A DNA stretch of 44,026 bases from the NCBI GenBank assembly GCA_023261505.1, contig JAHFOV010000011.1, positions 1 to 44,026 of the forward strand. Direction: 5' to 3'. A program made the position numbers and the translations under genes. The stretch is from Planctomycetota bacterium. Its GTDB lineage: Bacteria; Planctomycetota; Brocadiia; Brocadiales; Bathyanammoxibiaceae. Shown here one piece after another: positions 1 through 44,026 of this stretch (position 1 is the stretch's first letter; the number at the start of each line of letters is the position of its first letter). The notes beneath the pieces were generated by a model. It had not been told where the DNA came from. It made no database searches and saw only the letters and a list, made by a program, of their open reading frames with translations.

Positions 1-1020
1 CCCGGGACTCTCATTCATATCGGGGAGAAGAAGACCGAGGAAGTAAAGATTAGAATAATTGATTATGACGAGACGCAATTTCTTGAAAAAGAGGTAAAAA
101 CCGTAGAGGAGTGTCTCCCCTTTAAAGATACACCAACTGTTACATGGATAGACATAATCGGCATTCATCGGCTTGATATTATAGAAAAGGTTGGCAGTTA
201 TTTTGGATTACACCCTCTTACAGCGGAAGACATCCTCAACACAGACCAGCGTCCTAAGATGGAGGATTTCGGTAATTACCTCTACGTGGTTCTAAAAATA
301 CTTTTTTACAATGATAAGAAAAATGAGATAGTTAGTGAGCAGATAAGCGTAATCGTAGGCCAGAATTTTGTTATCTCTTTCCAGGAAATAGAAACTAATA
401 TTTTTAACCCGCTAATAGAGCGAATCAGGACTGAGAAGGGTCATATAAGAAGATTGGGAGCCGATTACCTTGCCTACTCACTGCTAGACTCAATAATTGA
501 TAACTATTTTGTAATCCTAGAAAAACTTGGTGAAAACATAGAGTTGCTGGAAGTAGAGTTAGTAACCCATCCAACACATGAGACCTTGCACACCCTTCAC
601 AATCTAAAACGGGAGATGATATTCCTGCGTAAGTCGGTCTGGCCTTTAAGAGAGGTAATCAATGGCATGCAAAGGGGAGAATCATCACTAATTAAAGATA
701 GCACAAGAATATACCTTAGAGATGTTTATGACCACACAATTCAGGTGATTGACTCAATAGAGACATCCAGAGACATGCTCTCCGGAATGCTTGATATCTA
801 CCTTTCAAGTATCAGTAATAGACTGAATGCGGTAATGAAGGTATTAACCGTTATAGCCACTATATTTATGCCACTCACATTTCTAGTTGGCGTTTATGGT
901 ATGAATTTTAAATATATGCCAGAACTTGAGTGGAAATGGGGCTACTTTGCAGTCTTAGGCGTTATAGCAATAATTGCTATTTCAATGTTAATCTGTTTCA
1001 GGAAAAAGAAATGGCTATAG
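1..1020 (+). CDS. corA: CorA-family magnesium/cobalt transporter, 5' end outside window
   Basis: This is an inner-membrane divalent-cation channel (Mg2+/Co2+). The reading frame is open from base 1, and the residues before the first in-window ATG (259) are typical CorA cytoplasmic-domain sequence (PGTLIHIGEKKTE, then HPLTAEDILNTDQRPKMEDF). The gene therefore begins upstream of the window and 259 is not its start. The C-terminus carries two hydrophobic segments separated by the family signature YGMNF (bases about 895-910), the GMN selectivity loop. It ends with a basic tail, FRKKKWL. The visible part is 339 residues, close to a full CorA of about 350, so only a few N-terminal residues should be missing. 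The next gene follows after 18 bases with its own strong ribosome binding site, so co-transcription is possible but not required. Confidence 0.95.
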   Translation, partial: PGTLIHIGEKKTEEVKIRIIDYDETQFLEKEVKTVEECLPFKDTPTVTWIDIIGIHRLDIIEKVGSYFGLHPLTAEDILNTDQRPKMEDFGNYLYVVLKILFYNDKKNEIVSEQISVIVGQNFVISFQEIETNIFNPLIERIRTEKGHIRRLGADYLAYSLLDSIIDNYFVILEKLGENIELLEVELVTHPTHETLHTLHNLKREMIFLRKSVWPLREVINGMQRGESSLIKDSTRIYLRDVYDHTIQVIDSIETSRDMLSGMLDIYLSSISNRLNAVMKVLTVIATIFMPLTFLVGVYGMNFKYMPELEWKWGYFAVLGVIAIIAISMLICFRKKKWL

Positions 1021-1038
1021 TTAAAAGGGAGGCGCTAA

Positions 1039-1569
1039 ATGGCTCAGTTCAACGTAAATCCTAATCGGTTCGATCCATATAAGAATTTCAAGTTTCAAGT
1101 CAAGTGGGATGGTCGGTACGTTGCTGGTATTTCTAAGGTTAGCATGTTAAAGAGGACGACCGAGGTCGTTACGCACCGTGAGGGTGGAGACCGCAGTACG
1201 GTCCGTAAATCCCCTGGGGAGACGACCTTTGAGCCTATTGTCCTCGAGAGGGGCCGTACCCATGACACAGAATTTGAAAAATGGGCCAATAAAGTATGGA
1301 ACTTCGGTGCCGGCCATGGAAATGAAGTGTCGTTGAAAGATTTCCGGAAAGATATACTTTTAGAATTATACAATGAGGCTGGTCAAAAAGTAATGGCTTT
1401 TAAAATCTATCGGTGCTGGCCCTCCGAGTACGTTGCAGTGAGCGAGTTGGACGCTAACGGGGACGCCTGTGTTGCTATCGAGTCCATTACTCTTCAACAT
1501 GAGGGTTGGGAACGGGATTACGAAATTGTAGAGCCTACGGAACCTTCTTACACCGAGCCATCAGTCTAG
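1039..1569 (+). CDS. Contractile-tail inner tube protein (T4 gp19 / Pvc1-like), orphan
   Basis: A 176-residue protein of the conserved phage-tail/tube family to which T4 gp19 and the tube proteins of extracellular contractile injection systems belong. Recognisable features are the N-terminus with RFDPYKNFKFQVKWDGRYVA, the block VVTHREGGDRSTVRKSPG, ERGRTHDTEFEKWANKVW, and a C-terminal SITLQHEGWERD. Family members polymerise into the inner tube of a contractile nanomachine. A strong Shine-Dalgarno (GGGAGG) precedes the ATG. No sheath, baseplate, spike, ATPase or lysis genes lie near it, so the gene is alone between corA and recG. Assignment to the family is firm. Its role here is unknown: it could be a stray tube subunit serving a system encoded elsewhere, or a domesticated remnant. 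The tail after about residue 165 is Glu/Pro/Thr/Ser-rich. Confidence 0.85.
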   Translation: MAQFNVNPNRFDPYKNFKFQVKWDGRYVAGISKVSMLKRTTEVVTHREGGDRSTVRKSPGETTFEPIVLERGRTHDTEFEKWANKVWNFGAGHGNEVSLKDFRKDILLELYNEAGQKVMAFKIYRCWPSEYVAVSELDANGDACVAIESITLQHEGWERDYEIVEPTEPSYTEPSV

Positions 1570-1598
1570 CATCTAAACTAAGGAAATAAGCCCTTTGT

Positions 1599-3743
1599 TT
1601 GAAGGGGAAAATAGCGTTGTCCACGAAGCTCGCTAATCCACCCATTGAATCAGGAGAGAACCCTCTTAGGAAACCCCTTCAGTACCTAAAAGGCGTAGGA
1701 CCGAAACGGGCTGAACTGCTCGGACGCCTAGGGCTTTTCACCGTTCAGGACCTACTCTATTATCTGCCCAGGGATTATCAAGATAGGAGTAAGATACTAC
1801 CCATTAAGGACGTAATATATGGCTCTACTGTAACTGTAAAGGGCAAGGTATTAGATATCGGTCTAAGGCCTACTGGGGGAAGGAAAACCCTTCTTGAGGT
1901 CTTAGTGGCTGACAATACTGGGACTATCGTGGCCACATGGTTTAACCAGCCCTTTCTCAAGGAAAAATTCCATAAGGGGCAAGAGGTATTACTATATGGG
2001 AAGATAGGAAGCTACAAATACCTGCAGATGATTAATCCTGAATTTGAGTTCTCAGAGGGAGAAGAGTCGTCACTATTTGCTGGCCGCATTGTACCCATAT
2101 ATCCACTTACAGAAGGAATCGGACAAAGTTATTTAAGGCGTCTTATTAAACGCGCAGTAGAGGAGTATGTTCCGCACCTGGAAGAGATAATCCCCGAATC
2201 CCTCCAAAAGCTCAGGCACTTAATGCCTATCCATGAGGCTGTAAAGGAGGCCCATTTTCCTTCCTCTATGGAGGCTATGAGGAGATCCAGAAGACGGCTT
2301 GCCTATGAGGAACTCCTCCTTCTTCAGGTAGCTCTGGCCTTGAGGCGGAGCAAGATAAAACTAGAGAAGGGTTATGCCTTTAGCATAGGCCCCAATGTAG
2401 ATGCTCACATCCGAAAGCTGTTTCCATTTAAGCTAACAGGTGCACAGGAGAGGGTTATAAGAGAAATACGAAGCGACATGCAGAGTCCAAGGCCCATGAA
2501 CCGTCTGCTTCAGGGGGACGTAGGTTCTGGAAAGACAGTGGTGGCCCTTTATGCTATGCTTGCCGCAATGGCTAATGGTTTTCAAGCTGCCCTTATGGCC
2601 CCTACAGAGATACTGGCAGAGCAGCACTACCGTACCCTACAGCGCTATCTGTCCAACGCAAGGGTTAAGGTCTCTCTGCTTATTGGTGGTAGTCCTAATA
2701 GAAAGGAAAATCTGGAAGCCCTGGCTGAAGGAGAGGTTAAGATAGCAGTAGGCACGCATGCTCTTATATCCAAAGATGTCCGCTTTAAGAAGCTGGGCCT
2801 AGTTGTAGTTGACGAGCAGCATAAGTTTGGAGTATTGCAGAGGGCGGAGTTGAGATTGAAGGGACACAGGCTAGCCACGGCGAATTCCACCTCAGACGTA
2901 GAGGTACGGCCAGACGTCCTGGTCATGACAGCAACCCCCATACCCAGGAGCTTGTCGCTGAGCCTTTTTGGTGACCTGGACATATCTATCATTGATGAGA
3001 TGCCCCCGGACAGGGTACCTGTAAAGACCCTATGGATGTCCAGAAAAAAGCTACAGGAGGCCTATGAATTCCTCCGATGTCGCCTGAGAGAAGGTAGGCA
3101 GGTCTTTGTAGTATATCCATTGATAGAAGAATCGGAAAAGCTAGACCTACGCTCTGCCAAAGAAGGTACAAAGTGGTTCCAGAAATACTTCCCTGAGTTT
3201 AAGGTAGAACTCCTCCATGGGCGGATGAATTCTACGGAGAAGGAACGTATTATGCTTGACTTCAGGGAGAAAAAAATTGATATTCTTGTCTCTACAATCG
3301 TTATAGAGGTAGGGATTGACGTGCCTAATGCTACTTGTATGGTTATAGAACATGCCGAAAGGTTTGGCCTGGCCCAGCTACACCAGTTAAGGGGTCGGAT
3401 AGGTAGGGGAGCGGAGCAATCTTATTGCCTCCTCTTTGCCAAACCTGGCAGCCCAGAGGCTAGAAAGAGGCTTGAGATATTCACCGGTACCAACGATGGT
3501 TTCACTATTGCAGAAGAAGACCTAAAGCTTAGGGGGCCGGGGGAGCTCTTTGGTACCAGACAGCACGGCCTACCAGACCTCAAAGTGGCGGACCTGATAA
3601 GGGACCTTCCCCTTCTTACGCAGGCCAGGGAAGATGCGTTCAGACTGGTGGAAGCAGATGCAACCCTTAAGGGGCTTTCCTTATTAAGAAATAGGGTGAA
3701 GGAGAGGTTTGCAAGCCGCCTGGGGCTGGCTAGTATAGGATAG
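1599..3743 (+). CDS. recG: ATP-dependent DNA helicase RecG
   Basis: Replication-fork and Holliday-junction remodelling helicase. The N-terminal wedge begins with a helix-hairpin-helix-like PLQYLKGVGPKRAELLGRLG, followed by an OB-type domain (about residues 75-165). Superfamily 2 motifs follow in order: Walker A GDVGSGKT near residue 305, DEQH near 404 (VVVDEQHKFGV), VMTATPIPRSL, then the second RecA domain with HGRMNSTEKE, STIVIEVGIDVPNA and the QLRGRIGRG arginine-finger region. The C-terminal RecG wedge-contact segment GPGELFGTRQHGLPDLKVADL is present. Length is 714 residues from TTG 1599. A second in-frame TTG at 1617 has a better-placed Shine-Dalgarno (GAAGGGG) and may be the true start, which would give 708 residues. 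The gene is complete with no frameshift. Confidence 0.97.
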   Translation: MKGKIALSTKLANPPIESGENPLRKPLQYLKGVGPKRAELLGRLGLFTVQDLLYYLPRDYQDRSKILPIKDVIYGSTVTVKGKVLDIGLRPTGGRKTLLEVLVADNTGTIVATWFNQPFLKEKFHKGQEVLLYGKIGSYKYLQMINPEFEFSEGEESSLFAGRIVPIYPLTEGIGQSYLRRLIKRAVEEYVPHLEEIIPESLQKLRHLMPIHEAVKEAHFPSSMEAMRRSRRRLAYEELLLLQVALALRRSKIKLEKGYAFSIGPNVDAHIRKLFPFKLTGAQERVIREIRSDMQSPRPMNRLLQGDVGSGKTVVALYAMLAAMANGFQAALMAPTEILAEQHYRTLQRYLSNARVKVSLLIGGSPNRKENLEALAEGEVKIAVGTHALISKDVRFKKLGLVVVDEQHKFGVLQRAELRLKGHRLATANSTSDVEVRPDVLVMTATPIPRSLSLSLFGDLDISIIDEMPPDRVPVKTLWMSRKKLQEAYEFLRCRLREGRQVFVVYPLIEESEKLDLRSAKEGTKWFQKYFPEFKVELLHGRMNSTEKERIMLDFREKKIDILVSTIVIEVGIDVPNATCMVIEHAERFGLAQLHQLRGRIGRGAEQSYCLLFAKPGSPEARKRLEIFTGTNDGFTIAEEDLKLRGPGELFGTRQHGLPDLKVADLIRDLPLLTQAREDAFRLVEADATLKGLSLLRNRVKERFASRLGLASIG

Positions 3744-3845
3744 GACATCATAAGTAATAGTTTTGAGGGGTTCCAATGAATGATTATTACAGAGTTTTTG
3801 TTGAAGATTACTAAGGTATTTGGTATGTTTAGCAGAGGGATCCGT

Positions 3846-4031
3846 ATGCTAAAGTTAGTGAGATTAGTCTTAATTCTACTACTAGTATTTTCCACAGTAC
3901 TTTCAACGTCTGGCTGTGCACCTGGACCCGTTGAGAGGCCAGGGGATTTGAGGGAGCAATCTATGGACTGGCCTTCCCCACGCCATATGGGGCAAGTACC
4001 AGAACCAAGACCACCAGAGGAGCAGCGTTAG
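3846..4031 (+). CDS. Small predicted lipoprotein
   Basis: A 61-residue protein with a hydrophobic N-terminal signal (LVRLVLILLLVFSTV) ending at SGC, a plausible relaxed lipobox with Cys at residue 20 or so. After it comes a short Pro/Arg/Glu-rich mature part of about 40 residues. The frame is open from ATG 3780, but I chose ATG 3846 because AGAGGGA sits at proper spacing before it and because it gives a compact signal peptide. The mature region has no recognisable domain. It lies about 100 bases after recG and just before a repeat-filled gap. Prediction rests on the signal and the ribosome binding site, so it is a modest call. Confidence 0.5.
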   Translation: MLKLVRLVLILLLVFSTVLSTSGCAPGPVERPGDLREQSMDWPSPRHMGQVPEPRPPEEQR

Positions 4032-4125
4032 GGATAAGGGAATAGGAGTCAGGGATTAGGCTAAAGGACTTTCAAACAAATAATCCCTAACCCCTAATCA
4101 CTAATCTCTAATCCCTATTCCAAAA
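4032..4125. repeat. Degenerate GGGATTAGG / CCTAATCCC inverted repeat
   Basis: Left arm GGGATAAGGGAATAGG...CAGGGATTAGG and right arm AATCCCTAACCCC...TCTAATCCCTATTCC form a long imperfect inverted repeat that fills the whole gap. The right arm is itself four imperfect direct copies of a CCCTAATC-type unit. It ends 6 bases before the next ATG and leaves no normal ribosome binding site for that gene. A related block lies at 39661-39717. Confidence 0.7.
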
Positions 4126-6453
4126 ATGCCCTTTTCCAGAAGCCGGTATTTTCTCCTAACAGCTATAGTGCTCATCGGGGCCCAGGGTACTATTGCTCAG
4201 GTTATCCTTATTAGAGAGCTTCTTGTAGTCTTCTATGGGAATGAGTTGTGCCTTGGAGTGATTCTGGGGACGTGGCTCTTTGGAGTAGCCCTTGGGGCGG
4301 GGCTCGGGGCAAAAGTAATAAGCAAATACCGAGATAAACAAACCATATTCTTGTTTCTTATCCTTACCCTATGTCTAACTTTCCCTGCGCAAGTAGTAAT
4401 AATAAGGCTGCTGCGTTTTATAATTCACGTACCCTATGGACAGCATATATCTATACTGTCCCTTCTTGGGTCTTCGCCCCTTATAATCATGCCCTTCAGT
4501 TTTATAATAGGCTTTATATTTCCTTTCTCGGCCCATGTTTTTAAGGGTTTTACCAAAGGAGCGGCTACAGATATAGGTTTTATGTATATACTGGAGTCGG
4601 TGGGCAGCCTTATTGGGGGTACAGTTTTTACTTTTGTGTTGGCCCCAAGAGTATCCTCCTTTTATGCAATGAGTATTTTGAACTCTGTAGTCCTTACTAA
4701 TCTTTTGCTCCTGTCTATGTTTTCAGAGAAAGCTTTGAGGAAAAAGGTGCTCCTTGGGCTTTCGGGCGTCTTTCTCTCCATTGTATTGTGGCTCATTGCC
4801 TCCAGGGATATCTGTTCTGTGGAAGATTTCTTTGTTCTCAAGAGGTGGGAGTCTTTTAACCCTGGGATTGAACTGGTGGCCTCTGTCGATACCAAGTATC
4901 AAAACATCGTACTGGGCAAAGAAGCAGGACAATATAGCGTCTATTGTAGCGGACAGTATGTCTTTTCCTTTCCCAACCCTTATGAATATGGGCCAATAGC
5001 CAATCTAGTCCTGCTGGAACACCCTGCCCCTAAAAAGGTTCTTCTAATCGGTGGAGGAATGGGAGGATTACTGAGTGAGATGCTAAGGTATCCCTTGGAA
5101 GAAGTTCATTATGTGGAGTTAGACCCCAAACTTCTTGGTATCGCAAAGGCATATCTTCCTGAAAAAGAGAGGAAGGCCCTGGAGGATCCAAGGGTGAAGG
5201 TCTTTTATCTGGACGGGCGATACTTTGTGAAAAAGGCTAGGGAAAAGTATAGGTACGATATAATCTTTATTAACATGCCTGACCCTTCTACGGCCTCCCT
5301 AAACAGATTTTATACCCTTGAGTTTTACAAGGAAGCAAAGGCCCTGCTCGAACCTGACGGCGTGCTTGTCACCTCCGTGAGCTCTGCGGTGGCATACATA
5401 GGGGAAATGGTTGGTAATTACATTGGCTCTATATACCGTACTTTAAGGGAGGTATTTCCTTACGTAGTGGTTACTCCAGGACAGACTAATTATTATTTTG
5501 CGAGCTCCTCACCCGATATTGTCACAACAGATATTTCTACCTTGGTTGCCCGCTACAAGGAGAGAACTGTCCAGTCAAACTACTTCTCTGAGCATCATCT
5601 TTTTACTTACCTACAGCCTGGGCAAGTCCGTTTCATGGAAAGGCAACTCCAAAGCAGGAAGGATATTCCAATTAACACAGACTCAAAACCAGTCGCCTAT
5701 TTCTTTAATCTCCTTTTATGGGAGCAATTTGCCGGAGGGCGATTACTGCCTGTACTTCAGTCTATGTCCAGGGTAAAGCTCTGGTACTTTTTTATAGCAA
5801 TCGCGGCCTTCCTTTTCATAAGACTCCTTATAGTAAGGCTCTTTTCCTTCACACTGAACCGACAAAAACGTTTCAACTGCCTTCTTGCTATTGCAACTAC
5901 AGGTTTTGCAGGGATTGTGCTTGAGATTGTACTCATCTTCTCTTTTCAGAATATCTATGGTTATATTTATGAAAGGATTGGGCTAATAGTGGCCTTATTC
6001 ATGATGGGCCTTGCCGTTGGAGGATACATCAGTAACGCTTTGATTTTGAAGCAGCAAAGGGACTGGTCCCGTGTGCTCATGTATATAGTAATTGGTATGG
6101 TTTCCTATGCCCTCCTACTGGTGCCCATAATTAAATGGTTTCCTTCTGGCTTGCCCGGCTCAGAGGCATTGTTTATGCTGCTAGTAGTAATACCCGGTTT
6201 GCTGACAGGGATGGAGTTTCCTGTTGCGAGTAAACTTTACATAGAGGAGGCGTTGGAAATGGGTTTTACTGCAGGGGTTCTGGACAGCGCCGATCATGCA
6301 GGGGCGTTTATAGGGGCTATTCTTGCAGGGATTGTACTTCTACCAGTCCTGGGTGTAGAAGGTACATGCTGGGTAGTGGGGGCAGTAAATGGATTAAGTT
6401 TTATATTACTCTTGATTCAGACCGCGTTATCGTCAGCAATAGTTAGACGTTAA
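4126..6453 (+). CDS. Polytopic membrane protein with central spermidine-synthase-like domain
   Basis: A 775-residue three-part protein: about six or seven hydrophobic helices (residues 10-225), a soluble Rossmann methyltransferase/aminopropyltransferase-like domain (about 245-520), then a second membrane block (about 555-770). The middle domain has the SAM-type loop VLLIGGGMGG (about 305-314), the acidic strand end YVELDP (about 328) and LDGRYF. Where true spermidine synthases have an Asp-x-x-Asp catalytic pair, this protein has NMPDP (about 383-387), so the first Asp is replaced by Asn. Bona fide polyamine synthesis is therefore doubtful. Fused membrane versions are common in environmental genomes, with no established function that I know of. 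The start has no visible Shine-Dalgarno because of the upstream repeat. It converges on and overlaps the next gene by 11 bases. Confidence 0.8.
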   Translation: MPFSRSRYFLLTAIVLIGAQGTIAQVILIRELLVVFYGNELCLGVILGTWLFGVALGAGLGAKVISKYRDKQTIFLFLILTLCLTFPAQVVIIRLLRFIIHVPYGQHISILSLLGSSPLIIMPFSFIIGFIFPFSAHVFKGFTKGAATDIGFMYILESVGSLIGGTVFTFVLAPRVSSFYAMSILNSVVLTNLLLLSMFSEKALRKKVLLGLSGVFLSIVLWLIASRDICSVEDFFVLKRWESFNPGIELVASVDTKYQNIVLGKEAGQYSVYCSGQYVFSFPNPYEYGPIANLVLLEHPAPKKVLLIGGGMGGLLSEMLRYPLEEVHYVELDPKLLGIAKAYLPEKERKALEDPRVKVFYLDGRYFVKKAREKYRYDIIFINMPDPSTASLNRFYTLEFYKEAKALLEPDGVLVTSVSSAVAYIGEMVGNYIGSIYRTLREVFPYVVVTPGQTNYYFASSSPDIVTTDISTLVARYKERTVQSNYFSEHHLFTYLQPGQVRFMERQLQSRKDIPINTDSKPVAYFFNLLLWEQFAGGRLLPVLQSMSRVKLWYFFIAIAAFLFIRLLIVRLFSFTLNRQKRFNCLLAIATTGFAGIVLEIVLIFSFQNIYGYIYERIGLIVALFMMGLAVGGYISNALILKQQRDWSRVLMYIVIGMVSYALLLVPIIKWFPSGLPGSEALFMLLVVIPGLLTGMEFPVASKLYIEEALEMGFTAGVLDSADHAGAFIGAILAGIVLLPVLGVEGTCWVVGAVNGLSFILLLIQTALSSAIVRR

Positions 6454-7624
6454 TATTCCATACCCCAGGTATAGGATGCTTGCAATTGCCACAGTGCCCC
6501 TCTTGAAGATTGTTTTTTGCTACCACAAAACCTACCCTTTTTATAATAAGTTCCTTGCACTTTGGACAGTAAGTACTTTCTCCCTCATGGCCAGGGACGT
6601 TACCCACATAGGCAAAATATAGCCCTGTATCCATGGCAATATTCCTGGCCCTCTCTAAGACAGGCACGGGAGTAGGCGGAAGGTTCTTTATCTTGTAAGT
6701 AGGATGGAAACGAGTGAAGTGTATAGGCACCTCTGGGCCAAGCTCCTGAAGCACCCAATTGCACATATCTTTTATCTCCCCTTCGCTGTCGTTAAGGGTT
6801 GGGACAATTAATACCACAATCTCAAACCACTTCCCCAGCTTTTTAAGGTTCTTTAATGTCTCAAGTACAGGTTTCAACTCCCCGCTACAGGTTTCTTTAT
6901 AAAACTTCTCTGTAAAGGCCTTTAGGTCAATCTTCACAGCATCTAAATGCTTACACAGTTCTACCAGAGGCTCTTCCTTTATATACCCATTAGAGACCAT
7001 AACGCTAGAAATACCTTCCCCTCTGGCCGCCCTTGATACATCATACATGTATTCATAAAAGACCACTGGTTCTGAGTATGTATAGGCGATGGTGGGGGAG
7101 AAATTCTGTTTGGCCTTTCTGACGAGCTCTTCTGGAGAGAGGCTTGTACAATCTATCTGCTCTGGCCTGAACTGAGATATCTGCCAGTTTTGGCAGAACT
7201 TACATTCTATATTACAACCCGGGGTGGCCAAGGAAAGGGCCAGAGTTCCAGGAAGATAATGGAAGAACGGCTTTTTCTCTATAGGGTCAATGTGCAGGGC
7301 ACACACCCTGGAGTGTACAAGGGTGTAATAGGTGCCCCCTCGGTTTTCTCTTACCCCACAATAGCCTCGCTCCAGGTCGGCAATCTTACATCCTCTTGGG
7401 CAGAGCTGACACTCCACTCGGAGTGCCTCCAACTTCTTGTAATGCATCGCCTCCTTCAGGGGAAACTCCCCCTGGAATTGCTCTGTGACCAGACCCTCCT
7501 CTGCCGACTCCATGGTGGCCATTGCCACCGGGCAACCCAGGCATAATGCACCTAGAGCCGCAGCCCCGGCCTTTAAAAATTCCCTCCTAGCTTTCAGCCC
7601 TCCTCTAGACCTTTTAATAGACAT
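6443..7624 (-). CDS. amrS: AmrS-like radical SAM protein with twin-arginine-type leader
   Basis: A 393-residue member of the AmmeMemoRadiSam/PflA-like radical SAM group. The N-terminus KARREFLKAGAAALGALCLG looks like a twin-arginine leader (RRxFLK followed by a hydrophobic stretch). A cysteine block CQLCPRGC...GYCG (residues 72-89) precedes the radical SAM cluster motif CNIECKFC (137-144). The barrel follows (SNGYI, VKIDLKAF, FTRFHP), and the C-terminus has two CxxC pairs (CPKC, CGNC) suggesting a zinc ribbon or a second metal site. Homologues often sit with Memo and AMMECR1 partners; neither is adjacent here. Export of a radical SAM enzyme would be unusual, so the leader may instead tether it. 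The substrate is unknown. It overlaps the 3' end of the preceding convergent gene. Confidence 0.82.
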   Translation of the reverse strand: MSIKRSRGGLKARREFLKAGAAALGALCLGCPVAMATMESAEEGLVTEQFQGEFPLKEAMHYKKLEALRVECQLCPRGCKIADLERGYCGVRENRGGTYYTLVHSRVCALHIDPIEKKPFFHYLPGTLALSLATPGCNIECKFCQNWQISQFRPEQIDCTSLSPEELVRKAKQNFSPTIAYTYSEPVVFYEYMYDVSRAARGEGISSVMVSNGYIKEEPLVELCKHLDAVKIDLKAFTEKFYKETCSGELKPVLETLKNLKKLGKWFEIVVLIVPTLNDSEGEIKDMCNWVLQELGPEVPIHFTRFHPTYKIKNLPPTPVPVLERARNIAMDTGLYFAYVGNVPGHEGESTYCPKCKELIIKRVGFVVAKNNLQEGHCGNCKHPIPGVWNINV

Positions 7625-7839
7625 AAAGGTAAACTACAACTTAATGCCTACCATGTCAAGAACGACAACTGTTCTTCATAAATGCGTTGGGATATCGCTT
7701 TGTTCTTTCGTTTAAAAACAACTACGAATCACTGTTCTCCAATTAAGAGAAGTATAGAGAAAGAGTTTGCCACACGCCTCAATTCTGCCAAGTGCCCAAC
7801 TAAACGCCAGGAGAACCAGCTAAAAGAGTAGATTCAGAT

Positions 7840-8418
7840 TTATTCTGTACTGTTTGGCTGAGTCATAGGCCTAAAGGGCAAATCATGAAGTGATTTGGTA
7901 GGTGTATCTTTGCCAGATGTAGGCGCTTCCTCGCTGCGCTGTAAAAGCTTTCTTATATCCTCTTTCAGCTCCTTTCTACGTTCTGGCGGTGAGTTTGTCC
8001 ACTTCATGGATATCTCCCTAAATATTTCGCGGAGTTCCTTCCTCGTTTCGGGGTCAAGAGACTTCCATTTCTTATAATTTTCCAGTAACTTCTTTCTCTC
8101 TTCCGGAGACAATTCCTGGAAGCGTTTAAATCTTTCTTTCAAAATTTGGCGCTCTTCTGGAGAAAGGTCATCAAATTTGTCAAGGTTTTGCATCACTCTT
8201 TCTCTTTCTTCAGACGGAAGCTTCTTCCACTCTCGAAAACGCTCCTTTATTCTCTCCCTCTCCTCAGGGCTCATTTCTCGCCATTTTTTAAACTTCTCTT
8301 TAAAGCCCTGGTCTTCCTCCGCGGCCAGCCCTATACCGGCTTGGTACAGGGTCAGGGGAATCAATAGAAGAAAACAGGTTAAGGTAACTAAAATTATTCT
8401 TGTCACTACGGTTCTCAT
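7840..8418 (-). CDS. Exported DUF3106-like repeat protein
   Basis: A 192-residue secreted or periplasmic protein. After a Sec-type signal peptide (hydrophobic to about residue 32, AAEED junction) it is built from four or five tandem helical units of about 20 residues with the consensus LSPEERERIKERFRxW. They appear successively as SPEERERIKERFREW, PSEERERVMQNL, SPEERQILKERFKRF, SPEERKKLLENYKKW and DPETRKELREIFRE. This is the DUF3106 pattern, highly charged and alpha-helical; the biochemical role is unknown. I start it at ATG 8418 because AAAGGAG is at ideal spacing there; the frame is open to an ATG at 8445. It lies on the same strand as, and about 250 bases downstream of, the sigma/anti-sigma pair, so it may be a target or partner of that envelope-stress-type system (inference). 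Confidence 0.75.
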   Translation of the reverse strand: MRTVVTRIILVTLTCFLLLIPLTLYQAGIGLAAEEDQGFKEKFKKWREMSPEERERIKERFREWKKLPSEERERVMQNLDKFDDLSPEERQILKERFKRFQELSPEERKKLLENYKKWKSLDPETRKELREIFREISMKWTNSPPERRKELKEDIRKLLQRSEEAPTSGKDTPTKSLHDLPFRPMTQPNSTE

Positions 8419-8665
8419 CCTTTCTCCTTTCTTGGGTCGGTTCATTTTCTTTTACTATTCTTCCCTTCTTTTACGTGAGTTCAGGACACGTCTACAGGGT
8501 TTCCGTGCCCTGAAGTAGCTCGTATTACTCCAGTATCTCAAGATTTTTAGTAATCTCTTTCTCCTCCTTCTGTGTCCGGTCCCTACGCCCTTTAGTATCG
8601 CCAGCGGCCAGGGGAAAAGAAGTGGCGAATATTACTCTTAGTGCCGACACTAAGAATCCAACTCA

Positions 8666-8680
8666 TGCCTCAGGTGGATT
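8666..8680. repeat. Degenerate copy of the TCCGCCTGAGGCGGA palindrome at anti-sigma stop
   Basis: ATGCCTCAGGTGGAT resembles the 15-base palindrome found at 13594, 13646, 14819 and 23848. It contributes the stop codon (TGA) and the last codons of the anti-sigma gene. Confidence 0.5.
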
Positions 8681-9128
8681 CGCCTTGGCGAACCTCTTCC
8701 TCTGGGACGGTCTCTGACTCCCCCAGGCCCTGAATAATTTCCATATCCTGGACCAGGTCAAGATGTTCCACAAGCTCTAAATCTTGGATCGCGAGGCTGG
8801 TCTCTATCTTTGTTTTAATAATGTATGCAGTTACACCAAGGGACACTACTAATACAAAAGGAGTAATTGCTGAGACGAGGGTAACTAGAAGTCTTCTCCG
8901 CTGTTTTCCCTTGATCTTTTTATAGACCCCTGCCAGGTAGTCTCCTTGAAGGATTTTTGTGGTGGGAATGGGCCCTTCTATACTATCCAGTGTGGCCTTG
9001 AGGTCTTTCCAGGCGGACTGACACCTGAGACAGCCTGAGATATGGTCTGATATGGCGGATTTTGTAGCGGAATCCAACTCGTTATAGTAATAATTAATCA
9101 TCTCCTTTTCCACTTGCCTGCATATCAT
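8670..9128 (-). CDS. Membrane-anchored zinc anti-sigma factor
   Basis: A 152-residue protein with a ZAS-type zinc-binding N-terminus, His29-x3-Cys33-x2-Cys36 (DHISGCLRC). A cytoplasmic linker follows, then one transmembrane helix (about residues 80-103), and an acidic periplasmic tail of about 45 residues. This is the usual plan of a single-pass anti-sigma factor that holds an ECF sigma factor at the membrane. The start ATG is preceded by GGAGG and comes 4 bases after the sigma stop codon; the sigma stop TAG lies within that GGAGGTAG, so the two are translationally coupled. The last residues and stop derive from a degenerate palindromic repeat. Confidence 0.85.
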   Translation of the reverse strand: MICRQVEKEMINYYYNELDSATKSAISDHISGCLRCQSAWKDLKATLDSIEGPIPTTKILQGDYLAGVYKKIKGKQRRRLLVTLVSAITPFVLVVSLGVTAYIIKTKIETSLAIQDLELVEHLDLVQDMEIIQGLGESETVPEEEVRQGEST

Positions 9129-9132
9129 TGGC

Positions 9133-9681
9133 CTACCTCCAGCCTTTTAATTTTTCTTGCAGGGCTCGTACTGCTCTGAAGAGGTGCATCTTCACTGTCC
9201 CCTCGGCGCAGTTCAGTACTTCGCTTATCTCAGATATCTTCATACCCTCCATGTGCTTCATAATGAAGACCTCTCTTTGTTTGGTGGGGAGCCTTCTAAC
9301 GGCCCCCTCTATTGCCCTCTTGAGTTCCTTTTGCTCAACCTCTAGCTCTACGTCATCCTGGGCCAGTGGATCTATCTCTTTGTCTATGTAGAGGTCCAGG
9401 GACTGGACAGACCTCTTTTGCCACTGCCTGCGGCAGAGGTTGATAATAATCTTAAAGAACCAGGTCTTAAAGGTGCTTTCACTTCTAAAATCCTTTATAT
9501 GGAGATACACCTGTGCAAAGGCCTCCTGTGATATATCCCTGGCATCCTCAGGATTTCCTAGAAAACGGTAGGCCAGCGCAAAACACTTCTCTTTATACCT
9601 CTCCACTAACTCTTCAAAGGCCTCTTTATCCCCTTCCTTGAGCCTGTTTATGAGAACACTTTCTGGGTCATACCTCTCCAC
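9133..9681 (-). CDS. ECF-type RNA polymerase sigma factor
   Basis: A 182-residue group 4 sigma-70 factor. Region 2 contains ALAYRFLGNPEDARDISQEAF and the melting helix STFKTWFFKIIINLCRRQ. Region 4 contains LPTKQREVFIMKHMEGMKISEISEVLNCAEGTVK, split by the helix-turn-helix that reads the -35 element. Linker length and overall size are normal for the family (RpoE-like). The start is GTG 9681 with a poor Shine-Dalgarno. It is followed at once by its anti-sigma partner and further on by an exported repeat protein, which suggests an envelope-sensing regulon. The inducing signal cannot be read from the sequence. Confidence 0.93.
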   Translation of the reverse strand: MERYDPESVLINRLKEGDKEAFEELVERYKEKCFALAYRFLGNPEDARDISQEAFAQVYLHIKDFRSESTFKTWFFKIIINLCRRQWQKRSVQSLDLYIDKEIDPLAQDDVELEVEQKELKRAIEGAVRRLPTKQREVFIMKHMEGMKISEISEVLNCAEGTVKMHLFRAVRALQEKLKGWR

Positions 9682-9816
9682 GTCTTTTGGCCTATATATT
9701 AGACAAAACTCGTCACATAAATGTTTACATCAATATTCACAATTTTAACAAGCAAAACCTCTTTGTAAACCAGGTATTGAAAACTCTGCAAAAGGCCAGA
9801 CCTTACAAAAAAATCC

Positions 9817-9844
9817 TTGACTTGATACACCAGTAATATAAAAT
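9817..9844 (+). promoter_or_regulatory. Candidate sigma-70 promoter for the radical SAM gene
   Basis: TTGACT at 9817-9822 and TAAAAT at 9839-9844 with a 16-base spacer, about 80-90 bases ahead of the radical SAM start. An overlapping TATAAA at 9837 is an alternative -10. The same TTG...-16-TAAAAT arrangement precedes the cold-shock gene. Confidence 0.5.
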
Positions 9845-9923
9845 GGCGAAGTTTGACGGATATAGCCTTTCGTAGATTGTTTCCATTGCCATCCCCTATT
9901 GTAACGAAGGGAGATGGGGAGAT

Positions 9924-11432
9924 GTGCAGATAATGACAGGTATGCGCGTTACCTTAATTAACCCACCATTCACTTTCACCCGAAGCAGTGACATTATTTT
10001 TTCGCAGTGTCTTGGCATTCTGTATATAGCTGCCTATCTCAGAGAAAACGGCGGGCACACTGTCACTGTCATAGATGCCCTTTTTGAGGGAAATAAAAAT
10101 GCGGTTACATTAAAGGATGGCCACTTGAGAGTTGGCCTGACAAACGAGGAGGTCATCGCCAGAATACCAAAAGATACTGAGTTAATCGGTCTTTCCGTGC
10201 CATTTTCCCATCTAGCTTTCCTGGCTCATGGCCTAGCATGCGACATAAAACGGACTTTCCCTTCTGTACCCCTGGTAATGGGGGGTGTATACCCAAGCAC
10301 TCAAACTGAACTGGCCATGCAGGCTGTGGCCGACTATATAGTGCTGGGGGAAGGTGAAGTAGCAATGCATGAACTAATAACATACCTTTCCAAGCAAAAT
10401 GGGAATCCCCTACCACAAGGCGTAATTTCAAATAATGGCTCCCAATCTATGGGTAGTGCGGTGCATACATACGTGCGAAATATTGACACTTTACCATTCC
10501 CAGCACGAGATTTGCTGCCGTTTGAGAAGTATGCCTCTCATTCTCCACGTAATACAAGGGCGTGGCGGACGGCCAGCATTATCACCTCGAGGGGATGTCC
10601 CTACGATTGTGAGTTCTGCTCGGTGCATCCTGTCTGTGGTTACAAGTGGAGACCACGCTCTCCTAAGAACGTATTAGACGAAATTGATGAGTTGTCTCAC
10701 ACTTACGGGGTGAATCACTTGGAGATAGAGGACGACAATTTTACCTTTAATCGGGACAGGGCGATGGAGATATTGGAGGGCATCATTGAGAGAAATAGCC
10801 TACCAAACGCCCGAGGCCTTACATGGTCAACGCCTAACGGTGTCCGCATCGATACTCTTGACGACAAACTACTGCATGCAATGAAAAGGTCTAACTGTAT
10901 GGGAATCAACATCGCACTGGAGCATGGCGATGAGGAAGTGCTAAAACGTATGCGAAAGAAGCTGAGTTTGTCAAAAGTAGAGGAGGTGGTGGGGCTTCTG
11001 CATAAATATGACATCCCGACGGATGTTTTTGTTATATATGGTTATCCTGGCGAGACCAGAAAGCGCTTTGAGAACGCCCTCAACTTTTATTCGAAGTTGA
11101 AACAAATTGCACCCAAAATTGAGTTCCTATTCTTTATAGCCCAGCCTTATCCGGGTACCAAGCTTTTTAAACGTTGCGTACAGGAAGGATATCTCGATGC
11201 AAACACCTTTAGCGACATAGAAAAAATCTCTAGATTCTCCACCGAGAACAAGTGCTGGATTAAGACCAAAGACTTCGATGAAGAGGAACTCATGTGGAGA
11301 AAACAGGTGCTGATGAGAACATTGACACCAGAAATTTATTGGCGCACCAAGATAAAAAATGCCATGCCAGAGAGACTCATCCCTCTAGGCCGATTCATAT
11401 ATCATACGGCACAAAAGGTTTTGAGGAGTTAG
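9924..11432 (+). CDS. B12-binding-type radical SAM protein
   Basis: A 502-residue protein of the cobalamin-dependent radical SAM class. The N-terminal domain (about 1-160) begins MRVTLINPPF and has the Rossmann-like B12-binding fold signs VPLVMGGVYPS and DYIVLGEGE, but no DxHxxG motif, so cobalamin would be bound base-off without a protein His. The radical SAM cluster motif is CPYDCEFC (residues 225-232), preceded by ITSRGC. The barrel continues through EIEDDNFTF, NIALEHGDEEVL and VFVIYGYPGET. Such proteins methylate or rearrange unactivated carbons, often in lipid or peptidyl modification; the substrate cannot be told here. The start may be GTG 9924, ATG 9933 or ATG 9942 (MRVTLINPP); all share the same frame. 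It stands alone between the sigma operon and glmS. Confidence 0.85.
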   Translation: MQIMTGMRVTLINPPFTFTRSSDIIFSQCLGILYIAAYLRENGGHTVTVIDALFEGNKNAVTLKDGHLRVGLTNEEVIARIPKDTELIGLSVPFSHLAFLAHGLACDIKRTFPSVPLVMGGVYPSTQTELAMQAVADYIVLGEGEVAMHELITYLSKQNGNPLPQGVISNNGSQSMGSAVHTYVRNIDTLPFPARDLLPFEKYASHSPRNTRAWRTASIITSRGCPYDCEFCSVHPVCGYKWRPRSPKNVLDEIDELSHTYGVNHLEIEDDNFTFNRDRAMEILEGIIERNSLPNARGLTWSTPNGVRIDTLDDKLLHAMKRSNCMGINIALEHGDEEVLKRMRKKLSLSKVEEVVGLLHKYDIPTDVFVIYGYPGETRKRFENALNFYSKLKQIAPKIEFLFFIAQPYPGTKLFKRCVQEGYLDANTFSDIEKISRFSTENKCWIKTKDFDEEELMWRKQVLMRTLTPEIYWRTKIKNAMPERLIPLGRFIYHTAQKVLRS

Positions 11433-11623
11433 AGGGCCTTTTTATGTCCTTCTGTACCAAAGACCCCAATTATCACAGCAAAAACCATAGTTTCCTCCCC
11501 TTGTGGGAAAGGTAGAATTAAGAGAAAATTCTTGAATTTCCCTGGGGTTTTTGTTAATTTTGCGGTTCAAGGGTGAGTGGGTTCCTGCTCGTAAAAGATA
11601 TTCACTAAACCGGAGGTTACAAT

Positions 11624-13450
11624 ATGTGCGGTGTAGTAGGATACATAGGCCACAGGGAGGCCCTGCCACTCCTCCTGGAAGGGCTCAAAAGACTAGAATA
11701 CCGGGGGTATGATTCCGCAGGCATTGCCTTACTGGGGGGAAACAAAATCCACACTATAAAATCGGTTGGAAAAATTGAATCCCTTGAGAAAAGTTTAAAA
11801 GGCCAAAGTCACAAGGCAACTCTTGGGATTGCCCATACCCGCTGGGCCACCCATGGCCATCCTACCTCTGAGAATGCCCATCCCCACCTTGATTGTCACG
11901 GAAAGATTGCCCTTGTACATAATGGGATTATAGAAAATTATGAGTACCTGAAGGCTGTACTTATTGAGGAAGGCCACACCTTCTCCAGTGATACGGATAC
12001 AGAGGTATTGGTCCACCTGATAGAAAAATATTACCGCAGAGACCTGGCTAGTGCCGTCCGCTTCGCACTCCAGGAGGTTGAGGGCACCTACGGCATAGTG
12101 GTTTGCTGTGCAGAAGAGCCAGATAAACTCCTCGTGGCAAGGGACAGTAGCCCCATACTTGTAGGTGTAGGTGAAGGGGAATACTTTGTAGCTTCTGATG
12201 TGTCTGCCGTCCTGGAACATACAAGAAAAATTATTTACCTGGAGGACGGAGAGGTTGCGGTGGTAACAAGGAATGGGATGATAACCACTACCAGGGAAAG
12301 CGTTCCAGTTAAAAAGAAGGTGGAAGAAATACACTGGAACCTGGAAATGATAGAGAAAAAGGGCTACCACCACTTTATGCATAAGGAAATCCATGAACAG
12401 CCCAGTTCTATACGAAATGCCTTGAGGGGCAGGGTGGATGAAGTTAATGGATGGCCCAGGCTGGGGATGTTCTTTGAGAAACAAGAGCTTCTGAACCAAC
12501 TTAAGAGGATTGTCGTTCTTGCGTGTGGCACAAGCTGGCACGCAGGGCTAGTAGGTGAGTATATGATGGAAGAATTTGCACGCATCCCGGTAGAGGTAGA
12601 GTATGCCTCAGAATTCCGTTACAGGAACCCCATCTTGGGGGATGGTACCGTAGCCATAGCCATCAGCCAGTCAGGTGAGACGGCCGACACCCTGGCCGCC
12701 ATGAGGGAGGCAAAGCAAAGGGGCGCCACTACCCTTTCTATTGTAAACGTGGTGGGCAGCACTATCTCACGCGAGGCGGAAGGTGGGGTATACCTTCACG
12801 CTGGCCCAGAAATAGGTGTGGCCTCCACTAAGGCCTTCACCTCTGAGCTTGTAGTCCTTTATCTTATTACCCTATCTATCGCCAGGGCCGGGGGGATGGA
12901 AAAGGAAAAGGCCCAAAATATGCTCCTGGAGGTGGAGACGCTGCCGGAACGCGTAGAGACCATACTCCAGAAAGAGGAAGAGATTGTTGAAATAGCCAGG
13001 CTTTACAAGGACACTAGCAATTTTCTTTACCTGGGTAGGGGATACAATTTCCCCGTAGCCCTGGAAGGAGCCTTAAAGTTAAAAGAGGTCTCCTATATCC
13101 ACGCCGAGGGTTATCCTGCCGCTGAGATGAAGCACGGCCCGATAGCCTTGATAAGCCCTGAGATGCCCGTGGTCTTTATTGCCACCAGAGACAGGGCCTA
13201 TGGAAAGGTTCTCACCAACATAGAAGAGGTCAAGGCCAGGGGCGGTAGAATTATAGCCATCGCCACCGAGGGGGATTTAACCATCCAGGACAAGGTAGAC
13301 CATGTATTCTTTATCCCTCACACTATAGACCCGCTCGTACCTGTCCTATCCGTTGTCCCCTTACAGCTCCTCGCCTATCACATAGCCGTCATGAAGGGCT
13401 GTGATGTAGACAAGCCCCGCAACCTGGCCAAGAGTGTGACGGTGGAGTAG
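11624..13450 (+). CDS. glmS: Glucosamine-fructose-6-phosphate aminotransferase (isomerizing)
   Basis: Makes glucosamine-6-phosphate from fructose-6-phosphate and glutamine, the entry step for peptidoglycan and lipopolysaccharide amino sugars. The N-terminal glutaminase has the catalytic Cys2 (MCGVVGYIG), then EYRGYDSAG, HTRWATHG and HNGIIENY. The two SIS domains contain ACGTSWHAG, ISQSGETADTLAA, GPEIGVASTKAFT and LGRGYNFPVALEGALKLKEVSYIHAEGYPAAEMKHGPIAL split across residues 460-510. It ends with the conserved PRNLAKSVTVE. The length of 608 is standard. Shine-Dalgarno GGAGG precedes ATG. No glmS ribozyme signature is recognisable in the 190 bases upstream, so regulation is not evident. Confidence 0.98.
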   Translation: MCGVVGYIGHREALPLLLEGLKRLEYRGYDSAGIALLGGNKIHTIKSVGKIESLEKSLKGQSHKATLGIAHTRWATHGHPTSENAHPHLDCHGKIALVHNGIIENYEYLKAVLIEEGHTFSSDTDTEVLVHLIEKYYRRDLASAVRFALQEVEGTYGIVVCCAEEPDKLLVARDSSPILVGVGEGEYFVASDVSAVLEHTRKIIYLEDGEVAVVTRNGMITTTRESVPVKKKVEEIHWNLEMIEKKGYHHFMHKEIHEQPSSIRNALRGRVDEVNGWPRLGMFFEKQELLNQLKRIVVLACGTSWHAGLVGEYMMEEFARIPVEVEYASEFRYRNPILGDGTVAIAISQSGETADTLAAMREAKQRGATTLSIVNVVGSTISREAEGGVYLHAGPEIGVASTKAFTSELVVLYLITLSIARAGGMEKEKAQNMLLEVETLPERVETILQKEEEIVEIARLYKDTSNFLYLGRGYNFPVALEGALKLKEVSYIHAEGYPAAEMKHGPIALISPEMPVVFIATRDRAYGKVLTNIEEVKARGGRIIAIATEGDLTIQDKVDHVFFIPHTIDPLVPVLSVVPLQLLAYHIAVMKGCDVDKPRNLAKSVTVE

Positions 13451-13888
13451 TTTTTATATGTAGGGTGCGTTTAAACGCACCGTCTATACACACCCCTCTG
13501 TCCCCTCTTAAAAGAGGGGACACACCCCTTTCTCCCCTCTCCCTCCTAATAAGGAGGGGCAGGGGAGGTGTTAGAGGGGATGGGGGTGTGTAATCCACCT
13601 CAGGCGGATTGATTGGAGCGCTAGGGGTGAACTTATTATAGATGGTCCGCCTCAGGCGGATAGGGAATGAATAATAAATGGTGCTTTTCACGCACCCTAC
13701 TCTACTTGATGTAGATAGAATACCAAAAGATTTGTTTGGTATACCAAAGAGTTGATTCGGAATTTTCACAAATGCTTTATAGTCCCAATGGGGTGCGTCT
13801 TGACGGACCATAATCCCCCTCACTCCCCCTTTTCTAAAGGGGGATTAGTGTCGGTAGAGTAGGGTACCTACGGAAAGGCTGAAAGGGA
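13451..13888. repeat. Composite palindrome nest between glmS and the GlmU-like gene
   Basis: This 438-base gap contains no believable gene and is almost wholly repeat. GGTGCGTTTAAACGCACC (about 13464-13481) is a perfect palindrome. TGTCCCCTCTT/AAGAGGGGACA (13499-13522) is a perfect hairpin, nested with CCCTCCT...AGGAGGG inside larger CACACCCC...GGGGTGTG arms (to about 13590). TCCACCTCAGGCGGA (13594-13608) and TCCGCCTCAGGCGGA (13646-13660) follow. Two degenerate GGTGC...GCACC units lie near 13680-13700 and 13788-13808, then CCCCCTCACTCCCCC...AAAGGGGGATT (about 13813-13848). Members of at least four repeat families are stacked here. It sits between convergent genes, so some hairpins may also terminate transcription. 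Confidence 0.8.
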
Positions 13889-15151
13889 TTAAATATAAGG
13901 TGGCATCCCCCGCACCTCCTGCGTCAACTCATGAATCTTCTGGAAGAGGGCTTCTTCTACTGGTGAAAGGGTCTTTTCTCGGCGGGACATTGTCCTCCTT
14001 GCCACCTCAAGGGCATTGTCTAGATGATATGTCTGTACCCTTTCAGTGCACCAGGAAAAAGAGGAGATAAACCTTGGCACAGGAAAACGGCCGATAACAT
14101 TACAACAGAATCCTACAATGCCGCCAGCGGAGAAGCTAGAGTCAATCCCTACCTTGGTGTGGTCTCCTATAGCTATACCTAAAAAGGTTTCACCACTGTC
14201 TATCGTCTGATCGGCAACTTGGACCCGGATGTTTCCATAGGTATTTTTGAGATTACTTACAGTAGTGCCAGCCCCGATATTTACCCAGGAGCCAATGTAA
14301 GAATCCCCCAGAAAGCCTTCATGCTGCTTGTTGCTGTAACTATGTAATATGGAATTAGAAATCTCCCCTCCCACACGGCAATATTCTCCAATGTTTGAGC
14401 CCTCCCTGAGACTGCTAGAAGGCCGCACTATCGCCCCTTTTCCAATATAGACTGGCCCTATTATAGTAGTGTTGGGCTGCACTAGAACCTCTTCTGCGAT
14501 GTATATTGGCCCATCCTCAGCATCTAGTACACAGCCAGGCTTTATCCTGGAGCCTTTACCTACAAAAATATTACCAGGATTTAAAAGTGAAACATGCTCA
14601 TAAATCCTCCCATTTATGCCCCTGTGCTTAAACAGCCTTTCCCAATCCCTTTTTATCTCCTCTCTGTTATGCTTCACAATGTCCCAAAAATAACGTACTA
14701 GCACGGGGCTAACCTCTCGCTTAGGAACGCCCTCCAGTTTCTTTAGTGCCTTACCCTCAACAAAATCTTTCGCCACCAATTCCTTGCACCGTTCCCTGCC
14801 AAGACGTCCATACACCAGTCCGCCTGAGGCGGATGAGATACCCACTTCTTCCGGCCCTTCCAGGGGGACAGGCTCCCACTCCAGTATTCTTCCATTAACA
14901 AAGAGATACCCCTCAGCTTCAGCGTCCAGATTGTTTATCTTGCAAGTAACCTGCCGGTATTTATTCTCTTCTTCTAATACGTCCTTAAGATAGTCCCTAC
15001 AGAACAGGCTAACATTGACACCAGGGTAACTGTGTAGTATCTTTTCCTCCAGGTTAAGTATTCCACTGCGGAGCCTGTAGACTGGCCTTGTATAGACTAA
15101 TGGCAATAACCCTTCGTAACCACTGTCCTCAAATATGCAGATTCCGTTCAT
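13889..15151 (-). CDS. GlmU-like sugar-nucleotidyltransferase/acyltransferase family protein
   Basis: A 420-residue protein of the putative sugar nucleotidyl transferase group. The N-terminus ICIFEDSGYEGLLPLVYTRPVYRLRSG is split by a short loop and matches that family's NTP-transferase-like domain. The C-terminal half is a left-handed beta-helix of hexapeptide repeats (GPIYIAEEVLVQPNTTIIGP, IGKGAIVRPSSSL, VGGEISNSILH, GDSYIGSWVNIGAGTTVSNL), as in GlmU and other acyltransferases. Substrates are not determinable. I use ATG 15151, which overlaps the upstream stop codon as TAATG; the frame also opens at TTG 15181 inside a palindromic repeat. A 15-base palindrome lies in frame near residues 107-111 (SSASGG), a probable repeat insertion. 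Coupled to the siroheme gene, it is the last gene of the argH-lysA transcription unit. Confidence 0.78.
   Translation of the reverse strand: MNGICIFEDSGYEGLLPLVYTRPVYRLRSGILNLEEKILHSYPGVNVSLFCRDYLKDVLEEENKYRQVTCKINNLDAEAEGYLFVNGRILEWEPVPLEGPEEVGISSASGGLVYGRLGRERCKELVAKDFVEGKALKKLEGVPKREVSPVLVRYFWDIVKHNREEIKRDWERLFKHRGINGRIYEHVSLLNPGNIFVGKGSRIKPGCVLDAEDGPIYIAEEVLVQPNTTIIGPVYIGKGAIVRPSSSLREGSNIGEYCRVGGEISNSILHSYSNKQHEGFLGDSYIGSWVNIGAGTTVSNLKNTYGNIRVQVADQTIDSGETFLGIAIGDHTKVGIDSSFSAGGIVGFCCNVIGRFPVPRFISSFSWCTERVQTYHLDNALEVARRTMSRREKTLSPVEEALFQKIHELTQEVRGMPPYI
14819..14833. repeat. In-frame TCCGCCTGAGGCGGA palindrome inside GlmU-like gene
   Basis: A perfect 15-base odd palindrome (central base excepted), identical to the core at 23848-23862 and, in the other orientation, to 13646-13660. 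On the coding strand it is read as Ser-Ala-Ser-Gly-Gly. Confidence 0.85.
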
Positions 15152-15837
15152 TATTTCTTTTGCGGGTCTGGAGACCCGCAACTACCCGATGTGAAATTAT
15201 TAATTATATTTCGCATTTCTGCTTCTGCCTTTTGGGGGCCGTTCTGTCTAATTGTTGTTAATATCTTAGGAGAAGATAGAAGCCCGAAGACCTGTCGCCT
15301 CTTATCCTCATCTTTTATTGAAGAGATAACCATTGGGCGGAGTTTGGAGAGTAATTGGGTAAGTTCGGAATATTCAGGACCGAATAATGACTCCAGCTCC
15401 TGACGTATCCTCTTGGCCAGGGCAGGGCTGGCACCTCCAGTAGAAATACTTATCTGAAGCTCTCCCCGATTAACTACAGAGGGGACAATAAAGTTGCAGA
15501 GCTCGGGCTGGTCCACCACATTTACCAGCAGGCCATGGCGCTGTGCATCCTCCCATATCTTTTGATTTATCTCTTTATCATTAGTGGCCGCAATGACCAG
15601 AAAAGCCCCTTGGAGGCATTCTCCGCTGTATCCCTGCCTCAGGAGGGCGACGTCCTTTTCGGCTGAGAACTTTTCATAAAACTCAGGGGCTATTACTATC
15701 ACCTCTGCCCCGGCCTCTTTAAGGACGAGGGCCTTCCTGTAGGCTACTTCACCTCCGCCTACTACCACACACCTTTTATCTTTTATGTCGAGGTATATCG
15801 GATAGTATGCAGGCATAGTTATTTTTCTAATAAACAT
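15151..15837 (-). CDS. Precorrin-2 dehydrogenase / sirohydrochlorin ferrochelatase (Met8/CysG N-domain type)
   Basis: A 228-residue enzyme of the siroheme and alternative heme branch. It oxidises precorrin-2 to sirohydrochlorin with NAD+ and may insert iron. The NAD-binding motif is VVVGGGEVAYRKALVL (about residues 23-39), followed by LVIAATND, VVDQPELCNFIVPSVVNRGELQ split over 120-140, and ISTGGASPALAKRIRQELE, all hallmarks of the family. No uroporphyrin-III methyltransferase domain is fused. ATG 15837 directly abuts a 28-base palindrome, and ATG 15816 (MPAYYPIYLDI) is an equally likely start. The last residues (SCGSPDPQKK) and the approach to the stop come from an inserted palindrome at 15160-15181, so the native C-terminus has been replaced or extended. 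It lies downstream of lysA. Confidence 0.9.
   Translation of the reverse strand: MFIRKITMPAYYPIYLDIKDKRCVVVGGGEVAYRKALVLKEAGAEVIVIAPEFYEKFSAEKDVALLRQGYSGECLQGAFLVIAATNDKEINQKIWEDAQRHGLLVNVVDQPELCNFIVPSVVNRGELQISISTGGASPALAKRIRQELESLFGPEYSELTQLLSKLRPMVISSIKDEDKRRQVFGLLSSPKILTTIRQNGPQKAEAEMRNIINNFTSGSCGSPDPQKK
15160..15181. repeat. TTGCGGGTCT-GG-... palindrome at siroheme gene 3' end
   Basis: Perfect arms TTGCGGGTCT / AGACCCGCAA around a GG centre, followed by CTAC. This belongs to a GTAG/CTAC-ended family. It encodes the C-terminal residues of the siroheme enzyme and overlaps the possible upstream start of the GlmU-like gene. Confidence 0.85.
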
Positions 15838-15865
15838 GTAGGGGCACGTTGCAACGTGCCCCTAC
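15838..15865. repeat. Perfect 28-base GTAGGGGC palindrome
   Basis: GTAGGGGCACGTTG followed by its exact reverse complement. It fills almost the entire gap between lysA and the siroheme gene and touches the latter's ATG. It has the same length and ends as the copy inside the HdrED-like gene at 22263-22290. Confidence 0.9.
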
Positions 15866-15871
15866 TCTGAT

Positions 15872-17164
15872 TTACCCAATCTCTTTGGAAATGAGGTCTT
15901 CGCACGTCTCCCTCCTTCGGATTAGCAGGAAAGTCTTGCCATCGACAAGGACCTCGCAGGGCCTTGGACGGGAATTATAATTAGAGCTCATTGTGAAGCC
16001 GTAGGCCCCTGCACTGAATATGGAAAGTAGTTCGCCCGCTTTAATCTCTGGAATGAATCTATCCTTAGCGAAGAAGTCGCTGCTTTCGCAGACAGGGCCT
16101 ACAATGTCGACCTTTATGAGGTCTGGTTCAGGGGGATTAGGTGTTGCCGAGGTAAGTACCTCTGGCATGGGAACCCTTGGGCTGACCGGCCATATCCTGT
16201 GGAAGGCGTCGTAAAGGGTGGGCCTTATGAGGTCATTCATGGCAGCGTCACAGATGATGAACCTTTTGCCGAAGCTTGTTTCCTTCTTGTAAACTACCTT
16301 TGTCACTAATATCCCAGAATTCCCCACTATGAAACGGCCTGGCTCAAGGATGAGCTTTAGGTTCAAATCCCGTACAAGGGGGAGTATCTCCCTAGCGTAA
16401 TCGGTGGGCTTGCAAACCGGCTGTCCAGTGTAGGATATGCAGTACCCACCTCCTATATTTACGTATTCAATTGGCAGAGAATTTTCCCTGCAGAGAGGTA
16501 AAAAATCTTTTATCTTTTCCAAGGCTTTCACGTAGGGTTCCGGGCTCATGATGGGCGAGCCTAGATGCACATGTAGCCCGCATATTTGGAGGGTGTCATA
16601 CCTCTTTGCCTCTTTTACAATTCTCTCAGCAACCCCAAGGTCGATGCCAAATTTATTTTCTCTTTTGCCGGTGGTAGTTTTCGCATGGGTTTTGGGGTCG
16701 ACATCTGGGTTGAGCCTCAGGGCCACAGTGGCCTTAGTCTTTTTGTCATAAGCTAAGGCATTTATTACCTTTAACTCGGCCAGGGATTCCACGTTGAACA
16801 TCAGGATGTTACAATCAAGAGCGTATTCTATCTCCTCTGAACTCTTCCCTACTCCGGCAAAGATTATCTTTTTAGGATGAGCTCCCGCCTGTAGGGCACG
16901 GTAAAGTTCTCCCCCTGATACCACATCAAAACCCGAACCCTCCACAGCCAGCAGACGTAAGATGGAGAGATTAGAGTTAGATTTGACCGAGAAACATACG
17001 AGAGGAAAGGCATCTGCAAAGGCATCCCGTATCTCTTTATAGCCATCCAGGATAGCCTTCTTGCTGTAGATGTACGCAGGACTTCCTACAGATTTTACTA
17101 TTTCTTCAACCTTAACATCTTCGCAGTAAAGGGTGCCATTACGAAAGTTAAAGTTAGCCACCAT
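15872..17164 (-). CDS. lysA: Diaminopimelate decarboxylase
   Basis: Catalyses meso-diaminopimelate to lysine, the last lysine step, with PLP. This is a fold type III decarboxylase. The PLP lysine is K61 (CFSVKSNSN), followed by EGSGFDVVSGGELYRAL, HVHLGSP (about 198-204), NIGGGY (237-241), EPGRFIVGNSG (274-284), GPVCESSD (356-363, with the dimer-interface Cys359) and AGAYGF (385-390). Length 430 is normal. A Pro-rich stretch at about residues 328-348 looks like an insertion in a surface loop. AAAGG precedes ATG. It is separated from argH by only a palindromic repeat, and the two are surely one operon. Confidence 0.96.
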   Translation of the reverse strand: MVANFNFRNGTLYCEDVKVEEIVKSVGSPAYIYSKKAILDGYKEIRDAFADAFPLVCFSVKSNSNLSILRLLAVEGSGFDVVSGGELYRALQAGAHPKKIIFAGVGKSSEEIEYALDCNILMFNVESLAELKVINALAYDKKTKATVALRLNPDVDPKTHAKTTTGKRENKFGIDLGVAERIVKEAKRYDTLQICGLHVHLGSPIMSPEPYVKALEKIKDFLPLCRENSLPIEYVNIGGGYCISYTGQPVCKPTDYAREILPLVRDLNLKLILEPGRFIVGNSGILVTKVVYKKETSFGKRFIICDAAMNDLIRPTLYDAFHRIWPVSPRVPMPEVLTSATPNPPEPDLIKVDIVGPVCESSDFFAKDRFIPEIKAGELLSIFSAGAYGFTMSSNYNSRPRPCEVLVDGKTFLLIRRRETCEDLISKEIG

Positions 17165-17177
17165 TGTAACCTTTCAA

Positions 17178-17203
17178 GGACAGGGCTAAAGCCCTGTCCC
17201 TAC
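17178..17203. repeat. GGACAGGGCT palindrome between argH and lysA
   Basis: Arms GGACAGGGCT/AGCCCTGTCC around AA at 17178-17199, then CTAC to 17203. On the minus strand the GTAG edge supplies argH's TAG stop codon. It occupies most of the intergenic space between the two genes. Confidence 0.85.
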
Positions 17204-18600
17204 TGTGCCTTTTTTGATCTACCTAAGCTAGTCAACCACCATTCTAACCTTTCCCTTACCGCCGAAGGGGAGGTGGAAGAAGTACCCTTGTAATGCTTAA
17301 TGCAGTTTTCTACCCCAAGGACGTTATACACTCCTACATCAATGAGGGGGGAAAATTGGCTTAATTCATCCAAACTAAATTCCTTAAGCATCTTGCCCTC
17401 CTGAGCGGCCCTTCTTACCAATTTGCCCACAACCTCATGTGCCTGGCGGAAGGGGAGTCCTTTTATGACGAGGTATTCTGCCAGAGCAGTGGCATCCAGA
17501 AAGCCCTTCTTGCAGGCAATGGCAATATTTTCAGGTTTAAAGGTAGTTCCCTTTACTACCTTTTCCAAGAGGATAAGCGAGGCTTTAATGGTAGAGGCTA
17601 TGTCAAATATTGCTACTTTGTCCTCTTGCATGTCTCTATTGTAAGAAAGAGGCAAGGCCTTCATGAGGCTGAATAAAAAGAAAAGGTTACCGTAAACCCT
17701 GGCACATTTAGCTCTTATAAGTTCCAGCACATCAGGGTTACGCTTCTGAGGCATGATACTTGAACCGGTGCATAGCGACTCATCCAGCTCAATGAACTCA
17801 AACTCCGGGCTAGCCCACAATATCCATTCTTCAGCCAGCCTGGAGAGATGCATAGATAGAATAGCTATATTCGAGGCAAACTCCAGGCAGAAATCCCTGT
17901 CGCTCACGGCATCGATGCTGTTGGAGCAGGGTTTGGAAAAACCGAGGAGCTGGGCAGTCATTTCCTGGTCTATAGGCAATGTAGTCCCTGCCAATGCGCA
18001 GGCCCCTAAAGGAGAATGATTCACCCTTGTCATAGAATCTGCCAACCTTTCCCTATCCCTTTCCAACATCTCTACATAGGCAAGAAGGTGGTGGGCGAGA
18101 AGGACCGGTTGGGCGTGCTGGAGGTGAGTAAAACCTGGGATAATGAGGTCAATGTGGGCCTTACCTTTTTGTGCAAGTTCTGATTGCAACCCTTCTATGA
18201 GCAGGGATACTTGACCGATGCTTTCCCTTGTCCAGAGCCGAAGGTCCAGTGCAACCTGGTCATTACGGCTTCTTGCAGTATGTAGCTTTTTACCCGCATC
18301 ACCGAGCTTCCTTATAAGGGCGGCTTCAATATTCATGTGAATGTCTTCTAAGCCCTTTTGAAAAGAAAAGTTGCCCTGCTCTATCTCTTTTTCTATCTCC
18401 TTTAATCCCAGGATAATAGCCTCTTTTTCCTTCTCCGTAAGGAGTCCACAGACAGTCAGCATGGTAGCATGAGCAATACTCCCCTGGATGTCATACTTGT
18501 AGAGCTGATGGTCAAAGGATACGGACTCTGTAAAGTCCTCTACGGATGGTTCCGTAGGTTTCTCGAATCTACCGGCCCAGGGTTTTTTTATATCCGCCAT
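17200..18600 (-). CDS. argH: Argininosuccinate lyase
   Basis: Splits argininosuccinate into arginine and fumarate, the last arginine step. A 466-residue fumarase-superfamily enzyme with all three signature regions: WAGRFEKPTEPSVEDFTESV at the N-terminus, TARSRNDQVALDLRLW and FTHLQHAQPVLLAHHL in the middle, and the flexible catalytic loop GSSIMPQKRNPDVLELIRAK. There is no frameshift, and the length is typical (about 460). No clear Shine-Dalgarno precedes the start (A-rich tract). It is the first gene of a four-gene minus-strand unit (argH, lysA, siroheme enzyme, GlmU-like). Its TAG stop is formed by the edge of the adjoining palindromic repeat. Confidence 0.97.
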   Translation of the reverse strand: MADIKKPWAGRFEKPTEPSVEDFTESVSFDHQLYKYDIQGSIAHATMLTVCGLLTEKEKEAIILGLKEIEKEIEQGNFSFQKGLEDIHMNIEAALIRKLGDAGKKLHTARSRNDQVALDLRLWTRESIGQVSLLIEGLQSELAQKGKAHIDLIIPGFTHLQHAQPVLLAHHLLAYVEMLERDRERLADSMTRVNHSPLGACALAGTTLPIDQEMTAQLLGFSKPCSNSIDAVSDRDFCLEFASNIAILSMHLSRLAEEWILWASPEFEFIELDESLCTGSSIMPQKRNPDVLELIRAKCARVYGNLFFLFSLMKALPLSYNRDMQEDKVAIFDIASTIKASLILLEKVVKGTTFKPENIAIACKKGFLDATALAEYLVIKGLPFRQAHEVVGKLVRRAAQEGKMLKEFSLDELSQFSPLIDVGVYNVLGVENCIKHYKGTSSTSPSAVRERLEWWLTSLGRSKKAQ

Positions 18601-18988
18601 AGCTTTTTTTATCTAATTAGACGTTTGTAAGACCAGCACAACTGTTATTCTGAGGGAGCGAAACCACCCAAGAATCCCTAAAATAACAGCTTCTTCGCTT
18701 AGCTCATAATGACATAATATGTTGTGTTGACTTTTTCAGGGACCTCCTGATTAATTTTTGTACATTTTAACAAATACAGGCATTTAAACAAGGTTTGAAA
18801 AACACATTTTCTGCATGAAATAGTTACTTTTTCTATCGCTTATAAGCACCAGGACTTAAAAAAGTTGTTGAAGCAACAAGATTATTTTGTTATACTTTTT
18901 AATGTTTTACATACTTTTATTAGACTTTTTTCACAAATTTGATACATTTTGTAACGTTTTTGTTCTACCCCATGAGTGCTAGTCTTAG
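18601..18988. other. AT-rich divergent intergenic region with a decayed repeat
   Basis: A 388-base gap between argH (-) and the sulfur cluster (+), which must contain promoters for both. At about 18643-18715 it holds a decayed copy of the dispersed CATTCTGAGGGAGCGAAGC...GCTCATAATGAC inverted repeat. From about 18720 it is very AT-rich with repeated ACATTTT/ACTTTT motifs. TTGTTG-AAG-CAACAA (about 18864-18878) is a short hairpin. No ORF here is convincing. No single promoter stands out enough to call. Confidence 0.5.
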
Positions 18989-19264
18989 ATGGGCAGCATA
19001 AGCGAACAGTTTGAAAAACAAACGGTTTTGTCTCCAAATAAAACCATAAATTTGAAGGGAGAGGTCTGTCCCTACACCTTTGTAAAGTCTAAACTGGCCC
19101 TGGAAGAGATGCTTGTCGGCGAGATTCTGGAGGTGATTGTGGACCACGAACCCGCTGCAGAAAACGTCCCCAGGAGCCTTAGAAATGAGGGACAAAAGGT
19201 CTTGTCTGTTGAAAAATTAAATAACACAGACTGGAGATTGGTGATTAAGAAGGAAAAGGATTAA
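18989..19264 (+). CDS. tusA: TusA-family sulfur carrier protein (first copy)
   Basis: A 91-residue TusA/SirA-fold protein that carries sulfur as a persulfide on a conserved cysteine. The signature is LKGEVCPYTFVKSKLALEEM with Cys27; the usual CPxP is CPYT here, a variant shared by the second copy at 21205. The later part (EVIVDHEPAAENVPRSLRNEGQ, split) is the normal TusA beta-alpha-beta fold. No good Shine-Dalgarno precedes ATG, so the start is uncertain by a few codons. It is the first gene of the sulfur cluster, 2 bases ahead of moeB, implying stoichiometric co-expression. It likely accepts or donates sulfane sulfur to the DsrE-type protein downstream (inference from known TusA-DsrE relays). 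Confidence 0.92.
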   Translation: MGSISEQFEKQTVLSPNKTINLKGEVCPYTFVKSKLALEEMLVGEILEVIVDHEPAAENVPRSLRNEGQKVLSVEKLNNTDWRLVIKKEKD

Positions 19265-19266
19265 CT

Positions 19267-20070
19267 ATGGATTTCACAGAAGAACAAATAAAGCGGTATT
19301 CAAGACATATTATTCTCCCTGAAGTAGGGGGACGTGGCCAGAAGAAACTATTAAAATCCAGCGTATTCCTGGTAGGGGCTGGCGGTTTGGGCTGTCCAGC
19401 TGCCTTCTATCTAGCCGCTGCTGGTGTGGGGAAGCTAGGTATAGCAGATAATGACGATGTAGACCACTCAAACCTCCAGCGTCAGATACTCCACTCCTCT
19501 AAAGACATAGGCTACCCGAAGGCCCTTTCAGCTAAGGCCACTCTGGAGGCCTTGAACCCCGATGTAGAGGTGGTTCCTTATATGCAGAGGTTAACCTCAG
19601 AGAATATTATGGATATTATCAAGGACTACGATGTAATACTGGACGGTTCGGACAACTTCCCAACCAGGTATCTCGTAAATGACGCCTGTGTACTCCTGAA
19701 GAAACCACTTTCACATGGTTCCATATTCAGGTTTGAAGGACAGGTTACTACTATACTGCCGGGAGATGGGCCCTGCTACCGCTGCTTATTCGAAACGCCA
19801 CCTCCTCCAGGCATGGTCCCTTCCTGCCAGGAAGCGGGTGTTTTAGGGGTTCTTCCTGGTGTAATAGGTGTAATCCAGGCTACCGAAGTTGTAAAGCTCC
19901 TCCTTGGTAAGGGTCAGTTACTTAAAGGGCAGCTTCTACTCTATAACGCCTTTACGATGGACTTCAAGAAGGTAAAGATTCGCCGCAATCCTCAGTGCCC
20001 TGTCTGCGGAGAGAATCCCACTATAAAAGAATTAGTAGATTACCAGGAGTTCTGCCAAGTTCACTTTTAA
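19267..20070 (+). CDS. moeB: MoeB/ThiF-family E1-like adenylyltransferase
   Basis: A 267-residue enzyme that adenylates the C-terminal glycine of a ubiquitin-like sulfur carrier (MoaD, ThiS or CysO type). The ATP site is VGAGGLG (36-42) with DNDDVDHSNLQRQIL and DGSDNFPTRYLVNDAC. Zinc cysteines are Cys170/Cys173 (CYRC) and Cys244/Cys247 (CPVC). The conserved Cys187 lies in PSCQEAGVLGVLPG. There is no C-terminal rhodanese domain. No partner ending in Gly-Gly is encoded in this cluster: both TusA copies end in acidic/lysine tails. Its carrier must therefore be elsewhere, or it has an adapted role. It sits between tusA and dsrE with 2- and 12-base gaps. Confidence 0.92.
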   Translation: MDFTEEQIKRYSRHIILPEVGGRGQKKLLKSSVFLVGAGGLGCPAAFYLAAAGVGKLGIADNDDVDHSNLQRQILHSSKDIGYPKALSAKATLEALNPDVEVVPYMQRLTSENIMDIIKDYDVILDGSDNFPTRYLVNDACVLLKKPLSHGSIFRFEGQVTTILPGDGPCYRCLFETPPPPGMVPSCQEAGVLGVLPGVIGVIQATEVVKLLLGKGQLLKGQLLLYNAFTMDFKKVKIRRNPQCPVCGENPTIKELVDYQEFCQVHF

Positions 20071-20082
20071 AGAGTACACCTC

Positions 20083-20436
20083 ATGGCAAAGTTGGGCTTC
20101 ATGCTTACCCTCGGTCCCTTCCAGTTTGAAAACTGGGAAACGGCCTGTAATATTGCTAAGGCTGCCCTGGAGAAGGGACACGAGGTAAAGATGTTCTTAT
20201 ACCTGGATGGGGTATATAACCCTATAAAATTGCAGACCTTTCCAGACCTACCTGTTATGCCCAAGGACCGCGTTGCAGAACTGGTGGCTAAAGGGGCAAA
20301 GATAACGGCTTGCGGAATTTGTGTAAACGCCAGGGGACTAGAAAAGGGAAAAGATTTTATTCCAGGCGTAGTAGTGGGTGGGCTTCCCGATTTTGCTGAG
20401 ATAGTAAGTGAAGTGGATAAGCTTATCACCTTGTAG
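20083..20436 (+). CDS. DsrE-family sulfurtransferase
   Basis: A 117-residue DsrE/TusD-type protein (LGFMLTLGPFQFENWETACN, KGHEVKMFLYLDGVY, GAKITACGICVNARG). Candidate persulfide cysteines are Cys77 and Cys80, aligned with the catalytic Cys region of TusD/DsrE. In TusBCD/DsrEFH complexes this subunit passes sulfur to or from TusA. Genes for DsrF- and DsrH-like partners follow, so a heterohexamer of that kind is likely. Its TAG stop codon lies within the sequence TTGTAGGGGC, the edge of a repeat of the GTAGGGGC family. After it comes an 83-base gap containing a CCCCCT/AGGGGG hairpin. Confidence 0.88.
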   Translation: MAKLGFMLTLGPFQFENWETACNIAKAALEKGHEVKMFLYLDGVYNPIKLQTFPDLPVMPKDRVAELVAKGAKITACGICVNARGLEKGKDFIPGVVVGGLPDFAEIVSEVDKLITL

Positions 20437-20460
20437 GGGCGTTTAACTAAACTTTAGACC

Positions 20461-20504
20461 TAATCCCCCTATATCTCCCTTTATCAAAGGGGGGACTGAA
20501 GGGG
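20461..20504. repeat. CCCCCT...AGGGGGG imperfect hairpin repeat
   Basis: TAATCCCCCTATATCTCCCTTT-ATC-AAAGGGGGG and the following GAAGGGG form a stem-loop between dsrE and dsrF. Similar units lie at about 13813-13848 and, decayed, at about 43256-43320. It sits inside an operon, so it may modulate the message rather than end it. Confidence 0.65.
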
Positions 20505-20519
20505 CTTAAGGAGGAATTT

Positions 20520-20870
20520 TTGGTCCAGAGAAGTGTCCTTATTACCATAAATCGTCCTCCTTACGGGAGTATATATTACACGGAGGGCCTAAGGGCGGCG
20601 GTAGGCGTAACCAGTGGGATTGACGAGAATATTGTTACAGTAGTTTACCTGGGGGATGGTTCATACTTTACCCTCAAGGGGGTAGACAGAAAGGACACCG
20701 ATAAATATTTAAGTACGCTTAAAAAACAGGGTACAAGGTTAATAGTCCAGAAAGAATCCCTGCAGGAAAGGGGAATTAAAGAAAGCGAAATAGAAACAGA
20801 CTTTGAAATATTACCTACTAAAGAAATTTTAGATCTAATGCAAAGAGTCGATTTTACTATGGATTTTTAA
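20520..20870 (+). CDS. DsrF/TusC-like sulfur-relay protein
   Basis: A 116-residue protein of the DsrE superfamily. The N-terminus VLITINRPPYGSIYYTEGLRAAVGV and the segment NIVTVVYLGDGSYFTLKGV match DsrF/TusC-like proteins. It contains no cysteine at all, consistent with a structural rather than sulfur-carrying subunit. The start is TTG 20520, fixed by a strong upstream Shine-Dalgarno (AAGGAGGA). It is flanked by dsrE and a dsrH-like gene, the canonical gene order of dsrEFH/tusDCB. Confidence 0.85.
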   Translation: MVQRSVLITINRPPYGSIYYTEGLRAAVGVTSGIDENIVTVVYLGDGSYFTLKGVDRKDTDKYLSTLKKQGTRLIVQKESLQERGIKESEIETDFEILPTKEILDLMQRVDFTMDF

Positions 20871-20881
20871 AGGCAAGTGCG

Positions 20882-21148
20882 GTGGGAAATCTCTATTTAA
20901 TAAATAAAGAATATGGTGAAAATGGCCTCAAACTTGCCGAATATGATGGGGAGGCGGTAGTGGTGCTCATCCAGGATGGTGTATACATCGACCCTGCATT
21001 GTATCCCAATAAGGCCAAAATATATGCAATAAAACAGGACGTGCAGAAAAGAGGTCTTAACGACAGGCTCCACAAGCGTGTAGAGTGCATTGACTACTCA
21101 CAGTTAGTTGATCTTATTGTAGAAAACAAGGTTATAAATTTTGCCTAG
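20882..21148 (+). CDS. DsrH/TusB-like sulfur-relay protein
   Basis: An 88-residue protein (LYLINKEYGENGLKLAEY, AVVVLIQDGVYIDP, KIYAIKQDVQKRGL, IDYSQLVDLIVENKVINF), the size and strand pattern of DsrH/TusB. Its only cysteine is Cys69 (RVECIDY). The start is GTG 20882 with AAGG upstream. It completes a DsrE-F-H trio. The gap to the next gene is filled by a palindrome (21161-21186). Confidence 0.82.
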   Translation: MGNLYLINKEYGENGLKLAEYDGEAVVVLIQDGVYIDPALYPNKAKIYAIKQDVQKRGLNDRLHKRVECIDYSQLVDLIVENKVINFA

Positions 21149-21160
21149 GCCCAATTCAAA

Positions 21161-21186
21161 GGGGCACGGCGGCGCCGTGCCCCTAC
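21161..21186. repeat. GGGGCACGGC palindrome between dsrH and second tusA
   Basis: GGGGCACGGC-GGC-GCCGTGCCCC then TAC. It is close in sequence to the copy inserted in tsaD (26524-26547) and belongs to the GTAGGGGC family. Confidence 0.85.
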
Positions 21187-21204
21187 CAAGGGAAGGGATT
21201 TCGG

Positions 21205-21456
21205 ATGGTTTCCTTAAAAGAAAAACAACCCCATTTAACTATAGACATAAAAGGAAAGATTTGCCCTTATACGCTCATAGAGACAAGGGATTCCTTAAAA
21301 AGCCTTAATAAGGGGCAGGTTTTAGAGGTCCAGTGTGATTACGAACCTGCGGCCAAGAATACAATCCCTAATTTTTGCCAAAAAAAGGGTTACCCCATAG
21401 AAATCCTCCAGGCAGCACCAAACCTCTGGAGGATTCTTATAGAAAAAACAGATTAA
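21205..21456 (+). CDS. TusA-family sulfur carrier protein (second copy)
   Basis: An 83-residue TusA-fold protein with the signature IDIKGKICPYTLIETRDSL (Cys20, again CPYT instead of CPxP) and VLEVQCDYEPAAKNTIPNF; Cys45 or so in VQCDYE is a second cysteine. It shares architecture with the first copy but differs clearly in sequence, so it is not a recent duplication. It lies between the DsrH-like protein and the membrane HdrED-like protein. It may be the carrier dedicated to the membrane or lipoyl-linked step, while the first copy serves the MoeB/DsrE side (inference). Confidence 0.9.
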   Translation: MVSLKEKQPHLTIDIKGKICPYTLIETRDSLKSLNKGQVLEVQCDYEPAAKNTIPNFCQKKGYPIEILQAAPNLWRILIEKTD

Positions 21457-21482
21457 CGCTATTGTAAGGCAAATCCCCACCC

Positions 21483-21631
21483 GTCATTGCGCGGGGCATT
21501 GTAGGGGCAGACCTGTGTGTCTGCCCATAATGGTTGAAAGGCAAGTACCCACCAGTCATTGCGAGGGGAGAAGCCCCGAAGCAATCCCATTTCTATGCTG
21601 TGAGATTGCTTCGCTTCGCTCGCAATGACAT
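21483..21631. repeat. Nested dispersed repeats upstream of the HdrED-like gene
   Basis: Two elements are interleaved. A GTAGGGGCAGAC...GTCTGCCC palindrome (about 21501-21526) sits in a truncated CGTCATTGCGCGGGG unit. A fuller GTCATTGCGAGGGGAGAAG...GCTTCGCTCGCAATGAC inverted repeat lies at 21555-21629. The latter is a widespread dispersed-repeat pattern in bacterial genomes. The Shine-Dalgarno of the next gene follows 10 bases later. Confidence 0.8.
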
Positions 21632-21655
21632 TAAACATTTAGGAAGGAATCTACA

Positions 21656-23719
21656 GTGGAATATCCACAGTATTTCTCATATGTAGAAATCTTAGCCCTC
21701 TTTATATTCTACCTGGGCATTTGGGCTAACCTGGCCTTCTGGCTCAAAGGGGGGCTCTCCAGGACAAAGGAAGGGACAGGTAGGGAGAAGCTCGTTTATC
21801 TCTTTAACACCCCTTTCAGAACTATATTTCGCAGGGATTTCCTCAAGCTATTATCTCTTGATATCCTCTTTCAAAGAACCCTCACAAAAGAAGACCCTAC
21901 CCGCTGGCCCATGCACTTTCCCCTGTTTCTAGGTTTCTGTGTACTCTATTTTGTGGGGAGCGTGGGAGACCAGCTGGCCCACTGGGGTTGGGTGGAGCTG
22001 GATAAAGACACCAAATGGTTTGCCTTTACTAATGACCTGGCTGGGCTTATCCTCTTGGTGGGTCTGCTACTGGCCCTTCATCGTCGCTACGTACTCAAGC
22101 TGCCATATCTAAAGACCTTTTTTGAAGATAAGGTATTAGTTTTATTGCTTCTTGTCTCTCTAGTAAGTGGTTACGTGGTAGAGGGACTTAGGCTTCTATC
22201 CATTCATAGTATTCCGGAGTCCAGAGCCTCTTTTATAGGCGTAGCATTTGCGGAGGCCTTAAGTAGGGGCGTATTGCAATACGCCCCTACAGATTTAGAC
22301 TGGGTTGCAACTCACCTTTACGTATGGTGGTTCCATGCCCTCGTCTCTCTAACCTTCTTCTGCTATATACCTTATTCCAGGCTTTTCCACCTCTTTGGTA
22401 CAAGCCTTACCCTGCTACTAAATTCTCAGAATCATAAGGCAGATTTTGTGGGGGCGGACCCTACAGGGATGGTACCCAGCTTTTCTATTAAGCAACTTAT
22501 AGAACTCTCAGGATGCACCAGGTGTGGCGAGTGCCTCAGGGTTTGTGAAACTTACAAAGACCGTGAAGTTGACCCCATTGCTCCCGCAATAAAACTTAAG
22601 GAGGCAAGGAGTCACCTCCTACACAAATATGGCCCAAACTGGGCCTCAAAACTCCTAGGGGGGCGAAACTTTTCTCAGCAAGACCTCAGCACACTATCTG
22701 AGGCCACCTTCCGCTGTACCCTTTGTGGCTATTGCACCCACGTATGTCCATCTAAGATAGACCTGCAAAGTATCTGGTATTCCCTCAGGCAAGAATACGC
22801 TACGGGGGTGGGACTCCACCCTAAAGGATTCAAACATCTCAAGGAGGGGGTAGCCAACGAAGGGAACATTTTTAACTATCCTAATGTGGATAGGGCACTT
22901 TGGGTAGATTTTGTAGAGAACCTGCCTACGGAGGGGATAAAAAAGGATAAGGCAAAGGTTATGTACTTTGTAGGCTGTGTATCCAGTTTCTCCCCCCTCG
23001 CTCAGGACATCCCCCATGCCTTTGCCTCTTTGTTAATCAAAGCTGGGGTAGACCTTACTATACTGGGCCCAGAGGAGTGCTGTTGTGGATTCCCACTCAT
23101 GGCAGCCGGGATGAAAGACCAGATGCTAGGGCTGATAGAACACAATACAAAAAAGGTAAAGGCCCTCGGGGCGGATACTATTATCTTCAACTGTCCCTCT
23201 TGTTACATGACCTGGAGGCAGGAATACTCCCCCTTCCTCCCAGGGGTATCCATGAAACACTCAACAGAATTCCTGTTGGAATTGATAAGAGATGGAAAAC
23301 TCTATCCCGGCTCGCTTAAAGGTGATACCATTAAAGTCACCTACCATGACCCCTGTGACCTCGGAAGGAATCAGGGGGTTTATGATGCCCCGAGAGAGGT
23401 CCTTCACTCTCTCCCGGGATTGGAGTTCAGGGAGAGCCGTAACCGTAAGGCCAGGGCAATTTGTTGTGGTGGAGGTGGGGTATTAGAGTCAGCAGACCCC
23501 AAGATGGCCGCAGATATATCGTACAAGACCTACAACTCCTTCTGCGAAACAGGAGCAGAGGCCCTAGTAGTAGCCTGTCCTCAGTGTAAGCGGATGTTCC
23601 AGGGGGCAAGGAAATACCTCCATGGAACAATGGAAGTTATGGACATCACCGAACTACTACTCAGGTGTCTCCAAGCTTCATCAAAGGTAAATCAGCCTAT
23701 GGCGGGACCCCGCAACTAA
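21656..23719 (+). CDS. Membrane HdrED-like protein: NarI-type cytochrome b fused to 4Fe-4S and CCG domains
   Basis: A 687-residue protein. Five hydrophobic helices (about 8-30, 85-108, 127-145, 158-180, 222-255) contain histidines (His87, His142, His227, His245) suited to b-heme, as in NarI/DsrM/HdrE. Two ferredoxin motifs follow: CTRCGECLRVC (287-297) and CTLCGYCTHVC (354-364). Two CCG domains come last: Cys441, CCCGFP (475-480), CPSC (513-516); and Cys567, ICCGGGG (602-608), CPQC (641-644). CCG domains bind noncubane or 4Fe-4S clusters that cleave disulfides in HdrB/HdrD and DsrK. The protein probably couples quinone to oxidation or reduction of a sulfur carrier disulfide or persulfide. The start is GTG with AGGAAGGA. 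It carries an in-frame palindrome at residues 203-212, and a repeat half supplies its last residues (GPRN). Confidence 0.88.
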   Translation: MEYPQYFSYVEILALFIFYLGIWANLAFWLKGGLSRTKEGTGREKLVYLFNTPFRTIFRRDFLKLLSLDILFQRTLTKEDPTRWPMHFPLFLGFCVLYFVGSVGDQLAHWGWVELDKDTKWFAFTNDLAGLILLVGLLLALHRRYVLKLPYLKTFFEDKVLVLLLLVSLVSGYVVEGLRLLSIHSIPESRASFIGVAFAEALSRGVLQYAPTDLDWVATHLYVWWFHALVSLTFFCYIPYSRLFHLFGTSLTLLLNSQNHKADFVGADPTGMVPSFSIKQLIELSGCTRCGECLRVCETYKDREVDPIAPAIKLKEARSHLLHKYGPNWASKLLGGRNFSQQDLSTLSEATFRCTLCGYCTHVCPSKIDLQSIWYSLRQEYATGVGLHPKGFKHLKEGVANEGNIFNYPNVDRALWVDFVENLPTEGIKKDKAKVMYFVGCVSSFSPLAQDIPHAFASLLIKAGVDLTILGPEECCCGFPLMAAGMKDQMLGLIEHNTKKVKALGADTIIFNCPSCYMTWRQEYSPFLPGVSMKHSTEFLLELIRDGKLYPGSLKGDTIKVTYHDPCDLGRNQGVYDAPREVLHSLPGLEFRESRNRKARAICCGGGGVLESADPKMAADISYKTYNSFCETGAEALVVACPQCKRMFQGARKYLHGTMEVMDITELLLRCLQASSKVNQPMAGPRN
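22263..22290. repeat. Perfect 28-base GTAGGGGC palindrome inside the HdrED-like gene
   Basis: GTAGGGGCGTATTG followed by its exact reverse complement, read in frame as part of SRGVLQYAPT (residues 203-212) in the loop just before the last membrane helix. Family copies between genes have the same ends and length. Confidence 0.92.
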
Positions 23720-23761
23720 CCTTCCTATCCTTTAATAGTAAAGATGAAAAAGGACTAACCC

Positions 23762-24235
23762 ATGGCACGCTATGAGGACATTTTTTTGCCCGATGAATTC
23801 TATTACGACAGAAAGGACCATCTTTGGGCCAAGATAGAAGGCGGTAGTCCGCCTGAGGCGGACAGGCATCTAGTACGAGTGGGGTTAGATATCTTCGGGC
23901 AGAAGGCGGCAGGTACGGCGGCCTACATCAAACTGCTTCCTGTTGGTAAAACGGTTGCCAAAGGCCGTTCCTTCGGTTCACTGGAGGCAGGAAAATACAT
24001 CGGCCCACTCAAGGCCCCTGCTGGCGGGAAGATTATAGAAGTTAACCAGGAAGTAATTTCTAATCCGCGCTATGTCAACACCGACCCCTATGGAAAGGGT
24101 TGGTTCGTGGTAATAGAACCAAACAACCTGCAGGAAGACATCAAAGACCTAGTCCAGGGAACGGTTAACATCCAGGAATGGCTTGAAAAGGAATATAAAG
24201 AATACAAGGAAAAAGGGCTGTTTGCAGAGAAGTAA
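23762..24235 (+). CDS. GcvH-like lipoate-binding protein (LbpA-type)
   Basis: A 157-residue GcvH-fold protein: FYYDRKDHLWAKIEGG, then VRVGLDIFGQKAAGTAAYIKLLP, then VAKGRSFGSLEAGKYIGPLKAP. The putative lipoyl lysine is K78 in LEAGKYIG. The tail NPRYVNTDPYGKGWFVVIEP and WLEKEYKEY is as in GcvH. No other glycine-cleavage genes (gcvT/gcvP) are near. Its position after an HdrED-like disulfide reductase and TusA/DsrE proteins points to the lipoate-binding proteins of sulfur-oxidising Hdr-like systems, where sulfur is bound to the lipoyl dithiol (established for sHdr-LbpA; inference here). The extra SPPEADRH at residues 29-36 is encoded by a palindromic repeat and interrupts the normal strand order. 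Start ATG 23762 follows AAAGGA. Confidence 0.87.
   Translation: MARYEDIFLPDEFYYDRKDHLWAKIEGGSPPEADRHLVRVGLDIFGQKAAGTAAYIKLLPVGKTVAKGRSFGSLEAGKYIGPLKAPAGGKIIEVNQEVISNPRYVNTDPYGKGWFVVIEPNNLQEDIKDLVQGTVNIQEWLEKEYKEYKEKGLFAEK
23847..23863. repeat. In-frame GTCCGCCTGAGGCGGAC palindrome in lipoate-binding protein gene
   Basis: A 17-base perfect odd palindrome read as Ser-Pro-Pro-Glu-Ala-Asp near residues 29-34. It is identical in its core to the copy inside the GlmU-like gene and to an intergenic copy at 13646. Confidence 0.92.
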
Positions 24236-24375
24236 GGTGGTCGCAGCGTTTACACACCATTTTTCAACCATTTTCACTACACTCTTTAATTTCGTTTCAC
24301 CCATTTACGACCTCTCCGAAGAAACATTCCAGATGTTGCTCACTGATGTTATAAAATGCATACCTTCTGGGAATA

Positions 24376-24422
24376 AGCGTCTCCTTCAATTGGAAAGAAC
24401 TACAATTGGATGGAGGGACGCT
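24376..24422. terminator. Inverted repeat between convergent genes, possible two-way terminator
   Basis: AGCGTC (24376-24381), TCC and CAATTG pair with CAATTG, GGA and GACGCT (24417-24422) to form a long imperfect stem around GAAAGAACTA. T-rich (ATATTTTC) and A-rich (GGGAATA) flanks lie on opposite sides. It is located between the lipoate-binding protein gene (+) and the HEAT-repeat gene (-). Confidence 0.4.
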
Positions 24423-24436
24423 ATATTTTCCTGGTG

Positions 24437-25327
24437 TTATTTTTCGTTGCGGGCTTTCACCTTATTTTTCTCCCACCACTCTTGCCACTTCTTTGAATCT
24501 TCTCCAAAGTCCTCACCTGTTATCATCCATAGCGCCCATGCCGCACTAGCTCGTAAATAGTCCTGTTTAAGGGCAGCAATTAACGGTTCGACAGCGCTGG
24601 TATCCTTTATCCTGCCAAGTGCCTCAGCAGCATTCTGTCGGACATGCGAATCTCCATCCTTAAGTGTAGCAATCAACGGCTCTACGGCTGGTTTGCCTAT
24701 CTCTGCCAATGAAAATGTTGCTTCCCTTTCTACACGTTCATCCCTAAAAGCGTCAATTAATGGCTCAACTGCACGGCTATCTTTTATCTTCCCCAACGCC
24801 TCCGCTGCTTTCCTTCTTACAGCCCAATCTTCATCCTTATCCTTAAGGGTAGCAACCAAAGGCTCAACGGCACGGCTATCTTTTGACTTCCCAAGTGTCT
24901 CTGCTGCTTCCCTTCGGACATACACATCTGTATTCTTGAGGGTGGCAATCAATGGCTCAATGGCTGGCCCCCCTATCTTCCCCAGTGCCCTTACCGCTTC
25001 TACACCAGGGGAAGTGTAGCCACCCTCAGGGTTCCACTGTAATGAAGAATTATCCTCTATAATTTGTACCAGATATGGTATTGCAGGAACTGCCCGGGTT
25101 CCCATTTCTCCCAATTCATGGGCACCATAGCCTCGTTCTACTGGATCCGATGAGTATAACCTTTCAATCTGTGCCCTCACATCCGAAGGGATGTCAGAGG
25201 GGATGCTTTTAGGAATTGGTGGTTGGGCAAGGCTTAATCCTACGCCTACAACACAAATTCCAATTAAAATAGCTAGAATTATTTTGACCATCGTACTAGC
25301 GTAAGGGTCGAGCCGCCGAGAAATCAT
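24437..25327 (-). CDS. Exported or membrane-anchored HEAT/PBS-lyase repeat protein
   Basis: A 296-residue protein. An N-terminal hydrophobic segment (about residues 13-34, MVKIILAILIGICVVGVGLS) acts as signal or anchor. Then come seven or so HEAT-like repeats of about 30 residues with the consensus AVEPLIATLKDxDxxVRxxAAEALGKIKDSR. These are well conserved among themselves, showing recent internal duplication. The end, WMITGEDFGEDSKKWQEWWEKNK, is a recurrent C-terminal cap of such proteins. The family provides protein-interaction scaffolds; no enzyme motif is seen. ATG 25327 has a strong GGGAGG Shine-Dalgarno. It follows larB by 22 bases and ends the long minus-strand operon. Confidence 0.88.
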   Translation of the reverse strand: MISRRLDPYASTMVKIILAILIGICVVGVGLSLAQPPIPKSIPSDIPSDVRAQIERLYSSDPVERGYGAHELGEMGTRAVPAIPYLVQIIEDNSSLQWNPEGGYTSPGVEAVRALGKIGGPAIEPLIATLKNTDVYVRREAAETLGKSKDSRAVEPLVATLKDKDEDWAVRRKAAEALGKIKDSRAVEPLIDAFRDERVEREATFSLAEIGKPAVEPLIATLKDGDSHVRQNAAEALGRIKDTSAVEPLIAALKQDYLRASAAWALWMITGEDFGEDSKKWQEWWEKNKVKARNEK

Positions 25328-25349
25328 CCTGGACCTCCCTTTTGAGTGC

Positions 25350-26111
25350 TCATTTTCTACTAGAACTTCCCTGATTTATAAGCGAGGCCACATAGCCTGC
25401 GCCGAAGCCATTATCAATATTTACTACAGACACCCCTGCGGCACAGGTGTTGAGCATTGTGAGTAAAGGGGCGATACCGGAGAAACTTGCCCCATAACCA
25501 ATACTGGTGGGGACAGCTATAACTGGACAGCTCACAAGCCCTGCTACCACACCTGCCAGGGCGCCTTCCATCCCGGCTACTACCACAATGGCCCTGGCCT
25601 GGGTTAAAAACTTTCTGTGCTCTAATAGTCTGTGAATTCCTGCTACTCCCACGTCATACAAGGCTTCTACCTTGTTCCCCATGAGTTCAGCAGTAACCCT
25701 TGCCTCTTCAGCCACAGGAATGTCTAGTGTGCCGGCAGTTACTACAAGGATGAGTCCTTTCCTTGGGCGTCTACTAGACCTGTTTATGGTGATAGCCCTG
25801 GCTTGCTCATGGTATTTAGCCTCTGGAAATTGCTCGACCAAGGCCTGATAAATCTCCTGGTTGGCCCTGGTGGCCAGCAGGTCACTCTTTTCCTTGACAA
25901 TTTGTTTTGCAATATCAACTACTTGCTGAGGGGTCTTCCCCTGACAGAAGATGACTTCTGGGAAACCACATCGCAGGGCCCTGTGGCTATCCACCCTGGC
26001 AAAGCCTATGTCCTTGTAAGGGAGGTCCTTTAGCTGCCCCAGGGCTTCCTCAAGGGATATTTTCCCCTTTTGAATCTTAGCAAGTAAATCTTTTAAGTCA
26101 TCTATGTCCAT
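25350..26111 (-). CDS. larB: LarB-type nickel-pincer cofactor biosynthesis carboxylase (PurE-like)
   Basis: A 253-residue protein with an N-terminal helical domain (LKDLLAKIQKGKISLEEALGQLKDLPY) and a C-terminal PurE-like domain (VVTAGTLDIPVAEEARVTAE, YDVGVAGIHRLLEH, VVVAGMEGALAGVVAGLVSCPVIAVPTSIGYG in pieces, and VNIDNGFGAGYVAS). LarB carboxylates and hydrolyses nicotinic acid adenine dinucleotide to pyridinium-3,5-biscarboxylate mononucleotide, the first step to the nickel-pincer nucleotide of lactate racemase-type enzymes. larC, larE and larA are not in the window, so the pathway must be completed elsewhere. There is no Shine-Dalgarno before ATG. The gene follows tsaD after an AT-rich spacer. 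Confidence 0.9.
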   Translation of the reverse strand: MDIDDLKDLLAKIQKGKISLEEALGQLKDLPYKDIGFARVDSHRALRCGFPEVIFCQGKTPQQVVDIAKQIVKEKSDLLATRANQEIYQALVEQFPEAKYHEQARAITINRSSRRPRKGLILVVTAGTLDIPVAEEARVTAELMGNKVEALYDVGVAGIHRLLEHRKFLTQARAIVVVAGMEGALAGVVAGLVSCPVIAVPTSIGYGASFSGIAPLLTMLNTCAAGVSVVNIDNGFGAGYVASLINQGSSSRK

Positions 26112-26204
26112 TGAATTGGAATTTTTAAAGTTGAAAATTGGAAATTTTAAATTTGAAATTTACAATCTTAATTTTACAGTCTTAATTTTACAGTTCTGCT
26201 GATT
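26112..26204. repeat. AT-rich spacer with dispersed ATTTGAAATTTACAATCT unit
   Basis: The spacer contains tandem-like TTTTAAA/TTGAAA blocks, a direct repeat of CTTAATTTTACAGT, and an 18-base string ATTTGAAATTTACAATCT (26151-26168) that recurs exactly at 33633-33650 in another intergenic gap. Confidence 0.7.
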
Positions 26205-27227
26205 TTATGCCACCGCCTCTACCTCCAGAGAGGCCATATCTCTCTCCAAATATTTATAATAGGCCAGGCCTGCCACTATAGCGGCATTATCCGTGCAGAG
26301 CTTGGGAGAAGGGAAGTAAGGCTGTATGTGACGTTCTTCCAGGGCCCGGGCTAGTTTCTGCCTCAATCTGGAGTTAGATGCCACTCCACCTCCTAGAGCC
26401 ACTCCCTTTACAGGATGCTTTCTCAAGGCCAGTAGGGTCTTTTCAACTAGGACGTCCACCACGGCCTCCTGGAAGCTGGCGGCCAGGTCTGCCAATTCTT
26501 TTCGTGTTAGGGGCACTGGTGTCAGGGGCACGGCGCGCCGTGCCCCTACGAGTTCCTGGTAATGATAAAGGACGGCGGTTTTTAGCCCGCTAAAGCTAAA
26601 GTCAAGAGAGCCAGGCTCAAGGTACGAGCGGGGGAAGAGTATAGCCGCAGGGCTACCTTCCCTGGCTATATTATCAATTGCTGGGCCACCTGGATAGCCC
26701 AGTCCAAGTAGTTTGGCCACCTTGTCAAAGGCCTCCCCAGCGGCATCGTCAAGGGTGGCCCCTAGCAGTTGATGTTGTGTTTCTTTATTACTTAGAAAGA
26801 GACTGGTATGCCCCCCAGAGACCACCAGGCTGAGGCATGGAAATTCCGGGGCATGACCATATTCTAGTTTAGACGCAAAGATATGGGCATGAAGGTGGTT
26901 AATCGCTATTAAAGGAAGTCTGAGTGCCCAGGCTAGGGCTTTAGCTGCAGTTACTCCTATAAGGAGTGCCCCAATGAGGCCGGGAGTGTTGGTTACAGCT
27001 ATTGCATCCAGGTCCTTAAGGGTTACTCCTGCACCCTTCAGGGCCTCATCCAGGATAGGGAGCAGGGATTCCAGATGGGCACGGCAGGCTATCTCTGGCA
27101 CTACTCCTCCGAACTTTAGATGCAGCTTCTCCTGGGTACTAACCAGGTTGGAGCGGATGCATAGTCCATCTTCTACAACAGCGACCGAAGTCTCATCACA
27201 GGAGGTCTCAATACCCAGGATTAGCAT
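26205..27227 (-). CDS. tsaD: tRNA N6-adenosine threonylcarbamoyltransferase TsaD
   Basis: Transfers the threonylcarbamoyl group to A37 of ANN-decoding tRNAs. A 340-residue ASKHA-fold protein: GIETSCDETSVAVV at the N-terminus, metal-binding HLHAH (His111, His115), VVSGGHTSL, GATLDDAAGEAFDKVAKLLG, GYPGGPAID, FSFSGLKTA, ALGGGVASN and CTDNAAI (Asp313). The partners TsaB/C/E are not in the window. Residues about 227-240 (GARRAVPLTPVPL) are foreign to the family and are encoded by an inserted palindrome (26524-26547) plus a short flank, in the variable loop before the conserved LADLAASFQEAVV helix. The first codons overlap the 3' end of ctp by 20 bases. Confidence 0.97.
   Translation of the reverse strand: MLILGIETSCDETSVAVVEDGLCIRSNLVSTQEKLHLKFGGVVPEIACRAHLESLLPILDEALKGAGVTLKDLDAIAVTNTPGLIGALLIGVTAAKALAWALRLPLIAINHLHAHIFASKLEYGHAPEFPCLSLVVSGGHTSLFLSNKETQHQLLGATLDDAAGEAFDKVAKLLGLGYPGGPAIDNIAREGSPAAILFPRSYLEPGSLDFSFSGLKTAVLYHYQELVGARRAVPLTPVPLTRKELADLAASFQEAVVDVLVEKTLLALRKHPVKGVALGGGVASNSRLRQKLARALEERHIQPYFPSPKLCTDNAAIVAGLAYYKYLERDMASLEVEAVA
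26524..26547. repeat. Perfect 24-base AGGGGCACGGCG palindrome inside tsaD
   Basis: AGGGGCACGGCG plus its exact reverse complement, followed by AC on the right (GTAGGGGC family). It is read in frame on the minus strand as GARRAVPL. GGTGTCAGGGGCA next to it adds an extra near-copy of GGGGCACTGGTG, suggesting a short duplication at the insertion. Confidence 0.9.
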
Positions 27228-28503
27228 TTTTTTGTAGGGGTACTTCTTGCGTTTCCCCTACAGAAGTGAGTAGATAAGAAGAGAGTTTCCCCTCTTTTAG
27301 AATCTCAATAGCCCGCTGAAGCTGAAGGTCTACAAACTTTTCTTCTTCTTGGGGCTTTTCCGCAGATGGTCTAATAATGTTCGCCTTGTTAAGATGCCCA
27401 TGAAGCTGCTTTGTTTCCGCTGGAGTAAGTTCCACTTTCACGTCTGGTTCCACGCCAATCTCGTTAATGGATATGCCAGAAGGGGTGTAGTACAAAGCGG
27501 TGGTGAGTTTTAAGGCACAATGCTCTTCCTCTACGCCGATAAGGCTCTGCACCGAGCCTTTTCCAAAGGTCTTGGTCCCCACCAGGAGTCCCCTTTTGTG
27601 GTCTCTTATTGCCCCTGCCACGATTTCGGATGCGCTTGCACTTCCGTTATTTATCAAAATTATAAGAGGAAGGTCTGGATAGGTTCCGCTTCCCGTAGCT
27701 AAATACACCTGGTTTTGTTCCTCGTCTCTTCCTTTTGTAGATACTATCACTCCATTGGAAATAAATCTATCTGATACTGCCACGGCCATGTTTAATAGTC
27801 CCCCAGGATTGAAACGAAGGTCAAGGATAAGGGACTTCATTCCTTTATTTAAGAGTTCATAAAAGGCCTTATCCATTTCTTCGAGGGTATTATCCTGAAA
27901 GCTGATAAGGGAAAGATAGCCTATCTTTGCCTCTTCATCCACTAGCCTGGCGCCCCTGATGCTATGAACCTGTATGATATCCCTAACTATGGTAACGTCT
28001 ACAGGTTCTGACTCGCCCAGGTGGACTACAGAGATGGTTACACTTGTATTAGGTTCTCCCCTGAGATGCTTAACAGCCTCTTTAAGACTCATTCTTTCAG
28101 TAGACATTCCTTCAATCTTTACTATCCTGTCTCCTACCATAACCCCGGCCCTAAAAGCAGGGCTATCCAGGATTGGGGTGAGGACATATAGGGTGCCGTC
28201 TTTAACAATAACCTCGATACCCAAACCCCCAAATTTCCCCTCTGTCTCTACCTTCAGTTCATCAAGTTCGTCCGGGCCAAAGAATTGACTGTAAGGGTCT
28301 AAGCCCTCCAGCATACCCCTGTAAGCCCCCTGGAAGATTTCCCGAAGTTTTGTTTCTTTTACGTATTTTTCCTGGATGAGTTTTACTACCCTTACAAACT
28401 CCTCATAATTTTTGTAGTATGCATCGTATTCTTCTTCAGCCAGGCAAAGAGGAGAAAAAAGTAGGAAAAACGCTATTATAAGAGAGGCTATATTTTTAGT
28501 CAT
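27208..28503 (-). CDS. ctp: C-terminal processing peptidase (S41 family)
   Basis: An exported 431-residue S41 serine protease that trims C-termini of periplasmic proteins. It has a Sec signal (IASLIIAFFLLFSPLCLAEEE, residues 5-25 in pieces), an N-terminal helical part, a PDZ domain (about 87-165; GGLGIEV, GVMVGDRIVKIEG), then the catalytic core GYLSLISFQ, LDLRFNPGGLL, INNGSASASEIVAGA with nucleophile Ser290, and GTKTFGKGSVQ with general-base Lys315. The final residues (VGETQEVPLQKN) come from a decayed GTAGGGG...CCCCTAC repeat that extends the gene into tsaD. It starts 6 bases after the transketolase C-subunit stop, in the same operon. Confidence 0.95.
   Translation of the reverse strand: MTKNIASLIIAFFLLFSPLCLAEEEYDAYYKNYEEFVRVVKLIQEKYVKETKLREIFQGAYRGMLEGLDPYSQFFGPDELDELKVETEGKFGGLGIEVIVKDGTLYVLTPILDSPAFRAGVMVGDRIVKIEGMSTERMSLKEAVKHLRGEPNTSVTISVVHLGESEPVDVTIVRDIIQVHSIRGARLVDEEAKIGYLSLISFQDNTLEEMDKAFYELLNKGMKSLILDLRFNPGGLLNMAVAVSDRFISNGVIVSTKGRDEEQNQVYLATGSGTYPDLPLIILINNGSASASEIVAGAIRDHKRGLLVGTKTFGKGSVQSLIGVEEEHCALKLTTALYYTPSGISINEIGVEPDVKVELTPAETKQLHGHLNKANIIRPSAEKPQEEEKFVDLQLQRAIEILKEGKLSSYLLTSVGETQEVPLQKNANPGY
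27234..27261. repeat. Decayed 28-base GTAGGGG...CCCCTAC repeat at ctp 3' end
   Basis: GTAGGGGTACTTCT and TGCGTTTCCCCTAC retain the family ends and the 28-base length but mismatch in the middle. It encodes the tail of Ctp and sits just outside the tsaD start codon. Confidence 0.75.
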
Positions 28504-28509
28504 AGGTTC

Positions 28510-29466
28510 TTACTTTCTACCGTAGGCTTTGAGGGCAGCCTGAAGTATGTCCTCCGAGGTTAGATTATACTCCTTAAATAGTGCCTCTGGACTTCCTGAT
28601 TGACCAAAGCGGTTGTCAATTCCCACTGCTTCCAGGGGCACAGGGTATTCTCTTCCAAGGGCCAGGGCCACGGCACTACCCAGCCCTCCTTCCAATACAT
28701 GCTGTTCAGCGGTTACCACTGAACCAGTTTTTTTAGCATATGCTACAAGGGTTTTTCGGTCTAAGGGTTTAATGGTATGGAGATTGATTACGGTGGCCTC
28801 TATACCCCTGGCGGATAAGTTTTCCGCAGCCTTCAGGGCATTCGGGACCATTAGACCGCAGGCCACGATAGTTATATCCTTGCCTTCTCTGAGGATGCTA
28901 GCCTTTCCTACCTCAAACGGAGTCCCTTCTTCGGTAAGCACAGGGGAAGGTGTCCTACCCAATCTAACATAGACCGGTCCCGGACGCTCCGCTACTGCTT
29001 TTATGGCTTTCTTAGTTTCAGCGGCATCGCAAGGTTCTATTACTGTCATGGTAGGTATGGCTGTCATAAGGGCAAAATCCTCTATGCATTGATGAGAGGA
29101 GCCGTCCGCTCCCACAGCCAGCCCTCCGTGGGTGGCGACTATCTTTACGTTGAGGCCACTATAGCATATGGTATTTCTTATCTGTTCCCAGGCCCTCCCG
29201 GAGGCGAAGATACAAAAGGTGCTGACAAAGGGTATCTTGCCACATGTAGCCAGCCCTGCCGCCACATTCATCATATTAGCCTCGGCAATACCCATATCAA
29301 AGAAGCGTTCCGGAAACTTCTTGCCAAATTTTATAGTGGTAGTGGATTTGGCAAGGTCAGCGTCAAGTACGATTATGTTCTTGTTTACCTCGCCCAACTC
29401 TAAGAGGGCCTGTCCATAGGCCTCTCGAGTGGCCTCTTTTCTTACTTCTTGAGTTGTTATTGTCAT
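28510..29466 (-). CDS. Transketolase, C-terminal subunit
   Basis: A 318-residue pyrimidine-binding plus C-terminal half of a split transketolase. The Pyr domain has FFDMGIAEANMMNVAAGLA with the TPP-activating Glu (EAN), FCIFASGRAWEQIRN, THGGLAVGADGSSHQCIEDFA and VIEPCDA. The C-terminal domain begins near residue 190 (VGKASILREGKDITIVACG) and has HTIKPLD and VTAEQHVLEGGLGSAV. Together with the adjacent N-subunit it moves two-carbon ketol units in the non-oxidative pentose phosphate pathway. It could be a DXP-synthase-like or other split transketolase, but the length and motifs fit transketolase. It lies 12 bases after the N-subunit gene. Confidence 0.93.
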   Translation of the reverse strand: MTITTQEVRKEATREAYGQALLELGEVNKNIIVLDADLAKSTTTIKFGKKFPERFFDMGIAEANMMNVAAGLATCGKIPFVSTFCIFASGRAWEQIRNTICYSGLNVKIVATHGGLAVGADGSSHQCIEDFALMTAIPTMTVIEPCDAAETKKAIKAVAERPGPVYVRLGRTPSPVLTEEGTPFEVGKASILREGKDITIVACGLMVPNALKAAENLSARGIEATVINLHTIKPLDRKTLVAYAKKTGSVVTAEQHVLEGGLGSAVALALGREYPVPLEAVGIDNRFGQSGSPEALFKEYNLTSEDILQAALKAYGRK

Positions 29467-29478
29467 ATATTTATCTTC

Positions 29479-30303
29479 CTATACTAGTTCTGCTAGAGCC
29501 TTTTCTGCCTGTTCGGGTGTAGGGGCCTTGCCGTGCCAGTCTACCTGATTCTCCATGAAAGACACCCCTTTACCCTTCACAGTCTTGGCTACAATTATAG
29601 TGGGCTTGCCCTTTATAGCTTCAGCGCGGTCGTAGGCCTCGAGGATTTGAGACATGTTGTGTCCATCAATACGTATTACATGCCACCCGAAGGCATCCCA
29701 CTTCTCAGGGAGAGGAAGCGGGGACATAACATCATGGATGGGACCATCTATCTGGAGGCCGTTGTTGTCCAGTATTGCACAGAGGTTATCAAGCCTGTAG
29801 TGCCCTGCGGCCATAGCCGCCTCCCAGACCTGCCCCTCTTCAACTTCACCATCTCCCAGCATGACATAAACCCTATAACTTCGACCATCTATTCTTGCGG
29901 CCAGGGCCATACCCACGCCTACTGAGAGGCCCTGTCCTAAAGAGCCGCTGGATATCTCTATCCCTGGAGTCCTCTTAATATCGGGATGTCCCTGAAGGCT
30001 GCTTCCGAGCTGACGCAAGGTATCTAGCTCACCTACGGGAAAGTAACCCATCTCAGCCAGGATGGCGTAAAGGGCTGGACAACAATGCCCCTTGGAGAGG
30101 ATGAACCTGTCCCTTTCAGGCCATTTAGGATTTTTTGGGTCGTGTTTTAGTTTACCATAGTAAAGGGCTACCAACAGGTCAGTGGCAGAAAGAGAGCCGC
30201 CAGGGTGGCCTGAGCCTGCCCTGGCCAACATGCGGATAACGTGCCGCCTTATCTCTCTGGCCTTGGCCTGGAGCTCTGGGATGGTAGGCACAGTATTTAA
30301 CAT
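29479..30303 (-). CDS. Transketolase, N-terminal subunit
   Basis: The thiamine-diphosphate-binding half of the split enzyme, about 274 residues. Motifs: RMLARAGSGHPGGSLSATDLL, FILSKGHCCPALYA, LQGHPDIKRTPGIEISSGSLGQGLSVGVGMA (in parts), and the TPP/Mg motif GDGEVEEGQVWEA...LDNN (about 155-183). I prefer ATG 30303 over GTG 30306: the sequence GTGATG overlaps the TGA stop of the preceding small gene, and AAAGG is 7 bases upstream of the ATG. This TGATG overlap implies translational coupling with the small membrane protein before it. Confidence 0.94.
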   Translation of the reverse strand: MLNTVPTIPELQAKAREIRRHVIRMLARAGSGHPGGSLSATDLLVALYYGKLKHDPKNPKWPERDRFILSKGHCCPALYAILAEMGYFPVGELDTLRQLGSSLQGHPDIKRTPGIEISSGSLGQGLSVGVGMALAARIDGRSYRVYVMLGDGEVEEGQVWEAAMAAGHYRLDNLCAILDNNGLQIDGPIHDVMSPLPLPEKWDAFGWHVIRIDGHNMSQILEAYDRAEAIKGKPTIIVAKTVKGKGVSFMENQVDWHGKAPTPEQAEKALAELV

Positions 30304-30515
30304 CACTTAACCTTTTTGCTGAGTTCCTCTATTACCTTTTCTAATTTAATAATGCCTGCTGTAAGCTCGTTAATACGTTTGTGGTAACCCTGGCTTATAG
30401 TTTCTTGCTTGGCGTCTCTTTCTCTGAAAAACCATAAGAAGGCTATGACTAAAAAAACTAGAATACCAAGGGGACCGCCCGAGGTTATTAGTACCCTGAG
30501 CGTTTCTGGATCCAT
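30303..30515 (-). CDS. Small membrane protein with coiled-coil tail
   Basis: A 70-residue protein with one transmembrane helix (about residues 14-31, GPLGILVFLVIAFLWFF) and a charged C-terminal helix likely to coil (RINELTAGIIKLEKVIEELSKKVK). The layout resembles BhlA/UviB-type holin-like peptides, but the similarity is only architectural. Its stop TGA overlaps the ATG of transketolase-N, and it starts at the base after the stop of the 99-residue gene upstream, so the three are tightly coupled. Function unknown. Confidence 0.65.
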   Translation of the reverse strand: MDPETLRVLITSGGPLGILVFLVIAFLWFFRERDAKQETISQGYHKRINELTAGIIKLEKVIEELSKKVK

Positions 30516-30815
30516 TTATTTAGATACCCTATCAAGGAGTTCATCTATAGAAACATTGAGGGCGTGTATTTTTGAATCGGTATCTTTAAGCTTATCAAGA
30601 GATTCCTTCTCACGTTTCTCGGCCTGTTTTTTTCCCTTCAGTACATAATAATAAAAATAACAAAAAACCCACACACTCAAGATTACTGAAAACCAGGGAG
30701 CCCACCAACTTACCGGTTCACCAGCTTTAAGTAAGTACTTATTACTCGTAAAGGCCCCTGCAACTACAAACATGAGAAGGCCAGCCACGCTAGCTAAAAT
30801 TAATTGTTTTAACAT
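30516..30815 (-). CDS. Small two-helix membrane protein
   Basis: A 99-residue protein with two hydrophobic helices (about 3-24 and 36-58, the second WFSVILSVWVFCYFYYYVL) followed by a basic then coiled-coil tail (KKQAEKREKESLDKLKDTDS). The frame runs open into the tRNA-Phe gene, but ATG 30815 is the sensible start, with AAAAGGGG at good spacing. It is paired with the 70-residue gene after it, and both tails are amphipathic, so they may form a hetero-oligomer (inference). I do not recognise the family. Confidence 0.62.
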   Translation of the reverse strand: MLKQLILASVAGLLMFVVAGAFTSNKYLLKAGEPVSWWAPWFSVILSVWVFCYFYYYVLKGKKQAEKREKESLDKLKDTDSKIHALNVSIDELLDRVSK

Positions 30816-30836
30816 CGCTAATACCCCTTTTAAAAG

Positions 30837-30909
30837 TGGGCAGAGGCGGAGTTGAACCGCCGACACCGGGATTTTCAGTCCCGTGCTCTACCAACTGAGC
30901 TATCTGCCC
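30837..30909 (-). tRNA. tRNA-Phe (GAA)
   Basis: A 73-base cloverleaf. The acceptor arms GGGCAGA/TCTGCCC pair perfectly. The D-arm is GCTCAGTTGGTAGAGC, and the anticodon stem-loop GGGACTGAAAATCCC has the anticodon GAA. The T-arm is GGCGGTTCAACTCCGCC and the discriminator base is A. CCA is not encoded (ACTTTT follows). It lies between ribF and the small membrane gene pair on the same strand. Confidence 0.97.
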
Positions 30910-30922
30910 ACTGGGCATAAAC

Positions 30923-31882
30923 TTACGCACTAATTATAGTTTTGGTACTCCCCTTTGTCAAGGTATTTTTGCCAGGCTTACGTAGAACCTCTTCTTTATC
31001 CTTATCCATCTGGGCCTTAAGGGCCTCTGCACTGGCAAATTTTAACTCCTCCCGGAGTTTATAAATAAATTTCACCTCCAAGACTTCTCCGTAGAGGTCT
31101 CTATCAAAATTAATGATGTAGACTTCGGATGTCTCCTTACCTTCTCCCTCAAAGGTGGGTCTTGTGCCTATACTTGTTAAAGAGAGGTAGTCTTTACCAT
31201 GTAACGTTACCCAAGTAGCATATACACCGCTTGGAGGCCTTATCTCTTGCTGTAAGTCAAGATTTGCAGTAGGATAGCCCAGGCTTTTACCTCGCCCACT
31301 TCCCCTGACAACCGTACCAAGGACAGAAACAGGCCTACCAAGCATACCTTCTGCCTCTTCTAGATCCCCTGCCAGGATAGCTGTCCGTATCCGTGTACTG
31401 CTGATAATATCTCCTTTATAGTTTACAGGAGGGCAGACCCGCAGCTGGTATCCGTAATACTGCGAAAGCCTGGAGGCTAGGGAAAAATCTCCTTCCCTGT
31501 TTTTTCCAAAATGCGAGTTAATACCCATTACCCATCCTTTGGTCCCTAACATACCTACCACCTGTCTTATGAAATCCTCTGCCCTCAGCTCAGCCACCTC
31601 TTTAAAATCAAATACAAGTATTATGTCTACCCCCTGCCGCTGTAATAGTACCAACTTATGTTCCAGCGAGGTAATGAAATTTAAGGGCCTGCCGCTCAAC
31701 ACTGCCTTAGGGTGGCTCTTAAAGGTTATTACTACAGTTTCCCCCTTGTTATTCCTTGCCCAATCCCTTGCCTCCTGGATAATCTTCTGATGGCCCAGGT
31801 GCACACCATCAAACCCTCCTACTGTAAGTACTGGCCAGTGGAGCTTCCTTGGCAAGGGCCTTATACCATAAATGACATCCAT
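30923..31882 (-). CDS. ribF: Bifunctional riboflavin kinase / FAD synthetase
   Basis: Converts riboflavin to FMN and FMN to FAD. A 319-residue protein. The N-terminal FAD-synthetase (nucleotidyltransferase) domain has VGGFDGVHLGHQKII (about 21-35), ITFKSHPKAVLSG, FGKNREGD and ISSTRIRTAILAGD (about 160-174). The C-terminal flavokinase domain begins near 182 with VVRGSGRGKSLGYPTANL and continues with GVYATWV, YLSLTSIGTRPTF and LYGEVLEVKFIYKLREELKF. Its ATG overlaps the stop of the foldase gene upstream (TAATG), showing translational coupling. No FMN riboswitch is seen, consistent with an internal operon position. Confidence 0.95.
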   Translation of the reverse strand: MDVIYGIRPLPRKLHWPVLTVGGFDGVHLGHQKIIQEARDWARNNKGETVVITFKSHPKAVLSGRPLNFITSLEHKLVLLQRQGVDIILVFDFKEVAELRAEDFIRQVVGMLGTKGWVMGINSHFGKNREGDFSLASRLSQYYGYQLRVCPPVNYKGDIISSTRIRTAILAGDLEEAEGMLGRPVSVLGTVVRGSGRGKSLGYPTANLDLQQEIRPPSGVYATWVTLHGKDYLSLTSIGTRPTFEGEGKETSEVYIINFDRDLYGEVLEVKFIYKLREELKFASAEALKAQMDKDKEEVLRKPGKNTLTKGSTKTIISA

Positions 31883-33573
31883 TATCCTCTTGCCAGCTTG
31901 CCTTTCTCCTTCAAGGACTCAGTCCATTCCTTGAGGATGGCCTGCTGTTTTTCGACAAGATACCTTCTTAGTAACTTGTCTTTACTCTCATTAAATTTGT
32001 TCCGGTCTGCCTCTTTCCTGTCTTTTAGCCATATGATGTAAGAGGCCTTTTTCCCGGACTCCTCAGCCACTGCGGCCACTTCGTTTTCCTTGAGGCTAAA
32101 GGCCCTGGAGGCTAGTTGCGGCACATCGGCATCTAAAGACTTCAAATAACGGTAAGACCTTCCCTCTACCACTTCTGGACGTGCAAAAAATTCGGTCTCT
32201 CCCTTTTCGTACATCAGCCCCTTATACTCACCTCTGATTTTTTTGCTCTCTTCTCCCAGGAACTTAAGTCCTTCCTCCTGAGATTTCTCTCGTATCCTTT
32301 CGGTTGCAGCTTCCGCCAGTTCTTTCGCCTTTTGGAGGGCCTTTTGCTCCCTGAGGTCCTTTTCAACCTTATCTTTAATCTCTTCTAAAGGTGGGGGGGT
32401 TGCCTCCTTCTTTGAGACCACCTGGAATATATACTTCCCAGCCGGAGCGTCCTGAGGGGGGCTGGGGTCAAAAAGCTCCCTCTCGAAGGCTAGCTTGGTC
32501 AGGTCTTCTGCCTCTCTTATGACCTTTTCTGCCTCCTCCTTGCCGAAATAATCGGTCTCTTTGTAAAAAAGACCCAATTCTTTGGCTATATTGGATAAGT
32601 CCAATCGTTCGGTCTTTCCCAAACGTTCGTAAATCTTTTCATCTACTTGACTTATAAGTTTGTCGACCAGTTCTTTTGCCTTCTCTCTGCATATGTAATC
32701 TTTTATTTCGCCCTTCACCTCTTCCAATGATTTGTAAGCAGGGGGTTGCTCCTTCCCTTCCTCCTGAGGTTTCTCTTCCCTGGGCTTTTGTATTTTATAA
32801 CGCTTTTCTTTATTTTCTTCGTAGTAAGACTTTATTTCTTCTTCAGATACTGCTACCTGCTTCTCCGCATCCCTGTAACGTGCCATAACGTACTCTATTT
32901 GTACTTTTTCAGGTTCTTTGTAACCAGTTTTACCATGTGCGGGATCCGGGAAGCTATCTTTATAGGTGTTGTAGAAAGAAACGACCTCATCCGGACTCAC
33001 TTGCATATAGTCCATTAAATTGGCGGCCTTTATGGCCAGGTATCCCACCTTGACCTCCTCATTTTCTCTTGCGTATCGTTGCCAGGCCTCTTCGTCTGTA
33101 AGTTTTATAGCGCTTGCTAGCAGGGTACTCATTTTTTCTATAAGAAGGGCCTCCCTAAAGGTTCTTACCAGCTGGTCTTCATTAACCCCGTAAGTTTGGC
33201 ACAGGGTCTGAACTATCTGTTGTTGTGGTGGTAACCCCCCTTTATGACTCATCATAAAAAAGGCCATGCCCTGTAACCTTTCCATAATCTCTTCATTCGT
33301 TACCGCGATACCCATCTTCTCTGCCTGTCTAGCCATAACCATCTGTTCCCAGACAATAGTACCAATGGGTAAGTTACTTTCTCTTAACAACACCCTGTGC
33401 CATCGGCTTAGGGCATCGTTGTACTCCTCCTGATACACCTTTTCACCCAGAATTACCCCGATGGGCTTTCTAGGAATTAAGTAGGAGGCCGAATATCCAA
33501 TACCCCAGGCCGCCATAGCAAAGACCATGATTATATAAACCCTCCTCTTTTGCCTCCTCAGCCAATTAAGCAT
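31882..33573 (-). CDS. PpiD/SurA-type membrane-anchored periplasmic chaperone
   Basis: A 563-residue protein starting MLNWLRRQKRRVYIIMVFAMAAWG, a basic N-terminus then one transmembrane helix, as in PpiD. A SurA-N-like helical chaperone domain follows (about 40-260; EVYQEEYNDALSRWHR-like helices, ITNEEIMERL pattern). A long charged coiled/helical region comes next, with Lys/Glu-rich low complexity around 265-300, then a tail ending SLKEKGKLARG. I cannot see a clear parvulin prolyl-isomerase motif, so it is probably a chaperone without isomerase activity. Shine-Dalgarno AAGGAG lies 9 bases from ATG. It is the first gene of the operon running through ribF to the HEAT protein. Confidence 0.75.
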   Translation of the reverse strand: MLNWLRRQKRRVYIIMVFAMAAWGIGYSASYLIPRKPIGVILGEKVYQEEYNDALSRWHRVLLRESNLPIGTIVWEQMVMARQAEKMGIAVTNEEIMERLQGMAFFMMSHKGGLPPQQQIVQTLCQTYGVNEDQLVRTFREALLIEKMSTLLASAIKLTDEEAWQRYARENEEVKVGYLAIKAANLMDYMQVSPDEVVSFYNTYKDSFPDPAHGKTGYKEPEKVQIEYVMARYRDAEKQVAVSEEEIKSYYEENKEKRYKIQKPREEKPQEEGKEQPPAYKSLEEVKGEIKDYICREKAKELVDKLISQVDEKIYERLGKTERLDLSNIAKELGLFYKETDYFGKEEAEKVIREAEDLTKLAFERELFDPSPPQDAPAGKYIFQVVSKKEATPPPLEEIKDKVEKDLREQKALQKAKELAEAATERIREKSQEEGLKFLGEESKKIRGEYKGLMYEKGETEFFARPEVVEGRSYRYLKSLDADVPQLASRAFSLKENEVAAVAEESGKKASYIIWLKDRKEADRNKFNESKDKLLRRYLVEKQQAILKEWTESLKEKGKLARG

Positions 33574-33789
33574 TTAACCGAGCTCCTTTTCCATTTTTCA
33601 ATGCCAGATTGCAACGATTTACAGGCTAAATAATTTGAAATTTACAATCTGTAAAACTTTAGGTTCATATTCTATTTTCTACCAGCTATAGGCCCTTTTT
33701 GCAAGTACGCTGTGAGAGAACTAAAAGTCAGTACTTAACATTAATGTACGTATGTCTATATATTTCACAATACACTCCCACATTTTCCC

Positions 33790-33818
33790 TTGACTTTTAC
33801 TTTTAGAGGGTATAAAAG
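33790..33818 (+). promoter_or_regulatory. Candidate sigma-70 promoter upstream of DUF1259 gene
   Basis: TTGACT with TATAAAAG 15-17 bases downstream, about 190 bases ahead of the DUF1259 start, so the transcript would have a long leader. Confidence 0.45.
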
Positions 33819-33869
33819 TTCCTCTTACCAGGTGCAGGTGGTAATACCCCTTTATGGAGGGCGAATGAC

Positions 33870-33965
33870 ATGAATCTTACCACAAGAAGCGACTGCTTTT
33901 TCCCCAACAGCGGGCGCTTGGCTTCATATTGGAGAGTACAGCAGATACGTGCAAACAAACGGTAA
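33870..33965 (+). CDS. Possible 31-residue leader peptide ORF
   Basis: ATG 33870 has GGAGGG 8 bases upstream and opens a 31-codon frame (begins MNLTTRSDCFFPNSGR, ends QQIRANKR) ending 42 bases before the DUF1259 start. It lies between a candidate promoter and the gene. It has no hydrophobic signal and no recognised family. The call rests only on the ribosome binding site and the position. Confidence 0.25.
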   Translation: MNLTTRSDCFFPNSGRLASYWRVQQIRANKR

Positions 33966-34007
33966 AAATCGCCAAAAATAAATAATACAGAAAAATGGGA
34001 GGCCACA

Positions 34008-34943
34008 ATGAAAAAATATTTTCCTTTAGCATTTATATCCCTTGCATTTCTGTCTTTTATGATTCTCAGCCTTCCTTTTATCTATGCTCGAGAAGAAAGT
34101 CCGGAAACAAAAATTGAACCAAATAAGGACCAAGTTTTTGTCAAAATCGAACAGCTTACAAATGCCAAGGGAAGCTTTAACGAAAAAGAAGGTGTTTTTA
34201 AGGTAAGTTTTCCTCGCTCCGACCTTAAAATTAATGTTTCGGGAGCAAAGCTAACACCACCTATGGGTCTTACTGTATGGGCTGCGTTTAAAATTACGGG
34301 TAATCAGGCGATGGTAATGGGCGATACGGTCTTACTGGAAGATCAGGTTAACCCTGTAATGAGCGTAGCCTTAGAAAATGGCCTGGAAGTTACAGCCCTG
34401 CACAATCATTTTTCCTGGGATTCTCCGAAGGTAATGTTTATGCACATAGGCGGTAGCGGAGATGTAGAAAAACTGGCCGGTGCGGTAGGCAAGGTGTTTG
34501 CAAAGATTAAGGAAACATCCGGAGGTAAAGGGCATAAGCCCCGCGCCAAGATTGACCCTGCGAAGACTACGCTTAACCCTAAGAAAATTGAGGATATCCT
34601 CGGTATAAAAGGCCAACTAAAGGACGGTGTTTACAAAATCACGGTTGGACGGTCCACGACTATGCATGGCGAAAGCATCGGAAACGAAATGGGCGTCAAC
34701 ACCTGGGCCGCCTTTGCTGGAAGCGATAAAAAGGCTGTTGTGGATGGTGATTTCGCTATGCTTGAATCGGAAGTACAGGGAGTACTTAAGGCCCTAAGAG
34801 GGGCGGGGATTAACATCGTCGCAATCCATAATCATATGATTATGGAATCTCCCAGGATGGTATTCCTGCACTTCTGGGGGCTTGACTCAACAAGTAATCT
34901 TGCCAAAGGCCTGAAAGCCGCGCTGGATACACAACAAAAATAG
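34008..34943 (+). CDS. Exported protein with two DUF1259 domains
   Basis: A 311-residue protein with a Sec signal peptide (KKYFPLAFISLAFLSFMILS, cut near IYAREE). Two related halves of about 130 residues follow. Each has a conserved TVWAAFK/NTWAAFAG segment, a VMGDTVLLE/VVDGDFAMLE segment, and a VTALHNHFSWDSPKVMFMHI / IVAIHNHMIMESPRMVFLHF segment. The paired HNH histidines suggest a metal site, but no activity is established for DUF1259. It has a strong GGGAGG Shine-Dalgarno. Base composition is more A+T-rich, and codon use (GCG/GAA/AAA, few AGG) differs from most of the window, as in the following typA. This is consistent with acquisition by transfer. Confidence 0.85.
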   Translation: MKKYFPLAFISLAFLSFMILSLPFIYAREESPETKIEPNKDQVFVKIEQLTNAKGSFNEKEGVFKVSFPRSDLKINVSGAKLTPPMGLTVWAAFKITGNQAMVMGDTVLLEDQVNPVMSVALENGLEVTALHNHFSWDSPKVMFMHIGGSGDVEKLAGAVGKVFAKIKETSGGKGHKPRAKIDPAKTTLNPKKIEDILGIKGQLKDGVYKITVGRSTTMHGESIGNEMGVNTWAAFAGSDKKAVVDGDFAMLESEVQGVLKALRGAGINIVAIHNHMIMESPRMVFLHFWGLDSTSNLAKGLKAALDTQQK

Positions 34944-35006
34944 CCTAAAGACAATCCTTATTCCTTATAAGCCAAGAAATGGGAAAAAGTTGTTAATCTT
35001 TTTTTA

Positions 35007-35034
35007 TTGCAAAGTTTAGTATTTCTGGTAAAAT
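35007..35034 (+). promoter_or_regulatory. Candidate sigma-70 promoter of the cold-shock gene
   Basis: TTGCAA (35007-35012), 16-base spacer, TAAAAT (35029-35034). Initiation would be near 35041, giving a leader of about 120 bases before the cold-shock ATG. Confidence 0.6.
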
Positions 35035-35073
35035 ATGCCATCAATTGTTAGTGGAACAGTATTGTCGTGTCAG

Positions 35074-35117
35074 AAACCACAAGGGCCGAACAGTACTCTG
35101 GCTTTTGTGGTTTTTTT
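35074..35117 (+). terminator. Intrinsic-terminator-like hairpin in the cold-shock gene leader
   Basis: AAACCACAA (35074-35082) pairs with TTGTGGTTT (35105-35113), and the stem extends inward through G-U pairs and GCC/GGC to about 14 pairs, closing a 12-base loop. A run of seven T residues (35111-35117) follows at once. It lies between the candidate promoter and the gene, so it could act as an attenuator or end a short RNA of roughly 75 bases. Confidence 0.75.
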
Positions 35118-35159
35118 ATTAATATAGGCATTTGGAAGCAGTAAAGGAGGTGATTATAT

Positions 35160-35363
35160 ATGGCTACAGGTACAGTGAAATGGTTTAACGACACTAAGGG
35201 CTTCGGCTTCATAGCACCCGACGAAGGTGGTAAAGATGTGTTTGTTCACCAGAGCGTCATTGAAGCTGAGGGTTTCAGATCCTTATCCGAGGGTGATAAG
35301 GTGAACTTCGAAGCAGTCGAAGACGCTAAAGGGCGTAAGGCCAGCAAAGTAGTCAAGCTATAG
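35160..35363 (+). CDS. csp: Cold-shock domain protein
   Basis: A 67-residue single cold-shock domain (five-stranded OB fold) that binds single-stranded RNA/DNA and melts RNA structure. Motifs: [15 protein letters not shown] with RNP1 (KGFGFI), VFVHQSVI with RNP2, and the closing [10 protein letters not shown]. Length is the family norm. It has a near-perfect Shine-Dalgarno (AAAGGAGGTGAT) before ATG. It is preceded by its own promoter and a terminator-like hairpin, and followed by a clear terminator at 35460, so it is monocistronic and probably controlled through its leader. E. coli cspA is known to use leader structure; here that is inference. Confidence 0.97.
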
Positions 35364-35459
35364 TTTATGTTGCACGTTCATACTATATAATAATAAGCTT
35401 CTTAGCAAAGATTATTAATTATACCGTATGACTCGGACATAAGTTTATGCTCACAAAGA

Positions 35460-35492
35460 CATCCCCACCTCAAGTGGTGGGGATGCTCTTTT
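35460..35492 (+). terminator. Rho-independent terminator after the cold-shock gene
   Basis: CATCCCCACC-TCAAGT-GGTGGGGATG forms a perfect 10-pair stem with a 6-base loop followed by CTCTTTT, about 100 bases past the stop codon. Confidence 0.8.
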
Positions 35493-35559
35493 AAGGAAAC
35501 TAAAGCCGGCCTTAGATGGTCATGCCAAAAAAGGGACCCCTCAAGGGTTTTTAAATTTT

Positions 35560-37380
35560 ATGAATCTGCGAAATATAGCTATTATCGCCCATGTTGATCA
35601 TGGGAAAACCACTTTAGTTGACGCTCTACTGCGTCAGTCGGAAGCTTTTAGGGTTAAGCACGATAACACAGGGCTTATTATGGATTCAAACGAGCTCGAA
35701 AGAGAGCGCGGAATTACTATTTTTTCGAAAAACGCGGCAGTAAAATACAAAAATTTTAAAATTAATATCGTTGATACACCAGGCCACGCAGATTTTGGGG
35801 GAGAGGTGGAGCGCATTATGAGCATGGTAAATGGAGCCCTGCTTGTTATTGACGCAAAAGATGGACCAATGCCGCAGACTAAATTCGTTCTTAAAAAAGC
35901 ACTCTATGCCGGTCACAAGATTATTGTTGTCATCAACAAAATTGATGTGCGCGACGCAAGAGTTGATTTTGCACTTGATCGGACTTTCGAACTGTTTATA
36001 GAACTTGGGGCAACCGATAAGCAGGCCGATTTTCCAGTTGTATATGCTTCCGCAATACAAGGCAAGGCCGGTTTGCAGCCGAATCTTGCTAAAATGAATA
36101 ACATCGAACCTCTTTTTGAAATGATAGCTAAGGAAATACCTGCTCCAAAAGTTCTTAACTCAACAACTCAAATGCTCGTTGTAAACATATCTTATGACAA
36201 TTATAAAGGACAGATAGCCGTCGGGCCTTTATTTGGTGGTTCTATTAAAAAGAACCAGCAGGTTATGAGAATAAAGACCGACGGAGCAAAAGTGCCGGCA
36301 AAGATAATTTCCGTTATGACTTTTGATGGTTTGAATAGAGTCGAAATCGATGAGGCTCAAGCTGGCGATATTGTAGCAATCGCTGGAGTTGAAGGCGTAA
36401 AAATCGGCGAGACTATCGCTGATTGCGATAATCCCATTCAGCTTCCACCAATTAAGATAGATGAGCCAACCGTCAAGATGAATTTTTCTCTCAATACCTC
36501 GCCTTTTGCGGGCAAAGAAGGTAAATTTTCTACAGCTCGCCACCTGAAAGATCGTTTGGAGCGTGAAGCATTAAATGATGTAGCGTTAAAAGTTGAGGCA
36601 TTTCAAGATTCCGATTCTGTATTTACGGTTTCAGGAAGAGGTGAACTGCATCTTGCGATTTTAATTGAGAAGATGCGGCGGGAGGGATATGAGTTTCAAG
36701 TCGGAAGACCTGAGGTTATTTTAAAAGAAGAAAACGGCCGGGAACTCGAGCCTTTTGAGGACGTTTATATAGAGTGTCCGGAAAGATACTGCGGAATCGC
36801 TATAGAAAAGTTGGGGCGTCGAAGGGGCGAGATGGTTGATATGAAAGTAGTTAAAGGCACAGTGCATTTGCATTTTGCGGTATCTACAAGAGGCCTTATT
36901 GGATACCGCTCCGAGTTCCTAACCTGCACAAAAGGCGAAGGTATATTAAACACGCTATTTCACGGTTACAAGCTTTCCATGGGAGAGATCAAAACAAATA
37001 TTAATGGTTCTCTTATTGCTTGTGAGTCCGGCATGAGCAATATGTATGGACTGCTTAATGCGCAGGAACGAGGGCAGTTATTTATCGGACCAGGCGTTAA
37101 GGTATACGGAGGAATGATTGTTGGCAGAAACGCGAAACCGGAAGATTTAGAGGTAAATGTCTGTAAAGAGAAAAAACCTTCCAATAGCAGATCTAAAGGC
37201 GAGGGAGCCGCTGAACATTTTGATACGCCAGTTACACTTAGTTTAGAGGAATGTATAGAGTATCTAGGCGATGATGAACTTCTTGAGGTGACGCCGAAAA
37301 GTCTCAGATTACGAAAGGCGATTTTGAATAAGCACGAACGCAGGCGTGCAATTAAGTGCATCGAAAATGTCGCTTCTTGA
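35560..37380 (+). CDS. typA: Translational GTPase TypA/BipA
   Basis: A ribosome-binding GTPase of 606 residues. G-motifs: AHVDHGKTTL (G1, about 9-18), RGITIFSKNAAV (switch I), DTPGHADFGGEVER (G3), NKID (G4) and SAIQGKAG (G5). The EF-G-like domains follow, and the characteristic C-terminal TypA region (STRGLIGYRSEFLTCTKGEGILN in part, KKPSNSRSKGEGAAE, EECIEYLGDDELLEVTPKSLRLRK, then RRRAIK). The N-terminal 'LERERGITIF' is typical. There is no obvious Shine-Dalgarno. Composition and codon use are more A+T-rich and less AGG-biased than recG, recA or the operons, matching the DUF1259 gene. The gene may have been acquired together with that neighbour. Confidence 0.96.
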   Translation: MNLRNIAIIAHVDHGKTTLVDALLRQSEAFRVKHDNTGLIMDSNELERERGITIFSKNAAVKYKNFKINIVDTPGHADFGGEVERIMSMVNGALLVIDAKDGPMPQTKFVLKKALYAGHKIIVVINKIDVRDARVDFALDRTFELFIELGATDKQADFPVVYASAIQGKAGLQPNLAKMNNIEPLFEMIAKEIPAPKVLNSTTQMLVVNISYDNYKGQIAVGPLFGGSIKKNQQVMRIKTDGAKVPAKIISVMTFDGLNRVEIDEAQAGDIVAIAGVEGVKIGETIADCDNPIQLPPIKIDEPTVKMNFSLNTSPFAGKEGKFSTARHLKDRLEREALNDVALKVEAFQDSDSVFTVSGRGELHLAILIEKMRREGYEFQVGRPEVILKEENGRELEPFEDVYIECPERYCGIAIEKLGRRRGEMVDMKVVKGTVHLHFAVSTRGLIGYRSEFLTCTKGEGILNTLFHGYKLSMGEIKTNINGSLIACESGMSNMYGLLNAQERGQLFIGPGVKVYGGMIVGRNAKPEDLEVNVCKEKKPSNSRSKGEGAAEHFDTPVTLSLEECIEYLGDDELLEVTPKSLRLRKAILNKHERRRAIKCIENVAS

Positions 37381-37427
37381 TATTAAAGGCCGAACATTTC
37401 TGATAATTTAATTAAATGTATAAATTT

Positions 37428-37874
37428 TTATGTGCCAGGTTTGCAGTTGTACTCAGTGCAAAAAATGCCGTAGAGAGATAAAGAATGGCGTTTGGAACGG
37501 CTACGGCAAGAAATCTTCCGAATGCACTTGTCTCCTTCGGCCTTATGGGTTGAGGCCTCTACAAAGGTCTCCACTACCTCAGAATCTTCCATCCGGGCCG
37601 GTGTAACTCTCAGGGCCGTTACCACTCTTTTGCTGTCGACGGTAAAATGCCCCTTATAGGCGATCATTAGTCCCTTCCAGGGATGGGCTACCAGTGACGC
37701 CTCTGGGTCAGTTCTAGAGAAATGAGCCTTGCTTGTAACCTTCTCCCTTGTCTGCCTGCCCAATTCAGGTGGTTTTCTGCCTCTTCCTTCTACCTCAGAT
37801 TTGAGGGGCTTCCAGCAAAAAATAAATGAGACTTCTGAAAAATTTAGTGTTTTAGAGTACAATGGCCGTGCCAA
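37428..37874 (-). pseudogene. Decayed IS1182-like transposase fragment
   Basis: The frame contains a central DDE-transposase segment: REKVTSKAHFSRTDPEASLVA, then AYKGHFTVDSKRVVTALRVTPARMEDSEVV (in parts), then VEASTHKAEGDKC, typical of IS1182/DUF772-type transposases. Only about 95 residues of homology (roughly 37514-37802) remain of a protein that should exceed 400. The N-terminus is replaced by unrelated sequence, and the frame breaks where the next catalytic Asp segment should be. No terminal inverted repeats are recognisable. It marks past insertion between typA and the beta-propeller lipoprotein. Confidence 0.75.
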
Positions 37875-37967
37875 TGGGTCTTTGGGCGCCCGGCTGCGAG
37901 AGGCGGATTACCTTCCCTGCGACAAGGTCGCTGGACTCTATAGATAAAAGAATCGATCGAGGGTACT

Positions 37968-39302
37968 ATGAAAAGTGTGAAGAAGATATGGGAAATAGTG
38001 AGCTTATCAATCTTACTACTTATTTTGGTTGGATGTTCCACTCTAATACGACACGAAACATATTCTTCTTTCGATTACGACTTAACGCAAAAATCAGGAG
38101 AGGATATGATTGTTATTAGTCATTATTCAAAGCAAGTATTTTATTCCAATATACTAGCCGAGGAACTGCGAATTGTGTTACTCAAGGATGGTCAATCTCA
38201 AGTAATACGACTTGTAGACCCTACTACAGGGAAAGCTATTACTGGTGACAATCCACAGTGGTCTCCGGACGGAAAGACTATTGGATTTGTGCATGTTTCT
38301 GCTCATGGCGGCTTTATAACGCCTGGACGTAAAGAATGGCAACCTGGAATAGTTCGCTACGATGGGACTGGACTCAGTTTGTTTCCAAAGAAATATTCAG
38401 TTCCGGGTGCCAGCATAAAATGGTCTGCCAATGGCTCAAAATTGTTCGTGTGTGCTCCCACTAACGACTCAGGTAGCCTGGCGGGTACTACTGCACCTAG
38501 TCATTTTGAATTTGACATATACGATCGTGCTACTAATAGACTGGAAAGTTCTACGCCAATAAAAGGACATACAAAAATCAAGCTTGAGCCTACAATCTCA
38601 CCATCGGGTGTTAGACTAGCTTATACGGACCAAGAGGAACGTCTCAATCTTGTAGAACTTAGCACAAAGAAAGAGATGGACTTAACTAGCGAAATAAGAG
38701 ATTTGGCACCGAAAGGCACCGAAACTTTTCAAATCAATGACTTAAATTGGGTCAATGATGAACAATTGCTTATTGCTATGGAGGATATGCTTATTATCTA
38801 TGATTGCAAGGCATTTGATAGGAGAACAGTATTTACTTCCAGCACTAAAATTGTTCGAGTAAAATACTTAGAACATCGAAAACAACTTTTAGTAGGATAC
38901 ACTTGGGAAAAAGGAACAGACATTGCCCATTTAATTGGTTTTCAGGCAACAGGCTTTCCGGTAAGTGCTGATACATTGACCCAACAAGGTCTTTCAAGCC
39001 TATCTACTAACCCTGAGCTGATTATTAGTCTAATACCCGCCGCAACTACTGCATTGATTACTTTGCCCTGGGATATAAAGGATACAAAATATGTAGACAC
39101 AGCTTTTGCCTTAGTGGAGTTAGATGGGCGTTTTTGCCGTCCTTTTTGCGCTATTAGAAGTTATAGGATGGGAGAGCCGGCACACATAAACAATGTCTCA
39201 TCAAAGGGAAGATTTGTGACTTTTGGTGTTGATGAACGAGGACAATTTATACACCTGTTGGATCTGGAAACCGGTAATGTCTACCGAGCTGTCGGTTACT
39301 AG
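37968..39302 (+). CDS. Lipoprotein with TolB/WD40-like beta-propeller
   Basis: A 444-residue protein with a lipoprotein signal (SLSILLLILVGC, lipid-attached Cys23). The mature part has repeated beta-propeller blades of the TolB/PD40 kind: NPQWSPDGKTIGFVHV, ASIKWSANGSKLFVCAP, EPTISPSGVRLAYTD and DLNWVNDEQLLIAM, with a closing GRFVTFGVDERGQFIHLLDL. The blades bind partners or carbohydrate; no enzyme motif is visible. GAGGG sits 5 bases before ATG. It is solitary, between a transposase relic and the tRNA-Leu region, and uses A+T-rich codons, so it may be cargo of a former mobile element. Confidence 0.8.
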   Translation: MKSVKKIWEIVSLSILLLILVGCSTLIRHETYSSFDYDLTQKSGEDMIVISHYSKQVFYSNILAEELRIVLLKDGQSQVIRLVDPTTGKAITGDNPQWSPDGKTIGFVHVSAHGGFITPGRKEWQPGIVRYDGTGLSLFPKKYSVPGASIKWSANGSKLFVCAPTNDSGSLAGTTAPSHFEFDIYDRATNRLESSTPIKGHTKIKLEPTISPSGVRLAYTDQEERLNLVELSTKKEMDLTSEIRDLAPKGTETFQINDLNWVNDEQLLIAMEDMLIIYDCKAFDRRTVFTSSTKIVRVKYLEHRKQLLVGYTWEKGTDIAHLIGFQATGFPVSADTLTQQGLSSLSTNPELIISLIPAATTALITLPWDIKDTKYVDTAFALVELDGRFCRPFCAIRSYRMGEPAHINNVSSKGRFVTFGVDERGQFIHLLDLETGNVYRAVGY

Positions 39303-39367
39303 AAAAATATCTGAATATTGGACACTTCCACATTTCTTCATTTATCAAAGTCCGTCTTTCGTTATAG

Positions 39368-39532
39368 TCGGGGGAGGCAAAACTGAGGGCTGTAACAGTT
39401 ATACGGAGTTCAATAAAAGAGGCTGCCAGGTTAGACCCTGATGGACACTTTTTGGACACCAGGAAGGAGAAAAACAAAGTTGCATTGTCGCAAGTCGTTG
39501 CAGCTAAACATGGTGCGGAAGGTGGGATTTGA
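39368..39532 (+). pseudogene. Open-frame remnant running into tRNA-Leu, possible integrase C-terminus
   Basis: A 54-codon frame without a start (ends RLDPDGHFLDTRKEKNK...AAKHGAEGGI) stops inside the 3' part of tRNA-Leu. The GAEGGI-type ending is what results when an integrase gene is read into a tRNA 3' end at an attachment site. The upstream GHFLDT segment resembles the tail of phage-type integrases from memory only. No catalytic domain is left. Confidence 0.35.
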
Positions 39533-39600
39533 ACCCACACGGCATTATCAGTGCCACTAGCCCCTCAAACTAGCGCGTCTGCCAATTCCGCCACTTCCGC
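39511..39600 (-). tRNA. tRNA-Leu (GAG)
   Basis: A class II tRNA of 90 bases including CCA. Acceptor GCGGAAG/CTTCCGC pairs perfectly. The D-arm is GGCGGAATTGGCAGACGC, and the anticodon stem-loop CTAGTTTGAGGGGCTAG has the anticodon GAG. The long variable arm is TGGCACTGATAATGCC-like, the T-arm GTGGGTTCAAATCCCAC, and the discriminator A. CCA is genome-encoded, unlike in tRNA-Phe in this window. Confidence 0.97.
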
Positions 39601-39660
39601 CCCTTAAAGGGTGACCCCCCGAAAATCATTTTAGCCTTTCACTCCAAAATGTCAATCTTA

Positions 39661-39717
39661 TCTAGGGGATAGGGCTTAGGGAATAGGGACTAGGCAAAAC
39701 TGACCCCTAATTCCTTT
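39661..39717. repeat. Second GGGAATAGGG/GACTAGG-type degenerate repeat
   Basis: TAGGGGATAGGGCTTAGGGAATAGGGACTAGG is a string of imperfect TAGGG units, facing CCCCTAATTCC after a short spacer. It matches the type of the block at 4032-4125. Confidence 0.6.
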
Positions 39718-41059
39718 CTATAATCTCCTTAAGCTTCTTCAGGGCATTTTCTACCTGTTCCTTGTTCTTTCCCTCTACATTTACCCTAAGCAGAGGCTCA
39801 GTTCCGGACTTTCGCGCGTTAAACCACCAGTCTGGGTATTCAACAGTTACGCCATCCAGGAAGTCTATCTTCCCGTCAGAGAAGGCCTCAGCTAGACGCT
39901 GGAGCTTGCCGTCCTTATCGGCTACACTAAAGTTTATCTCTCCACTGGAGTAGTACTTCTTAAGGGGCGCCACAAGGTTAGACATGCTTACAGCCTTTCT
40001 ACTCAGGATATTGAGTATTTGAATCATGGCTATAAGCGCCGAATCGCAGTAAAAGTTATCCCTAAAGTAATAATGTCCTGAGAGTTCACCACCAAAAACG
40101 GCGTTTTTATCCCTTAAAGTGGCCTTCATAAAGGCATGCCCCACCCGCTCCCTATAGGGTACACCTCCATTGAGGAGAATCTCTTCCCTTACCACCCAGC
40201 TTGAACGGAGGTCGTAAACAATAGTAGCGCCTTTGTCCATTGATAGAAATTCCCTGGCAATGAGGGCTGTAATCAGGTCATTTTTAACAATCTCGCCTTT
40301 TTCATCCACAAAAGTGCAGCGGTCTGCATCTCCATCAAAGGCCACTCCAAGATTGGCTCTAGTCTTTTTAACCATGTCCTGAAGGGCTCTGAGATTTTCC
40401 TCCTTCAGGGGGTTGGGATCGCGATTTGGGAAGGTACCATCCAACTCAAAGTACAGTGGTATGATTTGGCATGGCAGTCCTTCAAAGACCAAGGGTGCCA
40501 TCTTCCCCGCCATACCATTACCGGCATCCACCACTACCCTTAGTGGTTTCAAGTCCCTGGCGAATTTTTGTATATGGGCCTTGTAATCTGGTAGAACGTC
40601 CTTTGGGATTACCTTGCCACGATTCTCTCCCCTCATCGGGGGAGGTTGCATCGTCAGTTCCTTTATCCTAAGCAGGCCTGTTTCAGAACCTATTGGGATA
40701 GCCTTTTCTCTGCATATCTTGAACCCATTATATTTGGCAGGGTTATGGGAAGCGGTTACCATTACACTGCCGTCGTAACCATAGTGTGCCACGCCGAAGT
40801 AGGAGGTCTCTGTAGATACAAGGCCAATGTCAATTACATTTATCCCACAGGAAGTAATACCTTCCATAAGGGCCTGCGCCAGGGACAAGGAGGAGGTTCT
40901 CATATCTCTGCCTACCACGATGTTTTTGACACCTGCTTTTTGCTGCCGAAGATACTGCGCCAGGGCATAACCAATGCGCCTGGCATGGGTCTCGTTTAAT
41001 TGCTCGCGGTATATGCCGCGGACATCGTACTCTTTAAATATATCTTCTTCTTTTGTCAT
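39707..41059 (-). CDS. Phosphomannomutase/phosphoglucomutase (alpha-D-phosphohexomutase family)
   Basis: A 450-residue four-domain phosphohexomutase interconverting hexose 1- and 6-phosphates for cell-surface sugars. The N-terminus is IFKEYDVRGIY. The phosphoserine loop is TASHNP with Ser104, the metal loop DGDADR is at 242-247, the sugar-specificity loop GGELSGHY at 323-330, and the phosphate loop RKSGTEPLLRV at 416-426. GGELSGH is the ManB/AlgC type rather than the GlmM type. I start it at ATG 41059 with AAAGG 5 bases upstream. The frame continues upstream without stop to TTG 41224, adding 55 residues with four cysteines. It is the only gene between tRNA-Leu and thpR. Confidence 0.92.
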   Translation of the reverse strand: MTKEEDIFKEYDVRGIYREQLNETHARRIGYALAQYLRQQKAGVKNIVVGRDMRTSSLSLAQALMEGITSCGINVIDIGLVSTETSYFGVAHYGYDGSVMVTASHNPAKYNGFKICREKAIPIGSETGLLRIKELTMQPPPMRGENRGKVIPKDVLPDYKAHIQKFARDLKPLRVVVDAGNGMAGKMAPLVFEGLPCQIIPLYFELDGTFPNRDPNPLKEENLRALQDMVKKTRANLGVAFDGDADRCTFVDEKGEIVKNDLITALIAREFLSMDKGATIVYDLRSSWVVREEILLNGGVPYRERVGHAFMKATLRDKNAVFGGELSGHYYFRDNFYCDSALIAMIQILNILSRKAVSMSNLVAPLKKYYSSGEINFSVADKDGKLQRLAEAFSDGKIDFLDGVTVEYPDWWFNARKSGTEPLLRVNVEGKNKEQVENALKKLKEIIERN

Positions 41060-41618
41060 ATGGGCCTTTGTTATGTTAGAGTTATGAGGTTCTGGAAACC
41101 TTTCTACGCTGCGGTGTTGACAATTAAGACACCTTGGGTAACGCCGCTTCTGTCTCCCCTTACAGATAGCGAGGGTTATAGTGTATTTTTCTCCTGGACA
41201 TCGCCTTTCTTCCCTGAACACCAATTTACCCTCGCTTCACTCTGTGCAACAACCTAAAACAAAAAACTTAAGATAAATTATTACAAGGGTTTTGTCAATG
41301 GATAGGTTTTAAGGTGTTTAATATAGGGGAGGCACTCTGCAACGTTCCCCTACTTCCAAAATTGGTAGAGAGTGATACAAAAAGCAAATTTATTGTATTT
41401 CAATAACAACTAATAAGATAAAACAAGGGTAGTGGTAGGGTAATCCCATTAAATCCCACTTTAGAAAAGGGGATTAATCTCCTTATCCTTGTTTTTACTC
41501 CAGGCAAAGTGGAGGCGTATAACTATACGCCCCTACGGCATTTTCCGTTGCATAAATCCTTTTATCTTTGTATACTTTGATTTACTAGCACTCTTAAAAG
41601 GTAAAGATTTCGACACCA
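41060..41618. other. Repeat-rich intergenic region upstream of thpR
   Basis: Apart from the in-frame extension of the mutase gene (41060-41224), this gap holds repeats only. A decayed TAGGGGAGGC...GTTCCCCTAC lies at 41324-41353. An AATCCCATTAAATCCCACTTT...AAAAGGGGATTAATC hairpin is at about 41442-41480. A decayed 28-base GTGGAGGCGTATA...TATACGCCCCTAC unit is at 41509-41536. The last two belong to families seen elsewhere in the window. No promoter is distinct. Confidence 0.6.
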
Positions 41619-42188
41619 ATGGCCAAGCTCAGGCTCTTTGCTGCCATAGAGGTAGCAGATGTTATAAAAAAGAAGCTTAAGGAGTGTCAGGAAAGGCTTA
41701 AAGAGGTTGGTGGGGATGTGGGATGGATGAACGTGGAAAATATCCATATCACCTTGAAATTCTTGGGCTATTTAGAGGAAGAACACCTCACCCAGGCAAA
41801 AGATATAATTAATCAATCAATTCAGGGGATAAAGCCTTTCTCTTTGCAATTTAAAGGAATAGGTGGGTTTCCCAGGTTCCAAAGGCCCAGGGTGATCTTT
41901 ATCGCGGCAGAGGATAAGATGGGTTATCTCAGTACCATGAATTCAAGACTTGAGGAAGGATTTCAGGCCCTTGGCGTAGAAAAAGAGGACAGGGCCTATG
42001 AACCTCATCTCACCTTGGGGCGTGTAAAATCACCCCATAACATTGAAAAACTTGTACGATTTATGGAAAAATACAAAGGCGAGACCTTTGGGGAGCAGCT
42101 TGTATCCAGAGTACTACTCATGCAGAGCCAGCTTACCCCAGAGGGACCTATATATACAAAACTTGAAGAATTTCCGTTAATGCCGTGA
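41619..42188 (+). CDS. thpR: RNA 2',3'-cyclic phosphodiesterase (2'-5' RNA ligase family)
   Basis: A 189-residue 2H phosphoesterase. The two catalytic HxT motifs are His43-Ile-Thr45 (IHITLKFLG) and His130-Leu-Thr132 (HLTLGRV), related by internal pseudo-symmetry, and the N-terminus LRLFAAIEV is typical of ThpR. It opens 2',3'-cyclic phosphate RNA ends. The physiological substrate in bacteria is unclear. The length is that of the family. It stands 16 bases before recA on the same strand, so the two are probably co-transcribed, a common order in which thpR or cinA precedes recA. Confidence 0.95.
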
Positions 42189-42204
42189 AGGGAGAGTTAC
42201 AGGA

Positions 42205-43248
42205 ATGGCGAAACCGGAGACTACTGCGGGCGTAGAGAGAGAAAAGAAAAGCCAGGCGCTGGAAAGGGCCATCTCTATGATAGAGAAACAGTATGGTAAG
42301 GGCGTAATAATGAGACTGGGGTCCCAGCAGAAGATAGACGTCCCAGTGATATCTACCGGCTCTCTATCCCTTGACCTGGCCCTTGGAGTTGGTGGGATAC
42401 CCAGGGGAAGGGTAACGGAAATCTTCGGCCCGGAGGCCTCAGGTAAGACCACCCTTACCCTTCATATAATCGCTAATGCCCAGAAGCAAGGGGGTGTAGC
42501 AGCCTTTATAGATGCTGAACATGCCCTGGACCCAGATTACGCCGGGAGATTAGGGGTAGACGTACAAAATCTATGGATACATCAGCCTGATACGGGAGAA
42601 CAGGCACTAGATATCGCAGAAAAGCTCGTTAGTTCCAATGCAGTAGATATAGTGGTGATAGATTCTGTAGCTGCCTTAACACCCAGGGCAGAGATAGAAG
42701 GGGAGATGGGAGATACCCACGTAGGGCTTCAGGCCAGGCTCATGTCCCAGGCCCTCAGAAAGCTCTCAGGTATAGTATCCAAGACCCATACCTCTCTTGT
42801 CTTTATTAACCAAATAAGGGAAAAGATTGGGGTTATGTTCGGCAATCCGGAGACTACCCCGGGAGGCAGGGCCCTTAAGTTTTATGCCTCCGTAAGGATA
42901 GAGGTACGCAAGATTGGTGTCATAAAGGAAGGGGAACTGGCCCTTGGGAGCAGGGTAAGGGCTGTAGTAGCAAAAAACAAGGTAGCTCCTCCTTTCAGGA
43001 AGGCAGAGTTTGACATAATGTTTAATAGCGGTATATCCATGGCAGGCGATGTTCTGGATCTAGCCGTGGAGAATCAGCTTGTAGATAAAAGTGGCGCATG
43101 GTTCTCGTATGGTAACATCCGTCTGGGGCAGGGGCGGGAGAACTCCAGACTTTATCTAGAGCAAAACTCACAAATACTAGAAGAGCTGAAAGAGAACATA
43201 ATGAAAAAGGTGTCTCCAAATCAGCTTAAGACGGCTGTTCCGGAATGA
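42205..43248 (+). CDS. recA: Recombinase RecA
   Basis: A 347-residue strand-exchange ATPase. Motifs: Walker A GPEASGKT (75-82), the catalytic-Glu segment [10 protein letters not shown], Walker [10 protein letters not shown], loop L1 region [20 protein letters not shown], and loop L2 region [22 protein letters not shown] (in parts). The C-terminal domain has [20 protein letters not shown] and a short tail [13 protein letters not shown]. There is no intein and the length is normal. It lies downstream of thpR and upstream of alaS. No convincing LexA box is seen in the short gap before it. Confidence 0.98.
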
Positions 43249-43255
43249 AATAATC

Positions 43256-43330
43256 CCTTAACCCCATTAATCCCCCCTCAGTCCTCCTTTAGTAAAGGGA
43301 ATTTAGGGAGATTACCAAGGGGATTGGATA
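43256..43330. repeat. Decayed CCCCATTAATCCCCC...GGGGATTGG hairpin repeat
   Basis: TTAACCCCATTAATCCCCCCTCAGTCCTCCTTT and AAAGGGAATTTAGGGAGATTACCAAGGGGATT form an imperfect stem-loop between recA and alaS, of the same kind as at 20461 and 13813. Confidence 0.6.
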
Positions 43331-43400
43331 TGCTACATATATATAGTAATGCATGTCCCACAGTCCCTGCTTTACAAAGGTTTATAATTCTTTTACGACA

Positions 43401-44026
43401 ATGAAAACTAACGAACTCAGGCAGAAATTTCTTCAATTCTTTCAAAAGAGGGGTCACACGGTGGTACCCAGTGATTCCCTGGTACCTACGCTTGACCCTA
43501 CTCTGCTATTTACGGGGGCGGGGATGAACCAGTTCAAGGACATGCTTCTCTGTAAAGGGAGGCTAGAATTCACCAAGGCCACCTCCTGCCAGAAGTGTCT
43601 ACGCACAGGGGATATTGAGAACGTGGGTAAGACCTCCTCTCACCATACCTTCTTTGAGATGCTTGGAAACTTCTCCTTCGGTGATTACTTCAAGAGGGAG
43701 GCCATACAGTGGGCATGGGAATTTTTACTGGTGGAGTTGAAGTTAGCCCCGGAACGCCTGTGTGTAAGCATATATAAAGATGATAACGAGGCCTTTGAAG
43801 TATGGAATAAGGTTATTTATCTTCCTTCCCATAAAATCCTCCGCTTTGGTGAAAAAGAGAACTTTTGGCCCTCTAATGCCCCCTCGTTAGGGCCAAATGG
43901 ACCCTGTGGCCCGTGCTCCGAGATTTTCTATGACCAGGGAGAAAAAGTCGGCTGTGGCCGCAAGGACTGCCAGCCCAATTGCCCACACTGTGAGCGCTTC
44001 GTAGAGGTCTGGAACCTGGTCTTTGT
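43401..44026 (+). CDS. alaS: Alanyl-tRNA synthetase, 3' part outside window
   Basis: Only the first 208 residues are visible because the window ends within the gene. The class II catalytic domain is unmistakable: [57 protein letters not shown] in part, [19 protein letters not shown], then [23 protein letters not shown] Cys-rich loop ([13 protein letters not shown]) precedes FVEVWNLVF at the edge. It charges tRNA-Ala. It starts ATGAAAACTAACG without a strong Shine-Dalgarno, about 150 bases after recA with a repeat hairpin between; recA-alaS order is frequent in bacteria. Confidence 0.96.

Follow-up and report, generated by a model that had tools for sequence, protein, structure and literature searches.

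A perfect 28-bp palindrome, GTAGGGGCGTATTGCAATACGCCCCTAC, lies in frame within the gene for a fused HdrE/HdrD-like protein in the stretch of DNA that we analysed (the window, 44,026 nt), from a Planctomycetota bacterium near Brocadiales; judged by its form and its transposase association, it is a double-foot REP of a known kind, that of TnpAREP/RAYT subclass 2.4. We assign it to this kind because it has GTAG...CTAC feet, because subclass 2.4 transposases are present in the genome and because like palindromes sit inside the transposase genes. The full explanation, that the palindrome is a non-autonomous mobile double-foot REP mobilised through this subclass, has in our estimate a probability of about 0.87. 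The host gene and the element are laid out as follows.

21656–23719, plus strand: host gene, 687 aa, HdrE/HdrD-like fusion, from Pfam domains.
22263–22290, no strand assigned: double-foot REP element, in frame in the HdrE/HdrD-like gene, codons S203–T212.
22263–22274, plus strand: left 12-nt stem arm with GTAG foot, from fold prediction.
22279–22290, plus strand: right 12-nt stem arm with CTAC foot, from fold prediction.

The element equals its own reverse complement and is translated as SRGVLQYAPT, confirming the perfect in-frame palindrome that the first-pass annotation had reported in an HdrED-like gene; about 0.0002 perfect palindromes of 28 bp are expected by chance in the window. Its predicted fold is a 12-bp stem with a 4-nt loop in which both feet are paired, and as single-stranded DNA the hairpin has a predicted energy of -13.6 kcal/mol (z -6.4). 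The host protein contains a NarI-like membrane domain (PF02665), a 4Fe-4S dicluster domain and a CCG cysteine-rich domain. In a low-confidence structure model (mean pLDDT 53), usable for secondary structure at most, residues 206–215 form a coil between helices 193–205 and 216–240, compatible with the earlier suggestion that the palindrome is translated in a loop before a membrane helix. Directly upstream of the host gene, at 21556–21628, is an inverted pair, TCATTGCGAG...CTCGCAATGA, that resembles CGTC-type REPs; in elements similar to this pair, one related genome, G005, differs from two others, G007 and G001.

The window holds four further copies.

15838–15865, no strand assigned: exact-ended intergenic copy, core CACGTTGCAACGTG, from a pattern search.
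21158–21186, no strand assigned: intergenic copy with a degraded left foot, core CACGGCGGCGCCGTG.
26522–26549, no strand assigned: second intragenic copy in the window, inside the minus-strand ORF 26205–27227.
41509–41536, no strand assigned: degenerate intergenic copy.

The copy at 15838–15865 does share ends and length with the element, as had been noticed from the letters alone: it has the same 28 bp and the same 8-bp ends, with a different inner stem. The copy at 26522–26549 uses the other open frame and reads VGARRAVPLT. The exact-ended pattern has two matches in the window and none across 100 shuffles, and the genome holds 41 exact-ended copies against none in a backwards control; four relatives of the same family carry 93–198 such copies each, again with no control matches. 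Across the copies listed the outer octamer is constant, as the pattern demands, and the inner bases vary while mostly remaining palindromic.

REP means 'extragenic', yet about half of the copies here lie in predicted genes, many of them for core enzymes. The first-pass annotation had proposed counting copies genome-wide together with the fraction inside genes; for the 40 of 41 copies whose gene status was scored by a simple codon-usage gene caller purpose-written for this analysis, the outcome is 20 within predicted genes, 4 overlapping gene ends and 16 intergenic. Some of the intragenic 20 (L043, L046, L049, L068, L073 and L075) fall close to the end of a protein or in a weakly predicted gene, and with doubtful cases set aside the clear internal ones number nearer 13–15. 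Over 280 kb of G005, with near-exact copies counted, 11 of 30 copies are in genes, 2 at edges and 17 between; since the coding share of this contig is 81%, genes are still avoided, albeit far less than 'extragenic' implies. The reading frames of the 20 intragenic copies are restricted to frame 0 (the VGARRAVPL type, 11 copies) and frame 1 (the S/GRGVLQYAPT type, 9 copies), frame 2, which meets TAG, never being used (P about 0.0003). Clear host genes identified by Pfam encode LeuRS, PurH, KdsB, BioA, Pgi, MqnA, EtfA and MurD, and V-ATPase A was identified by its match to solved structures; BioA, KdsB, Pgi, PurH and V-ATPase A have extra residues at the element where solved homologue structures have shorter loops. 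An HdrE/HdrD paralogue in G007 carries three exact-ended palindromes within one open gene. Annotators should be warned that recurrent short peptides such as VGARRAVPL and RGVLQYAPT are mobile-element sequence and not domains.

That the HdrE/HdrD-like copy is an insertion is evident from its homologues. Residues R204–A210 are missing from six of the seven aligned homologues of the 687-aa protein (41–72% identity); the seventh, which has them, is an 82%-identical protein from another genus in this family and is the closest relative. An in-frame gap had been anticipated and stands, whereas the anticipated size, a clean 9–10 residues, does not: the element measures 28 bp and the net gain is 7 codons (21 bp), which suggests, from the alignment, that about 9 bp were replaced in the original loop. 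In the 82%-identical relative the DNA at the site is AGTAGGGGCGTATCGCTATACGCCCCTGTAA, the same palindrome slightly decayed, with four differences from the window copy, among them decay of the right foot and the loss of one inner base pair. Most simply, from these sequences, the insertion is ancestral, a single event that predates the divergence of the window's genus from its sister genus.

One feature of this comparison fits a native origin, in which the protein sequence is palindromic by chance or a DNA or RNA structure is selected in the HdrE/HdrD-like gene: the third codon positions of residues 203–217 are all identical between the window gene and the 82%-identical relative, the gene's only run of at least 10 identical third positions, against an overall difference of 43% at such positions (P about 0.003 for silent-site identity across the 10 element codons). 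This identity may reflect conversion, re-insertion, young age, constraint on the DNA or chance, and young age, conversion or re-insertion explain it equally well. A native segment, which the first-pass annotation would have recognised by its presence with non-palindromic codons in all homologues, is largely refuted by the six that lack it; the identical 28-mer at unrelated genome sites, and the broken inner pair and decayed foot among the relative's four differences, further count against nativeness, which we regard as highly improbable.

The genome itself encodes three transposases of the PNHxHG...WQRNYY...YI[IV]NNP type, on contigs C118 (NHFH), C14 (NHVH) and C40 (NHLH, which deviates by one residue); WQRNYY and YI[IV]NNP occur in all three. 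NCBIfam REP_Tyr_transpos was the best match for the two transposases tested, but at 68 and 57 bits they score below its cut-off of 80, which counts against the explanation. Subclass 2.4 is described as having double-foot REPs and in-frame REPs within the transposase gene, generally between HuH and Y (PMC6006769), and marks of this subclass are found here: 5' GT[AG]G and 3' C[TC]AC end one hairpin, as seen in the sequence, the 41 copies and the predicted fold, and the host has HuH transposases with NH[IFV]H, WQ and YIxNNP. Among the genes of this genome and its relatives in which HuH could be paired with a downstream WQ motif, the HuH-to-WQ linker holds an in-frame GTAG-foot palindrome in 15 of 15, double-footed in 9; the script paired HuH with WQ and not with the catalytic Y, whose motif was read by eye downstream in the translations. 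Some remoter members of the group, sampled more widely across the phylum, have no linker palindrome. Several transposases (L135, L136, L171, L172 and L174) are also flanked by REPs of their own core; the scanned flanks of others, among them L139, L143 and L178, held no same-core copy. No transposase among the genes scored, from genomes several of which are incomplete, carries or is flanked by core GTATTGCAATAC, which counts against the explanation; the cognate enzyme of this core, presumably of the same subclass, may be lost or unsampled.

Two side observations concern these genes. An array of one-footed GTAGGGGCGGACCTRTGTGTCCGCCC elements, of the canonical REP type, surrounds a transposase of this genome (G000; L073 1682–2740, contig C118), which has both one-footed and double-foot types. 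In G007 (L136/L173, contig C31) one subclass 2.4 gene that contains a palindrome of its own is interrupted by a stop codon near WQRNYY and looks broken.

That the element-carrying transposase genes are of HuH type also counts against taking the palindrome for a DDE-transposon MITE, which would have terminal inverted repeats and target duplications. Although it is short, palindromic, gene-free and multi-copy, as a MITE would be, filled and empty sites show no constant target duplication, and no DDE transposon ending in GTAGGGGC...GCCCCTAC was noticed in passing in these genomes; we consider a MITE very improbable.

Compared with the double-foot REPs of subclass 2.4 (RAYT group 4; PMC6006769), the elements share the 5' GTAG and 3' CTAC, the long hairpin, and copies that both flank the transposase gene and sit in frame inside it; unlike them, about half of the copies here are in unrelated, mostly housekeeping, genes, and we found no cognate transposase of the element's own core. 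A double foot could come from a central deletion in an inverted REP dimer (PMC6006769). GTAG REPs (PMC3733652) have in common with our elements the GTAG foot, hairpin, RAYT association and some intragenic copies (for example in O. terrae), but in their published description the GTAG at one end is left unpaired, whereas here both ends pair and the element is symmetric; a GTAG REP in the sense of Di Nocera 2013 was therefore rejected, both feet being paired in the predicted fold. REPINs likewise have two inverted GTAG ends and an assumed RAYT-dependent spread, and differ from the single 28-bp palindrome seen here.

The first-pass annotation had likened the palindrome to the Rickettsia palindromic elements (RPEs), and the likeness holds for an inserted, repeated and translated palindrome but not for the family, which is set apart by GTAG/CTAC feet and subclass 2.4 transposases. 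RPEs are also in frame in many unrelated proteins, with a different sequence, tag and host, and intragenic REPs outside Rickettsia have already been reported (PMC3733652). In-frame translation in unrelated proteins is common to both, and RPE-4 and RPE-6 of Rickettsia are equated by Di Nocera et al. with CGTC REPs; on these grounds one might suppose that an RPE or CGTC REP reached this lineage. The CGTC tag was tested and is absent, however, the ends being GTAG/CTAC, and CGTC REPs reportedly lack associated transposases, unlike the elements here; such an origin is hardly credible. A literature search with the bare string GTAGGGGC gave unrelated matches only, and the sampled open literature held no Planctomycetota host near Brocadiales, no comparably large translated share and no core exchange at shared sites.

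G001, G005 and G007 belong to one genus, with syntenic blocks 88–95% identical, and alignments around their elements contain empty sites, filled sites, nested insertions and one in-place inversion; some of the differences are, from the alignments, likely to be internal in-frame deletions. Filled/empty pairs have net length differences of 12, 15, 21, 30 and 36, and all 10 coding-site differences tallied are multiples of three, in a hand-made list in which some sites do not have a gene call in every genome. One exchanged site differs by 5 from G001 and by 6 from G007 in the automatic comparison; the alignment supports 6. We had expected insertions to be clean and to leave a fixed target duplication, and rejected this: filled/empty pairs show local replacement, and the many insertions that replace local sequence count against clean cut-and-paste. 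In G001 (L107, about 250–320, contig C310) a palindrome is split centrally by a 30-bp second insertion; at the same site G005 has no element and G007 a simple one.

Of 14 sites occupied in at least two genomes, about 7 have differing cores, for example GTATTGCAATAC vs CACGTTGCAACGTG, a figure tallied by eye on a small sample. Within the double-foot family, these differences could be conversion or template-switch tracts and not re-insertions, a question of dynamics only; core changes affect the two arms symmetrically, and the element at C9:6051 is inverted at its site, as conversion would have it. At most exchanged sites, however, flanking bases change along with the core, and element lengths are 27, 28 and 29; arm-to-arm or stem-limited conversion gives neither, which makes conversion unlikely and favours re-insertion or replacement. 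It is possible, though we hold it tentatively, that occupied loops are recurrent landing pads where REPs are exchanged, inverted or nested, and do not merely insert and decay; if so, 9–10-residue cassettes of conserved enzymes are swapped whole between close relatives. Among the congeneric genomes one site can be seen empty, filled, exchanged or nested, which brings two questions within reach of testing: the way TnpAREP places REPs, and the way small mobile palindromes lengthen protein loops.

Taken as a mobile double-foot REP, the palindrome would fold during replication into a single-strand hairpin, which a subclass 2.4 enzyme, a HuH single-strand transposase of the IS200/IS605 superfamily, would cut and join at the GTAG/CTAC feet, so that copies land elsewhere. 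Insertions into genes would mostly be lost; the survivors would be those in protein loops, in either open frame (S/GRGVLQYAPT or VGARRAVPL, the third meeting TAG), where minor gains or losses of nearby sequence bring the length change back to a multiple of three. The HdrE/HdrD-like copy would have entered before the split of genus and sister genus, replaced roughly 9 bp of loop and been kept since, presumably neutral for the enzyme.

Other repeat families are seemingly translated in frame in conserved genes of this genome as well (L058, L072, L051 and L049); peptides such as SPFNKGGKRG, LPSPIKGEGG and CHSERSEES occur, with MurD, BioA and the HdrE/HdrD paralogue among the proteins that contain them.
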